In this document: in pieces, positions 1-64,000 of the stretch | How positions within the stretch are numbered: position 1 is the stretch's first letter | Layout of the letters: each line of letters begins with the position of its first letter | Notes under the pieces: generated by a model | The model's database searches: none | Told to the model about the DNA's origin: nothing | What the model saw: the letters and a program-made list of their open reading frames with translations, nothing else | Position numbers and translations under genes: made by a program | Source of the DNA: Calditrichia bacterium | GTDB lineage: Bacteria > Calditrichota > Calditrichia > RBG-13-44-9 > J075 | Reading direction: 5' to 3' | Length of the DNA: 64,000 bases | NCBI GenBank assembly: GCA_028284905.1 | Contig: JANQQU010000030.1 | Coordinates: 186,001 to 250,000 of the forward strand

Positions 1-752
1 TTCTCAAGGGTTTCATAATCGAATTTATACAAACCGAGGCCATATGTACCAATAAGCAGTGATTTTTCATCATAGGGATGGAGTAGAAAAGGGGATCTAT
101 GACTGCTGGCAAGATTACCGTTTGGTACCATTTTCAACGAATCACCGTCAAGATAGGAGAGGCCGTAGCCGCCATGCCGGAAGAACAGGCGATTCTTGAT
201 TTTAAACATATGGGTGACATAGGTGTTTGGTTTAATCGCATCCAGCTTTTGGTTGGCCCAACGGAAGATTACCTGTTCCGCCATAAAAAAAACGGTGTCA
301 CCTAAAGTTTTCGTAAACCAGAAATCGTAAAAATCTTTATGGGTAGAGTCGACCAGGTGTTTTAGAGAAGTAAACTTGAGATTACCAATGCTATCTGGAG
401 AATAATAACCAAAGTCTGACTGAAAGCCGCCGTAAATCAGGCCGTCTTCACCAATGACCAATGAGCGCATCAGTGGGGCATTCTCTTTCTCGTGGAGCCG
501 CCAATTTACCCCGTCATAAGTGAGCAATCCGTCATTGTTTGCAAAATAAACGATGCCGTTACTATCCTGATCGATACACCAGTTTTGAAAATTTCCTCCG
601 TATTCCTTCGGGGTAAAATTACGAATGAATGGTTCACCGGATTCCTGCCAGGCACTGAGGGGAATGTCATTATCCTGTGCACGAAGCTGCCCGGAATGCA
701 CTCCTGAGAGGAAGGCTAACACTAGAAAAATGTATAGAAATAAGCGCGGCAT
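1..752 (-). CDS. Two-component regulator-propeller sensor protein, N-terminal fragment
   Basis: The minus strand is open from an ATG at 752 to the left edge of the window (250 codons), so only the N-terminus is seen. It begins with a signal peptide (MPRLFLYIFLVLAFLSG, cleavage probably after LRAQ) followed by propeller-type repeats. These match the N-terminus of the hybrid kinase at 4134-8231 almost motif for motif: both have a phrase like LLTYDGVNWRL, then a GFQSDFGYYS-like and an FRW element. An AGGGA box precedes the ATG. By analogy this is the periplasmic sensing domain of a one-piece or classical histidine kinase, but the catalytic part lies outside the window, so a kinase function is inference. 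It could also be a sensor of another output type. Confidence 0.8.
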   Translation of the reverse strand, partial: MPRLFLYIFLVLAFLSGVHSGQLRAQDNDIPLSAWQESGEPFIRNFTPKEYGGNFQNWCIDQDSNGIVYFANNDGLLTYDGVNWRLHEKENAPLMRSLVIGEDGLIYGGFQSDFGYYSPDSIGNLKFTSLKHLVDSTHKDFYDFWFTKTLGDTVFFMAEQVIFRWANQKLDAIKPNTYVTHMFKIKNRLFFRHGGYGLSYLDGDSLKMVPNGNLASSHRSPFLLHPYDEKSLLIGTYGLGLYKFDYETLE

Positions 753-913
753 CCGATCCCTTTATTTTTAAAAAGATACGCCTTTTAAGCGTTTTTTCAA
801 AAAATAATATATTGGGAAACGGAAATGCTTTGGGGGAGTTCCGTCTGGAAACAGGAGGGATGATAGGTAAGCAAAAGAATATAAAATAATGTAAAAATGT
901 AGTGCCCTTTGTC

Positions 914-953
914 CTGTCATTGCCCCCAAGGGATCCCTACCGGGCGATGACAG
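914..953. repeat. Interspersed inverted repeat (TGTCATTGCCC type)
   Basis: CTGTCATTGCCC at 914-925 pairs with GGGCGATGACAG at 942-953 (11 of 12 Watson-Crick pairs plus one G-T). The loop contains a nested AGGGATCCCT palindrome. It resembles the TGTCATCGCGAGG element at 14308-14395 in its outer arms. Confidence 0.6.
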
Positions 954-996
954 CTTACAACAGAACTTGTTTAACGCTACTGAATATAGATTTTGC

Positions 997-1030
997 AACC
1001 AGATTCAACATCATAATGGCGAATCTGGTT
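997..1030 (-). terminator. Hairpin downstream of the BNR-repeat gene
   Basis: AACCAGATTC (997-1006) and GAATCTGGTT (1021-1030) form a perfect 10-bp stem with a 14-base loop, 34 bases past the stop of the minus-strand gene at 1064. There is no T-run after the stem on the minus strand, so it is at best a weak or factor-assisted terminator. Confidence 0.35.
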
Positions 1031-1063
1031 ACAAATGAAGTAATTGCAGCATTCGTTCCTGGT

Positions 1064-3190
1064 TTAACGCATCAACATCATCTTCCGGGTTTTAGTATAT
1101 TGATCGCCTAATTGCAGTCGATAAAAATATACACCACTGGCAACCGGTAGGCCAAATTGATTGGTTCCATTCCACACCGTCTGTTGACGCCCGCTGGAAA
1201 CCCGGCCGTTGAATAGTGTTTTGATTGCGCGTCCGGAAATATCATAGACGACCAATTTTCCGGTGATATTTTGCATTTCCTGTGGAATGTCGAAAACGAT
1301 CGTGGTCGATGGGTTAAAGGGATTGGGATAGTTTTGTTCGAGCGAAAGCGTTTCCGGGATATACTGCGGGGTAGGATCGGAAATACCTACGGCAGTACCG
1401 CTATATTTGATAATGTTACCATCCTGCCCAACCAGCCAGCCGTTATTGGTATCCCAAAAATACATGCTTTCGAAGGCCTCAACGGTACCGACGAAGTTTT
1501 GGTTCCATATACCGCCGCCTTGTGAGGCCTTCAATACAATACCGTCCGATCCTGTCGCCCAGCCATTTTCAGTATCGAGGAACTGGATTTTAAAGAGTGT
1601 TTCAGTCGTGCCGGTATTTTGTGCAGTCCAGTTGGCACCACCGTCCGTTGTATGTAGAACGGTGCCATTTGCGCCACAGACCCACCCGGTATTGGCATCG
1701 AGAAACCAGGCCCCGTAAAGCGGGCGGGTTGTGTTGCTGGTTTGTGTCGTCCAACTGTTGCCGCCGTCCGCTGTTTTCATGATTGTGCCACTGGCGCCAA
1801 CCATCCAGCCGGTGTTGTTATCCGGAAAGAAGACATCGTTGAAATAAGTATAAGTACCGGTGCTCAGATCTGTCCAGTTTTCGCCGCCATCGACAGTACG
1901 AACAATAGTGCCGGCTGCGCCGATCACCCAGCCATTATTGGGATCGCTAAAATGAGCGGCAACATAAAATGGCGTGCCGCCGGTTACTGTCTGTGAGGTC
2001 CAGGTATTTCCGCCGTCCTGAGTGCGATGGGCGTTCCCGTAACGCTCGATAATCCAGCCATTATTCGCATCGGTGAAGTGCATAGTGTAGACATCCTGGG
2101 AAACGGTATCGACAGCTGTCCAGCTAGCACCGCCATCATCGGTGTGAAGCACAACACCAAGCTGCCCGACCGCCCAACCGGTATTCGCATCAATGAAGAA
2201 AGCGTCATATAACCGCTCCCGGGTAACGATATTACTCTTTTCCGTCCAGGTTGTCCCGCCGTCATTGGTATAAAGTAAAACGCCATTACTACCGCTGATC
2301 CAACCGTTATTGGCATCGCTGAAGGAAATGGCATAATACCATTCCTGTGAGTCTAAACCTACATCGAGCCAGGTGTTGCCGCCATCGGATGTAGTCATTA
2401 TCAGCCCCTCAGAGCCGACGACGATTCCGTCATTTTCGTTAAAAAAGATAACATCATTCAGCAAACTGGTGCCAATGTTCGGTAGGTTGTTCCAGGTGCT
2501 GCCGCCATCAGTAGTGCCCATCACTGCTCCCTGGGAGCCGGTTGCCCAACCGTTGTTGCTATCCGTAAAGTAGATGCCCATAAAGGTGTTGGTAACACCA
2601 CTGGTTTGCGGTGTCCATGTCGCTCCGCCATCGGTTGTCGCAACGATAGCACCAAGATTCCCTGCTGCCCAGCCGTTATTCGTATCCAGGAAAAAGATCG
2701 CATTTATTGTGCTGTTGGTGCCGGTCGTTTGGACGGTCCAGTTTAACCCGCCATCGCTGGTCTTTGCCATACTACCACCGGTACCGCCAACCCACCCGGT
2801 TTGTGAATCCACAAAATAGAGTGATTCATAGGAGTTGAAGGTACCAGTACTGGTGTTATCCCAGGTCAGGCCTCCATCTGTCGTGCGGTAAATCCGGTCA
2901 CCATCACCGACCGTCCAGCCGAATAGATCGTCGACAAAATGAGTGCCATCGAAAGCAACTGATTGGGAACTCGCCATCGATGTCTGAATATCCCAGCTGG
3001 CGCCATTATCATTGCTGTGCATGATGGTGCTGGAACCACCAACGGCAATAACATTATTCGGACCGATGGCATGGACGTCTGTAAGGGTATTTCCCTGGGG
3101 AGACGGATTTTGCCATTCCCATCCACCGTGCAGGGAAGAAAATATAAAGAACAAAAACAGTGCTGATAATATAGTGACTTGATACTTCAT
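1064..3190 (-). CDS. Secreted Ycf48-like BNR-repeat beta-propeller protein with type IX sorting domain
   Basis: The product has 708 residues. It starts with a signal peptide (about residues 1-22), then about a dozen repeats of roughly 44 residues. Each carries a GWA(V/T)G turn and a TxDGGxxW BNR-type motif, as in Ycf48/HCF136 and sortilin-like propellers. A linker with a proline-rich stretch leads to QNYPNPFNPSTT and a C-terminal sorting domain ending RKMMLMR. GGAGG lies 9 bases before the ATG at 3190. The family fold is a beta-propeller; ligand and role are unknown, although the Ycf48 name comes from photosystem assembly, which has no meaning here. The sorting domain predicts export by T9SS to the cell surface or medium. 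The repeated coding DNA (period about 130 bp) should not be read as a non-coding repeat. Confidence 0.9.
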   Translation of the reverse strand: MKYQVTILSALFLFFIFSSLHGGWEWQNPSPQGNTLTDVHAIGPNNVIAVGGSSTIMHSNDNGASWDIQTSMASSQSVAFDGTHFVDDLFGWTVGDGDRIYRTTDGGLTWDNTSTGTFNSYESLYFVDSQTGWVGGTGGSMAKTSDGGLNWTVQTTGTNSTINAIFFLDTNNGWAAGNLGAIVATTDGGATWTPQTSGVTNTFMGIYFTDSNNGWATGSQGAVMGTTDGGSTWNNLPNIGTSLLNDVIFFNENDGIVVGSEGLIMTTSDGGNTWLDVGLDSQEWYYAISFSDANNGWISGSNGVLLYTNDGGTTWTEKSNIVTRERLYDAFFIDANTGWAVGQLGVVLHTDDGGASWTAVDTVSQDVYTMHFTDANNGWIIERYGNAHRTQDGGNTWTSQTVTGGTPFYVAAHFSDPNNGWVIGAAGTIVRTVDGGENWTDLSTGTYTYFNDVFFPDNNTGWMVGASGTIMKTADGGNSWTTQTSNTTRPLYGAWFLDANTGWVCGANGTVLHTTDGGANWTAQNTGTTETLFKIQFLDTENGWATGSDGIVLKASQGGGIWNQNFVGTVEAFESMYFWDTNNGWLVGQDGNIIKYSGTAVGISDPTPQYIPETLSLEQNYPNPFNPSTTIVFDIPQEMQNITGKLVVYDISGRAIKTLFNGRVSSGRQQTVWNGTNQFGLPVASGVYFYRLQLGDQYTKTRKMMLMR

Positions 3191-3349
3191 GGAAAGTCCT
3201 CCGCTGTTTGTAATGTTTACAAAAAGCTAGTGAAGAAGGACCATTCCGGGCTAACACTGGCTGGACAATTGTTGCCACTGGATGGACAAATTACAGAGCA
3301 ATTGTCTGGCGAGACACATGCGATAATATTTAAATGCGACAAGTTTTAC

Positions 3350-3378
3350 TTGACTTCATTCTACTGAAGAATTAAAAT
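3350..3378 (+). promoter_or_regulatory. Sigma-70-like promoter of the PIN/Phd toxin-antitoxin operon
   Basis: TTGACT at 3350-3355 and TAAAAT at 3373-3378 are separated by exactly 17 bases. Both hexamers match the sigma-70 consensus at 5 of 6 positions. The element sits just upstream of the palindromic operator and 29 bases before the toxin start codon. Confidence 0.65.
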
Positions 3379-3380
3379 TT

Positions 3381-3396
3381 ATGTACAATTGTACAT
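3381..3396. promoter_or_regulatory. Palindromic operator with two TGTACA cores
   Basis: ATGTACAATTGTACAT is a perfect 16-bp palindrome holding two copies of TGTACA (3382-3387 and 3390-3395). It starts 2 bases after the -10 hexamer, so a bound protein would cover the transcription start. TGTACA is the known recognition core of YefM-type antitoxins, and the antitoxin of this operon belongs to the Phd/YefM family. This strongly suggests autorepression by the antitoxin or the toxin-antitoxin complex; binding itself is inferred. Confidence 0.7.
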
Positions 3397-3406
3397 AGGG
3401 GGAACC

Positions 3407-3805
3407 ATGAAAGTAATTGTTGATACGTCTGTTGTTATTGCGGTTATTGTTAATGAACCGCATAAATTACAATTAATTGAAGCGACTAAAGGAGCTGAAT
3501 TGATTGCGCCTGCTTCGCTGCATTGGGAGATTGGAAATGCCTTTTCAGCTATGTTTAAGCGGAAACGAATAACATTGGAAACAGCACAGGCGGCGATTGC
3601 GGAATATAAAAAAATTCCGATTCAATTCGTTGAAGTGAAGTTGGAGACTACCCTGGAATTGGCAAAGCAATTGAATATCTATGCTTATGATGCATACTTT
3701 CTTAGCTGTGCAAAAAGATTTAATGCACCATTACTTTCATTAGATAAAAGTTTATTGGAAAAAGCCGAAAATATTGGAATTAAATTAAAAGAGGTAACGT
3801 TATGA
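3407..3805 (+). CDS. PIN-domain ribonuclease toxin (VapC-like)
   Basis: The product has 132 residues and is a complete PIN domain. The four acidic metal-binding positions are visible: Asp6 (VDTSV), Glu41 (HWEIGN), Asp95 (YAYDAYFLSCA) and Asp113 (LLSLDKSL). Such proteins are Mg-dependent endoribonucleases, usually cutting tRNA or rRNA. The start was set to the ATG at 3407, preceded by AGGGGG at 3397-3402; a TTG at 3389 in the same frame falls inside the operator palindrome and is unlikely. The stop overlaps the antitoxin start (ATGA), so the two are translationally coupled. The order is toxin first, the reverse of most vapBC operons, and the partner is Phd/YefM-like rather than VapB AbrB-like. 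The RNA target is unknown. Confidence 0.9.
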   Translation: MKVIVDTSVVIAVIVNEPHKLQLIEATKGAELIAPASLHWEIGNAFSAMFKRKRITLETAQAAIAEYKKIPIQFVEVKLETTLELAKQLNIYAYDAYFLSCAKRFNAPLLSLDKSLLEKAENIGIKLKEVTL

Positions 3806-4020
3806 CAACATACACTTATTCAGAAGCTCGACAGAACCTGGCAACTGTTCTGGAAAAAGCAAAGCAAGAAGGTGAAATCCTTATTAAGCGGAAAGATGGC
3901 AGCTATTTTGTAATACGACCGTTGATTGTTGATGAGTCACCGTTAAACGTCGAAGGAATCAATCTTGACATATCGTCTGAAGAAATTGTTGATGTTATGA
4001 GAGAAATCCGCGAACGTTAG
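3802..4020 (+). CDS. Phd/YefM-family antitoxin
   Basis: This 72-residue protein has the typical N-terminal DNA-binding and dimerisation segment (YSEARQNLATVLEKAKQEG), the short strand ILIKRKDGSYFVI, and a longer acidic C-terminal tail (residues about 48-72). In this family the tail is disordered until it wraps the toxin. The start overlaps the toxin stop by 4 bases. Its role is to neutralise the PIN toxin and, through the TGTACA palindrome upstream, probably to repress the operon. Family assignment is firm; the pairing is by context. Confidence 0.88.
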   Translation: MTTYTYSEARQNLATVLEKAKQEGEILIKRKDGSYFVIRPLIVDESPLNVEGINLDISSEEIVDVMREIRER

Positions 4021-4115
4021 CTTGACTATTCAGTCTGACTTATTTCTTGCAAAAGAGATTTGTAAAAAATTAGATTCTGATATTTCATATCTGTTTTCAA
4101 AAGAAAATTAATCTG

Positions 4116-4135
4116 AAAATTTCACCTGAAATTTT
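4116..4135. terminator. AT-rich hairpin between convergent genes
   Basis: AAAATTTCA and TGAAATTTT are perfect inverted copies separated by CC. They lie between the antitoxin stop (4020) and the convergent kinase stop (4134-4136), overlapping the latter. The position suits a bidirectional transcription end, but the stem is AT-rich and the loop small, so this is tentative. Confidence 0.35.
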
Positions 4136-7100
4136 AAAGTTTTGACTTCAAAAAAGCCGATGGCGTCTGCCCAAATTCCTTTTTAAAACAACGAGCGAAG
4201 TAGGAGAGGTTGTTGAAGCCTGCCTGGTAAGCAACTTCGGATACATTCCCGGCGTGTTGTTCTAGCAATTGCTTGGCACGGCGAAGGCGAATGGTACGGA
4301 TAAAATCTGCCGGGCGCTGACCGGTGAGGGCACGGATTTTTCGCTGCAAGTGGCGCTGACTCATATTGAGCGCTGCACTGAGCGCTTCCGGACCGAAAGT
4401 CTCGGATTCGATTTCTGCTTCAACCGTTTTCATCAAACCTTCGATGAATGCTTGCTCGGTGGAGGGCATTTCCACCGGGGACGGTTGAAGCAATCCTTCC
4501 TGGCGATAAATCTCGCGCAGCTTGCGGCGCTGCTCGATGAGGTTCTTTACCCGGGCTTTCAGTTCCCGGGAATTGAAGGGTTTGGTAAGATAATCATCCG
4601 CACCGCTTTCCAGGCCGCTGAGCTTGCTCTCTTCACCGGCTTTCGCCGTTAACAGTATTACCGGAATATGGCTAGTGTGGACGTCCTGCTTCAGTTTCGC
4701 ACAAAGCTGGTAGCCGTCCATCCCGGGCATCATCACATCGCTGATAATCAGGTCCGGCATGTCGGTCAGCGCCTGTTGAAAGCCGCTTTTCCCGTCCGCT
4801 GATTCAACGACCCGGAACTGCTCCTGCAAATGTTCACGAATATACCGGCGGACATCTCCATGATCTTCGACAAGGAGAATGATTGGTAAATCTTTTTTCT
4901 CCGTATCCGCTACGGGTGTAACAATATCATTGGTTTGCATTGCAATAAGCGGTGTTGAAAGTGGCTGCTTTTCGCCAGGCGTCTCCGCAATCTCTTCCGG
5001 AAGATAGGCCGACCCGGAAACAGGAATGTGGAGAATAAAGCGACTGCCTTTTCCCACAACGCTTTCCACAGAAATTTTACCATGATGTAATTCGACTAAC
5101 TCTTTGGTTAAAGCAAGACCAATCCCGGAGCCGGGACCTTCCCGGGTAGCGCCTCGTTCATCACGGGTTTGATAGAAGCGGTCGAAGATGAAGGGAAGAT
5201 CCTCAGGGGGGATGCCACGGCCAGTATCGTTGACGGTGATTTTAAGCCAGGGTAAAGTTTGGGAATTTGAAACTTCGAATTCGGAATTCGGAATTCGGAA
5301 TTCCGCATTCGAAGTTCTGCATTCAACATTAATCTTGCCGTTTTTGGGGGTAAATTTAAAAGCATTGGAAAGCAAGTTAACGATGATCGTTTCCAGTTTT
5401 TCTGAGTCGAAATAATATTCGGGAATATCTGTATTTGATAGGTTTTCTTCGAGTTTCAATGCAATCTGCTTTTGCTCGGCTAGAGAGGCGAAGGACATTA
5501 CGATCCCTTTCATAAACGCAGGGAGATCGCCCGGGGATACTTTCAATTTAAGCTTGCCAGCTTCCAGGCGGGAGAGATCCAGCAATTGATTGATCAGATG
5601 CAGCAGCCTTCGGGCATTGCGCTGTATCCTTTCCAAATCGGTCTTCCGGGAGGCGTCCTTAGCGCTTTCCAGCCAGTCTTCCAACGGTCCGATTATCATC
5701 GTGAGCGGCGTGCGGAATTCGTGACTAATGTTGGCGAAGAAACGGGATTTAACCCGATCCATTTCTTCCAGCTTCTCGGCCTGCTCCCGAATAGTCTGGG
5801 TGCGCTCTGCTACCAGGGATTCCAGGCGGCGATTTTTTCCCCGTAGCTGACGCACCCGCCACTGTACAATTGCGCTGATTAGCCCGATCGCCAGGAGAAA
5901 ATACAGTAAATAGGCCCAGGTGGTGCGATACCAGGGGGGGAGAATTGTGAAGGCAAAAACTGCCTCCTGCCCCAATTCACCATCACCGCTTTTCGCCTGC
6001 ACGCGAAATTGAAAATCGCCTGGCGGCAAACTGGTATAATCCCGGTGCGATTCCACCCGCCAGTCCGACCAGCCACGATCAAATCCTGCCAGTTGATAGC
6101 GATAGCGCAATGCTTCCGTTGCCTGGTAATCCGTAGCCGCGAATTGAAAGCGCAATGCGTTGGCGGAAAATGGTAATGCTGCAGCGGCATCGGGGGGAAC
6201 AGCACCACTGCCGCCGGCGAAGATGAGCGTATCCGCGCTTTCTACCCGCCGGATGAGCGTTTTTAGCGGCGCTGCCAGAGAGGTGCCTGCTTCCGGCTGG
6301 AAACGGAGGAGTCCTTCGGTACCACTTAGCCAGAGTGTGCCATCATCATCCGGATAAATATCGAGCAGCCCGCCGATTTCCTGCAGGCGAACCGGGGAGA
6401 GCGAAGCGAGTACTTGGGGGGATGCTCCAGCGGTACTAATCCGCCGACAAAACCGTTGCCGCTCGATCCTCCCGCTAATCCAGATCGTGCCGGATTGCCC
6501 TTCGGCAATACGATAGATGCGGGTTGTGCTATCCGCATAGATATCTCCCCAACTGCTGTCCGGAACAATCCGGTCGTCATTTGGCCGGTAACGATAAAGG
6601 CCATGGCGAGTGGCAAAGCGCATTTCTCCGGCAACATTGGCTAGGTGGATTGAGGTCAGTGGTCGTCCATCGAGGCTGTCGAAGCTGGTAACGGAAAGTG
6701 TGTCCGAAACTGCGGCAGTCAGGGGAACATTCGGCAATTTGAGGCGATGCAGCGCTTTCCGTCCCCCGACCCAAAGATTGCCGTGCGTATCTTCAGCGAT
6801 ACTTACAACATAATCAGAAAACTTCTTCAGTGAATATATTTGTAGAGGACGACCGGGCAGATTTTCAATAATGGATAATGTTCGGTAAGTGCCTTTGTAG
6901 AGCCAATCCGGGCGCTGTTGTGATGCGAGAATTTTAGTGACGCCTGGAGTGCCCGGCAATAGCTTCGCCTCACCAGCAGCAATCTCATAAACGCCACGAT
7001 GGCCGCCGGCTAAGAGGTGTTCACTCGAATTTGAAAGTGTGTGGGCGGTGCTGCCGATGCCCGGGAGGGTTTCGAACTGTGCTGGCTTTTCGATGCCCGG

Positions 7101-8231
7101 ATTTAAAGCAAATGCACCCATGCGGGTTGCGGCAAAGAGGTCGCCCCGGTAACGAAATACTGCGTTTACATTGCCTTCCAGGCCATTAGATGCGGCAAAG
7201 ATTGAATAGGGCGAAGGCGTTTCAACCCGGGCAAGGCCATCGGCCAATGCGAGCCAAAGGCCGTCCTGTGCATCCCGGTATATATAATTGATAGTGTTAT
7301 CCCGCAGTCCGGACTGGCGATCGATAATTTGCAACAGTGTGCTGCTACTGTCGATAATTGCCAGTCCCCGGCGATGGGTGGCAAGCGCATAACGGTCGCC
7401 AGGGAGTTGTAATGCCCGGAAGACCAGGCTGCTTTTCAGAAATTCATCGGCTGGACTGCTGAGCGGGCGAACGTTGTTCGCATCTATCTCGAACCATCCG
7501 TCGAAACGGGTCAGTATGCGGAATTTACCGGCTCCGGCAGGAAAGATACCGGCAATTCCTTTCTGGATGAAAAAATCGCCGACCCGGGGAAGTTTTAGCG
7601 AATCCCCAACAAGTTGTTTGAGACCAATTTTCCATTCGCGGACAAAAAAGTGCGTCCCGGAAGACATTGCAGTATGGAAGAGGGTTTTTGGTTTCCAGGC
7701 TTGCAGCGTCTTTCCATTCCAGCGAAAGAGCGCATAATAGGCACGAAAAAAAACATCATTCCCGATAGGAATACACTCACCGACGCTTTTGAAATCGCGC
7801 AAAGAATCCGGGACAAAATCCTTCAAAGATACAAACTGCAGCGCACCTTTTTCATCGTGGGAGAGATAGCCGAGATCGTTACTGCCCCCAACATAAATGG
7901 TGCCGTTTGCATTGCAGAGCGACCGCGCGGGCATATTTTCCGGAAGCTTGATCAATCGCCACTCTACACCATCATAAACGAGCACACCGGCACCATTTGC
8001 GACATAAATTAACCCGAGGGAATCCTGGGTAATTGATTGATTGACGGTGCCGGCGCGGTAATCGCGGGGGCGAAAATTTTGAATATGGGGAATGCCGTTC
8101 TCGGCCCAATTTGTGGCGAAATTTTCCTGAGAATAAGCGGGGACGGGGGATAGGAAAAGATAAATCAATGCAGCCAGCAGCAGGTGCGTTGGGAAAAGGT
8201 CGCTCCGAATGGTGGTCACGATGCTTTTCAT
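4134..8231 (-). CDS. One-piece hybrid two-component regulator: propeller sensor, histidine kinase, receiver, AraC-type DNA-binding domain
   Basis: The product has 1365 residues. Order: signal peptide (about 1-35), regulator-propeller repeats (about 36-700), a Y_Y_Y domain (about 730-800, YRYQLAGFDRGWSDW), one membrane helix (about 803-825), a coiled coil, HisKA with His837 in NISHEFRTPL, HATPase with NLLSNAFKFTP, DTGRGIP and GSGIGLAL, a receiver with phospho-acceptor Asp1165 (IISDVMMPGMDG) and the KPF lysine, and a C-terminal AraC HTH (about 1255-1362). This is the hybrid two-component (HTCS) layout known from Bacteroidota, where the periplasmic propeller binds a ligand (glycan fragments in Bacteroides) and the HTH controls nearby operons. 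Here the neighbours are secreted surface proteins rather than glycan-use genes, so the ligand is unknown. Oddly, residues of about 966-988 between HATPase motifs N and G1 are encoded by an interspersed DNA repeat (5265-5333). Confidence 0.95.
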   Translation of the reverse strand: MKSIVTTIRSDLFPTHLLLAALIYLFLSPVPAYSQENFATNWAENGIPHIQNFRPRDYRAGTVNQSITQDSLGLIYVANGAGVLVYDGVEWRLIKLPENMPARSLCNANGTIYVGGSNDLGYLSHDEKGALQFVSLKDFVPDSLRDFKSVGECIPIGNDVFFRAYYALFRWNGKTLQAWKPKTLFHTAMSSGTHFFVREWKIGLKQLVGDSLKLPRVGDFFIQKGIAGIFPAGAGKFRILTRFDGWFEIDANNVRPLSSPADEFLKSSLVFRALQLPGDRYALATHRRGLAIIDSSSTLLQIIDRQSGLRDNTINYIYRDAQDGLWLALADGLARVETPSPYSIFAASNGLEGNVNAVFRYRGDLFAATRMGAFALNPGIEKPAQFETLPGIGSTAHTLSNSSEHLLAGGHRGVYEIAAGEAKLLPGTPGVTKILASQQRPDWLYKGTYRTLSIIENLPGRPLQIYSLKKFSDYVVSIAEDTHGNLWVGGRKALHRLKLPNVPLTAAVSDTLSVTSFDSLDGRPLTSIHLANVAGEMRFATRHGLYRYRPNDDRIVPDSSWGDIYADSTTRIYRIAEGQSGTIWISGRIERQRFCRRISTAGASPQVLASLSPVRLQEIGGLLDIYPDDDGTLWLSGTEGLLRFQPEAGTSLAAPLKTLIRRVESADTLIFAGGSGAVPPDAAAALPFSANALRFQFAATDYQATEALRYRYQLAGFDRGWSDWRVESHRDYTSLPPGDFQFRVQAKSGDGELGQEAVFAFTILPPWYRTTWAYLLYFLLAIGLISAIVQWRVRQLRGKNRRLESLVAERTQTIREQAEKLEEMDRVKSRFFANISHEFRTPLTMIIGPLEDWLESAKDASRKTDLERIQRNARRLLHLINQLLDLSRLEAGKLKLKVSPGDLPAFMKGIVMSFASLAEQKQIALKLEENLSNTDIPEYYFDSEKLETIIVNLLSNAFKFTPKNGKINVECRTSNAEFRIPNSEFEVSNSQTLPWLKITVNDTGRGIPPEDLPFIFDRFYQTRDERGATREGPGSGIGLALTKELVELHHGKISVESVVGKGSRFILHIPVSGSAYLPEEIAETPGEKQPLSTPLIAMQTNDIVTPVADTEKKDLPIILLVEDHGDVRRYIREHLQEQFRVVESADGKSGFQQALTDMPDLIISDVMMPGMDGYQLCAKLKQDVHTSHIPVILLTAKAGEESKLSGLESGADDYLTKPFNSRELKARVKNLIEQRRKLREIYRQEGLLQPSPVEMPSTEQAFIEGLMKTVEAEIESETFGPEALSAALNMSQRHLQRKIRALTGQRPADFIRTIRLRRAKQLLEQHAGNVSEVAYQAGFNNLSYFARCFKKEFGQTPSAFLKSKL
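5265..5333. repeat. GGAATTC-type interspersed repeat lying in frame inside the hybrid kinase
   Basis: The plus strand reads a run of TCGGAAT units followed by TTCCGCATTCGAAG and TTCTGCATTCAAC, the same unit structure found in the spacers at 43727, 47394 and 49930. On the minus strand it translates in frame as CRTSNAEFRIPNSEFEVSNS within the kinase HATPase domain. The family member, its position and its frame are directly visible; insertion by a mobile repeat is inference. Confidence 0.75.
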
Positions 8232-8303
8232 TGGGACAAGTTATCGAGCAGAGGTGAAAAAGGCAATGGGAATTTGCCCATCAGCGTGAACTACTGTTGT
8301 TAT

Positions 8304-8717
8304 TCAAAAATTTATGAATAATGCGGCAGCGATAAAAGAGATCGTAGCGAACAGAATGCCCCTGAATGGCGCACTAAACCAGTATTTTTGGGCGAGAATG
8401 AGATAGGATAGCCCGATAATCATCGGAAGCAGAGAAAACCACCAGGATGCACGAATTATTTCCATATGGGAAATGGCCAGAGGAATATAGAATGCGCCGA
8501 TCAACATTGCTCCCAGACTATGGCTGGCGTTAAAGCCCACCCAGGCTTTCCAGACTGTGGTTTCCTTCGTTAGTATCGGGCTGGTGGTTTTCATCGCCTC
8601 GCCTACCGCTGGATCGTGAGTATCGAATTTGTTCGTGAAGAAAGTGTAGACGAGATGAATGGTGCCTAGTAAGGCGAGAATTGCCGCGCCGGCGATTAAC
8701 AGCAATTGTTCGATCAA
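8304..8717 (-). CDS. Small four-helix membrane protein, LIC_13387-like
   Basis: The product has 137 residues with four hydrophobic segments (about 4-26, 60-82, 92-109, 115-136). Conserved-looking motifs are GTIHLVYTFF, KFDTHDPAV, SPILTKETTVWKAW and GFNASHSLGA. These resemble a small family of uncharacterised inner-membrane proteins annotated as LIC_13387 family; I recall the pattern but cannot search. The start is a TTG at 8717 with AAGGAG seven bases upstream; no ATG fits as well. It stands alone between the kinase and a secretome block. No function can be assigned. Confidence 0.7.
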   Translation of the reverse strand: MIEQLLLIAGAAILALLGTIHLVYTFFTNKFDTHDPAVGEAMKTTSPILTKETTVWKAWVGFNASHSLGAMLIGAFYIPLAISHMEIIRASWWFSLLPMIIGLSYLILAQKYWFSAPFRGILFATISFIAAALFINF

Positions 8718-9011
8718 ACTATTTTCTCCTTCCTGAAATTAACGAGAATATGATTTGTTTATGATAGTCAAATTTCATCAGGAGGTACCGATGTAGTAAT
8801 TCCCATCGAAACACTGTAAGCATACTTTTCAGGGTATTTAATAAGTGCAAAGTCTCAGAAAAATAATGTTCTGAAAGGGGTTTTACAAGTGAAAACTAGG
8901 CAGGGGAAAATTGGGTTGCGGGTATAAAGTTCTCGTTGCCCTTACCCCGACAATCGTAGCAAGGACAACGAATTAAAATTACTTAACGAGCTCAGCCCAA
9001 TATTTTTATTC
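8718..9011. other. Gene-free spacer with one imperfect inverted repeat
   Basis: About 290 bases without a plausible gene. TTCTCGTTGCCCTT (8930-8943) and AAGGACAACGAA (8961-8972) form an imperfect hairpin downstream of the minus-strand gene that ends at 9012, which could mark its transcription end. The rest is unremarkable. Confidence 0.4.
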
Positions 9012-12000
9012 TTATCGTAAAAGAATCATCTTTCGGGTTTGAGTAAACTTACCAGCCTGCAAGCGATAGAAATAGACACCGCTGGAAACATGCCGCCCGG
9101 ATTGATTGATACCATCCCACTTCACAGTATAGCTACCAGTTCCACGATTGCCCCTTATCAGCGTCTTTACCAGTCGACCGCTAATATCGTATATCGCCAA
9201 TTCAACAAATGCGACTTCGGACATCCGAAATCCGATATTCGTCGTGGGATTAAACGGATTAGGATAATTCTGCGCCAGCTGAAATCCCTCGATGGTGTGG
9301 GAATGATCATCGGTTTCCTCAATGCCGACGACATGGGGAATATCCAGTGTAAAAGTATCGAAAGCCATCGCCGGGCCATCCTGATTCGCGCTTGGATCGA
9401 GAAACCCGGAGAGCACCAGAAAGGCGGTTTCGTTGGCGGTATTTTGCAAATCGATTACGTAAGTGCCCAGCAAGCTGCCATCATCACTGCGAGTAATATC
9501 GAAAGTATAGAGAGAAGGGGCGAGGGCGATCTGTTCGGAGGTATCACCGAAGCCGAGACTGTCGGCAATCATTGTCTCGCCTTGCTGACTGATATTAACG
9601 GAGGGGGCATCAGTAACGGCATTAACGAAAACGACTGTGGTGGTACCGAGCTGTCCATCAACAAGGCTGAAGCCGCTGTTGATGAGCCGTAGAGCAGTGG
9701 AGCGTCCCTCGGGATTAGGGGCGTAGCTGGCGGTATCGCCAACACCGGCGATGATAAGGCCGCCCGCTTGTGCCTGGTCGAAGGAAATACTGTCCAGGGT
9801 CGCGATTGGGGTAAACGGATTATTGACATCGTAAATATTGAGTTCGGTTTCCTGGAATTGGGGGAGTCTGTCGATAACAGCGGATGAGAGAAAGCTGAGG
9901 CTATCCGCGAGAATGTAACTGTTTGACTCATTCAGACTGGAGCAGCCAAAGTAATTACTGCCACTGACGAAGTAGCTGACAAAATCCGCCCCATTCGGTT
10001 TATAGGGAGAGAGATTATATACATAATAATAGGGCTGCCAGGTATACTGCCATTTCGCCAATCCGCGCGCTGGTGCGGTGCCGGCAAGAGAAAAATCGCC
10101 ACCGGCATAGACCAACTCGCCAACGCCCCAGCAATGTCGCCCGGAAACCAAACTGCGGCAGGGACCGTTCAGCCCGAGATTGACGCGGGCATTCCAGCCA
10201 TGATCGGTGCCGGGAATATCCGGCGCCAGTGAATAAACCCCGACATTGCTCATTGGTACAACGCTGCCATCGGCTTGAATGCCTTCGCTAAAATCGCCGC
10301 CGAGGAAGATACCGGCATAATGCGTGGTGGTGAGCGGTGTTAGCGAATAGACCGGGCCGTTGACGCCATTGCCCAAGGCCTGCCAGTCCTGAAACTCGTC
10401 ACCGTAAAATAGAGCGATATTCGGGCTGCTGACGTTATTCCCATCGCCATTGATCACCGTGTTAAAATCGCCACCGACCCAGATGCGGGTTTCCCCGGGC
10501 ACACCAATTTTGATATCGTTATAACCCTTGATGGTATACACCGGGCCATCGGTGCCCTGTCCAGCTGCTTCCCAGGGAATAATTGGGCTGACGTAGCCGA
10601 GGGCGATATTCGGACTGGCCACCAGCGAGCCATCACCATTGACAGCGTGAGTAAAGCTGCCGCCAGCATAAAAGGCGATCTGGTAAGGATAGGGCTTCCA
10701 GGCCAGGGTGCGCACTTCGCCGGCCCCGCCGCTGACGCCGCCAACATCGCTTTTCCAGCTATTGGTGATCCAGCTCCAGATCGCCACGGAATTCACCGGC
10801 ACAACACTGCCATCCGGATTGGTCGCTTCACTAAAATTGCCGCCGACAACAACTTCCCCGGTAAAGCCAAAGGAAAGTGCGACAGTCGTATTCAACACGG
10901 CATAAACCGGCCCATTCACCCCGCCGCCGAGGGGGAGCCACTCGAATAGTTGATTGTTGTTCACCCGGGCAATGGCTATGTTGTTAACGGTGGTTGTGTT
11001 GCCATTTGTTTCCTGCACTTCCGAAAAAGAGCCGGCGATGGCATGGTAGCCGTCTGCGGTCATGTCAATGGCATGGACAAAGCCATTGGTGCCGCCCCCA
11101 ATCGGATACCAGTTGTCCCCATCGAAGAGCGCGAGGTTGTTTGCAGGGACGCCGGCAATAGCGTTGAAATTCCCACCAACCATCATCGGTCCAGTATATT
11201 CCGCATCGATGGTAAGGATATTGCCATCCGGACCGGCGTTGCCAGTCATTCCCTGCCAACCATTCGCGGGACCGCGCCAGAGCATGTTATTACTGCCGGA
11301 AACTTCCGCATTGCCGGGAAGCGTTTTCATACCCTGGTAAAACCCGCCGCAATAGAGGCGGTGCTGGGGAAAGTTGCGATTACCGGCAATAGTGTAAACG
11401 ACGCCCTCTCCGCCCGGCTCGCCGATCGCTGACCAGCTTTGCCCGTCCCAGGCGCTGACCCGATTATAAAAACTGGTGTTATCGGTGTAATGACCATAGA
11501 CGTTACCACTGCCATCCGCCGCAAGACCGAGGACGGCAAATGTTGCGGTCGGATGTTGACTGTCCTGCCAGTCGCTGCCATCCCAGTAGAGCACGAAATC
11601 GTTAGCAAAGCTGCCATCGCTTTTTTGAGCGGCCAGTCCGGCATCTCCGGAAATAAAGACATTACCGCCGGCATCGACGGCGAGATCGGTTAGTGCCAGG
11701 CTGAGAGAACTGAGGCCCTGGCCAAGTGCACTCCAACTATTGCCATCCCAGCAGGAGATGCCATTGACGGTGAGGGGAGTACCATCAGTCTGAATAACAT
11801 TGGTAAAATAGCCATAAATGTAAACCCGGCCGTTGATGCCGACCGCCACTCGAAACGGTTGCTCGGTGATGCCGGTGCCCTGGCCGAGTGACTGCCATTC
11901 CGCTGCAACTGTATCCCAGTAGCCAATGCCGTTAATGCTGGCCTGAATGCCATCGGGATTGATCCCAAAGAGAGGGCCGGCGATGTACACGCGGTTACCG

Positions 12001-12497
12001 TCAATTGCGATGGAGTGGACATCATCGTTGGTGCCCTGCCCAACCGGTCCCCACTGCCCGGCGGTAGCATCCCAGCGGGCGATGTTAGTGGTCGCGAGCG
12101 GCGCTTGCCCGGCGCCGTTGTAGGCTTCTTCGAAAGTGCCGCCGACGTACACATTACCGTCGATATCCACGGCCATGGCATGAACAAACGGGATAAATCC
12201 GCTCAGGCGTTCGCCAAGCACAACCCAGCTACTGCCATCCCAATGGGCGACGATAATGTCCGAACTGCCCACTTTCGCCGCGATGTAAACCTCACCACTC
12301 GGTGCGACAGCACTGACGGAAGCGCCAAAAGGAATTGGCCCCTGTGCACCGGCCTGAATGCCGCTCCAGTCCTGATCGCGCGGCGGGGTGGGAGGCCATT
12401 GCCCGTAAAGGCAATGACCGAGCAGAAAAATTAAGCAAAGTGCGCTGAGGATAATGCGGAAAAATCTATAGTGAGAATAAATATTTTCTTGTCTCAT
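9012..12497 (-). CDS. Secreted propeller-repeat protein with DUF4397-like domain and type IX sorting domain
   Basis: The product has 1161 residues. After a signal peptide (about 1-32) it has many irregular repeats of about 60 residues of the type VYAV..VVGGNFSEA..GSVVPVNSVAIW, resembling delta-60 or DUF5122-like propeller repeats (about 35-850). A section of about 860-1070 (GTTTVVFVNAVTDAPSVNI, LAPSLYTFDITRSDDG) resembles the DUF4397 surface domain. The end has QNYPNPFNPTTN and RKMILLR. GGAGG precedes the ATG at 12497. All the evidence points to an exported, surface-anchored repeat protein; its ligand or role is not visible. It is first in a run of minus-strand envelope genes that includes the lipoprotein and DUF2279-like genes upstream. 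Confidence 0.88.
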   Translation of the reverse strand: MRQENIYSHYRFFRIILSALCLIFLLGHCLYGQWPPTPPRDQDWSGIQAGAQGPIPFGASVSAVAPSGEVYIAAKVGSSDIIVAHWDGSSWVVLGERLSGFIPFVHAMAVDIDGNVYVGGTFEEAYNGAGQAPLATTNIARWDATAGQWGPVGQGTNDDVHSIAIDGNRVYIAGPLFGINPDGIQASINGIGYWDTVAAEWQSLGQGTGITEQPFRVAVGINGRVYIYGYFTNVIQTDGTPLTVNGISCWDGNSWSALGQGLSSLSLALTDLAVDAGGNVFISGDAGLAAQKSDGSFANDFVLYWDGSDWQDSQHPTATFAVLGLAADGSGNVYGHYTDNTSFYNRVSAWDGQSWSAIGEPGGEGVVYTIAGNRNFPQHRLYCGGFYQGMKTLPGNAEVSGSNNMLWRGPANGWQGMTGNAGPDGNILTIDAEYTGPMMVGGNFNAIAGVPANNLALFDGDNWYPIGGGTNGFVHAIDMTADGYHAIAGSFSEVQETNGNTTTVNNIAIARVNNNQLFEWLPLGGGVNGPVYAVLNTTVALSFGFTGEVVVGGNFSEATNPDGSVVPVNSVAIWSWITNSWKSDVGGVSGGAGEVRTLAWKPYPYQIAFYAGGSFTHAVNGDGSLVASPNIALGYVSPIIPWEAAGQGTDGPVYTIKGYNDIKIGVPGETRIWVGGDFNTVINGDGNNVSSPNIALFYGDEFQDWQALGNGVNGPVYSLTPLTTTHYAGIFLGGDFSEGIQADGSVVPMSNVGVYSLAPDIPGTDHGWNARVNLGLNGPCRSLVSGRHCWGVGELVYAGGDFSLAGTAPARGLAKWQYTWQPYYYVYNLSPYKPNGADFVSYFVSGSNYFGCSSLNESNSYILADSLSFLSSAVIDRLPQFQETELNIYDVNNPFTPIATLDSISFDQAQAGGLIIAGVGDTASYAPNPEGRSTALRLINSGFSLVDGQLGTTTVVFVNAVTDAPSVNISQQGETMIADSLGFGDTSEQIALAPSLYTFDITRSDDGSLLGTYVIDLQNTANETAFLVLSGFLDPSANQDGPAMAFDTFTLDIPHVVGIEETDDHSHTIEGFQLAQNYPNPFNPTTNIGFRMSEVAFVELAIYDISGRLVKTLIRGNRGTGSYTVKWDGINQSGRHVSSGVYFYRLQAGKFTQTRKMILLR

Positions 12498-12562
12498 AAT
12501 ACCACCTCCGAAGACTGATAAATAATTGCGATAATTTACCTTTAGTTCAGTGGTACGGTGAT

Positions 12563-13066
12563 TTAGTTGCGCTGCCAGCGTTCACGGATCCAGTAGCCTT
12601 CCGTGCCGTCGACCGAGAGGCGGGTGAGGGTGAGCTGATTATTCGCAATCTGGTATTGATACACTGCCCGCACGGTGGCTTCGTTGTAGATCATTTCACC
12701 GTTGGCCACCCTCCAGGTACCGGCATCGGTAAGCAGCACGTCGCCATCGGCATTAAATTGCTGCCAGATGTAGGTGCCGTCGCTGTTGTATTGCACCCGG
12801 CGTTGATCCAGTTCGCTGGGAGATTGCACCGAGGTTGGTTCTCCGATGGTGGTGCCCATTCCCTGGGCGGTCTCCAGCCAATCCCAGGTGCCTTCAATTG
12901 ATGTTGAATTTTCATTACCGTCATCTTCCCCGTCATCACTGGGGCCGATTAAGGGAAAATCCAGGCTACCGCAGGCGGTAAAAAGCACGATTAAAACCAC
13001 GAAAATATTTTGCAGCGAGATGAGACGAGTGAGATCTTTTGCGATATTGCGCAGATATGATTTCAT
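12563..13066 (-). CDS. Lipocalin-like lipoprotein
   Basis: The product has 167 residues. The N-terminus ends in a lipobox-like VLFTAC at about residue 32, followed by an acidic, Asp/Glu/Asn-rich linker typical of surface or outer-membrane lipoproteins in the FCB group. The remainder reads like the lipocalin-like domain of Bacteroidota: IEGTWDWLET, then VQYNSDGTYIWQQF, GTWRVANGEMIY, YQIANNQLTLTR and a terminal WIRERWQR. GGAGG lies 9 bases before the ATG. These domains usually bind nothing known and accompany envelope genes. The gap to the next gene (9012-12497) is 65 bases, so the two may be co-transcribed. Confidence 0.75.
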   Translation of the reverse strand: MKSYLRNIAKDLTRLISLQNIFVVLIVLFTACGSLDFPLIGPSDDGEDDGNENSTSIEGTWDWLETAQGMGTTIGEPTSVQSPSELDQRRVQYNSDGTYIWQQFNADGDVLLTDAGTWRVANGEMIYNEATVRAVYQYQIANNQLTLTRLSVDGTEGYWIRERWQRN

Positions 13067-13084
13067 GATAAAACCTCCGGTTAA

Positions 13085-13156
13085 ATGAGTTTAAAGTTCA
13101 AAGTTCAGTGTTGAGAGTTAAGAGTTGTCCTGCTCGAACAACGAACAACGAACAAC
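13085..13156. repeat. Simple-sequence repeat, CGAACAA units
   Basis: CGAACAA is repeated three times at 13135-13155. It is preceded by an AGTTCAAAGTTCAG-like stretch (from 13095) that is roughly its inverse complement. It lies in the spacer between the lipoprotein and the DUF2279-like gene. Confidence 0.5.
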
Positions 13157-13160
13157 GACT

Positions 13161-14189
13161 TCAGAAACGCAGCAAATAAGCCACACTGCCATGCCGGTTC
13201 ACCCGAATCGCCGGGGCGGGGAAATGAATAGCATTCAGGAGCGATTTCAGGGAGCGGAGAAAGGCGCTGTTGCCGGGCAGCTTTTCCAGATTGTAGTCCA
13301 GGGAGAGATACCAGTCCCGGTATTTCAGTTCACGATTAGCCTGAGGGAGATTGCTGGCACCATAGCCGACGGCGATGTTTAGCCAGTCCGGCCAGTACGG
13401 CTGCAAAACTGTTGGCAGGAACGGATCTACATCGGCGCTGAGCCAGAATCGCATACCGTCATAATCACCGGCCGGGTATTGATAGGGATAGTAGCGAATA
13501 AAGCCGGGCGCATCGGCATAGCTGTCATTCTGGTAATAGCGGGAGGGATAATAGCTGATCTTGAATTGAAAATGCTGCAAAACGGGATAATAATCCTGCA
13601 AAATCGGATAACTGGCACCGAGAATATTCGCGACATAATCCGGCACGCTAAATCCCCAGTCGGCAAAGCCAGCGTCGGTTAATTCGAAAGCAGTATAAAG
13701 CAAAGTGCTGTTGGCGGCGCCAATCCACAACGATTTGCGACGAGAGATACCGGCGAAACGAAACATCGATGCCGTTGCGCGAGTCAGTTGAATATTGGCA
13801 TAGAAATGCCCGAGCTTGTCAATTTCCAGCCAGTAATTATTGACCCAGTCAAACTTGAAGCGAAAGCCCTGTTTTTCCCCGGACCACCAGGGCTCGATGT
13901 GGGCGGCGTAGGTGCCGGCCATGCCCAGGGCGGTTAGGCTGGAGACCAGGAAAAGTTTTCCCCGGGAAGATTTTTGTGGGGAAAAGGCTGATGGCTGATG
14001 GCGATAGGACAAGGGAGTGAATTCTTGAGATGATTCTCCGTTAATGGTTGCTGCAAGGCTGTCCTTGGAAATTGGCGCATCAGCGGCGGAATAAGCTGAT
14101 TGCTGCTCCTGGGCGAAAGCGGAGATAAAAATGCTGCCGGCGAAGATAAAAGCGAGAGCTATATGCTGAAGTTTATTTTTGAAACACAT
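13161..14189 (-). CDS. DUF2279-like (YfiM-related) envelope protein
   Basis: The product has 342 residues from the ATG at 14189, which has AAGGAG seven bases upstream; an in-frame ATG 26 codons further up lacks one. A signal peptide (about 1-26, ending SAFA) is followed by a low-complexity segment. From about residue 85 there is a hydrophobic helix, then the diagnostic stretch LEIDKLGHFYANIQLTRATA, a second hydrophobic segment and ELTDAGFADWGFSVPDYVANILGA, as in DUF2279 proteins. The C-terminal half is rich in Tyr and Trp and may form membrane-associated strands. Function in this family is unknown. The context of envelope and secreted proteins fits an outer-membrane or periplasmic role. Confidence 0.8.
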   Translation of the reverse strand: MCFKNKLQHIALAFIFAGSIFISAFAQEQQSAYSAADAPISKDSLAATINGESSQEFTPLSYRHQPSAFSPQKSSRGKLFLVSSLTALGMAGTYAAHIEPWWSGEKQGFRFKFDWVNNYWLEIDKLGHFYANIQLTRATASMFRFAGISRRKSLWIGAANSTLLYTAFELTDAGFADWGFSVPDYVANILGASYPILQDYYPVLQHFQFKISYYPSRYYQNDSYADAPGFIRYYPYQYPAGDYDGMRFWLSADVDPFLPTVLQPYWPDWLNIAVGYGASNLPQANRELKYRDWYLSLDYNLEKLPGNSAFLRSLKSLLNAIHFPAPAIRVNRHGSVAYLLRF

Positions 14190-14307
14190 GGCGCACTCCT
14201 TTTCAGTGATTGCTAATTCAGAATAGAGCGAAAATTCTGAAAAGGATGTGCGCGGGATGCCCCACAAGTATGGGGGGAAGGGGAGTAGCAGGAAAAAACG
14301 ATTCTTC

Positions 14308-14395
14308 TGTCATCGCGAGGCGCACTTTGCCGAAGCGATCTTTTGGTTGCATGCACCATTGAGATCGCTTCGGCAAAGAGCGCCTCGCGATGACA
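14308..14395. repeat. Near-perfect 34-bp inverted repeat element
   Basis: Arms 14308-14341 and 14362-14395 match in 33 of 34 positions around a 20-base loop. The outer ends read TGTCATCGCGAGG. It lies between the DUF2279-like gene and the 3-prime end of the 8-kb gene. On the minus strand GTTTTTTCC follows within about 15 bases, so the hairpin could also end transcription of the giant gene. Confidence 0.85.
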
Positions 14396-14427
14396 ATGCA
14401 AAATAAGTTTTATATTAATAATGCCAC

Positions 14428-17400
14428 TTATCTAATCAGCAGCATCTTCCGCGATTGCACAAACGCATTCGCCTTTAAGCGATAAAAATACATACCGGAA
14501 GCAAGATCCCGTCCGTCAAATTTGACTGAATAAAAACCGGGTGTATAACGCTCGTCTATCAACCTGGCGACACGCTGACCAAGCACGTTGAAAATCTCCA
14601 GCTGCACATTTGCCGCTTCCGGCAGGGCAAACTGGATGGTTGTTTCCGGATTGAACGGATTGGGGTAGTTTTGCTGTAAAGCGAACTGTTTGGGGATGCC
14701 ATCTTCTTCCCCGATACCGACCGGTAATGCGAAGGTGATATTGAGCGACCAGGCATCGAGACGCCCGCTGTTGCCAGTTTCCTTGTCGAAAATTTCCAGG
14801 ATCCACTCGCCTTCCGGATCAATGCCGGCGAACTGCGAGAGCGGGCGGTAGGGGCGGAAAATACCGCTGTAGGGCGGTGTGCCGCTGTTAATGGATATCT
14901 CGGCGGAATCGTCCAGCACGGTGTGAAGAAAATCCTGCCCGGTCGAACCAACTTCGTATATCAGAGTATCCCGAATGTCGTTATGCACGAGTGTTAAAAC
15001 GAGATCATCGACATTGCTGTGCAGGATGGTATCGATGCCGACAGTTACATTCCGAATAATGTAAGGGCTGCTGCTTGTCTTGGGAAAGTTAAAAAGGCTG
15101 ACAAGCAGGCTATCGCGGAGAATGGTACGGGGAAGAATCGATTTGCGAATACGGGTGCGGATACGGGCGATTTTTGTTTGAATAATTTGAAACGTTTCTT
15201 CCGGGGAAAAGCTTGATCCGGCATAGCCATTATCGACGGTTTGCACGCTCCAGTGATAGGTGCCGGGAAGAAGATTACGCTTTAGTAAAGCGGTGGTATC
15301 CGGGCCATTGTTTCCTGGTTGGGCAATCAACCGTTGACCATTGTCCATGGAAAGTGGGGAAATGATATCCGCAGCACCAGTTGTGGAGCCAACTCGCAGG
15401 TTATAACTCAAGCCATTTTCCGGGGTTTTGGCATCACTACCCGGTGACCAGTGGAAACTCACTGTTCCGCTGCTAACATTGGCATTGAGATTATTCGGTG
15501 CAGCCGGAGGCTGATTCGGTTCGGCAAGAAGGTTTTCCAGTAGCTGGGTAATCGGATCGCCACCACCGACGTTACCATTCACTAATAAATCAAGGTCGTT
15601 GTCATTATCACTGTCGCCCCAGGCGAGAGCACCGCCAACAGACTGGGGAAAGCGGGAATATACCCGGGTAAAACTGCTTGCCGGGAACTCATTTCGGTAA
15701 AATTGAACGAAGCCGTTTCCGGAGACGACCAGGTCGAGATCGCCATCACCATCGCCATCGGCCCAGCGGGCTTTCCCACTACCGCCATCGCTGGGGCTGG
15801 ACAAGCCAGTCTGCAAATCCGTGAACAACCAGCCTCCGTTGCCGTCCGGACCATCATTGCGAAAAATGTCTGTGAAGAAGACAAAATCGCCACCCGATTG
15901 AAACCAGGCAACGGCCAGATCTTCATCACCGTCAACATCAATATCACCGCCGGCAATGGTAAAAAAGCCACCGTCAATGCCGGAAAAAGGGAGGTTGTTC
16001 GCTAATTTGGAAAAAGTAATACCGCTGCCGACCGGGGCGAGATCATACTGCCAAATTTCCATATAAGTTGTATCGCCGATGCCCTGAAATCCAATGGCGA
16101 ATAACTCTTTCTCGCCATCGCCGGTAAAATCGATCCAGGCCATATCATTTATATTCGCTCCCGGAAAGGTGCCCTCGGTCAGCTCACTGAAGCGCCAGCC
16201 TCCATTGCCGTCCGGGCCATCATTGCGAAAGACGCCGAAGAAAAATATCGTCGGGCTGTTCATGACTGTGCCGGCAAGCGCCAGGTCAGGATCGCCATCC
16301 TGATCGATGTCGTTCCAATCCGCTTTGGGGAAATAGACGTTCGGTAAAGAAACGGAAAGTTCCGTGAACTGCCAACCGGGTCCGCCGGGTCCGTCGTTTC
16401 GGTAAAGGCGGGTATCGCCATCTAAACTTCCGGCATCGCCAACGAGGAGAAGATCGGGATCACCGTCGCCATCGATGTCCGTCCAGGCAGCAGTGCTGCG
16501 GAAGCGCGCCGGTAAAGTGGTGGCAATTTCCTGAAAGTCACTGTTCACGTTGATAAACAAACGCGTTTGCGCCTGAACATCATCATCCAGTCCTGTGAGG
16601 AAAATATCAAGATCGCCGTCGGCATCGACGTCTACCAGATCGCTTTCTCCGCCGTTGCCCGGTAGTCCTGCCTCGCTATCGAAAAAGGGAAGCTGGGGCG
16701 TGCTAAAGGTATCCTCTACGGAAAAAGCGGAAGCACCAAACTGGTTATCAATGGTTTGCACGCTCCAGTAGAATGTTTCTCCGGGACGAAGGTTTTCCAG
16801 GCGCTGACTTTGGTTATTCCCCAATCGCCCGGCGCCGCTGTTCAGAGGAGTGCCATCGAACAATGCCTCTCCGGAATAAACATCGTTCGTACCGGGGCTG
16901 CTGCCAACCCGCAGGTTATAGGTGAGGCCGTCGGTCGGCGTTTCCATGTCGCTACCATCGCTCCATTGAAGCAGGGGAAAAGTGTCGTTCACGGTAGATG
17001 TCAGCTGCAGCGGCGGCTGGGGAAGATTATTCGCTGGATCGATATGATTGCGGAGGAATTTGGTAATATAGGGCTCTCCCTGCCCTTGTCCGCCGGAAAG
17101 CAATAAATCGAGATCACCATCATTATCAAAATCAGCGAAGTTGCTGCTGCTGCCTCCGCCGGTGCCGGGCAAGGGAATACCAAAACTGGAAAAGCCGCCC
17201 CCGCTGCCGAACTCATTGCGAAAGAAACGGGTCGTGTCACTAGTGCCGCTGAGTACTAAATCCAGGTATCCGTCATGATCCGTATCGCCCCAGGAAACGT
17301 CGCCGCTTAAGGGAAAAGCAAGGCCGAGCAAATCATATTGTTGCGGGGTGAACACCCAGCCGTCGTTGCCATCCGGACCATCATTGAGATAGAGGTCGGA

Positions 17401-20400
17401 TATGAAATCAAAATTACCGGCAAAGTCTGCATACTGCAGATAAAGGTCGGGATCGCCGTCATTATCGGCATCCGCCCAGGCGCCGGAGAAGAAAGCCAGA
17501 TCGAGCTGAAAAATAGGAAAAACTGTCGGAACATAAGTCAGACGCAGAAAATTTACGCCAAAAACGCCATCATTGCGAAACAGCCCGGAAAAGCTGGAAT
17601 GGGGCAGCTGCGGATTGATGACCTGACCGGCGGTAAAAAGATCAAGATCGCCATCGCCGTCAAAGTCGATCCATTCGAGCATCTCCGCCTTGTAATTGTT
17701 GAAGCGGAATTGCAGCGGCACATTATTGATGTTGGAATAAAAACGCCAGCCGTCGCTGCCGTCCGGGCCGTCATTGCGGTAGATACGGGTGATATGATCG
17801 GAATCGCCGCTGAAACTTTCCCGACTGTCCCCATTGAGGATCAGATCGGGATCGCCGTCGTTGTCAAAATCGCCCCAATCGGCATGGCTGAAAAAGACAT
17901 CGTCAAGCTCGGCTGTCAACTCCGTAAAGATCCAGCCCGGCCCTCCCGGTCCATCGTTGCGGTAGAGTCGGGTGAAGGGCGTTAGCGTGGGGGAAACGCC
18001 GAAGTGACCGCTAAAGAGGAGATCAAGATCGTTGTCGCCGTCGATATCCGCCCAGGCGGCGTCGGCGCGGATCAGCGAGGGGAGATCTGTTGGTAAGGGG
18101 GTAAAAGTATCGTTGCCGTCATTACGATAAATTTCCATGATAAAGTTGGCTGATTCATCGAGGCCGACGCTGAAAAGGTCGAGGTCACCATCATTGTCGA
18201 TGTCGATTAAATCGTTTGTCCCCTGGATGCCGGTTAAAGGAATGCCGGTATCGCTAAACAAAAATGGCGGGGTAAAAAAGGTGGCAGTGTCGCTGCTGAC
18301 CTGCTCGCTGCCGTCATCGGCGAGTATGGCCCAGAAAAGCTGTTGCCCGGTGGAAAACGAGTTGGCGGGAACGCTGAAGCAATTTTCGGAAATGCCGGGA
18401 ATATCGATATCAGTATTATCAGCGAAAACACGCAGCCGGTAGGTCAACGGATCGCCATCGGGGTCAAAACCGTTGCTCCAGCAGAATGCGGTCGGTTGAT
18501 TCAGTACCGTTAATGTGTCGCCATCATCCGGTAACAGCAGTAGACTGGGCGGCAGCGGTGGATCGTTCACCGGGGTAACGGTGACGATAAATTCATCACG
18601 CGCAATTTGCCCCTGCCCGTTCATTGCTTCAACCTCGATGGTGCCGTTGCCAAAGAAATCTGCTGTTGCATCTACCGAAAGCGTACTGCCGTCGAGAATG
18701 GGGATGATCTCCGGATTGTCACTGGATACATCAAAGCTGAAAGACGTGCCTCCGGAATTGCTGAAGACCAGGTTGAGATCGGCACTAGCGAGGACCGGGC
18801 CGCTGTCTTCCGGGAATGTCAGATCGGGAATGGCGTTTACCACTGTTAGCGGGTTGAGTTCATCCGCGCCGATATCGGGGAAGAATGCATCGCGGGGATC
18901 GCCGTCGAAATCGCTGCTGACCTCTGCCAATGGCATGGCGAGGCTGTCCATCTCCCCTCCCTGCAAGTGAAGGTCGGTGCTGGAGATAAAGGGCGGATCG
19001 ATGGACACAGAATTGAGATCCATTCCACTGACGCTTTGCAGCCCGGCAATGGTCGATTGAAAGCTGCCGCCCCAGCCGGCTAAGGCGCCATTGCCGCTAA
19101 AGAGGTTGTTGTGGTCAGACATTGTCACCGCCGCGGTATTTTCCACCAGGTAGGCGGTGCTGTTCTCGGTTTTGAAGATATTGTTTATCACGCGAATGTC
19201 GCCGCCGGAACTACTGGTAATTCGCAAAGGATTGAGAAAGCCGGTGGTTGCGTTTACGCTGTTGTAAAAGATATCGCAGTTAGTGGTGCCATTCGTAATC
19301 TCGATACCCTTTGCGGTATTTCCGGTATTGTGGATGAAATTATTGGCGATCAAATGACGGCGCACAGAACCGGGACTGGCGTCCAGCCGCACCGCGATGC
19401 TGCGGATATCAAAATGGTTGCCGATAACATGTGCACCGTTGACGCGGCTAAGCAGAATACCATCGGAAAGAGAAGGATCAAGAAATTGGTTACCAATAAT
19501 ATCGATTGATGCGACAAAAGGGCCGAAGGTAAAGCCGGTAATTCGAATGGCGTCTCCACCAAAAGTTTGGCTGCTGGAAAAGCTGTTTTCAACGATACGC
19601 AAGCGATCGGGAAAATGAGCGTCGCTGTAAATCATATCCGATGTGCGGTTAATCAGGCGGCAGCGACGAATTTCCACATTTTCCGCCTTGCCGAGAAAGT
19701 CGATGAGACGATTATGGTTGATGCCGTTCGCTTGTAGGGTGAGTTGCTCCAGGCGGAGATAATCAGCACTGTTGAAACGGACAACGTAATTTCTGGTAAT
19801 ATCGTTGAGATTGGAATTGAGAATTACTGTTGTGGAATCACCGCTTTGCGAGCGGAAGGTAATAGTATTCGCTGCATCTGCACCGGGAATATCATGAATC
19901 ACCAACTGCTCGTTGTAAGTGCCGTCGAGTACTTCAAAAATGGTTGCCCCGCTAACGCCACGTAGTTCCAGATCATCGATCGCGTTTTGAAAGCTGTCAT
20001 AATCGCCGCCGCTGCCGATAGTGAAAGTGCCTGCCAACGGAGTGGCCGTGGGATCGGCAATGTATTCATCCGCGCCGATGTCCGGAGTGCTGCCATCGCG
20101 CGCTTCCCCATCGATGTCAGTGGTTATCTCGGTAAGGGGCGTACCGGCGCCATTGAGATAGGGGGAAGCGGTGTGCAGATCAGTTTCACTCAGGTAGTTG
20201 GGAAATACCGAGATGGAATTGAGGTCCATCCCGCTCGCTGCCTGTAAATCGCTGAGCTCGCCCTGAGCGCCATTCCAGACCGCCACCTGCGGCCCGGCCG
20301 CCCAGATGTTGTTGAAGTCAGATTCGATCACCGCGTTCGGGGCATTAACGTGATAGGCACGCGCCCTCCCGCTGTTCACCAGGCTGTTATTCAGCACGCG

Positions 20401-22518
20401 AATGCCGCTATTGTTGACATCGTCGATGCGCAATGCACTATTATCGGTGTTGGATTGGTCGGTGCAATGGATACTGTTATTCAGGATGTCCAGATCGACA
20501 GTGTTTTGTGCTACCCAAATCCCCCGGTTGATCACCCAGTTCACCCGGATAAAATTATTGGCGATGCGGTTGCGCCGGGCATTGCCGGAGTTGAAGCGCA
20601 GATTGAATCCAGAAGAACGGGTATCAATTTTATTGCCAATCGCATGAAAACCGTCGGTATTCTGGAAATGAATCCCTTCGTTGATACTGAAAATGGTGTT
20701 GCCACTCACCAATGGTGTGCGGATGTATGGACCAAAGACCAAACCAACCATTTGCACCCCGGCGGTATTGGCGAAAATATCGTTATCACGAATAATGACC
20801 TCATCGGGATGCTGCTCGTCACTCCAGATGGTGTAGGCATTGTCGGGATTGATCAGGTTGCAGTTTTGTATAATAACTGCCCGTGCCTGATCGAGAAATT
20901 TGACCACGGCACCGACGGTATTCGCCGGACTGGTATTGGCCAAAGTAAGATGCTCCAGGGTTATGAAATCGGCGCTGTTTAGAAGAATAGTGGCATTGCG
21001 ATCTGCGTTGCTGAAGAGGGTGATGCGCACATCGGCGGTATCGCCGCTCTGCGAACGGATGGTAACGCGGTTGAGCGAATCGGTTCCGGTGATGGAAGGG
21101 ATTTCCACCGCCTCGTTATAAATGCCCGGGAGCAAATTCAAAGTGAGCGGGCCATTAATGCCCCGTAATGCCACATCGTCAATCGCTGCGCCGATCGTTT
21201 CATAATTTCCCCCGCTGCCGATAGTCAAAGCACCGGAAAGCGGCGTCGCGGCCGGGGCAGAGGTGAATTCATCCGCGCCAATATCCGGGGTGCTGCCATC
21301 GCGGGCTTCGCCATCGAAGTCTGTGGTAACGGCAGCGAGCGGAGTTCCGGCGCCATCGAGATAGGGGGAAACAGTATGAAAATCAGTGTCTGATGTATAG
21401 TTGGGGAAAACGCTGATGGAGTTGCCATCGAATCCGGAGGCAGCCTGTAGACTGGCGAGGTCACTTTGTGTGCCGTTCCAGAGTGCGATCGCTACCCAGT
21501 CGGAATAAATATTGTTAAAATCCGAGGCAGTGATCGAAGCAGGATCTTCGATCTTGATTGCCGCCGACTGCCCGAAATTGGTGATGCTGTTGTTGAACAA
21601 TTGTATATCGCTGCAATTGGCTGTTACTTGCAGGCCGTAGCTGGTAAGATTACGAATCCCGAAAGCGCTGAGACTATTGTTGAAAACATCAATCGCACTG
21701 CTCAGATTAGTAATGTCCAGAGCGGCGGCCAGCAAGGTATTTACACTCAGGAAATTATTGCTAACCAGGGTGCGCCGGGAACTGCCGCTGCACTGGGTAA
21801 AGCGAAGCGAGCGGCTACGTGTTTCCACTTGATTACCAATTACGTGCGCGCCATCCACGCGGGTGAGCGTGATGCCATTGGAAAAACTGCCAGCGGGAAG
21901 AATATTTCCCGTAATTAGCGGCTGACTAATATCAGTGCTGCTAAACTGCCCTTCCAGGCGGATGCCGGTATTGCATGTTATCGTATTTTCCTCAATACTC
22001 AGATTAAAGATACCCTGACCGAAGGCGCGGATACCTTCACTGCTGCCGGAAATTATACAGCGGCGAATGGTATTATTGCTGGCACCGGTAGCTACTTCTA
22101 TTATTGCCTGGTTGACAATGCCATTTAGCAAGGTGATATCTTCCAGGTTCACAAAATCTGCCCCGTTCAAACGCACCACAAAGCTGCCGAGAGGAATGCT
22201 GTTAGCTTGCAGGGTGACATCAACTGCGCTGCCGCTTTGGGAACGAAAGGTTATCGTGTTTGTACTGCTGCTGCCGGTAATTGGGCCAAGATCCAACTGA
22301 TCATCGTAGATCCCATTAAGCACTTCGAAGATCACCGGTCCATCTACGCCTTCGCTGGCAAGATCTGCCGCTGCACTGCTGAAGTCGGCATAATCGCCAC
22401 CGCTCCCGATGGTAAAGGTGCCGGAAAGCGGCTGGGCAGAGATCGGGGAAGAAAATGCCCAAATAAGAAAAAGTGCGCTCAATGTTAGTAATCGTAAGGA
22501 ATGTTTAAACAAATTCAT
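14428..22518 (-). CDS. Giant secreted protein: three beta-helix units, two seven-bladed FG-GAP propellers, P-domain, type IX sorting domain
   Basis: The product has 2696 residues. After a signal peptide (1-28) come three copies of a parallel beta-helix unit of about 400 residues (starting near 31, 424 and 824), each opening with TIGSGGDY or similar and closing with a GADE motif. A cadherin/FN3-like section follows (about 1223-1420). Two blocks, about 1422-1810 and 1945-2325, each hold exactly seven calcium-binding motifs of the DxDxDGDxDL type (VCBS/FG-GAP), separated and followed by FN3-like domains with NLRVGS. Residues of about 2449-2599 match a proprotein-convertase P-domain (DDLVLTLVHND, GEWILEIFD). 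The end carries QNYPNPFNPETT and RKMLLIR. GGAGT precedes the ATG. This predicts a very large adhesive or carbohydrate-facing surface protein; no catalytic domain is visible. Confidence 0.92.
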   Translation of the reverse strand: MNLFKHSLRLLTLSALFLIWAFSSPISAQPLSGTFTIGSGGDYADFSSAAADLASEGVDGPVIFEVLNGIYDDQLDLGPITGSSSTNTITFRSQSGSAVDVTLQANSIPLGSFVVRLNGADFVNLEDITLLNGIVNQAIIEVATGASNNTIRRCIISGSSEGIRAFGQGIFNLSIEENTITCNTGIRLEGQFSSTDISQPLITGNILPAGSFSNGITLTRVDGAHVIGNQVETRSRSLRFTQCSGSSRRTLVSNNFLSVNTLLAAALDITNLSSAIDVFNNSLSAFGIRNLTSYGLQVTANCSDIQLFNNSITNFGQSAAIKIEDPASITASDFNNIYSDWVAIALWNGTQSDLASLQAASGFDGNSISVFPNYTSDTDFHTVSPYLDGAGTPLAAVTTDFDGEARDGSTPDIGADEFTSAPAATPLSGALTIGSGGNYETIGAAIDDVALRGINGPLTLNLLPGIYNEAVEIPSITGTDSLNRVTIRSQSGDTADVRITLFSNADRNATILLNSADFITLEHLTLANTSPANTVGAVVKFLDQARAVIIQNCNLINPDNAYTIWSDEQHPDEVIIRDNDIFANTAGVQMVGLVFGPYIRTPLVSGNTIFSINEGIHFQNTDGFHAIGNKIDTRSSGFNLRFNSGNARRNRIANNFIRVNWVINRGIWVAQNTVDLDILNNSIHCTDQSNTDNSALRIDDVNNSGIRVLNNSLVNSGRARAYHVNAPNAVIESDFNNIWAAGPQVAVWNGAQGELSDLQAASGMDLNSISVFPNYLSETDLHTASPYLNGAGTPLTEITTDIDGEARDGSTPDIGADEYIADPTATPLAGTFTIGSGGDYDSFQNAIDDLELRGVSGATIFEVLDGTYNEQLVIHDIPGADAANTITFRSQSGDSTTVILNSNLNDITRNYVVRFNSADYLRLEQLTLQANGINHNRLIDFLGKAENVEIRRCRLINRTSDMIYSDAHFPDRLRIVENSFSSSQTFGGDAIRITGFTFGPFVASIDIIGNQFLDPSLSDGILLSRVNGAHVIGNHFDIRSIAVRLDASPGSVRRHLIANNFIHNTGNTAKGIEITNGTTNCDIFYNSVNATTGFLNPLRITSSSGGDIRVINNIFKTENSTAYLVENTAAVTMSDHNNLFSGNGALAGWGGSFQSTIAGLQSVSGMDLNSVSIDPPFISSTDLHLQGGEMDSLAMPLAEVSSDFDGDPRDAFFPDIGADELNPLTVVNAIPDLTFPEDSGPVLASADLNLVFSNSGGTSFSFDVSSDNPEIIPILDGSTLSVDATADFFGNGTIEVEAMNGQGQIARDEFIVTVTPVNDPPLPPSLLLLPDDGDTLTVLNQPTAFCWSNGFDPDGDPLTYRLRVFADNTDIDIPGISENCFSVPANSFSTGQQLFWAILADDGSEQVSSDTATFFTPPFLFSDTGIPLTGIQGTNDLIDIDNDGDLDLFSVGLDESANFIMEIYRNDGNDTFTPLPTDLPSLIRADAAWADIDGDNDLDLLFSGHFGVSPTLTPFTRLYRNDGPGGPGWIFTELTAELDDVFFSHADWGDFDNDGDPDLILNGDSRESFSGDSDHITRIYRNDGPDGSDGWRFYSNINNVPLQFRFNNYKAEMLEWIDFDGDGDLDLFTAGQVINPQLPHSSFSGLFRNDGVFGVNFLRLTYVPTVFPIFQLDLAFFSGAWADADNDGDPDLYLQYADFAGNFDFISDLYLNDGPDGNDGWVFTPQQYDLLGLAFPLSGDVSWGDTDHDGYLDLVLSGTSDTTRFFRNEFGSGGGFSSFGIPLPGTGGGSSSNFADFDNDGDLDLLLSGGQGQGEPYITKFLRNHIDPANNLPQPPLQLTSTVNDTFPLLQWSDGSDMETPTDGLTYNLRVGSSPGTNDVYSGEALFDGTPLNSGAGRLGNNQSQRLENLRPGETFYWSVQTIDNQFGASAFSVEDTFSTPQLPFFDSEAGLPGNGGESDLVDVDADGDLDIFLTGLDDDVQAQTRLFINVNSDFQEIATTLPARFRSTAAWTDIDGDGDPDLLLVGDAGSLDGDTRLYRNDGPGGPGWQFTELSVSLPNVYFPKADWNDIDQDGDPDLALAGTVMNSPTIFFFGVFRNDGPDGNGGWRFSELTEGTFPGANINDMAWIDFTGDGEKELFAIGFQGIGDTTYMEIWQYDLAPVGSGITFSKLANNLPFSGIDGGFFTIAGGDIDVDGDEDLAVAWFQSGGDFVFFTDIFRNDGPDGNGGWLFTDLQTGLSSPSDGGSGKARWADGDGDGDLDLVVSGNGFVQFYRNEFPASSFTRVYSRFPQSVGGALAWGDSDNDNDLDLLVNGNVGGGDPITQLLENLLAEPNQPPAAPNNLNANVSSGTVSFHWSPGSDAKTPENGLSYNLRVGSTTGAADIISPLSMDNGQRLIAQPGNNGPDTTALLKRNLLPGTYHWSVQTVDNGYAGSSFSPEETFQIIQTKIARIRTRIRKSILPRTILRDSLLVSLFNFPKTSSSPYIIRNVTVGIDTILHSNVDDLVLTLVHNDIRDTLIYEVGSTGQDFLHTVLDDSAEISINSGTPPYSGIFRPYRPLSQFAGIDPEGEWILEIFDKETGNSGRLDAWSLNITFALPVGIGEEDGIPKQFALQQNYPNPFNPETTIQFALPEAANVQLEIFNVLGQRVARLIDERYTPGFYSVKFDGRDLASGMYFYRLKANAFVQSRKMLLIR

Positions 22519-22816
22519 TCAAGTTACTCCGGATTTAGCAGCAGTAAAACTCTTTTTCGCGAATACGAAATACTTTTTTATATATCGAACTCTATAAGGA
22601 TACTCTTTAAAATTGGCCACGGATTCGCACGGATTTTCACGGATTTAAGAATACCACATTCATCCTGAGCCTATCGAAGGGTGAATGGAGATAAATTCAA
22701 TGTTTTATAGTGGAAGAAGGTATAAAACTTCTTCCGTTGAGCATTTAAAAATCTGTGTTTATCCGTGCAAATCCGTGGCTTTAAAAAAATAAACTTCAGA
22801 AAGAACAATGCAATAT
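22519..22816. other. Spacer of 298 bases, largely a CCACGGAT-family element
   Basis: No gene is visible. More than half of the spacer is the inverted-repeat element at 22616-22779. The segment 22519-22600 should hold the promoter of the giant gene, but no clear hexamers are seen. Confidence 0.5.
22616..22779. repeat. CCACGGAT-family interspersed inverted repeat, copy 1
   Basis: The left arm (22616-22646) has spaced CACGGATT units starting GCCACGGATTCGCACGG. The right arm (about 22747-22779) is the inverse, ending ATCCGTGGC. Between them lies a smaller element with CATTCA and TGAATG ends enclosing CCTGAGCCTATCGAAGGG, a separate repeat motif also seen in inverse orientation at about 29261-29285. 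Further copies of the outer element are at 29202, 30101, 52454 and 61231. Confidence 0.85.
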
Positions 22817-25800
22817 CTACCGAATTAACAACATTTTACGAACTATTACAATACCTTCTGTCTCCAGACGATAAAGATAAACCCCGGAACTGAGTCCTTC
22901 GCCATCGAACTTCACCGAATGATTACCAGCCGGGTAGCGGCCATTCGCTAAAGTGACGATTGGCTGCCCCAAAACATTGTAAACAGTTAAAGCAATTTCT
23001 GCCGTTTTTGGCAAAGAGAAAGCGATAGTGGTTTCCGGATTAAAGGGATTAGGATAGTTCTGCGCCAGTTCGAATGCTTGCGGCAGATGCGCTGTTTGCT
23101 GCTCATCCTCATCGATGGCAGTCGGTTGATTAACGACCGTGATGGAGTCGTCAATAGTGCCGTTATTGCCTTCGTCGATAAGGATTTGCAAGGGCTGATT
23201 TTGCAGGTCATCCCAGTCCGGCTGGAGGATGTGACTGCTATTCGGAGGGAGAACGATATCGTTGTGGATGAATACCGGATTTTCCGTCTCGCTGACCAAT
23301 TCCAGGCGCAGATCGTAACTGCTGTCATCGCCGAAATTACGCAGTTTGTATTCACCGTCAGCAGCAAAATTCGTACTTAATGAATCGCCTTGCCCAACGG
23401 CCAGATTGGTGATATCAACAACGCGCTCCCGGCTTTCTTCCACCAGTATGGTTTGTAAATCTACGCGCTTGTTTCCGGCATCCGGGTTAGCGATGGAAAA
23501 GCTTTCTGTAAAACTCAGGCGGTCTTGCTGATTGCTCTCAGCATCGTTGCGGCTATATTGATAAATCATCGAATCGGCAACAACCGAAACATAGGTGCTG
23601 CTGTCCTGAAAATTATCGATTGTGATGTCGTATTCCCCGGCAGTCAACTCAAAGCCGGTGGGAGGGTGGGAATAGCCGGTGACCGGAATCAGCGGCAGGG
23701 CATCGGCGATGTTGCTCACTAAAGTGCTGTCAATATAGCCGACACTTTCTCCGGCAGTGTTGCGAATTTCTATGTTCATCCCGCTGGATTGACTGATTTC
23801 GATCAGCCCGTCAGCGCTACTCTTGAAATTGTTTAGACTGCCTTTCGTCTTAGCTTTCTCAATGTTGAAATCGTTGTAATAATCGCTCATCGGATTGCTG
23901 AGAAACAGCCCGGAACTGCCGCCCCAGTTGGGATAACGGCTGTAGCTCCAGATATCCACAGCGGTGTTGACCAGAAAACGGAGGGTGAAATCGTTCGGAG
24001 CATTATTGTCATAAACGTAAATCCAATAGCGGTCCGGGAGGGTTTCATGGGCTTCAAGCTTGTAGGGAACAACCGCATGGGCACCAGTATCGTGCGGGTC
24101 GTTGCTGTATAGCAGCAGGATGCGGTCGTCACGCTCATCAGCGATGAACATTGCCTTAAGATCTGCCACAGTTTGAGATGGCGGCTGCAACCAGTTTGCC
24201 CGCCTGTGTGCCTGATAACGTTCTCCGAACTGCCCGATAAAGAGTTGATTGATCGCCCGGCGTTCCTCATCTCCGGCGGTGAGTGAACGGAGATCATTAA
24301 AGTTATTGATAAATGGAAAAAGATTGTAGAACTCATTGCGGTTACCGAAGGCGATCATACTGGTGAGGGAAAAGCCGAAACAGGAGCCCTTCCAATTCCC
24401 CTTGATTTTTTTCCAGAACTGCAGCGCTGCCGGCGAGTAATGGGCCTCCGGAATATTTAAGTAGCATTCCAGCAGGCCGTAAGCATCGGCGAGCAGTGGC
24501 CAGTCCGGGAAATCCCTCGACCGGGCGTAGAGCGGGAAGTGGACAAAATCTGCGGGATAATTAATACCGGTGTTCGGATCGGTAGCAAGGGAGTAGTTGA
24601 ACTGCTGCCACCAGCTTTGCGGCCAGACGTTGGTCGCCCGATTGTCAAACTGCCAGGCATCTTGAGCGATGGAGAAAGGCTCGTAGTCTCCCCAAAAATC
24701 CACTTTAGTAAGAATATATGGTTTGATGCGGAAGGTATCGCTGACGGCTGAGACTGCCGGATTGCTAACATCTTCTAAGACAATGATACATTTGCGAGAC
24801 ATGGTATCTGGCAATGTCCAACTATATTGTCCGGCATCGGCCGGCCAGGATGCCTCTACCAGGGATAATGTTGCTGATGAATCGGTCGCATTCGCGCTAA
24901 AATAAATGGCGACAGAATCGACTTCATTGGCACTCCAGCGTACCGTAATGCTGCTTTCGGGAAGGTAGGTGAGTGGCGTTTGCGGTTCCAGTACCTGAAT
25001 AGCTGGTTGATTAAGATCTATCCGCCAGGCTTCGGTTTTCCCATCGCTATTAACACCATATCCGGCGAGGTATTTTAATTTACGGTTTTCCCCAACCATA
25101 TCCTGAGGGAAAAAGCTGCTCCAGCCGCTAACCGTATAGCCGTATTCGTCTTGCAAAGCGGAAAGGAGTTTCCGATTTCCCAGGTTGTCATCCCAGATGT
25201 AATATTCTGTTGGATTGTTTGTAAAAGAAAGGACGATTGATCCGTCACCGGAAACACGGAAGGCGGTGCTGTTGTTGCTTCCCGCTGGCGCAATGGATTG
25301 AGTACCGCTACCCTGGCGCCAGAGGAACGCTTGCTGAGTGCCACTGCCGGAACTCCGGCCAACGATAACCGATCCATCATCGGAGATATCTTCTGCCCGG
25401 CCAAAATTATCTCCGGCTAAATGATCGATAAGGAGTATATTACCATTGCCATCCCAACGGGTAAGATACTCAACAGAACCGTCATATGAGCTTCCGACAG
25501 TATACAAGCCATTGGCGGAAGCCGCCCGCATCGCACTGGAAATTCCATTCGAGACATGCGGCAGCGCGGTAATACCAGTGCCTTCTGTCCAGCGAAATAC
25601 CTGAGTACCGATAACCGTATCGGCGGAATTACCGAAAATGACCGATCCATCTGCAGAGACATCAATCGGGCCGGAAGTTCGGTTATCGCCGGCGAGGAAT
25701 CCCAATCCTTGCACACCGTTTTCTGCGGTGATCCGAATCGGTTCAAGATATAGGGAAGTATAAAAGCTGATTCCGACGACGACTGAGCCATCATCTGAGG

Positions 25801-26080
25801 TGGCAAATCCCAAACTGGGCAGCCCGGAGGTTAAGCGTCCCATAGCTTCCATGCCAGTGCCTTCCGTCCAACGAAATACTTGTTGGCCGGCACTGCTGCC
25901 ATCGTCGCTGGTGCCTACCACGACCTTGCCGTCTGCACTAATATCTTGGGCGATGCTTAAGGTACCGCTCCCCAGAAATCCCAGACCGGGAGGATTGTGT
26001 TGGGCTGTTAGCATAAAGGATATTAACTGGATCAGCAGTAAATACTGCCAACTTTTGAAATAATTTCTATAATTGGGCAT
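22817..26080 (-). CDS. Secreted papain-like cysteine peptidase candidate with HAF-type N-terminal repeats and type IX sorting domain
   Basis: The product has 1087 residues. A signal peptide is followed by about seven repeats of the type ISADGKVVVGTSDDG..FRWTEGTG (about 30-350), as in HAF/extracellular propeller repeats. An Ig/FN3-like segment precedes a 300-residue globular domain (about 470-790). In that domain Cys567 (GSCFGFS), His668 (TGAHAVVPYKLE) and Asp691-Asn692 (YVYDNNAP) have the order and local context of a papain-fold Cys-His-Asn/Asp triad. A further beta-rich part and the sorting domain (QNYPNPFNPETT, RKMLLIR) end the protein. GGAGA lies upstream of the ATG. The neighbouring gene at 26105 is a paralogue over its C-terminal two thirds. 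Peptidase activity is inferred from motifs; a transglutaminase-like or inactive papain fold is possible. Confidence 0.8.
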   Translation of the reverse strand: MPNYRNYFKSWQYLLLIQLISFMLTAQHNPPGLGFLGSGTLSIAQDISADGKVVVGTSDDGSSAGQQVFRWTEGTGMEAMGRLTSGLPSLGFATSDDGSVVVGISFYTSLYLEPIRITAENGVQGLGFLAGDNRTSGPIDVSADGSVIFGNSADTVIGTQVFRWTEGTGITALPHVSNGISSAMRAASANGLYTVGSSYDGSVEYLTRWDGNGNILLIDHLAGDNFGRAEDISDDGSVIVGRSSGSGTQQAFLWRQGSGTQSIAPAGSNNSTAFRVSGDGSIVLSFTNNPTEYYIWDDNLGNRKLLSALQDEYGYTVSGWSSFFPQDMVGENRKLKYLAGYGVNSDGKTEAWRIDLNQPAIQVLEPQTPLTYLPESSITVRWSANEVDSVAIYFSANATDSSATLSLVEASWPADAGQYSWTLPDTMSRKCIIVLEDVSNPAVSAVSDTFRIKPYILTKVDFWGDYEPFSIAQDAWQFDNRATNVWPQSWWQQFNYSLATDPNTGINYPADFVHFPLYARSRDFPDWPLLADAYGLLECYLNIPEAHYSPAALQFWKKIKGNWKGSCFGFSLTSMIAFGNRNEFYNLFPFINNFNDLRSLTAGDEERRAINQLFIGQFGERYQAHRRANWLQPPSQTVADLKAMFIADERDDRILLLYSNDPHDTGAHAVVPYKLEAHETLPDRYWIYVYDNNAPNDFTLRFLVNTAVDIWSYSRYPNWGGSSGLFLSNPMSDYYNDFNIEKAKTKGSLNNFKSSADGLIEISQSSGMNIEIRNTAGESVGYIDSTLVSNIADALPLIPVTGYSHPPTGFELTAGEYDITIDNFQDSSTYVSVVADSMIYQYSRNDAESNQQDRLSFTESFSIANPDAGNKRVDLQTILVEESRERVVDITNLAVGQGDSLSTNFAADGEYKLRNFGDDSSYDLRLELVSETENPVFIHNDIVLPPNSSHILQPDWDDLQNQPLQILIDEGNNGTIDDSITVVNQPTAIDEDEQQTAHLPQAFELAQNYPNPFNPETTIAFSLPKTAEIALTVYNVLGQPIVTLANGRYPAGNHSVKFDGEGLSSGVYLYRLETEGIVIVRKMLLIR

Positions 26081-26104
26081 TAAGAGATCTCCATTGAATA
26101 GAAT

Positions 26105-29050
26105 CTATCTGATTAAAAGCATCTTACGGGTTTTCACGAATCCTTCCCCTTGCAAACGGTAGAAGTAAATACCAGAAACCAGGTTCTCAGCGTTGAAGTC
26201 AATAGCGTGATGCCCGGCGGGATAAGTGCCCTCTGCCAGTACTGCTACCTGCTGCCCCAGACTATTAAATACTGCCAGGGTAATCGTCGTAGTTTTCGGT
26301 AGCGTAAAAGCGATGGAGGTTGTCGGATTAAATGGATTGGGGTAGTTCTGCGCCAGCGTGAATGCTTGCGGCAGATGTCCGGTCGCGGGATTGTTTTCAT
26401 TTATAGAAGTCGGTTGATTAACTACGGTGATGGAATCGTCGATAGTGCCGTCATTACCTTCGTCGATAAGGATTTGCAGGGACTGATTGAGGAGGTCTTC
26501 CCAATCCGGTTGGATGATGTGACTACTGTTTGGCGGCAACGTAATGTTATTGTGAATGAACAGCGCATCTTCGCTGTCGCTGACCAGCACCAGGCGCAGG
26601 TCGTAGCTGCTGTCATCGCCGAAATTGCGCAGTTGATATTCACCGTTCGCGCTGAAATTCGTGTTGAGGGAATCGTCCTGCCCAACAGTCAGGTTTTTAA
26701 TATCGACCAATCGTTCCCGATTTTCTTCTACCAAGATCGTCCGCAAGCTGACATTCTTGGATTGCCCATCGGGGTTTGCGAAAGAGAACCCTTCCCGGAA
26801 GCTGAGCTGATCTTGCTGGTTGCCGGCAGCATCATCGCGGTTGTAGTGATAGCGCAAAGAATCATCAAAGATGGAAAGATAAGTATTGCTATCCCGAAAG
26901 TTACTCAGGTTAATATCGTATTCTCCGGCCGGCAGTTCAAAGCCGGTTGGGGGATGGGGATAACCGGTAACCGGAATAAATGCCTGGGCGTCGCTTATTT
27001 CATTCTGCAAAACGCTGTCGATGTAGCTAATAATTTGCCCGGAGGAATTACGGATATTGATGTGAAGGCTATCCGATTGGTAGATCACCACCCGTCCGTT
27101 TTCAATTTTGTTTATGCTATTTTTTGAACCGTTTTTCCGGAAATCGAAATCCCCATAATAATCACTGATTGGATTACTGAGAAAAATGCCCCTGCTGCCG
27201 CCCCACCTGGGATAGCGGCTGTAACTCCAGATGTCTACTTCGGTGTTAACCAGGAAGCGCAAAGTGAAATTATTCGGGGCATTATTATCATAGACGTAAA
27301 TCCAGTAACGGTTTGGCAGGGTTTCATGTGCTTCCAACTTGTAAGGCAGAACGGCATGGGCACCGGTTTGATGTGGATCGTTGCTATAGAGTAGCAGAAA
27401 GCGCGGGTTCTCTTCCTCTTCTAAAAACATCTTCTTCAAGTCGGCAATCGTTTGGGAAGGGGGTTGACCACCAACGGTTCTTCTCTGCGTTTGGAAGCGC
27501 TTCCCGAATTGCGAGATAAAAAGGTGATTAATCGCCTTGCGCTCTTCGACATTCGCAGCAAGCGTGCGCAAATCGCTGAAATTGGGAATAAACGGAAACA
27601 TGCTAAAAAATTCTGTTTTATCGCTAAATGCAATCAAACTCGAAGCTGCAAAACCGAAGCAGGAACCGAGCCACTCGCCACCATGCACTTTCCAGAATAG
27701 CAATGCCTCCGGAGAATAACGCGCTTCGGGAACACTCAAGTAACAATCGTTCAAGCCGTAAACGTCGGTGAGTAATGGCCAGTCCGGAAAGTCGTTCGCC
27801 TCGGCATAGATCGGAAAAGTGGGAAATGCCTGCGGATAGCCGATGCCGGTATTGGGATCGGTAGCAGTGGCGTAGTCAAATTGCTGCCACCAGCTTTGCG
27901 GCCAAACACTGCTACTGTCGTTACGAAACTGCCAGGCATCCTGCGCGATGGAGAATGTCTCGTAATCGCCATTGGCATCCACACGGGTGAGAACATAAGG
28001 CTTGATGCCAAAGGTGTCGCTGTTGGCAACAACCGAGGGATCGTCGCTCGCCTCAATCGAAATCACACATTTGCGGGAAAGGGTATCCGGCAGGGTCCAG
28101 ATATACATCCCAGTTTCCGCCGGCCAGGCCGGCTCGATCGTGGTAAATGTCGCTAAACTATCCGTTGCATCGGCGCTGAAGTAAATTGAGACAGAATCGA
28201 CACGATCGGCCACCCATCGAATGGTATCGGCGCTGGCAGCCAGTCGGGTGGCTTTCCCCGATGTATTGATGATAGAAATGGAGGCATCCGGCACGGTATC
28301 CAGTTCGATTAAGTAATATTTCGGCAGGGTCCACCAGGTCTTTGTTTCCATCAGGTAGGTATAAAGATTGCCGGTAGTATCGCCGGTAACAGTGGCTTCC
28401 ACAATTTCGGATTCATTCAGACTAAGGGAATAGCTAGTGGGCTGAACAGTCAGCCAGGGAGCCGCGGGATTTTCCGTGATATCAACCAGGATGACCTGTC
28501 CGGGAACGTACGTGGTAAAACAACCCAGATTGGAAAATCCCTGCCAGGAAAGGGTGTCCAGATTTATGGTGGCCGATTGGCCGGGGTCTAACTGAAAACG
28601 AAGCGAGTCATCGATTGTCGGATGTTCGGTAACAGTTAATTGAATATTGACATCTGCCCAATTGCCGTTCATATCACGCAGAATGGTGGAATAAATACCC
28701 GGGGTGCTTGGCGCTGTAAAACTGCAGACCATCTGGACAATATCGTTACAGCCGGTGGTGGTAAAATCCAATGGAGAGACAGTCATCCAGGAGACTTGCG
28801 GCATCATCTGAAAATCGGCGGTTAATGTCCCACCATTCGACCAAAAATAGATCCATCCGGAGTAGGTTTGTCCGGGAAAGAGCTCCCAGGCATAGGAAAA
28901 GCCGCCGGATTTGGATTGGAGGTTTCCCTGATTCGCAATAAGAAAATCCGATGAACCAACAGCACCTTTGCCGGATTTCAGGCCGTTACCGTAAGCGACG
29001 AATGAAAAACCGATAAAGCAGAAAAATAGATACATTATCTTAAATTTCAT
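26105..29050 (-). CDS. Secreted papain-like cysteine peptidase candidate with BACON-like N-terminal domains and type IX sorting domain
   Basis: The product has 981 residues from the ATG at 29050 (AGGAGA upstream); a 16-codon longer frame has no ribosome binding site. After the signal peptide come two BACON/Ig-like domains (about 35-230, with VSWMTVSPLDF and APWLTVQPTSY), different from the HAF repeats of its neighbour. From about residue 245 onward it is closely similar to the gene at 22817, including Cys464 (GSCFGFA), His565 (TGAHAVLPYKLE) and Asp588-Asn589 (YVYDNNAPN). The Cys-His and His-Asp spacings (101 and 23) are identical in the two proteins. It ends QNYPNPFNPTTS and RKMLLIR. The genes are 24 bases apart, same strand, and likely co-transcribed. 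Substrate unknown; catalytic role is inferred from motifs only. Confidence 0.8.
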   Translation of the reverse strand: MKFKIMYLFFCFIGFSFVAYGNGLKSGKGAVGSSDFLIANQGNLQSKSGGFSYAWELFPGQTYSGWIYFWSNGGTLTADFQMMPQVSWMTVSPLDFTTTGCNDIVQMVCSFTAPSTPGIYSTILRDMNGNWADVNIQLTVTEHPTIDDSLRFQLDPGQSATINLDTLSWQGFSNLGCFTTYVPGQVILVDITENPAAPWLTVQPTSYSLSLNESEIVEATVTGDTTGNLYTYLMETKTWWTLPKYYLIELDTVPDASISIINTSGKATRLAASADTIRWVADRVDSVSIYFSADATDSLATFTTIEPAWPAETGMYIWTLPDTLSRKCVISIEASDDPSVVANSDTFGIKPYVLTRVDANGDYETFSIAQDAWQFRNDSSSVWPQSWWQQFDYATATDPNTGIGYPQAFPTFPIYAEANDFPDWPLLTDVYGLNDCYLSVPEARYSPEALLFWKVHGGEWLGSCFGFAASSLIAFSDKTEFFSMFPFIPNFSDLRTLAANVEERKAINHLFISQFGKRFQTQRRTVGGQPPSQTIADLKKMFLEEEENPRFLLLYSNDPHQTGAHAVLPYKLEAHETLPNRYWIYVYDNNAPNNFTLRFLVNTEVDIWSYSRYPRWGGSRGIFLSNPISDYYGDFDFRKNGSKNSINKIENGRVVIYQSDSLHINIRNSSGQIISYIDSVLQNEISDAQAFIPVTGYPHPPTGFELPAGEYDINLSNFRDSNTYLSIFDDSLRYHYNRDDAAGNQQDQLSFREGFSFANPDGQSKNVSLRTILVEENRERLVDIKNLTVGQDDSLNTNFSANGEYQLRNFGDDSSYDLRLVLVSDSEDALFIHNNITLPPNSSHIIQPDWEDLLNQSLQILIDEGNDGTIDDSITVVNQPTSINENNPATGHLPQAFTLAQNYPNPFNPTTSIAFTLPKTTTITLAVFNSLGQQVAVLAEGTYPAGHHAIDFNAENLVSGIYFYRLQGEGFVKTRKMLLIR

Positions 29051-29419
29051 TGTCTTCTCCTGACTATGATTTTCTACTGTGGTGATCGGTTCATACATCT
29101 ATAGCTGATTTATAGTAGTTTTCAGGAGAAATACTTTCAATCACGTAAACGCGCCATTTTTGCTTTACAACGACTCTATCAGGTGAGCAAGTTGTTGTAA
29201 AGCCACGGATTTACACGGATGCACACGGATTTTATGAACAACCCTTTTTCACAACGTTTCACCCTTCGACAGGCTCAGGATGAATGGATGTAAGTTTAAT
29301 ATTTATATATAGAAAAAAGGCGTGGTTTTGTTCGTTAGGATATTTAGAAATCCGTGAAAATCGGTGTTTATCTGTGGCAAAAACTGAGATAAAGAAAATT
29401 ATGGAAAAAAGGTGGAGGG
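29051..29419. other. Spacer of 369 bases: hairpin plus CCACGGAT-family element
   Basis: No gene is visible. A perfect 10-bp inverted repeat, GCTTTACAAC at 29162-29171 and GTTGTAAAGC at 29194-29203, touches the left end of the CCACGGAT-family element. The segment 29051-29160 should hold the promoter of the peptidase pair, but I see no clear promoter hexamers. Confidence 0.5.
29202..29378. repeat. CCACGGAT-family interspersed inverted repeat, copy 2
   Basis: GCCACGGATTTACACGGAT at the left (from 29202) and an inverse arm ending in TTTATCTGTGGC at 29378. The interior contains CACCCTTCGACAGGCTCAGG at about 29260-29280, the inverse of the motif inside copy 1. Confidence 0.85.
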
Positions 29420-30067
29420 TTATAGCAAGCGTTCTTTCAATGCTTTAGCGACGGCACTGCTACGTGTATGCACTTCCAGTTTGCTGTAAATGTTACGGAT
29501 GTGGCTATCCACAGTGTGCTGGCTTAGGTTGATCTGGGCGGCAATCTGTTTTTTGCTCAGACCATCTACTAACAGGCGAAGGATTTCCTGTTCCCGGTTG
29601 GTAAGATCATAATCGCCGGGCGGCGCGGCCATTTCCTGAAAAAGATTGAGCACCCGCCGGGCAATATGGGTGTTCATTGCAGCGCCTCCCTGTAAAACCA
29701 GTTCAATCGACTCGATAATGTCCTCCGGCGGGGCATCTTTCAGGAGATAGCCACTGGCGCCAGCACAGACGGCTTTGAAAATGTTGTCATCATCATCATG
29801 AATGGTGAGGATGATGATGCGGGCGTCCGGGCATAGGCGTTTCAGATGCGGAATACACTGCACGCCATTCATGCCGGGCAAACCAATGTCTAAAAGAACG
29901 ATATCCGGCGCAAGGCCGCGTATTTCGATCGCAGAGAGACCATCTTCGGCAGAGCTGAAAGCATTTTCACAGCTTAAACGCTCGTGGCTGTTAATAACCC
30001 GGGTGAGGGTTTTTCGGAAGATGGCATGGTCTTCGATTAAAAGGATGTCGGTTTTTTCGGCGGTCAT
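29420..30067 (-). CDS. NarL/LuxR-family response regulator
   Basis: The product has 215 residues from the ATG at 30067 (AAGGA upstream). The 30-codon longer frame reads through a CCACGGAT-family repeat and is rejected. The receiver domain (about 6-125) has the acidic pair Glu12-Asp13, phospho-acceptor Asp60 (IVLLDIGLPGMNG), Thr in IILTIHDD and the KDAPPED lysine. The LuxR HTH (about 148-210) reads LTNREQEILRLLVDGLS then HTVDSHIRNIYSKLEV. Its likely partner is the HisKA_3-type kinase encoded just upstream at 30467-33742, since NarL-type regulators pair with that kinase class. The target genes are unknown; the adjacent secreted peptidase pair downstream is a reasonable guess. Confidence 0.93.
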   Translation of the reverse strand: MTAEKTDILLIEDHAIFRKTLTRVINSHERLSCENAFSSAEDGLSAIEIRGLAPDIVLLDIGLPGMNGVQCIPHLKRLCPDARIIILTIHDDDDNIFKAVCAGASGYLLKDAPPEDIIESIELVLQGGAAMNTHIARRVLNLFQEMAAPPGDYDLTNREQEILRLLVDGLSKKQIAAQINLSQHTVDSHIRNIYSKLEVHTRSSAVAKALKERLL

Positions 30068-30100
30068 ACATTTTCCTTGTTTTGTAAGCTGCTTGTTAAG

Positions 30101-30184
30101 GCCACGGATGACACTGATTGACACGGATGTAACAGCATTGCCCCCAATAAATTTCATCCGTGAAAATCAGTGTTCATCAGTGGC
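30101..30184. repeat. CCACGGAT-family interspersed inverted repeat, copy 3
   Basis: The left arm from 30101 starts GCCACGGATGACACTGATT and the right arm from about 30155 ends CATCAGTGGC. It is the shortest-loop copy in the window, and lies 34 bases before the regulator start codon. Confidence 0.85.
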
Positions 30185-30215
30185 AAAAAATGGGCGGATG
30201 TTCTGCGTTTAACCA

Positions 30216-30392
30216 TATGTTGCTCCGCTGGAGCTAAAACGATTTTTGGACTCATTGATCTATAAATATTTCGTTCCTAATGGAGCTTTATAGCAACCGC
30301 GCCAATTTATTTCAATATTTAGCCCCGGCGGGGCGGTATATTTATAGCGATGGATGTTATCGTCGTTTTCCAGCTCCAGCGGAGCGACATAT
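30216..30392. repeat. Inverted repeat with GCTCCGCTGGAGC ends
   Basis: A left arm at about 30216-30242 (TATGTTGCTCCGCTGGAGC then AAAACGA) and an inverse right arm at about 30363-30392 (TCGTTTTCC then AGCTCCAGCGGAGCGACAT) enclose an inner segment with GCCCCGGCGGGGC. It is a different family from the CCACGGAT element next to it. Confidence 0.75.
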
Positions 30393-30466
30393 AGATAAAA
30401 CGTGTCATAGTAAATATTGAATTCAAACAAAAATATCATAGTAAAGCGCCACTCACAATCACGCAT

Positions 30467-33400
30467 TCACGTGATTTTCAAAGAAAAATGGAGCTGGGCA
30501 CCTTTGCCAGGCGAACTGTCGATGCGAATCTTGCCGCCTATTTGCTCCGCCCGATAACGCATATTTTGTAGCCCGTTCCCACTGCTATCGCTTGCCGGAG
30601 CGAATCCTATACCATCATCCTGAATACTTACAGTAAGCAGATCGCCTTTTGCAGCAACTGTAATATTTACCTGCTTAGCCCGGGCGTGGCGAATAATATT
30701 ATTGAGGATCTCCTTGAAGATGAGATAGATGTTTCGTTTCGCTTCCGGCGGTAGCTTTTGTGCTGTTTCCCCGACAGCGTCGTTAAAATCGTAATCGATC
30801 TGCTGGAGCATCGTTCGTGCCGTTTCTTTCATTCGGGTGATCAGGTCACCAATGCTGTCCGACTTCGGATTGATAAACCAGACGATGTCACGAATGGCTT
30901 CGGTAGAATCCCGCGCGGCCCGGTTGACATCCTGAAAGGCCTCCTGAACATCGGCGGAAAGGTCGGGGGTTTTCTGAAGCAGATTGCTAATCAGGGCAAT
31001 ACTACTGAGGTTGCTGCCGATTTCATCATGGAGATCGCTGGCAATACGCATGCGGATTTGCTGCTTTTCCGTTTCCTGCGCTGCCTGCAACGCTTTCGTG
31101 CGGGATTCTGCTGCTTCTGCCCGTAGCTGTGCCTCTCGTAAATCTGCCGCTTCCCGGGCCTGACGAATTTTCTCGGCGGTTTCCCGTTCCTGCTTACGGC
31201 GATCGTATTGTCGATACGCGAGGAGGGCGGCCCCCAGCAGGATAACGTAGAGCAGATAAGCCCAATTACTTCGCCAAAATGGAGGAGTGATGATCAGCTT
31301 CAGGCTGATCCCCGTTTCATTCCAAACCCCAGCACTGTTTGCAGCCTTTACCCGCAGTCGGTAACTCCCGGGACTGAGCCCGGTAAAACTGATCTGATGG
31401 CGATTGCCGAGATCAATCCATTCATTATGCAGGCCTTCCAGGATGTAGGCATAACGGTTTTGTTCCGGTCGGGTAAAATCCAGCGCTGCAAAGGAAATAG
31501 AAAAAATATGATCCTGATGGCTAAGGCGAATGGTTTCGGTTTCACTAATTGCTGAAGATAAAATATTCTTTTCGCCAACTGCTACCGTTTGATTGAAGAT
31601 GGCCAATTCGGTGAAAATAACCGTTGGAGGTTTGGGGCTTTCCTCTGAAGAGAATGTGCGAGGATCAAACAGGGTTATACCATTCGGGGTGCCAAACCAG
31701 AGTTCGCCGCTTTGCGACTTCATACCAGCCCAGGGATTAAATTCTGCATTGCTGATGCCATCGCGTTGATCATAAATCCGGGCGGATTCATTCTTCGGAT
31801 CGAAACGGGTGAGGCCTTTGGCGGTGGCCAGCCAGAGTATGTTCTCGTCATCCGCCACCATACTGGTGATGCTGTTGTCGGAAAGGCCATCAGCGCTGCT
31901 GAAGGAGCGAAACGATTCCTCGCCGGGGTCAAACCGAATCAGTCCACCGCCTTCGCTGCCCAGCCAGAGTATTGTCCGGTTAGAATCGGCGGGATGCGGC
32001 AGGGCGAGAATATCCCCAAGTGCATTGGCGCTAACCGATTGCGGATCATTGGGATCATGCATCCATTGTCGGGAAGTGCCGCTGCCCCGATCCAGTAAAT
32101 GAAGGCCACTGCGTAAAGTCGTCACCCAAAAATTACCCTGCCGGTCTTCGTACATATCGCTGATGTAGCGATCCTGCATCACTGCTGAAGCATCGGATAT
32201 ACGAGCACGAATGACCTGGCCGGCATCGCGATCGAAGGTCGCCAATCCTTTCGCTGTGCCGATCCAGAGCTGCCCCGAGCGATCTTCGTAAATCGCACTG
32301 GTAAGATTGTGGGGAAGGCTGGAGGGATGATCGGGATGATGCCGCCAATGGTCGAAAGTGTCGTTGCTACGATTGAGACGATTCAATCCTCCGGTGAAGG
32401 TGCCGATCCAAAGGTCATGATAAGAATCTTCATAAATGGCGATAACACTATTGTCACCCAGGCTTTTCGGATTTTTCGGATCATGGAGGTATTGGGTTAC
32501 TTCTCCAGTGGCGGGATCGAAAGCATTTAACCCGCCGATGGTGCCAATCCATATCACCCCGGTGCGATCCTGGTAAATTGGCCAGATGTAATTGCTGCTT
32601 AATGTGGCGTTGGTTAGCTGCTGCCAGTTACGGAAGCGGGAAGTTTCCGGCAGTATCTTTTCCAGGCCGTTAATTGTCCCCACCCAGGTGATGCCGCCGT
32701 TGTCCTGAATAATAGCGTTGGTGGCGTAGGATGTCTGCACATTCGCCGGGGCTGTTTCCTGAAGCTTAATTGGGCGAAGATTATTCTTTTCGAGAAGAAA
32801 AAGTCCCTGGGAAAGCGTCCCCACCCACAACAGGTTTTCGGTATGGTCGGCAATAGCGGTTACCCGATTGGTTTCATAGCCATCGTTTGCAGCGGGCGCT
32901 GGCTGCCAGAGATGTGATGAACCACCGGCAGGATCATAACTGACCAGTCCGAAAGGAGTGCCTAAAAATAGATTACCAGAACTATTACCGGCAATGACGC
33001 CGACAGCCCGGCCGCTGCGATTACCGGCGGGCTCGGGGAAATTTTGTTTGCGGAAAGCGTTTTCTTCCGGGAGAAATCTGTCCAGCCCGGCATCGCTGCC
33101 GATCCAAAGACGATTTTCTGCATCAACATAAAGGGCGCGGACATAATCGTTGCTAAGACTGTTGGTATTATCCGCTGAATGGCGATAATGGGAGAGTTGC
33201 CCGGCCTCGGGTTGCAGCGCATAAAGTCCGCTGCCCATAGTCGCAATCCAAAGTGTGCCTTCAGCATCCTCCGTGATGGCAGAGACGCCGGTACTGCTCA
33301 GTCTGCTTTCGGCAAGGGAGTCGCTGGTCCAGGATTGAAAACTTTCCAGCGACGGATGATAGAGGTGCAGACCGCCGGAAACAGTACCAACCCAAATCTG

Positions 33401-33742
33401 TCCACTGTTGTTCTGATACAGCGTTTTGATGCGATTATCCCGTAAGCTATTCGGCCTTTTACTAAATAATTTAAAGCTATGGCCATCGTAGCGCTGCAAG
33501 CCTTCTTCTGTCCCCAGCCAAAGGAAACCTCGCTGATCCTGCAAAATGTTACGAATATTGTTATTTGCCAGGCCATTTTCGGTTGTTAAGCGTTCTTTGG
33601 AAATCTGGATCAGTTTCGTCGATTGCTGCGCAAAAAGGCCTAGCGAAATTAATGAATAGCAAAATACCAGGAGGCAACGGAGTGAATGGCCACGATGAAA
33701 AAAAGTATTGTCAGTTTGATGCTTCTGCTGAGGGTTTTTCAT
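30467..33742 (-). CDS. Propeller-type sensor histidine kinase (HisKA_3 class)
   Basis: The product has 1091 residues. A signal peptide or anchor (about 20-40) is followed by two sets of regulator-propeller repeats (about 50-730, recurring as RGFLWLGTEEGLQRYD and similar), a Y_Y_Y domain (about 770-830), one membrane helix (about 838-860) and a charged coiled coil. HisKA_3 follows with His905 in IASDLHDEIGSNLSS, then a HATPase with EILNNIIRHA and DDGIGF. It is therefore a membrane sensor with an extracytoplasmic propeller that phosphorylates a NarL-type regulator, very likely the one encoded at 29420-30067. There is no receiver or DNA-binding domain of its own, unlike the kinase at 4134. The ligand is not evident. 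Confidence 0.95.
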   Translation of the reverse strand: MKNPQQKHQTDNTFFHRGHSLRCLLVFCYSLISLGLFAQQSTKLIQISKERLTTENGLANNNIRNILQDQRGFLWLGTEEGLQRYDGHSFKLFSKRPNSLRDNRIKTLYQNNSGQIWVGTVSGGLHLYHPSLESFQSWTSDSLAESRLSSTGVSAITEDAEGTLWIATMGSGLYALQPEAGQLSHYRHSADNTNSLSNDYVRALYVDAENRLWIGSDAGLDRFLPEENAFRKQNFPEPAGNRSGRAVGVIAGNSSGNLFLGTPFGLVSYDPAGGSSHLWQPAPAANDGYETNRVTAIADHTENLLWVGTLSQGLFLLEKNNLRPIKLQETAPANVQTSYATNAIIQDNGGITWVGTINGLEKILPETSRFRNWQQLTNATLSSNYIWPIYQDRTGVIWIGTIGGLNAFDPATGEVTQYLHDPKNPKSLGDNSVIAIYEDSYHDLWIGTFTGGLNRLNRSNDTFDHWRHHPDHPSSLPHNLTSAIYEDRSGQLWIGTAKGLATFDRDAGQVIRARISDASAVMQDRYISDMYEDRQGNFWVTTLRSGLHLLDRGSGTSRQWMHDPNDPQSVSANALGDILALPHPADSNRTILWLGSEGGGLIRFDPGEESFRSFSSADGLSDNSITSMVADDENILWLATAKGLTRFDPKNESARIYDQRDGISNAEFNPWAGMKSQSGELWFGTPNGITLFDPRTFSSEESPKPPTVIFTELAIFNQTVAVGEKNILSSAISETETIRLSHQDHIFSISFAALDFTRPEQNRYAYILEGLHNEWIDLGNRHQISFTGLSPGSYRLRVKAANSAGVWNETGISLKLIITPPFWRSNWAYLLYVILLGAALLAYRQYDRRKQERETAEKIRQAREAADLREAQLRAEAAESRTKALQAAQETEKQQIRMRIASDLHDEIGSNLSSIALISNLLQKTPDLSADVQEAFQDVNRAARDSTEAIRDIVWFINPKSDSIGDLITRMKETARTMLQQIDYDFNDAVGETAQKLPPEAKRNIYLIFKEILNNIIRHARAKQVNITVAAKGDLLTVSIQDDGIGFAPASDSSGNGLQNMRYRAEQIGGKIRIDSSPGKGAQLHFSLKIT

Positions 33743-33799
33743 GTAAGTCAGTCGGTCTTCTTCCGGTTGAATAATTAAAATGTTCGTCCCTTAGAAATG

Positions 33800-36283
33800 T
33801 TATGGCCGCCGAGGCGGGATCTGGCCGCTTGCCAATCTGAATTTCGGCTGCATCATACTCTTCGAAGCGCCGGGGATTGTCCAGACGCCCCGGCCAAATG
33901 TGCCGGCCGCGAGAAGGTCATCCGTCGCATCGTAGAGCAAATCCATCACCAGCACGTTGGGGAGCTTGACACCGAATTCGTCCCAAAGCACTAATGTCGT
34001 CGGAGAAACAATGTCAGCAAAGCGCAGGCGATAGACGCCACCCAGTCCTCCAACGAAAATAGCGGTGGTATCCGCTGCCGGCTTGTAGATTTCGATACAG
34101 CGTATATCAAGGTCCATTTGACTGGCGGAAAGTGAATCGTAGTAGCTGGTGAAATCAATGAGATTTCCGGTGATGTCGGTAACGACTTCATCATCCTGAT
34201 TGACGTTTTCGATGCGGTAAACGTATTTGCGGGTCACCATATAAGCGGTGCGCCAGTTATCCGGATCGATGACGATATCACGAATCACGCTATCTCCGGC
34301 GCTGGAGAAAGTGGTATCATTCAAAAAGCGGCGGTTCCAGTTGGCAGTAAAACCGGAACGAACGCTAAGCTCATTGCCACGGGCGGCGTAAATCACACCG
34401 GCCCGGTCGGTGCCGTCAGTGTTGCTGCTTCCGTAAGCCAGGGCATCCAGCCGGCGTCCGCGGCGGGGATTGTCTATAATCGTAACATTACCACCCTGAT
34501 TGCGGCTTTCATACAGTGCATTATCCCCGATGATGATGGCATTGGGATCGATCTTATTCAGGGCGATGCGCGTTAGGCGAAAACCGTCGGTATTGGTATC
34601 GGAATTGTGCAGGCCGCTGAATGGAATAATCGATCCTTCACCGGGAAAATTCAACCAGGCCGGTACCACTGCCCCGGGATTTGCATCGCTATATTCCCGG
34701 CGAAAAAACATATGGAGATTATTGCCCATGGTATAGCGAATCGAGGCATCACTTTTCGACATATTATCTACAGCAACATAACCGCCATCGCCTTCCTGAT
34801 TAAAGAAGTCTATCTGGAAAAAGCTGAACAAGCGGGCGTCCCGCCAAAGAATTGGGGTCAATGTATCGGCCGGCAAAACTTGCTCTACCGATCCAACATC
34901 CTGGGTGCCGCCGATGAGGACATCGTTATGAGAATCGTAGCCAATCGAATACATTTCCGAGATGCGCAGGTTACCGTTCAGGGAAGACCAGCGGCGAATT
35001 TCATTCACTCGTGGTGATGATAGTTTGTAAATGCCGCCATCGTCCGCCTGATAGATATTGCCCAGAACATCAAATTTGATATCGCGGGAATCGGCATGGG
35101 GAGAAGTTCCTCCGGCAAAACTACCGACCAGCGGCGTCCACATCTGCCCCAGCTGCTGGGAAAAATCGCCGATAAACAGGCGGCCGGAGTAATCCACTGT
35201 ACCGCTGGCGGTGGGAATAATCCAGCCCGGCTGACGGTCGCCGCCAAGATAAACAATCTGGGAACTGTTCGGATCCGCGGCGAGGGAAAAGTGGGTGGCG
35301 GATTGCTGCCCGGGAAATGGACCGACATTATTACCGACAAACGGCAGGCCTTCGTAGGTGGTTGGCATCAGCATCAAATTCCAGGATTGGCCGCTGTCGC
35401 TGGAACGCAGCACGGAAGCGGTACTACCGGCAGAAAGCGCAACATAAAGCGGACTCTGCCCATTGCCATCGGTCGTAGCGCTCATTGCCAACTTGATCGA
35501 AGTGGGATTCAGCGCGATGGGATCGGGGATATTGGCGGTCGCCTGCCAGGTCGCGCCGGTATCGGTGCTGCGAAAAACACCGGAGCCGGGAATTGCCGCA
35601 AAAAATTGATTGTTGTTATTGGGATCACCAACCAGCGAGGTCGTATTTCCGGCAATAGCAACGCTGAAGGTCTCGCCGCCATCGGCACTGCGGAAGAGTG
35701 CGCTGGTTGTGGCAACGAGCAGTACCGGATCATTCGCTGGCGTTGTCGCCACCGCTGCCGGGAGAATGGTGCGGATCGGGCGTCCGGCAAGTAAGCTATC
35801 ACCGATGATCTGCCAGCTGTCCCCACCATTTATTGATTTGTAGATACCAATCGCCGGACCACCACGACGCGCACCACTACTAAAGGAGCCGGTGCCAGCG
35901 TAAATAGTGCGGAAGTTTTGATCGAGGGGACTCAGTGCTACAGATCCGATCGCCAGACTGGGCATGTGATCAGTCAGCGGCGTCCAGCTGGGAGAGGCTG
36001 TATTTGCTGTTTCGGTGCGCCAAACCCCGCCGTTTATCGTGCCGATGTAAAGAATGTTGTTTTTCAATGGATGAGGGGCAATGCTGGATACCGCCCCGGC
36101 AACCGGACGATTGTCCATCCCTTCCACCTGGCCCATATGGATCGGTCCCGGTCCCTGCTCCCGCCATTCTGGATTGCCCGGCGGGTTTAATTCGCAAACA
36201 CAGGAAACGAATATTTGCGCGGTCAGAAATAAGAATAAGGATGTTTTAATGAGGATTTTACGAAGACGATTCGGTGTTGTCAT
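33800..36283 (-). CDS. Exported BNR/VPS10-like propeller protein, possible lipoprotein
   Basis: The product has 827 residues from the ATG at 36283 (AGGGTGA upstream). The N-terminus ends in IFVSC near residue 27, an imperfect lipobox followed by CELNPPG, so a lipoprotein is possible. The body is a sequence of BNR-like blades: NNILYIGTINGGVWRT, GIYKSINGGDSWQII, ALFRSADGGETF and GVFRSTDTGATW, as in sortilin/VPS10-like and exo-sialidase-like propellers. It ends with AAGTFGRGVWTIPG and a short basic tail, and lacks the type IX sorting domain of the other propeller proteins here. It is separated by 57 bases from the kinase gene downstream. No sialidase catalytic set can be identified, so enzyme activity is not claimed. 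Confidence 0.82.
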   Translation of the reverse strand: MTTPNRLRKILIKTSLFLFLTAQIFVSCVCELNPPGNPEWREQGPGPIHMGQVEGMDNRPVAGAVSSIAPHPLKNNILYIGTINGGVWRTETANTASPSWTPLTDHMPSLAIGSVALSPLDQNFRTIYAGTGSFSSGARRGGPAIGIYKSINGGDSWQIIGDSLLAGRPIRTILPAAVATTPANDPVLLVATTSALFRSADGGETFSVAIAGNTTSLVGDPNNNNQFFAAIPGSGVFRSTDTGATWQATANIPDPIALNPTSIKLAMSATTDGNGQSPLYVALSAGSTASVLRSSDSGQSWNLMLMPTTYEGLPFVGNNVGPFPGQQSATHFSLAADPNSSQIVYLGGDRQPGWIIPTASGTVDYSGRLFIGDFSQQLGQMWTPLVGSFAGGTSPHADSRDIKFDVLGNIYQADDGGIYKLSSPRVNEIRRWSSLNGNLRISEMYSIGYDSHNDVLIGGTQDVGSVEQVLPADTLTPILWRDARLFSFFQIDFFNQEGDGGYVAVDNMSKSDASIRYTMGNNLHMFFRREYSDANPGAVVPAWLNFPGEGSIIPFSGLHNSDTNTDGFRLTRIALNKIDPNAIIIGDNALYESRNQGGNVTIIDNPRRGRRLDALAYGSSNTDGTDRAGVIYAARGNELSVRSGFTANWNRRFLNDTTFSSAGDSVIRDIVIDPDNWRTAYMVTRKYVYRIENVNQDDEVVTDITGNLIDFTSYYDSLSASQMDLDIRCIEIYKPAADTTAIFVGGLGGVYRLRFADIVSPTTLVLWDEFGVKLPNVLVMDLLYDATDDLLAAGTFGRGVWTIPGASKSMMQPKFRLASGQIPPRRP

Positions 36284-36407
36284 TTTTTCACCCTGGTCTT
36301 TTGTGCAAATCAATGTTAGCAAAAAAAACTGGAAATGAAAAATTTGCTTGCTGATTAATTGGAATGAACCGGGTTTGGGGTATGACTCGTATATACGGTT
36401 ATGGGTT

Positions 36408-36462
36408 GCTGCCCGCCCGGGACTGTCGTCCTGGGCTATTTTGGATCGCCCTGGCGGGCTGA
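36408..36462. repeat. GC-rich hairpin element between genes
   Basis: GCCCGGGAC at about 36414-36422 can pair with GTCCTGGGC at 36427-36435, and a flanking GCCCGCC pairs with GGCGGGC at about 36453-36459. It lies between the hydrolase stop and the propeller gene start. It could end hydrolase transcription or be one more interspersed repeat. Confidence 0.5.
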
Positions 36463-36476
36463 TCGCTTTTTATCGG

Positions 36477-37397
36477 TTAATCGTTATTAAGGTGTTTTTG
36501 GAAGAAGCTGAAAACTTTTTCTTTGTACTGATTGCCTCCGGCTTGCCAGAGGCCATGATGATCTGCGCCGGATACCGGGTACCACTCTTTCTTCGGAGAA
36601 GCTAGGTTCAGAAATATTCTCCGGCCGTAAGCAATCGAAATTTTTTCATCTGCATCGCCGTGGATGAGCAGGATTGGCTGCTTAATTTGCCGGGCAGAAA
36701 TTTCCGGGTGGATGGTAAATGGCTGGAAGTTCGCGATTTCACCTGCCCGCTGCAGCGCCGCATCGGATATAAATCGAAACCCAATGCCGGTAACACGGGC
36801 CATGTAATCCCGGGCGGTTTCCGGAAAGGCGGCAAATGTGCTCTCAACAATGCCACAGCTGATGCGCGGCTCAACAGCCATTGCCTGCAACGCAACTGCA
36901 CCACCGAAAGAGTTTCCCCACACCGCAAAGCGCTGATCGCTGCCGAACCGTTGCTGGGCAGCATCAATAATGGCGGAAAGGTCGTGTTTTTCATAGTAGC
37001 CATAGGTGCAAAATTGGCCGCCGCTTTCGCCATGGGCGCGGGAGTCATAAACGATAGTATTGAATCCGCTGTTCGCCAACATCTTCGCCGCACCAAGCTG
37101 GTGTTCTTTGCAACTGGCAATGCCATGCAGCATAATAATTGTTGCCTTGCTGCTATCCCGGTTGGCCTGGATATACCATCCCTTCAGAAGAATGCTGTCC
37201 GTCGCCTGAACATCGAATGCGGCAGCCTGCAATCCATAATCTGCCGGGATGATTTTTGTGCGATGTTGACGAAGAATTTCCGGGGTGATGCGCGGTGGCT
37301 GAAGCACCGCATACGGAGCCACATGCTGAATACCGATATAGCCAGCAATTGCAATGAGTAAAATGATAATTACTAAAATAATGATACGCTTTTTCAT
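36477..37397 (-). CDS. Membrane-anchored alpha/beta hydrolase
   Basis: The product has 306 residues from the ATG at 37397. One N-terminal membrane helix (about 4-26) anchors an alpha/beta-hydrolase domain. The oxyanion strand IIMLHGIASCKEHQ, nucleophile Ser163 in WGNSFGG, acid Asp250 in LLIHGDADEKI and His280 or His281 in SGADHHGLW give a complete triad. The pattern resembles the BAAT/acyl-CoA thioesterase-like or YqkD-type hydrolases found in many bacteria. Substrate is unknown. It stands alone on the minus strand, divergent from the AraC gene at 37488 with about 90 bases between, so shared regulation is possible. Confidence 0.88.
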   Translation of the reverse strand: MKKRIIILVIIILLIAIAGYIGIQHVAPYAVLQPPRITPEILRQHRTKIIPADYGLQAAAFDVQATDSILLKGWYIQANRDSSKATIIMLHGIASCKEHQLGAAKMLANSGFNTIVYDSRAHGESGGQFCTYGYYEKHDLSAIIDAAQQRFGSDQRFAVWGNSFGGAVALQAMAVEPRISCGIVESTFAAFPETARDYMARVTGIGFRFISDAALQRAGEIANFQPFTIHPEISARQIKQPILLIHGDADEKISIAYGRRIFLNLASPKKEWYPVSGADHHGLWQAGGNQYKEKVFSFFQKHLNND

Positions 37398-37487
37398 GGT
37401 TCTCGCTAATAAATGTGTAACGCCTTCCGGTCGGATATCATCCAATCGATGAATTAATGATAACCTGGTTAAACCGAACAGCTATTG

Positions 37488-38543
37488 ATGAAACCTGAAC
37501 GCTTTCAACCTGTTGTACAGAAAACCTATCGCTTTTCCGATTATAATATGCTACTACCGGAAAGTGGACATGGCTTTTTCCAAATTGATTTTCAGAACTA
37601 TTCTTTTACTGCAACGCGCGCTATTTTTTTATCCTGCGGACAATATTTTCAATTATTAGATGGCCAAACTCGCTTTAAGGTTTACCGCTTTCCGAAGTCT
37701 CTGATACGCAGTAAAATGAACTCCCGCTATTTATTTAAACACCTTATCGCCCTCGGTGCTGTAGACCTTCCCGGAGAAAGTGCTGAAAAGGTGGCAAAAG
37801 ATAATATCTTGCCCGGCAATGAACCAGCAGTGCTGGATTTCTCCATAGAACAATGGCAAATGCAAAACCCCCTACAATCATCTCCACAGGAAATCCGGCA
37901 AATATTTGATTTTAAAGACGTTCTCGATCAATCATACCGAAGGCAGCCAAGCTCGGCGCAATTATTTCAAAGACTAAATCAACCGGCTGTTCGCTTGAAC
38001 CAGTTGTTGAAAAAACGCCTGGGAGTAAGTAGTGCGCAACTGCTTCAAAACCGCACGTTGCTGGAGGCGAAACGGGAAGTGGTGTTTAGCGATAAATCCA
38101 TGAAAGAAATCACTTACGATCTCGGATTCAATGATCCCGCCTATTTCAATCGGTTTTTCAAACGGACGACGGGAAAAACGCCCCGGCAATTCCGGGAAAT
38201 GTTTCAGGTAGATGATCGCGACAGTTTTCTAGGCGCCCTCTTTAATGCTATCGAAGAATATTATAAGCAGGAGCGATCCACTGCTTTTTATGCCCGGCAA
38301 TTGGGGATGAGCATACCTGCCGTTTCAAAAAAAGTGCAGAAAAAATTGCAGCGAACCGTCGGATCATTGGTGCGGGAGAAGCTAATCAGCGAAAGCAAAC
38401 AGTTGCTTTCAAAAAACTGGCCGGTGGTTGATATTGCCTACGATTTAGGATTCGAAGCCCCCAATCATTTTTCTGCCTTCTTTAAAAATTATACTGGCCA
38501 AACCCCCAGCGATTTTCGCCATTCTATTCAAAAAGTGCAATAA
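37488..38543 (+). CDS. AraC-family regulator with two tandem AraC-type DNA-binding domains
   Basis: The product has 351 residues from the ATG at 37488 (a TTG three bases upstream is an alternative). The first 150 residues look like a small sensing domain. Two complete AraC HTH modules follow. The first (about 155-240) ends LGFNDPAYFNRFFKRTTGK then TPRQF. The second (about 255-350) has FYARQLGMSIPAVSKKVQKK and ends LGFEAPNHFSAFFKNYTGQ then TPSDF. Most family members have one. Its targets may be the two genes downstream on the same strand (38638, 39056) or the divergent hydrolase. No ribosome binding site is strong here. Confidence 0.85.
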   Translation: MKPERFQPVVQKTYRFSDYNMLLPESGHGFFQIDFQNYSFTATRAIFLSCGQYFQLLDGQTRFKVYRFPKSLIRSKMNSRYLFKHLIALGAVDLPGESAEKVAKDNILPGNEPAVLDFSIEQWQMQNPLQSSPQEIRQIFDFKDVLDQSYRRQPSSAQLFQRLNQPAVRLNQLLKKRLGVSSAQLLQNRTLLEAKREVVFSDKSMKEITYDLGFNDPAYFNRFFKRTTGKTPRQFREMFQVDDRDSFLGALFNAIEEYYKQERSTAFYARQLGMSIPAVSKKVQKKLQRTVGSLVREKLISESKQLLSKNWPVVDIAYDLGFEAPNHFSAFFKNYTGQTPSDFRHSIQKVQ

Positions 38544-38637
38544 ATGTAGCAGCATTTGTACCGTTTCTTCTACCGCCAGCCCCTATTTTTCCTTCGCAGT
38601 TATTCAAATACCTTTAACCAAAACGGAGGAAAATCCG

Positions 38638-38985
38638 ATGGAAATTTTAACCCTCGTCCAGGAGATGGATGATATGGTCCAAAATGGACAGATTGTTGAA
38701 GCTGTTGATGCTTATTTCGGCGATGCAGCAGTGACAGAAGATTTTGATGGTACAGTGACCCGCAATAAAACAGAAATGCTCGAAAAGATGCGCACATTTC
38801 TCGGTGCTATCGAAAAAGTAAATGGCATCACCTTACATCATGCTACAGTAAATGACACTGTCTCCATGTCCGAATATACTTTTGATTTCGATATGAAAGA
38901 TGGCAGCAAAGTGCTTTGGCACGAAATCATTCGGCGCGTTTGGGAAGATGGCAAGGTTGTTAATGAACAATATTTTAAGAACTGA
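38638..38985 (+). CDS. NTF2-like (SnoaL-type) small protein
   Basis: The product has 115 residues, preceded by GGAGG eight bases before the ATG. Its sequence (VQEMDDMVQNGQIVEAVDAY, then MLEKMRTFLGAIEKVNGI and ending WHEIIRRVWEDGKVVNEQY) matches the NTF2-like/SnoaL fold of about 110-130 residues. Such proteins are small ligand-binding pockets or isomerases and cyclases; which role applies cannot be read from the sequence. It lies between the double-HTH AraC gene and the YHS gene, with 94- and 70-base gaps, and could form one unit with them. Confidence 0.78.
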   Translation: MEILTLVQEMDDMVQNGQIVEAVDAYFGDAAVTEDFDGTVTRNKTEMLEKMRTFLGAIEKVNGITLHHATVNDTVSMSEYTFDFDMKDGSKVLWHEIIRRVWEDGKVVNEQYFKN

Positions 38986-39055
38986 TCAGAGAATTTTGCC
39001 CACCTCGGGCAGGTTGCGCATTTACACATTTGATAACAGATTAAGGAGAAAACTC

Positions 39056-39523
39056 ATGAAAAAGTATATCCAGTTTTACCTGGTGGTTTTATTCACAGCT
39101 ACACAATTATTATTCGCGCAAAATCTTACAGCTCATTACAATGTCGATGATAGCAAAATTGGGCTAGCGGGATACAGTCCGGTTTCTTATATCGACCTGG
39201 GACTGGCGCAGCGCGGCTTGAAAGAATTTAAATCCGTGCATGATGGCATTAACTACTATTTTACCAATGCAGATCAAAAAGCCGCTTTTGAGAAAAATCC
39301 GGAAAAATATTTGCCGGCATACGGTGGATTTTGTGCCTTCGGGATTGCGGTTGGTGCACGGTTTCGGGTAGATCCGAACAAGTTTCTGGTGAGCGATGGG
39401 AAACTGTATTTATTCCTGTATGATCTCGAAGTCGATGCTCAGCAGCTGTGGTTACAAGGGGATGAAAAAGATCTTCGTCAAAAAGCTGATGCGAACTGGA
39501 AACAACTGAAGGCCCAATCTTAG
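39056..39523 (+). CDS. Exported YHS-domain protein
   Basis: The product has 155 residues from the ATG at 39056 (AAGGAG upstream); the longer frame from 38900 overlaps the preceding gene and is rejected. It has a signal peptide (about 1-20, ending LLFAQ). The YHS-type core reads GLAGYSPVSYIDLGLAQRG, then YYFTNADQKAAFEKNPEKYL and AYGGFCAFG. YHS domains are thought to bind metal, often copper, and are common in exported proteins. The strong hairpin just after the stop ends the operon. The role is unknown. Confidence 0.85.
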   Translation: MKKYIQFYLVVLFTATQLLFAQNLTAHYNVDDSKIGLAGYSPVSYIDLGLAQRGLKEFKSVHDGINYYFTNADQKAAFEKNPEKYLPAYGGFCAFGIAVGARFRVDPNKFLVSDGKLYLFLYDLEVDAQQLWLQGDEKDLRQKADANWKQLKAQS

Positions 39524-39533
39524 CGGAATGGAA

Positions 39534-39580
39534 AATATAAAGCACCGGCAAGATATCTTAAAATTTCGGTGCTTTATATT
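39534..39580. terminator. Terminator hairpin after the YHS gene
   Basis: AATATAAAGCACCG (39534-39547) and CGGTGCTTTATATT (39567-39580) form a perfect 14-bp stem, 10 bases after the YHS stop codon, followed by a T-rich run (ATTTAACTTTTCTTT). Confidence 0.7.
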
Positions 39581-39650
39581 ATTTAACTTTTCTTTAAGAC
39601 AAACCGCTGAATGCCAGCTGGGAAAAATCTGAAGAGAAAAAGTTTTTATA

Positions 39651-39690
39651 AATAACGGCCACAAGACGTTAGTACGCAGTGGCCGTTATT
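39651..39690. terminator. Bidirectional terminator hairpin between convergent genes
   Basis: AATAACGGCCAC (39651-39662) and GTGGCCGTTATT (39679-39690) form a perfect 12-bp stem, with A-rich sequence on the left and T/A-rich sequence on the right. It lies between the YHS gene and the convergent methyltransferase and suits termination of the latter on the minus strand. Confidence 0.65.
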
Positions 39691-39715
39691 TAATTTATTG
39701 CAATGAAATACTCAC

Positions 39716-40804
39716 CTATTTCTGAATAACATAATAATCATTCTGGATATCATGTGAGAGATTATGAATGATGACCTGGCTAAAACCAGCTTCCTGCAAC
39801 ATCTCCTGAGCTTTTTCCCGGCCCCACATAGTGCCAAGACCCATACCGCCCTGCGCCAGGGAAACAGTCATACAGTGCATGGTGGAAATGGTGTAAAGCA
39901 ATGGCCCCAGCGGATGTTCGAGATTGTTCTCGACTTTGCTGGATGCGGCGATATCCTGCATTAAATACACGCCATCATCTTTTAAAGCTCTGCGAATGCC
40001 ACGTAACACGCGGTCCGGGCGGGCCTGATCGTGAATGGCATCAAATGTTGTGATGAAATCGAACTGGCCTTCCGGTGCATCCTCATCGAAGGAGGTCAGG
40101 TCACGAACTTCAAAGTGCACGTTACCGGTTGCATGGGCGACGGCTTCCGCGCGGGCGGCGGCGATTGCCTCTTCGGAAAGATCATAACCGGTAAAGCGGC
40201 TGTTCGGGAATGTTTGTGCAAGCAAGTTCAATGCGCGTCCCATGCCGCAGCCAACATCCAGCACGTTAATGCCTTTTTCCAGCGCTTTTGTTAGATTTGG
40301 CACTAGTGGTAAAATCGATTCGAACAGCGAAGAAAGTACCGATTGCCCGCTGTCTTCCGCCATGACCTCATGGAAGCGTTTGAATTCGGAATAAGGCACG
40401 CCACCACCATTCTCGAAACAATCCAGCACGTTATCTTCCACGGAACCCATCAAGCCAATGTATTGGGAAAAAACGCCGATGTTATCCGCACCGGCTTCCC
40501 GCGTCAAGCAGGCGGCATGTTCTGCTGGTAATGAAAATTTTGTTTCACCATTTTCGGCATGAACTTCTACGATGCCACCGGTCGCCATTGCACCCAGCCA
40601 TTCCCGCACGTAACGTTCGTTCAGGCCGGCGGCATTGGCAATATCCCGACTGCTGGATGGTGCGAGATGACTCATTGTGTCAAAGAGGCCACTGCGATGG
40701 CCAAGCGAGGCCATTACCGCCAGGGCGCCACCGTTTAACATATCGACTAATTTTCCACCGAAAGCTTCAGCTTTTTGCGCGTCAATTTGATGTAATGTAC
40801 ACAT
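39716..40804 (-). CDS. Class I SAM-dependent methyltransferase with N-terminal winged helix
   Basis: The product has 362 residues, with AAGGAG upstream of the ATG. A winged-helix segment (about 25-100, SSRDIANAAGLNERYVREWL) resembles that of Rv2258c-like methyltransferases. The SAM-binding core starts at motif I (INVLDVGCGMGRALNLL, about 178-194), continues with FTGYDLSEEAI, and has ITTFDAIHDQARP and DDGVYLMQDI. This class includes small-molecule and protein methyltransferases; the substrate is unknown. The APC permease gene lies 104 bases upstream on the same strand, so the two may be co-transcribed, and an acceptor imported by that permease is a possible but untested idea. Confidence 0.85.
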   Translation of the reverse strand: MCTLHQIDAQKAEAFGGKLVDMLNGGALAVMASLGHRSGLFDTMSHLAPSSSRDIANAAGLNERYVREWLGAMATGGIVEVHAENGETKFSLPAEHAACLTREAGADNIGVFSQYIGLMGSVEDNVLDCFENGGGVPYSEFKRFHEVMAEDSGQSVLSSLFESILPLVPNLTKALEKGINVLDVGCGMGRALNLLAQTFPNSRFTGYDLSEEAIAAARAEAVAHATGNVHFEVRDLTSFDEDAPEGQFDFITTFDAIHDQARPDRVLRGIRRALKDDGVYLMQDIAASSKVENNLEHPLGPLLYTISTMHCMTVSLAQGGMGLGTMWGREKAQEMLQEAGFSQVIIHNLSHDIQNDYYVIQK

Positions 40805-40873
40805 AATAATTCTCCTTAAATGTTGATATAATTCGTTAAATTTTTGATTTCTTAATTCCTAGATGATACTGTT

Positions 40874-40904
40874 CATTTGCCCATTTGCCCATTTGCCCAT
40901 TTGC
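40874..40904. repeat. Short tandem repeat CATTTGCC x 3.9
   Basis: Three full copies and one partial copy of the 8-base unit CATTTGCC lie just downstream of the permease stop codon, in the spacer before the methyltransferase. Possibly slippage-prone; no function visible. Confidence 0.8.
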
Positions 40905-40908
40905 AACA

Positions 40909-42423
40909 TTAACTGGCAATACGATTCTCAAAATTCACATCCTCGCTTTCCTCGACCGGTTGCGTTTGCCGAAGGAATGCTTCAAAAACTTCATCGTCGC
41001 TGATATCCAGGGTGCGAACTGCTGCGCTGGGAATCTTTAACGCGGAGAGCGCAAAGGATATGGCCGTGACCGTCAATGCCCCGCCGAGCACTGCCAGGGC
41101 CCGAATACCATAGTGAAAATGGGCATCAGCAAAAGCGAAGTAGAGGCCAATAAGTGTGGCAACAATACCGGTGATGGCCATCGGCACAAACCAGCGACCT
41201 TGAAACGCCCGGGCATTCGCAGGATGTAATTTGCGATTCGCCAATGCCAGCAGGTGAAAGGCGACATAGAGAATGATCCAGGCATAAGCGGCAGAAAAGA
41301 CCCAGTCGATAACCGCACTGTTATAAATTGCCGGAATAAGAAAGAGGGCAAGGCTGAATATCGTCGCCACTACTGGCGTGCCATACCTGGGATGCAATCT
41401 GCCAAAGTAGGTAGATAGTTTGCCAAAGAAGTAACCTTCCCGGGCGATGCTGTATAGAACCCGGGGAACTGCGGCAAAGATGACCACCAACGAACCGAGC
41501 GTTGCAGCGACGGAAGCAAGCGCCATCAGCAAATAGCCGCTATCGCCAAACATCAGGTAACCGACCGCCAATTGTGGTGCCTCGCCACCAGCAGCGATGC
41601 TGCCCTTCATCGCCGTTTGCCAGACCTCCAGCGGTGCACTGCCGGTAACCCCTAATCCCATGATTAGCGACGTTGCCAGGATGATCACCAGTCCGGCGAT
41701 AATACCCCGCGGTAAGGATTTACGCGGCGCTTTTACTTCTTCAGCCAGCGAGCAGGCGAATTCAATTCCGACGAAGCTCCAGAATGCCAGGGCCAGCCCA
41801 CCGGCAAGAATGCCACCGGCACCAAACCAGTCGAACATGCCGATGCCGGCATCAAGATTAGCGGTGGACCAACTACCGGTGTCACCGATACCAAGAAAAC
41901 CGGCGATGCCGAAAAACCAGCGAATTCCCAGCATAAGCAGCAGCAAACCTGCGCTAACCCAGGCGGTGGTACGGATGCCGAAAATATTTGGAATCACCGC
42001 CAGGACATATAAAATGATGATGTAATAACTAATGTCGATATTTGTGTTAAATAAAGCCTGCAGTCCAAAAGCGCCGGCAGCTGCTTCGCCGGAAACGGCA
42101 AATGCACTTACACCAAAAAAGGACAGGCCGAGAAAAACACCGAGGAAAGCACCGCGTCGTCCCTTGAAAATTGCCCGGGCATAATCGTATAATGCACCGG
42201 CCCGCGGATAGGAAACGCTTAGATCTGCCGCGGAAAGCCCTAAAAATAAGTTGATAATAAATCCGAATAGTAAAGCAACGGCGAACGCGCCACCGAGAGT
42301 AAAGAATCCGTTAAAGTCACTAACCAGCGTACTGGCAGCGACAACCAAAGCAATCCCGGCAACCATTACCTCCCAGGTGCCCAGCGATTTGCTCAGGGTT
42401 TGTTGTTGAAGTTGTTTGGACAT
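40909..42423 (-). CDS. APC-family amino acid permease
   Basis: The product has 504 residues from the ATG at 42423, which has AGGAGA upstream. About 12 membrane helices are visible. The N-terminus reads SLGTWEVMVAGIAL, and the conserved stretch after helix 6 reads GIEFACSLAEEVKAPRKSL then PRGI. This places it in the amino acid-polyamine-organocation family, which moves amino acids or amines by secondary transport. The exact substrate cannot be read. It faces away from the membrane AraC regulator at 42617 across a 193-base region with four related half-sites, so that protein probably controls it. Confidence 0.9.
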   Translation of the reverse strand: MSKQLQQQTLSKSLGTWEVMVAGIALVVAASTLVSDFNGFFTLGGAFAVALLFGFIINLFLGLSAADLSVSYPRAGALYDYARAIFKGRRGAFLGVFLGLSFFGVSAFAVSGEAAAGAFGLQALFNTNIDISYYIIILYVLAVIPNIFGIRTTAWVSAGLLLLMLGIRWFFGIAGFLGIGDTGSWSTANLDAGIGMFDWFGAGGILAGGLALAFWSFVGIEFACSLAEEVKAPRKSLPRGIIAGLVIILATSLIMGLGVTGSAPLEVWQTAMKGSIAAGGEAPQLAVGYLMFGDSGYLLMALASVAATLGSLVVIFAAVPRVLYSIAREGYFFGKLSTYFGRLHPRYGTPVVATIFSLALFLIPAIYNSAVIDWVFSAAYAWIILYVAFHLLALANRKLHPANARAFQGRWFVPMAITGIVATLIGLYFAFADAHFHYGIRALAVLGGALTVTAISFALSALKIPSAAVRTLDISDDEVFEAFLRQTQPVEESEDVNFENRIAS

Positions 42424-42506
42424 GTTATTTTCTCCTGTTATGATCGATTTTTTGTTCAATGCGTTAACAGGATACGAAATTCAGGCAGGGGCTAACAATC
42501 GGAGTA

Positions 42507-42569
42507 CTACGGTTTTTATTTTGGGGAAGTACGGTATTACTCTGCAACGAAATACCGTAGATACCGTAC
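42507..42569. promoter_or_regulatory. Cluster of four TACGGTATT-like half-sites
   Basis: CTACGGTTTTT (42507), GTACGGTATTA (42529) and, in inverse orientation, AAATACCGTAG (42550) and ATACCGTAC (42561) lie in the divergent spacer between the permease and the AraC gene. The inner pair forms an inverted repeat. This pattern is expected for a dimeric regulator, most simply the AraC-type protein encoded next to it. Confidence 0.6.
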
Positions 42570-42616
42570 AATAACGGGGTAAAATACAGTAAATCAGTAA
42601 AAAGTAGAGTGATTCG

Positions 42617-43729
42617 ATGAATACAGTGCAAACAATTGTCAGCATTCTGGGAGGCGTACAGGGACTTTTTCTGACGATCCTGCTATTTCAGGCCGGTAAA
42701 AAAAATAATAACGCCAATCGCTATTTGGCTTTTCTGCTATTGCTAATTTCCTTGACGCTAATTATCGCCTATCTTCACTTCAGCAAATTAGTGTTGGCAA
42801 CGCCGCACCTGTTAGGCATATCTCCCTATTTCACCCTACTGTACGGGCCACTGTTGTTATTTTATATCGCTGCATTTTTAGATGTAAAGACGCCGCTAGT
42901 AGAAAGAAAATGGCTGCACTTCATTCCCTTTGTTGTTTTGGTTGCAGCAAGCTATCAATACCTGGGCATGCCGACCGCCACGAAAATTTCTTACCTCACC
43001 AATATTTTCGAAGATCGTTACCAGCCGTCAATTAATCCGTTTGCAATGGTGCGGATTGCTCATCTCTTTATCTACTGCTTGCTGAGTTTTTATCTCTTCC
43101 GCAAAGTCTTTCGCAGCCGTCAGAATAATGGGCGAAATGTTTCGTCGCTGCAATTGCGTTGGGCCGGCAGCATTCTTCTCGCTTCGGTAATTATTTGGAC
43201 GATTTACCTTTCAACCTACTTTTACGATTTTAACCTGATGAACGAAATTCTGCCGGCGTTGATTACGCTGTCAATTTTTGTGGTGGGATTTGTCGGCCTG
43301 AAAACGCCGGAACTCTTTCAGGAAGGATTGATCCGCCGTTCCGGGAAAAAATACGAATATTCCCGTCTGACAAACGCGGCAAAAGAACGGTATTCCGAGG
43401 AGTTGCAGTTGTTGCTGGATGATCCGGCAGTATTTACTAACAGCGAGCTTAATCTGCAGGAACTGGCAACCCAGATGAATATATCCGCTCAGGAACTATC
43501 GCAAATTATTAATGAGAAATTCGGGCAAAGCTTTCCGGATTTAATCAATGATATTCGTATTGCGGAAACACAGCGGCGCCTGCAGGATTCTGCCAATGAG
43601 CACCTGACCATTCTGGCAATTGCTTATGATGTCGGCTTCAATTCCAAATCCGCCTTCTATAGCGCGTTCAAAAAAGTAACCGGAGAGACGCCCTCCGCAT
43701 TTCTCAAACGCAATAAAACTAGTAATTGA
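42617..43729 (+). CDS. Membrane-anchored AraC-family transcriptional regulator
   Basis: The product has 370 residues. The first 235 or so hold about seven hydrophobic segments (including VSILGGVQGLFLTILLFQA and YFTLLYGPLLLFYIAAFLD), a layout seen in FCB-group HTH proteins with membrane-embedded sensors. The C-terminal AraC HTH (about 265-367) starts SELNLQELATQMNISAQEL and ends VGFNSKSAFYSAFKKVTGE then TPSAF. It likely senses a signal in or across the membrane and regulates locally. The half-sites in the spacer suggest control of itself and of the divergent APC permease. The stop codon abuts a GGAATTC-type repeat. Confidence 0.9.
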   Translation: MNTVQTIVSILGGVQGLFLTILLFQAGKKNNNANRYLAFLLLLISLTLIIAYLHFSKLVLATPHLLGISPYFTLLYGPLLLFYIAAFLDVKTPLVERKWLHFIPFVVLVAASYQYLGMPTATKISYLTNIFEDRYQPSINPFAMVRIAHLFIYCLLSFYLFRKVFRSRQNNGRNVSSLQLRWAGSILLASVIIWTIYLSTYFYDFNLMNEILPALITLSIFVVGFVGLKTPELFQEGLIRRSGKKYEYSRLTNAAKERYSEELQLLLDDPAVFTNSELNLQELATQMNISAQELSQIINEKFGQSFPDLINDIRIAETQRRLQDSANEHLTILAIAYDVGFNSKSAFYSAFKKVTGETPSAFLKRNKTSN

Positions 43730-43803
43730 ATTCGGAATGGGGAATGGCGAATTCGGAATTCCACACTCTACATTCCGCATTCCGAATTCGAACTTCCGCA
43801 TTT
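43727..43803. repeat. GGAATTC/GGAATGC-type interspersed repeat, copy abutting a stop codon
   Basis: Begins directly at the TGA stop of the membrane AraC gene (TGAATTCGGAATGG) and continues as an imperfect inverted repeat of GGAATTC, GGAATGG and, on the right, CATTCCG and AATTCGAAC units up to about 43803. Confidence 0.8.
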
Positions 43804-43906
43804 ACATTGTCCTGTTTTATCTTTCCGGACGATTGCTGCCAGAAAAATCCTTATTATACTGCACACTAAAATTCCTGAACTCACGATTTAATTAAGGGGG
43901 CTGTAT

Positions 43907-44929
43907 ATGTTGCGTTATTTGATATTGCAATTGTTGGTAGTTATATCGCTTTCCGGTTTATTAATGGCCGATGAGCGTAAAGAAGAAAATGATTATGTGG
44001 CGATCATTCCGCTGGTGGATGCGGAACTGTTTGAGGTAGATGCGGCGCATTCCTACCTGGGATTTTCCATTGGTTTTCTCGGTTTGAATAAAGTGCGTGG
44101 GCATTTCAATCGTTATGAGATGGCCATTCTTTATAATGAGGATGATTACTCAAAATTGTCGGTGACGCTCTCCATCAACGCCGCCAGCATCGATACCCGA
44201 TTACGCATGCGCGATAAAGACCTGAAAGGTGAGAAATTCTTTGCGACAGAAAAATATCCGAATATCATCTTTCAAAGTAATAAGGTTGAGAAACAGGGCG
44301 AAATAATTCAAATGTATGGTGATTTAACCATGCGTGGGGTGACGAAAGCGATTGAGCTGCCACTGCGTCAAATTGTACGCCGCCAGAAGGATATGGGCTG
44401 GCAAAATGTGCGCATTGGCTTTGAAGGCACCCTGCAGGTAAATCGGAAGGATTTCGGGATTGATGGTGGTCGATTCTGGGGCAACAGAGCACTTTCAGAT
44501 ACAGTGACAATCGAATTCAACATCCTCGGTAACAAATTCAATCTGGATAAATTCAGCTTTCGCTCCGGCAATAAACCGACGGTTGGGGACACGCTCTGGC
44601 ACACGGCGTTGAACGAGAACGGCGAAGCGGCACTGGCCTTTTATCAGCGTTTACGAAAGGAGCAACCGGACCAATACGCCTACAAACCTCATAACATAAT
44701 GCTGATCGGGCGTCGCCTGGTAAACCGAGGGGATATCGATAATGGTATCAAATTCATTCAAACCGGCCTGGAGGAAGATCCGGAAAATCTGGATGGACAC
44801 CTGGCGTTGGGAGAAGCATACGCCTTAAAGGGGGATAGCGAAAAAGCAATCGCCCATTATAAAAAAGCACAGGCGATTAGCCCGGAGGAGCCGGCGGCGA
44901 TGGAGATGTTGCGACATCTGGATAGATGA
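43907..44929 (+). CDS. YceI-domain protein fused to TPR repeats
   Basis: The product has 340 residues with AAGGGGG upstream of the ATG. A signal peptide (about 1-21) precedes a YceI-like lipocalin-fold domain (about 38-205: LFEVDAAHSYLGFSIGF, DLKGEKFFATEKYPNIIF, GDLTMRGVTKAIELPL). YceI proteins bind long-chain isoprenoids or other hydrophobic ligands in the periplasm. The remainder (about 235-340) forms TPR-like helices (GEAALAFYQRLRKEQPDQYA, GHLALGEAYALKGDSEKAI), unusual for the family. The gene is alone, convergent with the permease gene at 45026. Ligand unknown. Confidence 0.88.
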   Translation: MLRYLILQLLVVISLSGLLMADERKEENDYVAIIPLVDAELFEVDAAHSYLGFSIGFLGLNKVRGHFNRYEMAILYNEDDYSKLSVTLSINAASIDTRLRMRDKDLKGEKFFATEKYPNIIFQSNKVEKQGEIIQMYGDLTMRGVTKAIELPLRQIVRRQKDMGWQNVRIGFEGTLQVNRKDFGIDGGRFWGNRALSDTVTIEFNILGNKFNLDKFSFRSGNKPTVGDTLWHTALNENGEAALAFYQRLRKEQPDQYAYKPHNIMLIGRRLVNRGDIDNGIKFIQTGLEEDPENLDGHLALGEAYALKGDSEKAIAHYKKAQAISPEEPAAMEMLRHLDR

Positions 44930-44942
44930 TTTTCGATTTTGG

Positions 44943-44984
44943 TTCGGCCGTAGAGAAAATTCATGAATTTTCTTTACGACCGAA
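44943..44984. terminator. Inverted repeat between convergent genes
   Basis: TTCGGCCGTAGAGAAAATTC (44943-44962) pairs with GAATTTTCTTTACGACCGAA (44965-44984) at 18 of 20 positions. It lies 14 bases past the YceI-TPR stop and 40 bases from the convergent permease stop, so a shared transcription end is likely, although no T-run follows. Confidence 0.45.
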
Positions 44985-45025
44985 TCGAACGGGCATAACA
45001 AAATCCCCTAGGCGGCAGACCGAAA

Positions 45026-47383
45026 TCATTCATGCCGCAAAGCATCGACCGGATTAGCAAGTGCTGCCTTGATTGATTGATACCCGACCGCAAGCACAGC
45101 GATCGCCAGCGCAAATAGTCCTGCCAGCAGAAAAGCGTAGAGGCCAATTTCCGCCCGGTAGGCAAATTCTTGCAGCCAGGTATCCAGTAAGGTATAAGCG
45201 ATCGGGGTTGCGATCAAAAAGGCGATGATGATCAAGCGGAAAAATTCCCCGGAGAGCATCGTGATTACGTTGGTGACGGAAGCGCCCAGCACTTTCCGGA
45301 CGCCAATCTCCCGGGTGCGCCGCTCGGCAGAATGGGATGCCAGGCCGAAAATACCCAATCCGGCAATTAATACCGCCAGACCGGCAAACCAGGAAACAGC
45401 TGTTCCAGTGGTCTGTTCCGGGCGATAGAGGTTGGCCAGGTCTTCCTCAAGAAATTGATATTCCGTCGGGTATTCCGGGGCGAATGATTTTGCGGTGCTT
45501 TCCAGATAGGCGAGCGCCTCATCGGAATTGTCCGCATTGATCCGCACGGTAATGATCCGCGCTTCTTCCGGTGAAAGCATGATGACCAGCGGATTAATTC
45601 GACTGCGTAGATTATCAAAATTGAAATTCTTTACCACGCCGATAATTTTCCAGGTTTGCCCATACATTAGAAATTCTTTACCGAGCGGCTCCTGAAAACC
45701 CATTTGTCTGGCAGCTTCTTCATTTACAACGACAGCATCGCTGAGGTCGCTGGGAAAATCCGGGGAAAAACTGCGCCCCTGCACGATTTCCATTTGATGG
45801 GTGCGAAAATAATCATAGTCAACTTCCCCGCGATTCATGACGATTTCCGCAGCCGGGTCTTCCGGGTGCGAGTTCAGCACCGTCGCGGCGGACCAGGACC
45901 AAACCGGCAGATCGCGCCCGGCAGTGACATCCAATATGTGTGGACTTTGTTTTAACTGATTTTTGAAAGCAGCAAAATTGCCGGCAATTTCCGGATTAGA
46001 TAAGTAATAAACCAGTTGCGCTTTGTTATAGCCGAGGTCTTTGGTCTGTAGAAAGTTCAGCTGCTTAAAAATGCCCAAAGTCGCAATAATCAAGACAATC
46101 GAACAGGTGAATTGACCGATGACCAGCACTTTGCGAAAGCGTCCACCGCGGGGTGTTGCAGCGCCTTTCAGCGTATGTAAAGGATGAAAAGCGGAGAGAA
46201 CGATCGCCGGGTAACCGCCAGCAATTAAGCCGGTAAAAAGTGCGAAAGAAAATAGTAAAAGTGCCGTAGTTGGTTCGGTGAATGGTTGAAACGCCAGCTC
46301 CCTGCTAAACAGATTGTTGAAAAAGGGAAGAGAAAGTTCGAGCAGCACCACGCCTATGAGCATCGCCGCCAGTGCTTGGAGCACCGATTCCCCCAAAAAC
46401 TGCAGGATGATCTGCGAACGATGTGCACCGACCGTTTTTCGCAGGCCAATCTCTTTCATCCGCTTTTCAGACTTTGCCGTGGATAAATTCATAAAATTGA
46501 TGCAGGCGAGGATTAATATGAATGCCGATACCAGCATCAGGGTATAGAGCAAATCGATATTGCCGTGGCGAGGATGAATATCATAGGAAAGATGACCGGA
46601 ATGCAGGTAGATATCTTTCACCGGTTGGAGGGATAAACTCACTTGCGATTCCGGATGTTCTCGTTGGAGATCCACGTTAATTTTTGCCTGAAGATCGGCG
46701 GCGCTAGTTGTTGGATGCAGCAGTAAATAAGTAGAGAAATCGAATGCCTGAGATTCGTCCAGATTGAGGCCGAACATTTTATGAGCTGCCGTGGAGAGCA
46801 CCATTTCGAAATTCAGATGGGACTGCTGTCCGGACTTCAAAACACCGCTGACCCGAAAACTGCCATAATCTTTAAACTCGAGAATTTTTCCCAGCGGATT
46901 TTCATCCTGAAAATATTTATTAGCGATGCTTTCGCTAAGTACTACCGAATTGGGATCATCGAGTGCTCTAGTGGGGTCGCCATGTAAAAACTGGTAAGAG
47001 AAGATCCGAAAGAATGCCGGATCTGCATAACAAAATGATTTCTCCAGGAATGATTTTTCCCCATAGCTAACCAAAGCGCGATTCCGGTAGTTCAGGAAGG
47101 CCGCTTCGGCAATTTCCGGATAATCTGCTTTCAGATAACCCGCTGACGAAGATTGGGTAAGAGCAATCGGCCATACTTCCCCGTTGCGGGTAAGATTGGT
47201 CGTCACCCGGTAGATATTATCTCCATTTTCATGAAAACCATCAATACTCAGATCGTCCTGCACAAAAAGATAGATCAGCAGGCAACAGGCCATGCCGACC
47301 GCCAATCCACAAATGTTGATAAAGCTAAACCCTTTATTGCGGGCCATATTTCGTAAGGTTACCAGAAAGTAGTTTCTGAACAT
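45026..47383 (-). CDS. FtsX/MacB-type duplicated permease (orphan)
   Basis: The product has 785 residues from the ATG at 47383, with CAGGAGA upstream. The 31-codon longer frame only reads through a GGAATGC-type repeat. The first helix follows MFRNYFLVTLRNMARNKG and contains GLAVGMACC. A periplasmic MacB-like domain, three helices near 290-440, a second half with another helix and periplasmic domain, and three terminal helices give the duplicated-permease plan. The last residues are VDALRHE, a motif shared by all five permeases here. MacB-type permeases need an ATPase, but none is encoded nearby. It is the last of three tandem copies; substrate unknown. Confidence 0.9.
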   Translation of the reverse strand: MFRNYFLVTLRNMARNKGFSFINICGLAVGMACCLLIYLFVQDDLSIDGFHENGDNIYRVTTNLTRNGEVWPIALTQSSSAGYLKADYPEIAEAAFLNYRNRALVSYGEKSFLEKSFCYADPAFFRIFSYQFLHGDPTRALDDPNSVVLSESIANKYFQDENPLGKILEFKDYGSFRVSGVLKSGQQSHLNFEMVLSTAAHKMFGLNLDESQAFDFSTYLLLHPTTSAADLQAKINVDLQREHPESQVSLSLQPVKDIYLHSGHLSYDIHPRHGNIDLLYTLMLVSAFILILACINFMNLSTAKSEKRMKEIGLRKTVGAHRSQIILQFLGESVLQALAAMLIGVVLLELSLPFFNNLFSRELAFQPFTEPTTALLLFSFALFTGLIAGGYPAIVLSAFHPLHTLKGAATPRGGRFRKVLVIGQFTCSIVLIIATLGIFKQLNFLQTKDLGYNKAQLVYYLSNPEIAGNFAAFKNQLKQSPHILDVTAGRDLPVWSWSAATVLNSHPEDPAAEIVMNRGEVDYDYFRTHQMEIVQGRSFSPDFPSDLSDAVVVNEEAARQMGFQEPLGKEFLMYGQTWKIIGVVKNFNFDNLRSRINPLVIMLSPEEARIITVRINADNSDEALAYLESTAKSFAPEYPTEYQFLEEDLANLYRPEQTTGTAVSWFAGLAVLIAGLGIFGLASHSAERRTREIGVRKVLGASVTNVITMLSGEFFRLIIIAFLIATPIAYTLLDTWLQEFAYRAEIGLYAFLLAGLFALAIAVLAVGYQSIKAALANPVDALRHE

Positions 47384-47393
47384 AACGTCTCCT

Positions 47394-47502
47394 GAATGCG
47401 GAACGATACAAATGCGGAATGCGGAATTCGGAATGCGGAATTTAATGAGCTGCATTTTCAATTCCGCATTCGCCATTCGCCATTCCGCATTTGTATCATT
47501 CG
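47394..47502. repeat. GGAATTC/GGAATGC-type interspersed repeat between permease genes 1 and 2
   Basis: Arms with GATACAAATGCGGAATG and the inverse CATTCCGCATTTGTATC enclose shorter GGAATTC/GGAATGC units. The right end includes the stop codon of the permease gene at 47496. Coding of the repeat by a longer frame of the gene at 45026 is an artefact. Confidence 0.85.
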
Positions 47503-49913
47503 TATCTTAATGCATCAACCGGGTTGGTTAACGCTGTTTTTATGGCCTGATAGCTTACCGTTAACAATGCGATGAGTAAGGCCAGGCCGCCACTGAGGAA
47601 AAATAACTCCCAGCTGATGTTAATGCGATAGGCGAAAGTGTCCAGCCAGCGATCCATGATATAATACCCCAATGGTGCGGCGATGAGAAAAGCAATCGCT
47701 ACCAGTTTCAGAAAATCTGCGGAAAGCAGAACGATAATCTCCGGCACAGTCGCGCCCAGCACCTTCCGAATGCCGATTTCCTTAAAGCGCTGCCGGGTGG
47801 CGTAGGCGGCCAGGCCGAACAATCCCAGACAGGCGATCAGTAATGATATTGCGACAAAAGCGGAAAAAAGTTGCCGGAAAACTCGCTCGGAACGGTATTG
47901 GTGACCGAGGCGCTCGTCAAGGAAACTGTAGCGGAAAAGCGCTTCGGGAAAGTGCTGTTGCCAGGCTGCTTCAACCAAAGCGATGGTCGCGGGAATATCT
48001 GCGGTATTGATGCGAACGGTAATCCGCGAAAAGCGGCCGCGCGGAGAAATGGTGATTGCTACGGGATCGATGGTTTCCTGCAAGGAGGCGAAGTGGAAAT
48101 CTTTCACCACACCGATCACCTGCCCTTCCCGGTCACCACGTCTGAAAGGTTTGCCGATGGCGCTGGCAGCATCTTCCCAGCCGAAGGCAGCCACGGCGGC
48201 TTCATTCAGCACAAATCCGCCGACACTATCGGAAGCGAGAGCAACCTCAAAGTTTCTCCCGGCGAGGATATCCATGCCATACACCGGCAAAAAATGATGA
48301 TCCACGCCCAGGCGGTAAATGCTGCTGGAAACCGGATTCCCGCGTCCGTCAATCGTTTCTGCATGGGCATTGCCTAAGCCATGAACGATTAATCCCCGGG
48401 AAACGGTTAAGCCGCTGATGCTGGTGTTTTCCAGCAATTCATTGCGGAAGTTTTCGATGCCCGTTTGCACTTCGGAAAACCCGTTTACTTCCAGCACCAA
48501 TAAAGACTCCTGATCGAAACCGAGGTCTTTTTCGCTAATAAAGGTCATTTGCGATTGGATAACCCCAATCCCGAAAAGCAGAATGATGGAAACGGTGAAT
48601 TGGAAAATCACCAGTCCTTTCCGCAGGGCAATACCGCTGGCTGTCGACTTTAATGCGCCGCGCAGGGCAGCAATCGGTTGAAATCCGGAAATGACAAATG
48701 CCGGATAGAGGCCGGAAAAGAAGCCGGTAAAAACAGTTGCACTCAGCAACAGTAAAATGATCTTTGAGGAATAAAGATTCGATATTTTCGTTTCAATAAG
48801 CTGCTCGAAAAATGGCTGCGCCAGTTCTACCAGGAATAGGGAAAAGATGAAAGAAATGAAAGCGACTAAGAGAGATTCGGTCAGAAACTGGCGAATCAGC
48901 TGCGTTCTGCCGGCGCCGGCAACTTTTTTCACCCCGACTTCCCGGGCTCGATGCAGGGAACGGGCGGTGGCTAAATTCATGTAATTAATGCAGGCAATCA
49001 GCAAAATAAAAATGCCAATGGAGATGAATATATAAACCGTGTTGATGTTGCCGGTGGGGCGAATTTCGTAGCGCAGATCGGAGCCGAGATGAATGCTCGC
49101 GACCGACTGGAGCTGGTAATCATAGAACATTTGCATTTCGGCCATGCGTTCGCCCATATGTCGCTTCGCGAAAGCCGGTAGTTTGGCAGTTAACTGCGCC
49201 GGATCGCTGCCTTCTTTGAGCAGGAGATAGGTGTAATAGCGATTCCAGAACCAGGCGGAACGGTTGGTGTGTAAATCCGGCACCAGCGCATCAAAAGTGG
49301 CGAAGGAGCCAAGGAACTTAAAAGTGAAATGGGAATTGGCCGGAGGATCGGGAATGACGCCGGTAACCTTGTAAGAAGCGCCGCGGCCATCGCGATCGTA
49401 GACAAAAAGAATTATCTCCTGCCCAACAGGATTTTCTGCGCCAAAATATTTTTTTGCCATGCTTTCCGTCAGGACAACTGTAAAAGGATCCTGCAGGGCA
49501 GTGGATTGGTTGCCGGCAGAAAGTTCGAAACTGAAGATGTCAAAAAAACTTTGATCGACAAAAAGGACATCGTCTTCGAGAAATTGTTTTTCACCGCGCC
49601 GGACAATACAATCATTCTCGTCGATGCGCGTCGCGTTTTCAATCTCCGGAAAATCGTTGATTAGCGCTGCTGCCATTGGGGGACTGCTAACCGCCTGGGA
49701 GAATACTTCCGAGCCGGTGGTTACTGTGCCGGCCAATCGGTATATTCTTTCATGATGGGCAAAGTGCTGATCGTAGCTCAGCTCGTTAATCACCCAGGCT
49801 GCAATCAGGGCGAAACAGGCCAGTCCGGCAGAAAGCCCGGCGACATTGAGAAAAGTATAAATCTTTCCTCTGGCGAGAGAGCGAAAAGCGATGGTTAGAT
49901 GATTCCTGAACAT
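47496..49913 (-). CDS. FtsX/MacB-type duplicated permease (orphan)
   Basis: The product has 805 residues from the ATG at 49913 (GGAGACC upstream). The 40-codon longer frame translates the repeat and is rejected. It opens MFRNHLTIAFRSLARGK, then GLSAGLACFALIAAW as the first helix, and closes VDALRYE. The duplicated plan of two FtsX-like halves, each with a periplasmic MacB-like domain and three or more helices, is clear. The motif KEIGIRKVLGA in the second half is shared by the other copies. It is the middle of three tandem permeases, separated from both neighbours by the same type of repeat. No ATPase partner is present. Confidence 0.9.
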   Translation of the reverse strand: MFRNHLTIAFRSLARGKIYTFLNVAGLSAGLACFALIAAWVINELSYDQHFAHHERIYRLAGTVTTGSEVFSQAVSSPPMAAALINDFPEIENATRIDENDCIVRRGEKQFLEDDVLFVDQSFFDIFSFELSAGNQSTALQDPFTVVLTESMAKKYFGAENPVGQEIILFVYDRDGRGASYKVTGVIPDPPANSHFTFKFLGSFATFDALVPDLHTNRSAWFWNRYYTYLLLKEGSDPAQLTAKLPAFAKRHMGERMAEMQMFYDYQLQSVASIHLGSDLRYEIRPTGNINTVYIFISIGIFILLIACINYMNLATARSLHRAREVGVKKVAGAGRTQLIRQFLTESLLVAFISFIFSLFLVELAQPFFEQLIETKISNLYSSKIILLLLSATVFTGFFSGLYPAFVISGFQPIAALRGALKSTASGIALRKGLVIFQFTVSIILLFGIGVIQSQMTFISEKDLGFDQESLLVLEVNGFSEVQTGIENFRNELLENTSISGLTVSRGLIVHGLGNAHAETIDGRGNPVSSSIYRLGVDHHFLPVYGMDILAGRNFEVALASDSVGGFVLNEAAVAAFGWEDAASAIGKPFRRGDREGQVIGVVKDFHFASLQETIDPVAITISPRGRFSRITVRINTADIPATIALVEAAWQQHFPEALFRYSFLDERLGHQYRSERVFRQLFSAFVAISLLIACLGLFGLAAYATRQRFKEIGIRKVLGATVPEIIVLLSADFLKLVAIAFLIAAPLGYYIMDRWLDTFAYRINISWELFFLSGGLALLIALLTVSYQAIKTALTNPVDALRYE

Positions 49914-49929
49914 AGCGGTCTCCATTTTT

Positions 49930-50032
49930 CGAATGCGGAATAATATCGAATTCGGAATGCGGAATGTGGAATGCGGAATTTCAAGTAATTCTACATTCCG
50001 CATTCGCCATTCGCCATTCCGCATTCGCCTCA
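49930..50032. repeat. GGAATTC/GGAATGC-type interspersed repeat between permease genes 2 and 3
   Basis: Left units (CGAATGCGGAAT, TTCGGAATGCGGAATG) and right inverse units (ATTCCGCATTCGCCATTC, repeated) fill nearly the whole spacer. The right end touches the stop codon of the permease gene at 50030. Confidence 0.85.
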
Positions 50033-52417
50033 TTCGTATTTCAAAGCGTCCACTGGATTGGCCAGCGCGGCGCGGATCGCTTGTGCGCTGACAATCGCCA
50101 GTGCGATCAACAGGGCGAAGCCGCCGCTGAGGAGGAAAATCCAGCCTCCGATATCAATGCGATAGGCGAAGTTTTCCAGCCAAAGATTGAGTATGATCCA
50201 AGAAATTGGCACGGCAATTAAATTTGCAAGAACAACCAGCCAGGCAAATTCCAGGGAAAGCATTTTCGTTATATCAAAAACACTGGCGCCAAGCACTTTC
50301 CGTACGCCGATCTCTTTCCTGCGCTGTGCGACGGTAAACGCGGCCAGCCCCAGTAGGCCGATGCAGGCAACCAGCAGGGCAAGAATTGTAAAATAGCCAA
50401 CGGTTTCTCCCAGCTGCCGTTCATTGTTATAAAGCTGATTCAGGCGCGCATCGAGAAAAGTAAAAGCGAATGGGAAGTTCGGGGATAGCGTTGCCCAGGT
50501 CGTTTTCAGATTGTCGAGTGTTTCGGAAATATCCCCAGCCTGTAAACGCAGATAAAAGTAATTGTATTTTTCCGGGGCGATAAACATGATCATCGGTTTA
50601 ATATGTTCCCGCAGGGAGCGGAAGTTAAAATCTTGCGTCACGCCAATAACCGTGGCTTGCCGGCCATACCCCGGCAGCGCAACCGGTTTGCCGATAATGT
50701 TTTCAGCGCCGAGTAAATCCGCAGCTTGTTTGTTTAGAATGATCCCTTCTTTTGCATCGGTTGGAAAATCGAGGGAAAAATTGCGGCCGTCCAGTAAGGA
50801 AATCTCCATTGCGTCAATAAAATTATGGGTGACGCTGAGCATGCGAAATGTGCCTTCCTGCAATTGTCCGTGCTTTTCGTAACTGGCAGATATTGCCCAG
50901 TCCCCACCGGCCAGTTCCCCGGAAGAGATTGCGGCATCGAGAACGCCGGAGGTATTGGCAAAGCGCTGCAATGCACCATCGAAATCCCGGCGAATAGTGT
51001 GATCATCGATGGGGATGGCAATGACCTGCTCGCGATTGAATCCGGGATCTTTACTGTTAATGAATTGCAATTGCTGGTAAATCGTCAATGCGCCGGCGAG
51101 GAGAACTGCCGAGGCGGCGAACTGGGTAATGACCAGCGTTTTCCGGAGATTGCTGCCGCGACTGCTAAGTTTACTGCCGCCTTTCAAAATTTTTGCCGGA
51201 CGAATCTGCGATAGAAAAAGTGCCGGATAGCTGCCGGCAAAAATGCCGGTAAGTAAGGCAATCGCCAATAGAATAAAAAGGAGATCCGGTTGCGAGAAGA
51301 GATTCAACGCGAGCTGCTTGTCCAGCATTTGATTGAAAAATGGCAGGCTTAGTTCGACCAAACCCAGCGCAGCTACCAGCGCGATGAAGCTAATTAGCAA
51401 GGCTTCCCCGATAAACTGGGCTATCAGACTGACGCGCCTGGCCCCGACCACTTTTCGGATGCCGATTTCTTTCGCGCGGGTACTGGCCCGAGCGGTAGCG
51501 AGATTCATGAAGTTGATGCTGGCGACAATCAAAATAAGTATGGCAATGGCGGAGAGGATATAGACATCGTTAATGCTGCCCATCCCGGCAGGATCCATTT
51601 CGCTGCTGAGCTCGGAATGAAGATGAATATCCGGCACAGCTTGCAGATATGGTTGCAGATCCGCTGACCATTCCTCGCTAATGTGCTTACTCAGCAGCGC
51701 CGGTATTTTTTTGGTAACAGCAGTGGCATCTGCATTGTCATTGAGGAGCAGATAAGTATGATAATTAAACATCCCCCAATTCTCCTGCCAGCCGGCGTGG
51801 GTTCGGGCATGGATTTCGTAGGGTAGTAAGAAGTCGAAGCGCAGGTGGGAGTTGCCGGGCACATCGGCAATGACTGCCCGAACGACATATTCCCTGCGAT
51901 TGTTGATAGTCACCGTTTTTCCGAAAGCAGGCGTTTCTCCAAATAGTTTTTCAGCAAGAGACGCCGTTAAGACGATGCCATCCGGTGATGCCAGCGCAGT
52001 AGCGCCGTCGCCAGTTAGGAATGTAAAAGTGAACATTTCGAAAATTTGCGGGTCGGCATATTTGCCGCCGTCTTCATAAAAGGTATTCTCGCCTTGTTGT
52101 AGCAAGCAACGCCGCACTTTCCGAAAGCGGACAAAATTATCTACCTCCGGTAATTCGCTGGTCAGCATCGGCCCCCATGGCGCACCAACGGTGGAGAGGC
52201 GGGAAATGCTATCACCGGCATTCTTCGAGTTTGTCACCACCCGAAAGAGGCGATCGGCATTCTCATGAAAACGGTCGTAGCTAAGTTCCTCGCGCACGAA
52301 GAGAACAATTAGGATGGTGCTGAAAAGGCCAAGGGTTAAGCCAAGGATATTGATCCAGGAAAACATTTTGTACTTCCGCAAATTTCGCAGGGCGATTTTC
52401 AGATAGTTGGCGAACAT
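50030..52417 (-). CDS. FtsX/MacB-type duplicated permease (orphan)
   Basis: The product has 795 residues from the ATG at 52417 (AAGGCA upstream, weak). The 27-codon longer frame comes from a CCACGGAT-family repeat and a spacer, not from the gene. It opens MFANYLKIALRNLRKYKMFS and has GLTLGLFSTILIVLF as the first helix. A central block of helices (LATARASTRAKEIGIRKVVG) and a C-terminal block (VAQRRKEIGVRKVLGA) mark the two halves. It ends VDALKYE. First of three tandem copies, transcribed toward lower coordinates. No nucleotide-binding partner is nearby, so it would need an ATPase from elsewhere or act without one. Confidence 0.9.
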   Translation of the reverse strand: MFANYLKIALRNLRKYKMFSWINILGLTLGLFSTILIVLFVREELSYDRFHENADRLFRVVTNSKNAGDSISRLSTVGAPWGPMLTSELPEVDNFVRFRKVRRCLLQQGENTFYEDGGKYADPQIFEMFTFTFLTGDGATALASPDGIVLTASLAEKLFGETPAFGKTVTINNRREYVVRAVIADVPGNSHLRFDFLLPYEIHARTHAGWQENWGMFNYHTYLLLNDNADATAVTKKIPALLSKHISEEWSADLQPYLQAVPDIHLHSELSSEMDPAGMGSINDVYILSAIAILILIVASINFMNLATARASTRAKEIGIRKVVGARRVSLIAQFIGEALLISFIALVAALGLVELSLPFFNQMLDKQLALNLFSQPDLLFILLAIALLTGIFAGSYPALFLSQIRPAKILKGGSKLSSRGSNLRKTLVITQFAASAVLLAGALTIYQQLQFINSKDPGFNREQVIAIPIDDHTIRRDFDGALQRFANTSGVLDAAISSGELAGGDWAISASYEKHGQLQEGTFRMLSVTHNFIDAMEISLLDGRNFSLDFPTDAKEGIILNKQAADLLGAENIIGKPVALPGYGRQATVIGVTQDFNFRSLREHIKPMIMFIAPEKYNYFYLRLQAGDISETLDNLKTTWATLSPNFPFAFTFLDARLNQLYNNERQLGETVGYFTILALLVACIGLLGLAAFTVAQRRKEIGVRKVLGASVFDITKMLSLEFAWLVVLANLIAVPISWIILNLWLENFAYRIDIGGWIFLLSGGFALLIALAIVSAQAIRAALANPVDALKYE

Positions 52418-52866
52418 GGGATGCCTTTTCGGTTTCTGGTTGTTTTCTTTTTGCCACGGATGGCACGGATTAACACGGATGCTTCGGGCACTTTTCATCC
52501 TTCGTCAGACTCATGATGAATGTAGGTAAAAATTTAAAACTGTGTGTATCTGTGTGTATCTGTGTTATCCGTGGCCGAAACTTTCAATAAAAGCTTCAAC
52601 AAGCACTATGCCACATTGAATGCTCTCAGGATGAATTTCTTCGATGTTTTAATTGAATTTTTTCTAAGGTGATATTTTTCAAATGCTTATGAAAGGTAGC
52701 CCTGTGTAAAATAATCCGGCTAGAAAAATTCTTGTTTTCGAATTAGCTTCAAGGAGTTACGGAGATGTCGTAAAAAATGTTGGTAGATGAACAGCGGATG
52801 TCCGAAAATGGACAATCGAATGAGCGTTACAACAGTAAATTTTTTCCGGCTCTTTTTTGTTAAGCT
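52418..52866. other. Spacer of 449 bases: CCACGGAT-family element, otherwise gene-free
   Basis: Upstream of the three-permease operon. The element occupies 52454-52575; the remainder (52576-52866) is AT-rich, has no plausible frame and shows no convincing promoter or tRNA. The promoter of the permease operon should lie in this region. Confidence 0.5.
52454..52575. repeat. CCACGGAT-family interspersed inverted repeat, copy 4
   Basis: GCCACGGATGGCACGGATT from 52454 and an inverse right arm ending TGTTATCCGTGGC at 52575. In the right arm the CTGTGTGTAT unit is duplicated. It contains a degenerate CATCCTTCGTCAGACTCATG core, akin to the one in copies 1 and 2. Confidence 0.85.
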
Positions 52867-53751
52867 TTAGAACTTTCGTGTTAGCAACGACCGGTTATTG
52901 CCCTGAAACCCTTTCCGCCGATAAAGCGCCTGTCCCGCTTCATTCTGATTTTCTACTTCGAGGTGAATAGCGTTAACACCCAATGCTTTTGCCTGATTAG
53001 CAATTAAATCCATTACCGTGCTGCCAATGCCCTGCCCACGAAAATGCGGCTTGAGGTAGAATTCGTCGATGAAAGCGTCTCGCCCGCCGTATTCGAAACT
53101 GAAGCCGAAGGTGAGTGCGATGTAGCCGGTGAGCGCTTCTCCCTGGTAAATCAGCGAAAGCCGGCCGAGCCCTTCGTTGTTGATAAATTTCTGCAGATTT
53201 TTTTTCGCATCACTTTTTCGGAAAGGATAATTATCGATGCTGTAAAAATCAGCCATCATCTCTAATATTTCCGGAATATCGTCTTTTTCTGCAAGTTGAA
53301 GGCGGATGTCCTGGGGCTGCAGCGTCATGTGCAGAATCGGGTAAGGTTTGCCGAGGCCATCGAGCGGGGAGCGTTCGTAAACTTTGAATCCCAATCGCTT
53401 GTAGAAACCAACGGCTTGCGGATTTTGTTCGTTCACATCGACCATGGTTGCTGATTGCTTGCTAATAGCATGTTCCGTCAAGAAACGGCCGATGCCTTTC
53501 CCGCGCCATTCCGGTCCGATAAAGAGCATCTCAATTTTGCCATCGGCGATTCCGGAAAAACCGGCAATGCGTTCGTCGATGCGTATGCAGGAGAGATCAA
53601 CCAACTTGAGGTAATCGTTGAGAATCAGCGGCTTAAAATATTGGATATCCGATTCCGGGAGAAAATCGTGCGTGGCCCGCACCGAAGCTTCCCAGACATC
53701 GACAATTTCCTGGTAATTTTTTTGGGATGGTTTTTCTATGGTGTAGGACAT
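52867..53751 (-). CDS. Double-domain GNAT acetyltransferase
   Basis: The product has 294 residues with two GNAT domains. The first (about 1-150) has the acetyl-CoA loop WRGKGIGRFLTEHA and ends GFYKRLGFKVYERSPL, as in YjaB-type enzymes. The second (about 151-294) has FRGQGIGSTVMDLIA and ALYRRKGFQG. Each carries the R/Q-x-x-G-x-G/A loop, so both may bind acetyl-CoA. Substrates are unknown. It stands alone on the minus strand between repeat-rich spacers. Confidence 0.88.
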   Translation of the reverse strand: MSYTIEKPSQKNYQEIVDVWEASVRATHDFLPESDIQYFKPLILNDYLKLVDLSCIRIDERIAGFSGIADGKIEMLFIGPEWRGKGIGRFLTEHAISKQSATMVDVNEQNPQAVGFYKRLGFKVYERSPLDGLGKPYPILHMTLQPQDIRLQLAEKDDIPEILEMMADFYSIDNYPFRKSDAKKNLQKFINNEGLGRLSLIYQGEALTGYIALTFGFSFEYGGRDAFIDEFYLKPHFRGQGIGSTVMDLIANQAKALGVNAIHLEVENQNEAGQALYRRKGFQGNNRSLLTRKF

Positions 53752-53805
53752 TTTTCTGTAGGTATTTTGTGATTAGAGCGAATCAATTTTTTATAGTTAT
53801 ACTAG

Positions 53806-54010
53806 ATGGTTCCGCTCCCTGGCGGTCGCTAATGGTTGTTTAGCATTTTGTGGTGCTGAGGAAATTCGGTAAATGACCAAAATGTTTTCTGTTCAGAAAT
53901 ATGCTGTGATGTATGGCTCCGCTCCCTGCGGTCGCTAATTGTTAAATGCTTTGTGTCTTTTTAACCATTAGCGCAGCGGAACCATGAGCGACCGCAGGGA
54001 GCGGAGCCAT
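53806..54010. repeat. Compound inverted repeat with GCTCCGCTCCCTGCGGTCGC units
   Basis: Unit A (53806-53837), unit B (53913-53943), then two inverse units (53962-53984 and 53987-54010). B and the last unit match perfectly over 24 bases, so the region can fold into one long hairpin. It fills most of the spacer between the GNAT and M48 genes and ends 3 bases from the M48 stop. Confidence 0.85.
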
Positions 54011-54013
54011 TTC

Positions 54014-54943
54014 TTAATTCAAATCTATCTGATCCTGATACACCCATTCTTCCATATAAGCCGAATCCGCCATACAAACCCGGTTTTTGAGATTCTGTCT
54101 TCCATTATAGCGTTCTGCTTCCGGGTTGCGCCACCACCAGTTTTTGGCGTTTTCCTGGTATTGGTAAACCCTCAAGGGAATGGGGGGATGTGATTGAAAA
54201 TAGTCGCGGATAATATTGCTGTTTGCTTCCACCGATCCTTGATTGAGGCTGTCGCTGTAGGCTTGCAAGCGTTGAAATGCATCGCCGAGCCCTAGTGGAT
54301 TATATTTGGTTTCCAGAATCATTTTATAACCGTAATCGTCCGCCTGGGCTTCCTGGGATTTGCTGTAAGAGGTGCGCAGGAAAATATTCAGAGCAAAGTC
54401 CGCTATCTTCCCCAATGTTGGTGCTTTCAATTTTTTTAGCGCCAGTTCATATTTGATAGCATTAAGGCAATGCTCCAATTCAATATGCCCGATCTCATGG
54501 GCAAGAATTGACGCCAGCTCTGCTTCTGTCTGCACCATCTCCATTAATCCTTCCGTTACCATAATGACCCCACCCGGTAAAGCGTAGGCATTGGGAAAAT
54601 TATAAGGCAGCACAAATACCTCGTAATTGAAGGGCTTTTTGGCATAAACCAGCAGGCTACGCATGATGCCATTGAGATATAAATATTGCTGACTGCTAGT
54701 GTCAGTACGGGAACGATAACGATGAGCGATGGCATCGCCATATTCTTTTTCATCGAGATCACTAATCGGGACCGTCTTGGTCATCATCCGGGAAATTGAT
54801 TGAGTAGATTTGCCCAAAACCTCGAAAGCCGGCGCTAACGAACCGCTGATCAGTGGTTTGATCTGTCGGAAGTAAAGAAATCCGCTCAGGGCAATACCAA
54901 CACTGATGAGCAATAGAAAGATGACTTTGCGCGGGTTATTCAT
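54014..54943 (-). CDS. M48-family zinc metallopeptidase (membrane-anchored)
   Basis: The product has 309 residues from the ATG at 54943 (GAGA upstream); the longer frame overlaps the preceding gene by over 100 bases. One N-terminal helix (about 4-24) anchors a catalytic domain with His149-Glu150 and His153 in AHEIGHIELEH and a downstream Glu198 (KSQEAQADDYG) as the third zinc ligand. This is the pattern of M48 (HtpX/Ste24/BepA-like) peptidases that cut or clear membrane and envelope proteins. The start codon overlaps the stop of the membrane-protein gene at 54936 by 8 bases, so translational coupling is likely, and a shared envelope function is a reasonable guess. Confidence 0.92.
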   Translation of the reverse strand: MNNPRKVIFLLLISVGIALSGFLYFRQIKPLISGSLAPAFEVLGKSTQSISRMMTKTVPISDLDEKEYGDAIAHRYRSRTDTSSQQYLYLNGIMRSLLVYAKKPFNYEVFVLPYNFPNAYALPGGVIMVTEGLMEMVQTEAELASILAHEIGHIELEHCLNAIKYELALKKLKAPTLGKIADFALNIFLRTSYSKSQEAQADDYGYKMILETKYNPLGLGDAFQRLQAYSDSLNQGSVEANSNIIRDYFQSHPPIPLRVYQYQENAKNWWWRNPEAERYNGRQNLKNRVCMADSAYMEEWVYQDQIDLN

Positions 54944-57896
54944 TCTCAAATCGTTCCTTGTATTTATTGTAAATCGAATTGATGCCAAGCATGATAATAC
55001 CGACCCCGAGAAAGACAAACGCGCGGGTGATGGTATCTGCCTGGGAAAGGTCAAAGAAGATCAGGCGAATGATTGCGAGGCCGAGCCCGATCAGGGCGAC
55101 ATAGCGGAAATGCTGTTCGCGGAGAATGATGCTCAGGGAGAAAATCAGGAAACATTCCACAACAAATAAAAGCGTCAGGATCGATTTGTCGAATGACCAG
55201 AAAAGAAAAATCGCCACGCAGATGATAATCGGGTAAAGCAGCCAGTGGATTCGATTGGGCGCAATTGCGGCTATCCAGCGTTTCAGAAATGAGAGGGCCG
55301 GGGGCAGCGAGATATTCTCCAGGCTGCCATGATGGTAATAATAGTATAAAAAGGCAAACTGGAGTAAAATAGCGACGACGCCGGAAAGCCAGGCCTGGTC
55401 GAACCAGGACATTGAAGGCGTCACATAACTGCTGGTCAGGAAGGCGACCTGGAAAGCTGCCGCCCAATTAAATAGCAGTGCATAATAGCGTAAGCGGGAC
55501 AAATTCGGCTGATAACGCAAACCAATATAAAGGCAGCCAAAAGCGAAGGCGACCCAGATAATCGGATGCCAGAATTCGGATACTTCCACACTAATGGTAA
55601 AAACGGTGAAGATCAGGATTAATTCCGGAAACAGCGAATGGAGGTAAGTCCAGCTGCGGTAGGGCTTCTCCGTTGCCTGCGGCTTCGCAGTTGCCCAGTA
55701 AGCAAACGTAGCGATGGCAAAACATTCGATCAACAGGCGAACTTTAAAAATTCCCAAATAGGCTTCAGTTGGTAAATGGACCATAACATGCCGCACTAAA
55801 AAAGCAAAGATGAAAAGATAACCAAGGTGCAGTAAATATCGGTCTGCAGAACCGGAACGGAGCAAGGCCGTTTCTTTTTGCTGGGAGACTACATTCGACA
55901 ATTCTAAAACAACCAGGGAAAGCACTAGCCAGGCAACACCGGGCACCAGGGAAGAGATCGGGTTAAAAATGTAGTAAATCATGAGCGCTACATGGCCGGC
56001 AAAGAGATAAATGCCCGGCCATTGGATATGGTTTTTTAATGGCTCTACAAAAGACCATTTGATCGCCGCAGCAGAAAGGGCCAGAAATGGGAGCCCGTGC
56101 GCAAATTTTATTACGCCACTCATTTCATCTGCGCCGGCCAGATGCTGCCAGAAGGCCAGATGAGTGAAGGGGAGAAAAATGATGGCAGCAATGCCGAGCC
56201 CAATGGATTGATATTTTTCCCGCAGATATAATAGAACGATCGGGATGAGAACTGTCCCATAAACCAACCAGGGCGTTTGTAGCAGATTAACAAATAGAGC
56301 CATTACTAAAAAGCCGCTAAGTGCCGCAATCAGGGAAAAAAAGTTGCTTGCTTTATCATTCGGACTGGCGACGGAATCAATCAGGTTAAAAGGCGGCGAA
56401 ACATGTTTAAGCGTATAAATGTGATAGGCCATCGCAGCAATAATGGCAACAAATATCATGATCGACTGCGAATAGAGTAAAGTGGTGTTGTCATAATCCC
56501 GGAGCAGAAACGCCGCGCCGATAAGGAATACACCGGCCAGATGCATGATGTGCGTGCCAATGCGATAGAGGAGCGCTTCATTTTCTTTAATCATCAAAAT
56601 GGGAAATATCAGGGTCTGCAAAAAGATGAGCCCGATAATCGTCAGAGTATCCACTTCCCAGGTGGAAAGGGTAATGAAGGCGATGACAGCGATGGCTTGC
56701 GCAATCAAAGTGTCGCTGTAATACAACCAGCGGATGCCAATTTTGCGGGCTCTCCGGGCGAGAAAGAAGGCGGCAATCGCACCGAGGAAAATGAAGATCG
56801 TTTTCCAGCGGGAACCGGTGGTGTGGATCAGTAAACCCAATCCAAAATAGAGCCAATTGAGGATATGTACGCCAAAGGGGAGGATTTCAAACTTCGTCGT
56901 TTTGTAAGCTTCCCGGTAATGCACAAAAGCGGCGGCAAGACTAACAACAACGACGACCACAATTCCGAGCAAGTTCTGGCCGGCAGTAAGACCATCATCC
57001 CCGCGGATACTGAAAAACCAGTATAGATGATAGAAGAAGAAGCTGGAAATCGTCTGGAAAAGATGGTAATCCCATTTTTCCCGATAGGTAAGTGCAATAC
57101 CGCTAAGGGAAACCAGCGCAGCAATAATAAAGGTAATGTTTGTCTGCGGGGCAATCGCCAGGGCGATGATACTCAGCAGCACGTGGAGAGAAGCAAAAAC
57201 TTGCTTTCCGCCAATGTATCCCAAATAGAGATTAACCAGCACTCCGAAAACCAATGTAATTAAGGCGTATAACGGATTGTCAATCCACTGTAACCCGGGA
57301 AATCCTCCCGCGCCGAGGCAGGCGAAGAGGAAAATAGCGCCAGCACTGCTGCGTAGCCATAGCGCTAATTTTATCCAGCCGGGACGCGCTTTTAGATAGT
57401 AAAAAAGTCCCAGCAAAACCCCGGAAAAACCGACGATCATCAGGAAGCGGAAAAATGGTGAAAGCTTCAGCGCGGCATAAATGCCAAAAAAGGCAACGCC
57501 GGTAACCATAATAATCGCACCGAGAATGCCGGTCCAGTTCTCAATCAGTTGTTTCTCAATTCGGGACCAGAGTTCGGATTTTGCTGCCGGTTTCTTAACT
57601 TTAGGGGCTATTGGTTTAGATGTGCTAAGTTGGGATACCGGTTCCGGGAAGACTGCCTTCGGTTCTATGCTGGGGGAAATTGGTTTTCCTGTGCTGGTTT
57701 CCTGAGACGGGGACTGAGTATCGCTAATAGCTGGTTTATCGGATTGTGGTGTTTGGTCCGCCGATTTGTTTTCTACCGTCGTCATCCGTAATTCCAGTTG
57801 CTGGATGCGCGCTTCCAGTTTGCGATTGAGTTTGGTAGACTTGCTGAGTTTTCTAAGAATGTAGATGATGACAAGTATTAGCAGAAATTCAAACAT
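54936..57896 (-). CDS. Large polytopic membrane protein, DUF2339-like
   Basis: The product has 986 residues. An N-terminal helix (about 1-17) leads to a coiled coil (about 20-50) and a Pro/Ser/Thr-rich linker. The start of the membrane part (IENWTGILGAIIMVTGVAFF, about 122-141) resembles DUF2339. From there to the end more than 20 hydrophobic segments follow. It is too long and too hydrophobic for a simple transporter. The gene overlaps the M48 peptidase gene by 8 bases. No catalytic motif is visible and the family function is not known to me. The family call rests on the WTGILGAI region and length, so alternatives exist. Confidence 0.75.
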   Translation of the reverse strand: MFEFLLILVIIYILRKLSKSTKLNRKLEARIQQLELRMTTVENKSADQTPQSDKPAISDTQSPSQETSTGKPISPSIEPKAVFPEPVSQLSTSKPIAPKVKKPAAKSELWSRIEKQLIENWTGILGAIIMVTGVAFFGIYAALKLSPFFRFLMIVGFSGVLLGLFYYLKARPGWIKLALWLRSSAGAIFLFACLGAGGFPGLQWIDNPLYALITLVFGVLVNLYLGYIGGKQVFASLHVLLSIIALAIAPQTNITFIIAALVSLSGIALTYREKWDYHLFQTISSFFFYHLYWFFSIRGDDGLTAGQNLLGIVVVVVVSLAAAFVHYREAYKTTKFEILPFGVHILNWLYFGLGLLIHTTGSRWKTIFIFLGAIAAFFLARRARKIGIRWLYYSDTLIAQAIAVIAFITLSTWEVDTLTIIGLIFLQTLIFPILMIKENEALLYRIGTHIMHLAGVFLIGAAFLLRDYDNTTLLYSQSIMIFVAIIAAMAYHIYTLKHVSPPFNLIDSVASPNDKASNFFSLIAALSGFLVMALFVNLLQTPWLVYGTVLIPIVLLYLREKYQSIGLGIAAIIFLPFTHLAFWQHLAGADEMSGVIKFAHGLPFLALSAAAIKWSFVEPLKNHIQWPGIYLFAGHVALMIYYIFNPISSLVPGVAWLVLSLVVLELSNVVSQQKETALLRSGSADRYLLHLGYLFIFAFLVRHVMVHLPTEAYLGIFKVRLLIECFAIATFAYWATAKPQATEKPYRSWTYLHSLFPELILIFTVFTISVEVSEFWHPIIWVAFAFGCLYIGLRYQPNLSRLRYYALLFNWAAAFQVAFLTSSYVTPSMSWFDQAWLSGVVAILLQFAFLYYYYHHGSLENISLPPALSFLKRWIAAIAPNRIHWLLYPIIICVAIFLFWSFDKSILTLLFVVECFLIFSLSIILREQHFRYVALIGLGLAIIRLIFFDLSQADTITRAFVFLGVGIIMLGINSIYNKYKERFENE

Positions 57897-58214
57897 TTGC
57901 GATCCGATCTGTCAGATGATTCTGCAAAATTATTACTGCATGCGTGTATTATCGTGGATAGATGCCGGAAATTACAATAGCGGGAATAAACTTGCAAGGG
58001 GAAAAGGGGATGGAGAATTTAGGGATCTTTGCGGCTATTTCCGGCGATAAACTGTTCCCGATAATTTTCTGGCAAAGAATAAAGCGCCGACCAGACAACG
58101 AATATTTCCGGATTGAGCTGAAAAATATGGATATTTATTATTTATTCTATAAATTAGAAAAAACTTGAAACCTTTCCTATGAGACTACGCTAGAATACAC
58201 ATTTTACAGGAGAA
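57897..58214. other. Divergent spacer of 318 bases
   Basis: Lies between the DUF2339-like gene and the padR operon. It is unusually free of the repeat families seen elsewhere. Short frames exist but none has a convincing ribosome binding site and start. A TTGAAA-TAGAAT pair at 58165 and 58191 has a 20-base spacer, too long for a standard promoter. Confidence 0.45.
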
Positions 58215-58217
58215 ATG

Positions 58218-58535
58218 ATGGACATTATCACTCGTACGGAAGAACTGATTCTCTTGACCGTTTGGCGATTGCGGGATAACGCCTATGGCATTACGATCCG
58301 GAAACACTTGAAAGATGCGGCTGGGCTGGACTATTCCATCGGGGGGATTTACGTGCCGCTGGACCGCCTGGTGCGGAAAGGGTTGCTTACCAGTTACCAG
58401 GGAAATCCCACCCCGCAGCGAGGGGGCATGAGTAAACGATTTTACAAGTTAACGCCGGATGGTATTGATGCTTTGGAGCGTATCAGAACGCTCAATACAA
58501 TTATGTGGGATAACTTGCCGGAACCTTCCTTTTAA
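58218..58535 (+). CDS. PadR-family transcriptional regulator
   Basis: The product has 105 residues from the second ATG at 58218 (AGGAG five bases upstream); an ATG at 58215 is too close to it. The winged-helix core is typical of PadR: EELILLTVWRLRDNAYGIT, YSIGGIYVPLDRLVRKGLL, and KRFYKLTPDGIDALERI. PadR regulators with adjacent duplicated permeases occur in the Acidobacterial ADOP pairs. The first prefix-type permease starts 37 bases downstream, so this protein probably represses that operon. The inducer and operator are not known. Confidence 0.9.
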   Translation: MDIITRTEELILLTVWRLRDNAYGITIRKHLKDAAGLDYSIGGIYVPLDRLVRKGLLTSYQGNPTPQRGGMSKRFYKLTPDGIDALERIRTLNTIMWDNLPEPSF

Positions 58536-58572
58536 TAAAGTGCTTTACTGAATCCAATTTTCCAGGACAAAT

Positions 58573-61209
58573 ATGGGAAAACTATCGCGGAATATACATT
58601 CACCGAAAATAGCACGCTGGCTGCTGGAGCGCATCGTTGCCATGCAGGATTATTCTCCCATCGTCGGGGATTTCGAAGAAGCCTATTGCTATATGGCCGA
58701 GAGCGAAGGGAGGTATCGGGCGACTGCTTGGTATTGGGGGCAAATTTTCCGTTCCTTGCCGGGACTCATCTATCAATCGATATTCTGGAGCATTATGATG
58801 TTTAAAAACTACCTGAAAATAGCTGTTCGTAATCTGCTGAGAAATAAGGGCTATTCCGCGATCAATATCTTTGGGCTGGCGATTGGCATGGCCTGCTGTA
58901 CGCTCATCTTCCTTTATATTCAGGATGAGTTGAGCTATGATCGCTTTCACGAGAAAACGGCTCAAATTTACCGCCTAACGCCCGGAACGAATAAGGATAA
59001 TCAACCGACCAATGCCAACGGCTCCTTTTCCGCCGCGCCAACCATGGCAAAGGATTTTCCGGAAGTGCTTCATGCCGTTCGTTTCCGGAAAATGGGCTGG
59101 GGCGAAAAGCGAGTGATTGCCCACGAAGATCAACGGTTTTATGAAGAAGGCTTCTTCTTTGCAGATTCTAACGTCTTCGAAGTGTTTACTTATCCAATGA
59201 TCTATGGCGATCCCAGGACTGCCCTAAAGCAGCCGTTTTCGCTGGTCATTACCGAAGCAGTGGCGGCAAAATATTTTGATACGCCGAATCCCCTGGGAAA
59301 ATCCCTGAAGATAGATCCGTATAATGACGGGGATTTTCAGGAATATCAAATTACCGGGGTGATCAAAAATTTACCGGCCAATGCGCATTTGCAATTCGAT
59401 TTTCTCGCAGCGTTTGATAGTCAGAAAGGCCGGAAAACCGGCTGGGGACTGGATGCCGTTTACAGCTATGTGCTGCTGCATCCGGATGCCGATGCACAAG
59501 CGCTGGAAGCAAGGCTCTATGAATGGCAGGAGACGTATATGGGAGAAGATCCCTGGTTTACTCTACATCTACAACCGCTCGCCGATGCCCGACTGTATCC
59601 CATGCCGCGCGGAGAACCGACCCCCGGTGGCAGCATCGAATACATTTATATTTTTTCCGCCATCGCTGTTTTCATTCTGCTGATTGCCTGTATTAACTTC
59701 ATGAATTTATCCACCGCCCGTTCTTCCCGCCGGGCCCGGGAAGTGGGTATCCGGAAGGTGATGGGGGCTTTTCGCCGGCAATTGATTAAACAATTTTTAG
59801 GAGAAGCAATTTTACTCAGCCTCGCTGGCGTGCTGCTGGCATTTCTCCTGGTCGAATTGCTGCTACCTTATCTCAATGATATTCTCGATAAACGATTGGC
59901 AATCGAGTATTGGGAAAATCTCGAATTGGTAGCCGGTATGCTTGGGCTGGGACTGATGACCGGCATTCTCGCCGGGAGCTATCCTGCCTTGTTCCTTTCC
60001 TCTTTTCAACCAATAAACGCACTGCGGGGCAGCGCTGCCAGTAAAGAGCGCGGCGGAGAATCTTTCCTTTCCGCTGCCGGTCTTCGGAAGGTTTTAGTGG
60101 TTTGCCAATTTGCCATCTCGGTGATGCTAATTATTTGCACAACTGTTGTTTATAACCAGATGAGCCTGGTCCGCAGTAAAAATTTGGGTTTTGATCGAGA
60201 GCTCATTGTGGTTGCTCCGGTCAATAATGAAATTCGTCAAAATTATGGTGCCTTCAAGCAGGAAATTCTGAATCATCCCGATATTTCCTACCTGAGCATG
60301 ACAGAACAGGTGCCGGCGAAAGCCGGGAATGGCGCCGGTTACCGGGTGGAGGGCCAGGAGCACGGCATGGGGTTAACCCGCTTTTTCGTCGATCATGATT
60401 TTGCTGAAACCTACGGCGTGGAGATGCTGGCAGGCAGGGACTTCGACGAGGCTTTTGCCACCGATAGCGCGCAGGCATTTATCATCAACGAAACCCTTTG
60501 GCAACGGCTCGGCTGGGCCTCTCCGGAAGAAGCAATTGGAAAAGGAATTTCTATGTCCCATTCCGGCAATACTTATGAGGGGAATATCATTGGGGTAATG
60601 AAGGATTTTCATCTCTTTTCTTTCCGGGATGGCCTCTCTGAAGTCGTGCTAAATATTATGCCGATGGCAAAAATGAATTTCATCTCATTTCGTATTCAGC
60701 CGCGGGAAATTTCGCAGAGCATCGCGCATTTGCAAAGTAATTGGCAGCATTTTTCCCCCAGTTATCCATTTGACTACTATTTTCTTGATGAAGATTTCGC
60801 CCGTTTACATCAGGCCGATGAACGACTTGGCAAGACCTTTCGCTATTTCGCCTTTCTGGCCATCTTTGTTGCTTGCCTGGGCTTGTTGGGGTTGGCTGCA
60901 TTCACCGCCGAACAGCGCACCCGCGAGATTGGTATCCGGAAAGTCCTTGGGGCATCGGTGGGGAGTATCGTATTGCTGCTTTCGAAGGAATTTACCCGTT
61001 GGGTGATTCTTTCCAATCTTATCGCCTGGCCGCTTGCTTACCTGGCGATGAGTCAATGGCTGAAAGATTTTGCTTTCCGGATCGAGCTCGGTGTGGATGT
61101 TTTTCTAATCTCAGCGGCAATTGCCTTTATCGTTGCTCTGGCGACGGTTAGTCTGCAGACAATCAAAGCGGCATTGTCCAATCCAATCGACTCACTGCGG
61201 TATGAGTAG
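58573..61209 (+). CDS. Prefix-domain FtsX/MacB-type duplicated permease (ADOP-like), first of two
   Basis: The product has 878 residues. Residues 1-75 are a permease-prefix domain (ARWLLERIVAMQDYSPIVGD, then FEEAYCYMAESEGRYRATAW), followed by a membrane-type permease identical in plan to those at 45026-52417 (MFKNYLKIAVRN, GLAIGMACCTLIFLY). It ends IDSLRYE. The prefix makes it similar to the duplicated orphan permeases described in Acidobacteria. A conserved internal site (GGAG 58787-58790, ATG 58798) could start the prefix-less form. No ATPase partner is nearby; the regulator is the PadR gene upstream. Confidence 0.9.
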   Translation: MGKLSRNIHSPKIARWLLERIVAMQDYSPIVGDFEEAYCYMAESEGRYRATAWYWGQIFRSLPGLIYQSIFWSIMMFKNYLKIAVRNLLRNKGYSAINIFGLAIGMACCTLIFLYIQDELSYDRFHEKTAQIYRLTPGTNKDNQPTNANGSFSAAPTMAKDFPEVLHAVRFRKMGWGEKRVIAHEDQRFYEEGFFFADSNVFEVFTYPMIYGDPRTALKQPFSLVITEAVAAKYFDTPNPLGKSLKIDPYNDGDFQEYQITGVIKNLPANAHLQFDFLAAFDSQKGRKTGWGLDAVYSYVLLHPDADAQALEARLYEWQETYMGEDPWFTLHLQPLADARLYPMPRGEPTPGGSIEYIYIFSAIAVFILLIACINFMNLSTARSSRRAREVGIRKVMGAFRRQLIKQFLGEAILLSLAGVLLAFLLVELLLPYLNDILDKRLAIEYWENLELVAGMLGLGLMTGILAGSYPALFLSSFQPINALRGSAASKERGGESFLSAAGLRKVLVVCQFAISVMLIICTTVVYNQMSLVRSKNLGFDRELIVVAPVNNEIRQNYGAFKQEILNHPDISYLSMTEQVPAKAGNGAGYRVEGQEHGMGLTRFFVDHDFAETYGVEMLAGRDFDEAFATDSAQAFIINETLWQRLGWASPEEAIGKGISMSHSGNTYEGNIIGVMKDFHLFSFRDGLSEVVLNIMPMAKMNFISFRIQPREISQSIAHLQSNWQHFSPSYPFDYYFLDEDFARLHQADERLGKTFRYFAFLAIFVACLGLLGLAAFTAEQRTREIGIRKVLGASVGSIVLLLSKEFTRWVILSNLIAWPLAYLAMSQWLKDFAFRIELGVDVFLISAAIAFIVALATVSLQTIKAALSNPIDSLRYE

Positions 61210-61230
61210 TTTGGCAATTAATAATTCTAG

Positions 61231-61322
61231 CCACTGATGCTCACGGATTTACACGGATAAAAAACGCTTAGACTGATTTTTCATTTATTTTCATCCGTGT
61301 TCATCAGTGTAAATCCGTGGCT
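61231..61322. repeat. CCACGGAT-family interspersed inverted repeat, copy 5
   Basis: AGCCACTGATGCTCACGG from 61231 and an inverse arm ending GTGTAAATCCGTGGC at 61322 fill the spacer between the two prefix-type permeases. It ends 18 bases before the ATG of the second. Confidence 0.85.
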
Positions 61323-61340
61323 AATTAAAAAGAAAAACTT

Positions 61341-63995
61341 ATGAAAAAAACGGTAAAACCAGGAAAAGATGAGCACATCCATGGCACGCCCGAAATGGCT
61401 CGCCGCTGGTTGGCAAGAATGTTCCCGCCCTATTATTTCCAGGCAATCGCCGGGGATTTTGAGGAAGAGTTTCAGGCGCGCCTGCGGTCGGAAAGCCGCT
61501 ATAAAACCATCATCTGGTATTTCGGGCAGCTCCTGCTCGCCTTGCCGATGATACTTCACCACTTTATATACTGGAGTGCTGCGATGATTGCTAATTATCT
61601 GAAAATCGCCATTCGCCATTTTCAAAAGCACAAAGGATATTCTCTCTTGAATGTGCTTGGACTGGCGATCGGCATGGCCTGTTTTATGTTAATTGCATTA
61701 TATGTCCATCACGAATATTCTTATGACCAATTCTGGGAAAAAAGTGAGCGCCTCTATCGCGTAGTACGTGTGGAACATGAAAAGGAAGGTATTGAGAAGA
61801 GTGCCTCTTCCCAGGTGCCGCTTGGGCCGGAATTGCAATCAGCATTCCCGGAAGTTGCCGCCGCTACTCGTTTCTGGAATGTCTCCCGGGCGATTGTCGG
61901 TTATAACGGCCAGTATTTCCGGGAAGCAAATTTCTATTTCAGCGACCCTGCTACGTTTAGCATGTTCGATTTCCACTGGCTGGCCGGTAATCCGGAAAAA
62001 GCCCTGGAAACACCGAATAGCATTGTGCTGACTGCCGCGACGGCTCGTAAATATTTTGGCAATGAATCTGCCCTTGGGCAAGTTCTCTCGTATGACGGTT
62101 GGGTGGGCGGCGGTAAACGGGAATTTCTGGTGACGGGCATTATAGCCGACCTGGCGGAGAATACTCATCTGGATTTCGACTTTCTCGCATCCCTGCAGGG
62201 GATTTCCACGGAAGCAACCAATTGGGGATCCAGTAAACCCATCTGGACTTATATTTTGCTGCAGGAAAAAGCCAGTGCCGCGCAGCTGGAGGAGAAGCTG
62301 CCGATTCTTGTTGAGAAATACCTGAAGAGTGAACATCCAAAATTCCTCCAACTGGAACCGATCAATCAAATCAATTTATATTCTTCCTATAAGGGAGGAT
62401 TTAAGACGCATAACAATATCCATAATCTTTACATTTTCTCCGGAATTGGGTTTCTGGTGTTGCTGCTGGCCTGTATCAATTTTATGAATCTCTCCATTGC
62501 CCGGTCGCTGAAACGTGGAAAAGAAGTAGGGATGCGGAAAGTGCTGGGCGCAGCACGCTCCCAGCTGATCAAGCAGTTTCTTGGGGAAGCATTTTTAATG
62601 ACCCTGCTCGCATTATGTCTGGCGATCCTGCTGGCAAATATCAGTCTGCCTTTGTTTAATGAGCTTTCCGGTAAATCTCTGCAAATATTTGCACTTGGTA
62701 AGGCTGCCCCAGCTGTAGTCTTGGCGTTAACTGCATTGTTGGTGGGAATTATCGCCGGCAGCTACCCGGCCTTTTATCTCTCCGCATATCGCCCGGTGGA
62801 TGTCTTAAAGGGGAAATTACCAGGCGACGCCAGGCATGGCAACCGGCGCATATCCTTGCGACTTTCTCCCTCTATACTGCGGAAAGGATTGATCATTTTT
62901 CAATTTTCCGTATCAGTGATGTTGATGATCGCAACCATGGTGATTTTCCGGCAAATGGATTTTGTCCGTGGAAAGGAATTGGGGATCACCCAGGAGGAGG
63001 TCGTTGTGCTGCCGTACAGTCCGGCTGCGGAGGCTTTCATGAGTAAAATAAGTCAGCATCCAAAGGTGAGCACTGCCTCGGTTTCCCAGCGGGTGCCGGT
63101 GAATAATCTCAATTGGGATTCCGGACCGGTGTCCCGTCCCGATGATGATCTGCGCATAGATATCGAGGGCTTTTTAATCGATGAACATTTTCTCGACACC
63201 TATCAAATCGAACTAATTGCCGGGCGTAATTTCTCCCCGGAAATCTCTGCCGATAATGAGGCATTTATTCTCAATGAAACCGCGCTGAAAGCATTGGGAT
63301 GGCAGTCGCCGGAAGAAGCGTTGGGGCAACCGATAAACGCCAGTGGATGGGGGAAACCGGGGCGCATCGTCGGCGTGGTGCGCGATTTTCACATCGGCTC
63401 TTTCCATGAAGGTATCCGTCCGCAAATGTTCCATACCTTTCGGCAGTATACCTACTGGCGCACATTTATTTCCGTACGGTTAAAACCAGGTGATATATCC
63501 GGCACTCTGGCATTTCTGGAAAAGACCTGGCGGGAATATACCCCGGCCGGCGTTTACGAATACTTTTTTATCGACGAAAGTCTGGAGAGATTGCACCGCG
63601 CGGATATCCGGCTGGGGAAGATATTTGCCAGTTTTGCCTTGATTGCTATTATCATTGCCTGTTTGGGGTTGTTGGGCGTCGCCAGCTACAGCGCCGAACA
63701 GCGGACCCGGGAAATCGGCGTCCGGAAAGTGCTTGGCGCTTCTGTGTCCGGATTAATCTTCTTATTAAGCCGCGAATTTCTGTTCTTAACGGTTAGCGCC
63801 TTCCTGATTGCCGCACCATTCTCATATGCAATGATGAATGCCTGGCTGCAGGATTTTGCTTATCGGATAGAATTACCATTGGATGTCTTTCTCCTGAGTG
63901 GATTGATTGCCTTCACCGTTTGCCTCGGAGCTGTGGTACTGCAGGCATTAAAAGCTGCCCTGGCAAACCCAATCGATGCGCTGCGCAACGAATGA
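61341..63995 (+). CDS. Prefix-domain FtsX/MacB-type duplicated permease (ADOP-like), second of two
   Basis: The product has 884 residues. A prefix domain (residues 1-81: PEMARRWLARMFPPYYFQAI, then GDFEEEFQARLRSESRYKT) is followed by MIANYLKIAIRHFQKHKGYS and GLAIGMACFMLIALY. The two FtsX halves have KEVGMRKVLGAARSQ in the first and REIGVRKVLGAS in the second, and it ends IDALRNE. As in the previous gene an internal GGAG (61573-61576) lies 7 bases before an ATG (61584) at the prefix boundary. The gene is complete; its stop is 5 bases from the window edge. It likely belongs to the same PadR-controlled operon, but the repeat element at 61231-61322 separates the two genes. Confidence 0.9.
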   Translation: MKKTVKPGKDEHIHGTPEMARRWLARMFPPYYFQAIAGDFEEEFQARLRSESRYKTIIWYFGQLLLALPMILHHFIYWSAAMIANYLKIAIRHFQKHKGYSLLNVLGLAIGMACFMLIALYVHHEYSYDQFWEKSERLYRVVRVEHEKEGIEKSASSQVPLGPELQSAFPEVAAATRFWNVSRAIVGYNGQYFREANFYFSDPATFSMFDFHWLAGNPEKALETPNSIVLTAATARKYFGNESALGQVLSYDGWVGGGKREFLVTGIIADLAENTHLDFDFLASLQGISTEATNWGSSKPIWTYILLQEKASAAQLEEKLPILVEKYLKSEHPKFLQLEPINQINLYSSYKGGFKTHNNIHNLYIFSGIGFLVLLLACINFMNLSIARSLKRGKEVGMRKVLGAARSQLIKQFLGEAFLMTLLALCLAILLANISLPLFNELSGKSLQIFALGKAAPAVVLALTALLVGIIAGSYPAFYLSAYRPVDVLKGKLPGDARHGNRRISLRLSPSILRKGLIIFQFSVSVMLMIATMVIFRQMDFVRGKELGITQEEVVVLPYSPAAEAFMSKISQHPKVSTASVSQRVPVNNLNWDSGPVSRPDDDLRIDIEGFLIDEHFLDTYQIELIAGRNFSPEISADNEAFILNETALKALGWQSPEEALGQPINASGWGKPGRIVGVVRDFHIGSFHEGIRPQMFHTFRQYTYWRTFISVRLKPGDISGTLAFLEKTWREYTPAGVYEYFFIDESLERLHRADIRLGKIFASFALIAIIIACLGLLGVASYSAEQRTREIGVRKVLGASVSGLIFLLSREFLFLTVSAFLIAAPFSYAMMNAWLQDFAYRIELPLDVFLLSGLIAFTVCLGAVVLQALKAALANPIDALRNE

Positions 63996-64000
63996 GGCGA

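Follow-up and report, generated by a model that had tools for sequence, protein, structure and literature searches.

Two adjacent genes of a Calditrichia bacterium encode T9SS-tailed proteins with a candidate papain/C39-like cysteine peptidase domain of an unnamed family

Two neighbouring genes in a 64,000-nucleotide stretch of a Calditrichia bacterium genome (contig JANQQU010000030.1; the whole stretch is called the window below) encode secreted proteins, P1 and P2, that share a domain with a conserved Cys-His-Asp triad. The proteins are read as papain/C39-like cysteine peptidases exported by the type IX secretion system (T9SS), belonging to a new family that is named in neither Pfam nor NCBIfam and has distant C39-like kin (clan CA); this reading is given a probability of roughly two in three. 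The family is real and unnamed, and it belongs within a known superfamily rather than constituting a new kind of system. An original prediction, made from the letters of the DNA, had described the pair as secreted papain-like cysteine peptidase candidates; its facts are right, and its interpretation probably is as well.

Gene layout, domains and export

P1 and P2 are encoded in the same direction, P1 downstream of P2 and separated from it by 24 bp, and are probably co-transcribed. Their features are as follows (window positions, strand, description and basis):

26105..29098 (-), P2, a secreted protein of 997 aa with the Cys domain (ORF, hydrophobic N-terminus, RBS ahead of ATG 29050, T9SS tail)
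27155..28006 (-), P2 predicted catalytic domain, residues 365-648 (71% identical to P1)
27659..27661 (-), P2 Cys480 (alignment and codon check)
27356..27358 (-), P2 His581 (alignment and codon check)
27287..27289 (-), P2 Asp604 (alignment and codon check)
26120..26344 (-), P2 T9SS type A sorting tail (PF18962 and TIGR04183)
22817..26080 (-), P1, a secreted protein of 1087 aa with the Cys domain (ORF, RBS, signal sequence, T9SS tail)
25013..25999 (-), HAF-repeat region that forms the N-terminal head of P1 (TIGR02913 of NCBIfam, E 5e-16, three repeats)
24725..24961 (-), P1 Ig-like linker domain (weak PF10342 Kre9_KNH match)
23876..24727 (-), P1 predicted catalytic domain, residues 452-735 (family alignments)
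24641..24643 (-), P1 Asn480, near-invariant, in the segment DxWxFxN (65/66)
24380..24382 (-), P1 Cys567, proposed nucleophile (66/67 members; N-terminus of a predicted helix)
24077..24079 (-), P1 His668, proposed general base (67/67 members; start of a predicted strand)
24008..24010 (-), P1 Asp691, proposed third triad residue (Asp 64, Asn 2, Glu 1 of 67; just past the next predicted strand)
23081..23848 (-), P1 beta-rich domain C-terminal to the catalytic domain, present in most relatives (alignments; homolog L012 predicted all-beta there)
22832..23056 (-), P1 T9SS type A sorting tail (PF18962 and TIGR04183)

Codon 17 of the P2 reading frame is the ATG at 29050, and because a strong AGGAG site precedes it, the true start is likely to be there, in agreement with the start chosen originally. 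The catalytic domain of the first protein had been placed at residues 470-790, which is about right. The Kre9_KNH match of the Ig-like domain was better in P2 than in P1 (E 8e-5, just under the cut-off).

Three features were used to recognise T9SS cargo, and both proteins were found to have them: a hydrophobic N-terminal signal sequence (judged by eye), a type A tail (PF18962, E 2e-9 and 7e-10, and TIGR04183) and a SprA translocon (TIGR04189) encoded in the same genome. The signal peptides and sorting domains previously reported for both proteins were thereby recovered. P1 and P2 would leave the cell via Sec and then the type IX system, and the beta domain and tail may give the enzyme support and direct it to the cell surface. 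Gingipains (C25) are likewise cysteine peptidases exported by the T9SS and have a caspase-like fold in which His comes before Cys; P1 and P2 gave no Pfam or NCBIfam match to gingipains or to other T9SS-exported cysteine peptidase families.

A triad conserved across an unnamed family

The triad consists of Cys567, His668 and Asp691 in P1 and of Cys480, His581 and Asp604 in P2, in the order originally proposed and with spacings of 101 and 23 residues in both proteins, as verified by alignment and codon check. Since P1 and P2 are paralogs with 71% identity over the domain, their equal spacing is weak evidence alone; in the other six genomic copies the spacings are 97-99 and 21-23. The evidence against chance is instead the conservation throughout a wide family. 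In an alignment of 67 domains, Cys is retained in 66, His in all 67 and Asp in 64 (Asn in two and Glu in one, both chemically sensible replacements), so that the family-wide Cys, His and Asn/Asp expected of the papain-like superfamily are present in 66/67, 67/67 and 64 Asp plus 2 Asn of 67. Two columns are invariant (Gly569 and His668), and Cys567 (66), Gly565 (66), Asn480 (65/66) and Asp691 (64) are nearly so. The catalytic domain is under purifying selection, with a dN/dS of about 0.1 where dS was measurable (not saturated).

Wide family members without the Cys had been named in advance as evidence against a catalytic role, and one of the 67 was found (L052, in which Gly replaces Cys); the prediction withstands this comparison. 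The Gly-bearing member, together with the existence of inactive papain-like homologs (PMC10318531), would suit a papain-like fold that had lost catalysis and now serves surface proteins for binding or structure. This reading is nevertheless very unlikely, as the members, at an overall identity of 15-40%, keep Cys, His and Asp almost without exception, which would be difficult to account for if the domain were not catalytic.

The segment ahead of the Cys in P1 (residues 452-564, positions 24389-24727) contains Asn480, Trp527 and Trp556, which are nearly as conserved as the triad. Five distant cousins (15-21% identical) retain C-x-G, (G/A)H-x-V and Y/A-D-P-N motifs. These sequences (L020, L055, L056, L057 and L089), with their C-x-G, H-x-V and DPN motifs, have different architectures, are also without a Pfam model and form a wider unlisted branch.

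The original remark that no named family with this combination was known was borne out: a Pfam scan of all 67 members gave scattered chance matches only and no peptidase family, and the domain went unrecognised in searches of NCBIfam, PADLOC, PHROGs and PDB sequences. HopQ-type PDB matches obtained with a small profile (E about 0.01, helical stretch only) disappeared when the 67-member profile was used. The domain is described nowhere in the literature searched. A survey of papain-like families (PMC10318531) includes newly classified ones; overlap with any of these that has a Pfam model is unlikely, because the Pfam scan of the 67 members was negative.

Eight copies of the domain were found in the genome (8.55 Mb, 93 contigs): the two of the window, a tandem of three on contig 20, a tandem of two on contig 36 and a single copy on contig 12. 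Relatives occur in Calditrichia, Zixibacteria, Ignavibacteria and Cloacimonadota. The window's own phylum has them in 4 of 40 genomes (its own genome counted), the phylum of a Zixibacteriota genome in 17 of 133, the class to which an Ignavibacteria genome belongs in 25 of 294 and the phylum of a Cloacimonadota genome in 4 of 125. A search of viral contigs and plasmids gave no matches to the domain.

Predicted fold and proposed relation to C39-like peptidases

According to a published survey, the Cys of papain-like enzymes invariably begins the core helix; four to five strands come next, of which the second bears the His and the third usually the last residue of the triad (PMC10318531). In this superfamily the strands make up an antiparallel sheet. 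Two AlphaFold models were built from different query sequences with alignments of seven sequences, and both were of low confidence (mean pLDDT 52 for the P1 domain and 58 for homolog L012 with its beta domain). In both low-confidence models the Cys starts a helix (residues 116-128 with C116, and 101-109 with C101), the His begins a strand and the Asp comes directly behind the following strand. The pLDDT of the Cys helix is under 40 for P1 and near 40 for L012; the strand carrying H217 and the one that precedes D240 fall in a block with pLDDT 57-89, within a low-confidence model. This predicted placing corresponds to the canonical papain-like order (PMC10318531). Foldseek searches with both models gave no significant PDB match, and a papain fold is for that reason only inferred. 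The structural check that had been proposed is answered in part: the three residues have a papain-like placing in the low-confidence models, and the mean pLDDT is low and no significant PDB match was obtained. That Foldseek did not confirm a papain fold would agree with an unrelated one, in which Cys, His and Asp have another role (for example, metal binding or structural) and the papain order is coincidental; the placing on predicted secondary structure and the C39 register described below make this a long shot.

The core profile was compared by hhalign with three families, Peptidase_C39_2 (30 sequences), Transglut_core (30) and Peptidase_C1 (6, a shallow profile); a preliminary C39 profile of 8 mixed sequences lacked depth and was replaced by the one of 30. 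The nearest profile was Peptidase_C39_2 (P 6.3e-4 across the His and Asp motifs), and in an extended alignment Cys fell on Cys, with all three residues in register. None of 150 block shuffles reached the observed score (best shuffle 25.0 vs 27.5). The match is modest, suggestive of a relationship rather than proof of it. Peptidase_C1 was at noise with its shallow six-sequence profile, and no PF00112 match was present in the genome; Transglut_core was also at noise (P 0.5, score below most shuffles), with no PF01841 match. With papain (Peptidase_C1, PF00112) the family shares the order Cys-His-Asp/Asn, two members having Asn third, and with Transglut_core (PF01841) the Cys-His-Asp order, in a profile comparison no better than shuffles. 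Residue order, predicted secondary-structure placing and the fit to a C39-like profile together support the papain-like reading originally put forward.

With the C39-like single-domain peptidases of Peptidase_C39_2 (PF13529), P1 and P2 share the Cys, a GH-V-V-type His motif and a DP/DN-type Asp motif, in the same order and register. They differ in being multi-domain T9SS cargo without a Pfam match, in having about 100 extra conserved residues ahead of the Cys and a longer Cys-His stretch, and in lacking a Gln at Cys-6. This Gln is the oxyanion-hole residue of C39 and papain (Gln26 of CvaB and Gln19 of papain; PMC3335142); it was absent from the 67-sequence alignment, where the position holds Gly, Arg, Asp, Thr or other residues. 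Bacteriocin exporters such as CvaB contain a peptidase domain, Peptidase C39 (PF03412), that also has a Cys-His-Asp triad with Asp and not Asn as the third residue (PMC3335142), whereas P1 and P2 are not part of an ABC transporter, lack the Gln and gave no sequence match to it.

The missing Gln also bears on what reaction would be catalysed. The papain superfamily includes many amidases, deamidases, transglutaminases and acyltransferases with the same triad, and the cluster rich in deamidases and transglutaminases mostly lacks the element bearing the oxyanion-hole residue (PMC10318531), so that P1 and P2 could be non-peptidases of this kind, with proteins, surface glycans or the peptides of peptidoglycan as substrates. 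This is unlikely, as the nearest profile was that of C39-like peptidases and not Transglut_core (P 0.5), and no member had an NlpC/P60 or CHAP Pfam match. In the preferred reading, that of exported cysteine peptidases, the catalytic body would cut amide bonds: Cys567 would be the nucleophile, His668 the base and Asp691 the residue that orients the His. We infer both catalysis by this domain and proteolysis in place of other amide chemistry.

N-terminal heads and neighbouring regulators

When the tandem copies were compared per 100 residues, the sequences from the Ig-like and catalytic domains onward were 58-94% identical, and the N-terminal heads 21-59%. The head of P1 is the HAF-repeat region, a probable beta-propeller, and that of P2 is another module. 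The comparison suggests heads that are exchanged or fast-diverging on a constrained enzyme body. Either head may bind a target or surface. Across the family, the domain is flanked by HAF, FG-GAP, SBBP, PQQ, LamG-like or beta-helix heads and by T9SS or dockerin tails; in L012 and L052 (from the phylum of the Zixibacteriota genome), SBBP repeats precede the Cys domain and a dockerin replaces the T9SS tail.

The family lacks the Gln at Cys-6 and instead has a near-invariant Asn/Trp segment upstream of the Cys. A more far-reaching proposal, possible yet doubtful, is that this is a new clan CA family in which the upstream segment DxWxFxN ... WPxSWW (Asn480, Trp527 and Trp556) completes the active site instead of that Gln, and in which one catalytic body has been fitted to changing heads (HAF, FG-GAP, SBBP, PQQ, LamG-like and beta-helix) by recombination and fast divergence.

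Two genes upstream of P2 encode a putative regulatory pair:

29420..30157 (-), LuxR-type response regulator next to P2 on its upstream side (sequence; same relative place at the contig-20 locus and in L013)
30467..33742 (-), sensor histidine kinase of the propeller type (Reg_prop/Y_Y_Y-like), encoded upstream of the regulator (sequence; peptidase genes at the contig-20 locus and in L013 also have a homolog upstream)

A sensor kinase and LuxR regulator lie upstream of peptidase genes at three loci from two genera: in the window, on contig 20 (L009/L213) and, in another genus, in L013. At the contig-20 locus one other secreted protein is encoded between the pair and the peptidase genes. An 828-kb sample of the genome contained one other sensor/regulator pair (L254), after which comes a protein whose end is T9SS-like. 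This count suggests about ten pairs per genome as a rough estimate; by this rough estimate, a pair beside two of the four peptidase loci is unlikely to be due to chance. The adjoining pair probably controls expression of the peptidase genes. On its other side, P1 adjoins a 2696-aa T9SS protein (14428-22518) with FG-GAP repeats and repeated parallel-helix-like units, and proteins partly similar to it are encoded beside the peptidase genes of contig 20 and beside those of genome G032.

If active, P1, P2 and their relatives would form a group of exported peptidases that is missing from the family lists and spread over four lineages that are little cultured. In these lineages extracellular protein breakdown has mostly been inferred from known families, and Pfam-based surveys do not see the present genes. 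The body and head pattern of the tandem copies, together with the adjoining sensor pair, offers a testable model for possible changes in substrate choice.

Follow-up and report, generated by a model that had tools for sequence, protein, structure and literature searches.

The window analysed here, a stretch of 64,000 nt, carries three palindromic arrays of 7-nt units (heptads) beside an AraC-type regulator gene and three MacB_PCD/FtsX permease genes. These features and three further arrays discussed below are as follows:

5276..5311, no strand: in-frame heptad array encoding the peptide SNAEFRIPNSEFE, in a HATPase-domain loop of the hybrid sensor kinase gene 4134-8231 (minus strand)
13135..13158, no strand: heptad array (CGAACAA)n, an unrelated family, ending 2 nt from the stop of gene 13161-14189 (minus strand)
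40874..40904, no strand: octad array (GGCAAATG)n, unrelated to the heptads, beginning 4 nt past the stop of the amino-acid permease gene 40909-42423 (minus strand)
42617..43729, plus strand: AraC-type regulator (HTH_18/HTH_AraC), its stop touching palindrome 1
43727..43802, no strand: heptad palindrome 1, overlapping the TGA (43727-43729) of the AraC-type gene; inverted repeat 43728-43789, fold z -6.25
45026..47383, minus strand: MacB_PCD/FtsX permease 3, ending ...NPVDALRHE* (Pfam); 38% identical to permease 2
47394..47498, no strand: heptad palindrome 2, between permeases 2 and 3; 45-nt arms at 84%, fold z -8.93
47496..49913, minus strand: MacB_PCD/FtsX permease 2, ending ...NPVDALRYE* (Pfam); 38% identical to permease 1
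49931..50029, no strand: heptad palindrome 3, 2 nt past the stop of permease 1 (minus strand); 33-nt arms at 85%, fold z -6.09
50030..52417, minus strand: MacB_PCD/FtsX permease 1, ending ...NPVDALKYE* (Pfam PF12704, PF02687)

The repeat is a palindromic array rather than a simple heptamer. A left arm of GGAATGC/GGAATTC-type heptads (core NGAATNN; family unit of the GGAATKC type) leads through a short loop into a right arm made of their complements. The bare 7-mer occurs in the window no more often than expected (25 copies against 32.8), and the non-random feature is the tandem palindromic arrangement, with RNA folding z scores of -6.3, -8.9 and -6.1 for the three copies. An earlier note on this DNA had all three copies touching the stop codon of the preceding gene, with the TGA inside the repeat end at 47496 and 50030. 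The coordinates hold, and the inclusion of the stop differs from copy to copy. The TGA of the AraC-type gene at 43727-43729 shares bases with the first unit, T[GAATTC]GGAATGG, and so belongs to the repeat by 2 nt. At 47496-47498 (minus strand), TAC and then AAATGCGGAATGG come after the TGA; GAATGATACAAATGCGG pairs with GAACGATACAAATGCGG at the opposite end of palindrome 2 at 16/17 positions, and the stem base takes in GAATGA of the permease end, mirrored at the far end of the stem, so that this stop truly lies within the hairpin base. At 50030-50032 (minus strand), GG separates the TGA from CGAATGCGGAATGG; this stop lies beyond the predicted stem, 2 nt before the array.

A two-unit pattern of the family has 252 matches in the 8.55-Mb, 93-contig genome, compared with 5 for a reversed control. 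A stricter pattern gives 117 matches here and 0 or 1 in other genera of the same family, indicating that the expansion is private to this lineage. A three-unit match is present in many phyla, among them Clostridia, Planctomycetes, Acidobacteria and cyanobacteria. A literature search on the unit sequence returned no description of it and one incidental match.

Placement relative to genes was examined in 705 kb, comprising the window and 56 stretches around arrays that were picked for array content, with genes predicted by a codon-model caller. The array is closer to the stop than to the next start in 29/29 spacers between tandem genes, at a median of 6 nt past the stop, and the nearest start, its position in this sample being approximate, is never less than 20 nt away. 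In 9/9 convergent pairs the array lies within 8 nt of at least one stop. Counting every spacer with a stop, 28/38 have the array within 10 bp of one, where uniform placement expects 10.2 and uniform placement with 40 bp reserved before starts expects 15.8; none of 200,000 uniform-placement simulations reached 28 (p < 5e-6). Leaving out the window does not change the result (26/35 within 10 nt). The excess persists where over 100 bp of the spacer is not array: in 13/20 such spacers the array is no more than 10 nt from a stop, while 1.3 would be expected, or 5.9 when the 100 bp before starts are forbidden, and the crowding spans -4 to +10 nt around the stop, long spacers included. Heptad arrays thus lie about 0-15 nt past stops far more often than spacer geometry predicts, and mapping the copies against stops, as the earlier note had proposed, reveals a placement that is not random.

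The same note had suggested that the repeat prefers a stop-codon context. The preference for stops stands; a preference for the stop-codon sequence does not, since all three stops are used next to arrays (TAA/TGA/TAG = 19/16/9) and a search across the sampled arrays found no fixed phase between stop and heptads. Free phase and the use of all three stops also rule out the stop codon as part of the repeat unit. Once the array is subtracted, tandem spacers have the length of element-free tandem spacers of 4 bp or more (median 108 vs 106, KS p 0.46), which fits insertion without loss of sequence; the median residual spacer of convergent pairs is 15 bp. The hairpin stem does not appear to be generally copied from gene ends: outer flanks pair like shuffled pairs (4/64 above the 95th percentile), with only the copy at 47409 in the window and locus L182 clearly standing out.

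Other repeat families in the same stretches, each a small set, served as controls. The octad array GGCAAATG lies 6-18 nt from the stop in 5/5 tandem spacers, the window copy at 40874-40904 among them. The palindrome family CTCGCRATGAC is found 20-1025 nt from stops and the CACGGATT family 32-386 nt from them; neither hugs stops, and the stop rule is therefore not general to all repeats in these spacers. In pooled loci from foreign genomes, where gene calls are rougher and the element's own TAATTC edge apparently supplies the stop at several loci, 24/59 tandem arrays lie within 10 nt of a stop compared with 5/59 within 10 nt of a start, and 12/16 convergent arrays lie within 10 nt of a stop. 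The uniform-placement test is weak in this pool (36 vs 30.1 expected with 40 bp reserved, p 0.012). One rumen Clostridia genome (G040) follows the stop rule (5/8 tandem, 5/5 convergent); a second (G043) mostly lacks it (2/8 tandem), and its heptads resemble one end of a longer element.

Arrays also occur away from stops. Eighteen were called inside predicted genes of the 705-kb sample, mostly in frame in hybrid sensor kinases, where they occupy a HATPase-domain loop or the linker between HATPase and receiver domains, and one in the condensation-adenylation linker of an NRPS. Divergent spacers make up 9/47 of the array-bearing spacers, and at L184:5740-6280 three tandem tRNA-Gln genes have a heptad palindrome in each spacer, a few nt from both tRNA ends. 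Insertion therefore needs no stop, and sites that tolerate extra sequence are enough. The hybrid sensor-kinase genes at L197, L170, L185 and L190 have several in-frame arrays between the HATPase and receiver domains, some joined to a CTGTCCCTTCGGGG-like motif and giving peptides such as NSEFRIPNSEF; stretches of this kind in protein predictions are repeat DNA and call for caution in annotation.

The arrays are in turn a landing site for mobile elements, as REPs are for some insertion sequences. An IS and a 206-bp MITE (L166:5757-5962) with CAATNGTRTGCGAAAG ends sit within heptad arrays, nearly always after AAT or AT, as is the case for 7/13 such ends found genome-wide. The loci concerned include the contig ends L158, L155, L169, L176 and L159.

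In the permease operon, two repeats fill both spacers, as had been noted: the 112 nt between permeases 2 and 3 and the 116 nt between permeases 1 and 2 are nearly all array. Behind the stop of permease 3 (45026) we looked for an array and found none. Separately, a CTGTGTGTAT decamer array lies at 52540-52573 of the window, upstream of the start of the first permease. Elsewhere in the genome, three more permease-type genes have arrays of their own, unlike these, in the corresponding position past the conserved C-terminus, and this end is intact in 5/5 array-bearing permease-type genes, indicating that the stop is old and the array came later. The earlier note expected the two operon spacers to be more alike than other copies if permease and repeat had been duplicated as a unit. 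They are indeed each other's best match among 38 long arrays, by a narrow margin (60 vs 55; 59 vs 57). The joint duplication itself is highly improbable: this mutual match speaks for it, but the neighbouring permeases are only 38% identical, too old a divergence for spacers so alike, the third has no array, the three other permease-type genes carry different ones, and the margin over unrelated loci is small (60 vs 55). Local copying between the two spacers is possible, and independent insertion, perhaps with such copying, fits the operon better than unit duplication.

A second informative junction separates a kinase gene from a regulator gene (L180/L214). In five other genera (G001, G004, G010, G011, G012) the two genes overlap or have 0-2 nt between them; here a 99-nt heptad array starts 3 nt past the kinase stop. 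An unrelated palindrome, flush with the stop, occupies this junction in G005; its family has 47 matches in that genome and none in the present genome, G002 or G003. At L215:1296-1490 this palindrome consists of GTCATTTGCCTKCGGC-like units, and its family fills spacers starting at the stop. Yet another kind of array takes up the whole junction in G002 and extends into the C-terminal end of the kinase. The three arrays are independent insertions at one place in three genomes. The G005 family shows no excess over geometry (12/35 observed vs 17.7 expected); the shortness of the spacers is enough to account for its position near stops, and geometry is therefore part of the picture.

Once in place, arrays appear to change. 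At L156:5669-6254 a 152-bp tandem unit made of the 3' tail of a gene, its stop and a heptad array is present in about four copies, whose flanks are alike while their heptad strings differ. The arms within one element match no better than arms across elements, and the two arms show no covariation (p 0.75). The differing strings and the lack of better matching within elements together suggest turnover in place.

As to class, the family consists of dispersed extragenic palindromes in the tens to hundreds of copies expected of REPs and REPINs (252 vs 5 for the control), and its tandem, dispersed, intergenic 7-nt units are those of an STRR-type repeat. There is no fixed consensus stem-loop with a 5' tetranucleotide, the unit strings varying freely, and no recurrent flank motif beyond the heptads and insertion-sequence ends. 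As regards a possible MITE or IS nature, the elements in this genome are bounded by no shared end sequence, and their outer flanks pair at chance level. A search for a transposase or other mover found none. Two Y1 transposase (PF01797) genes have no heptad array in about 3.3 kb around each, so a RAYT is rejected as the mover for want of association with arrays, as is the one group-II-intron-like reverse transcriptase. The arrays are also not ordinary intrinsic terminators, with a mean of 3.3 T in the 10 nt past the array and at least 6 T in only 5/44.

The closest positional parallel is the REP/BIME of E. coli, likewise a set of dispersed extragenic palindromes crowded behind stops. According to PMC12306157, which draws here on earlier work cited there, many E. 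coli REPs lie 1-20 nt past a stop; RepRanger places 446 of 4,072 predicted REPs within 15 nt of a stop, and REPs at up to 15 nt are reported to act on translation (PMC12306157). The heptad family differs in being a variable 7-nt-unit array with no fixed REP consensus, in having no REP-associated Y1 transposase found flanked by its arrays, and in lying within 10 bp of the stop in 28/38 spacers. It thus resembles REPs in position and departs from the REP/RAYT system in transposase and consensus. The passages of PMC4476775 on the Nostoc tRNA-Leu intron, an example of the short tandemly repeated heptanucleotides of cyanobacteria, describe two P6b heptad classes, which share with the present arrays degenerate 7-nt units in both stem arms and 7-nt length steps, and in which one unit class replaces another at the same site, comparable to the turnover here; those heptads form a structured RNA loop, have another unit sequence and, in those passages, come with no stop-codon rule. 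The TAACTGA heptamers of Beggiatoaceae (PMC4679880) are likewise many intergenic sets placed non-randomly beside genes, but they are direct rather than palindromic and anchored to starts, the largest class ending 1 nt upstream of the start (PMC4679880).

We give about an even chance to the reading that the heptad arrays are REP/STRR-like dispersed non-coding palindromes that inserted promiscuously and mostly survive directly behind stops. Copies would insert promiscuously, protein loops and linkers and tRNA flanks included, and the majority of surviving copies would be those immediately past a stop, where a hairpin would lie outside coding sequence and ahead of the promoter or ribosome-binding site of the following gene. 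There the hairpin would be the first structure towards the 3' end of the mRNA, and may be tolerated or bring a slight benefit as a 3' barrier; arrays may later turn over in place by unit slippage, and the stop codon itself would be no recognition sequence. Copy number and private expansion, the counts near stops (29/29 tandem arrays nearer the stop; 28/38 against 10.2; 13/20 against 1.3), the conserved C-terminus kept by 5/5 permease-type genes, the normal residual tandem spacer (108 vs 106), three unrelated repeats at the kinase-regulator junction of three genera, the in-frame arrays in HATPase loops, linkers and the NRPS linker, those between tRNA-Gln genes, and turnover in place (L156 copies, arm comparison) all agree with it. 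Three observations fit it less well: in long spacers the first 10-15 nt are crowded, whereas 20-190 bp separate other repeats of this genome from the stop; the search for a transposase or other mover found none; and G043 has mostly arrays not flush with stops (2/8 tandem). Some targeting or function is probably involved besides retention, which by itself should not produce such crowding so close to the stop in long spacers. Geometry on its own, with promiscuous insertion into short spacers so that anything inserted abuts the stop, would account for operon junctions, convergent pairs (median residual 15 bp) and the G005 family (12/35 vs 17.7), but we consider it improbable as a full explanation, given that the excess persists in long spacers here (13/20 vs 1.3, or 5.9 with 100 bp reserved).

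The crowding at -4 to +10 nt, long spacers included, could instead reflect a recombination or reverse-transcription process that delivers arrays of tandem units to the 3' ends of genes; R-loops behind stops, or mRNA ends trimmed back as far as the terminating ribosome, would be examples of its targets. The unrelated octad family shares the bias, which the CTCGCRATGAC and CACGGATT elements do not, and three unrelated families occupy one orthologous junction. Such targeting is nonetheless rather unlikely in view of the arrays inside genes, in divergent spacers (9/47) and beside tRNAs, the lack of a rule on stop-codon phase or identity, and the candidate enzymes, namely only two Y1 transposase genes, neither with a heptad array in the surrounding 3.3 kb or so, and a single group-II-intron-like reverse transcriptase. 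Somewhat more doubtful still, on our analysis, is a selected function, whereby the hairpin behind the stop would govern translation or mRNA decay of the upstream gene and be kept by selection. The hairpins are strong, they occupy the same range of positions in which E. coli REPs are reported to have an effect (PMC12306157), and the ribosome-binding region of the next gene is always spared (nearest start 20 bp); however, the array-carrying genes look functionally unrelated, the compared kinase-regulator junction lacks the heptad array in other genera, the arms do not covary, and T-runs are too few (5/44 with at least 6 T in 10) for ordinary intrinsic terminators.

Promiscuous insertion with survival behind stops is the reading we prefer, and beyond the heptads themselves a wider and tentative idea, which we hold to be unlikely, is that a single insertion process acting at gene 3' ends serves several unrelated families of tandem-unit palindromes, each lineage independently filling the same junctions with a private repeat. 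With similar reserve, that process might be coupled to translation termination or mRNA 3' ends. A sharp positional rule, two negative-control families and three families at one junction make the question of spread testable: new insertions should cluster at stops if they are directed to 3' ends. Taken with some of the E. coli REPs, the heptad family points to a common rule for where such repeats land or survive.
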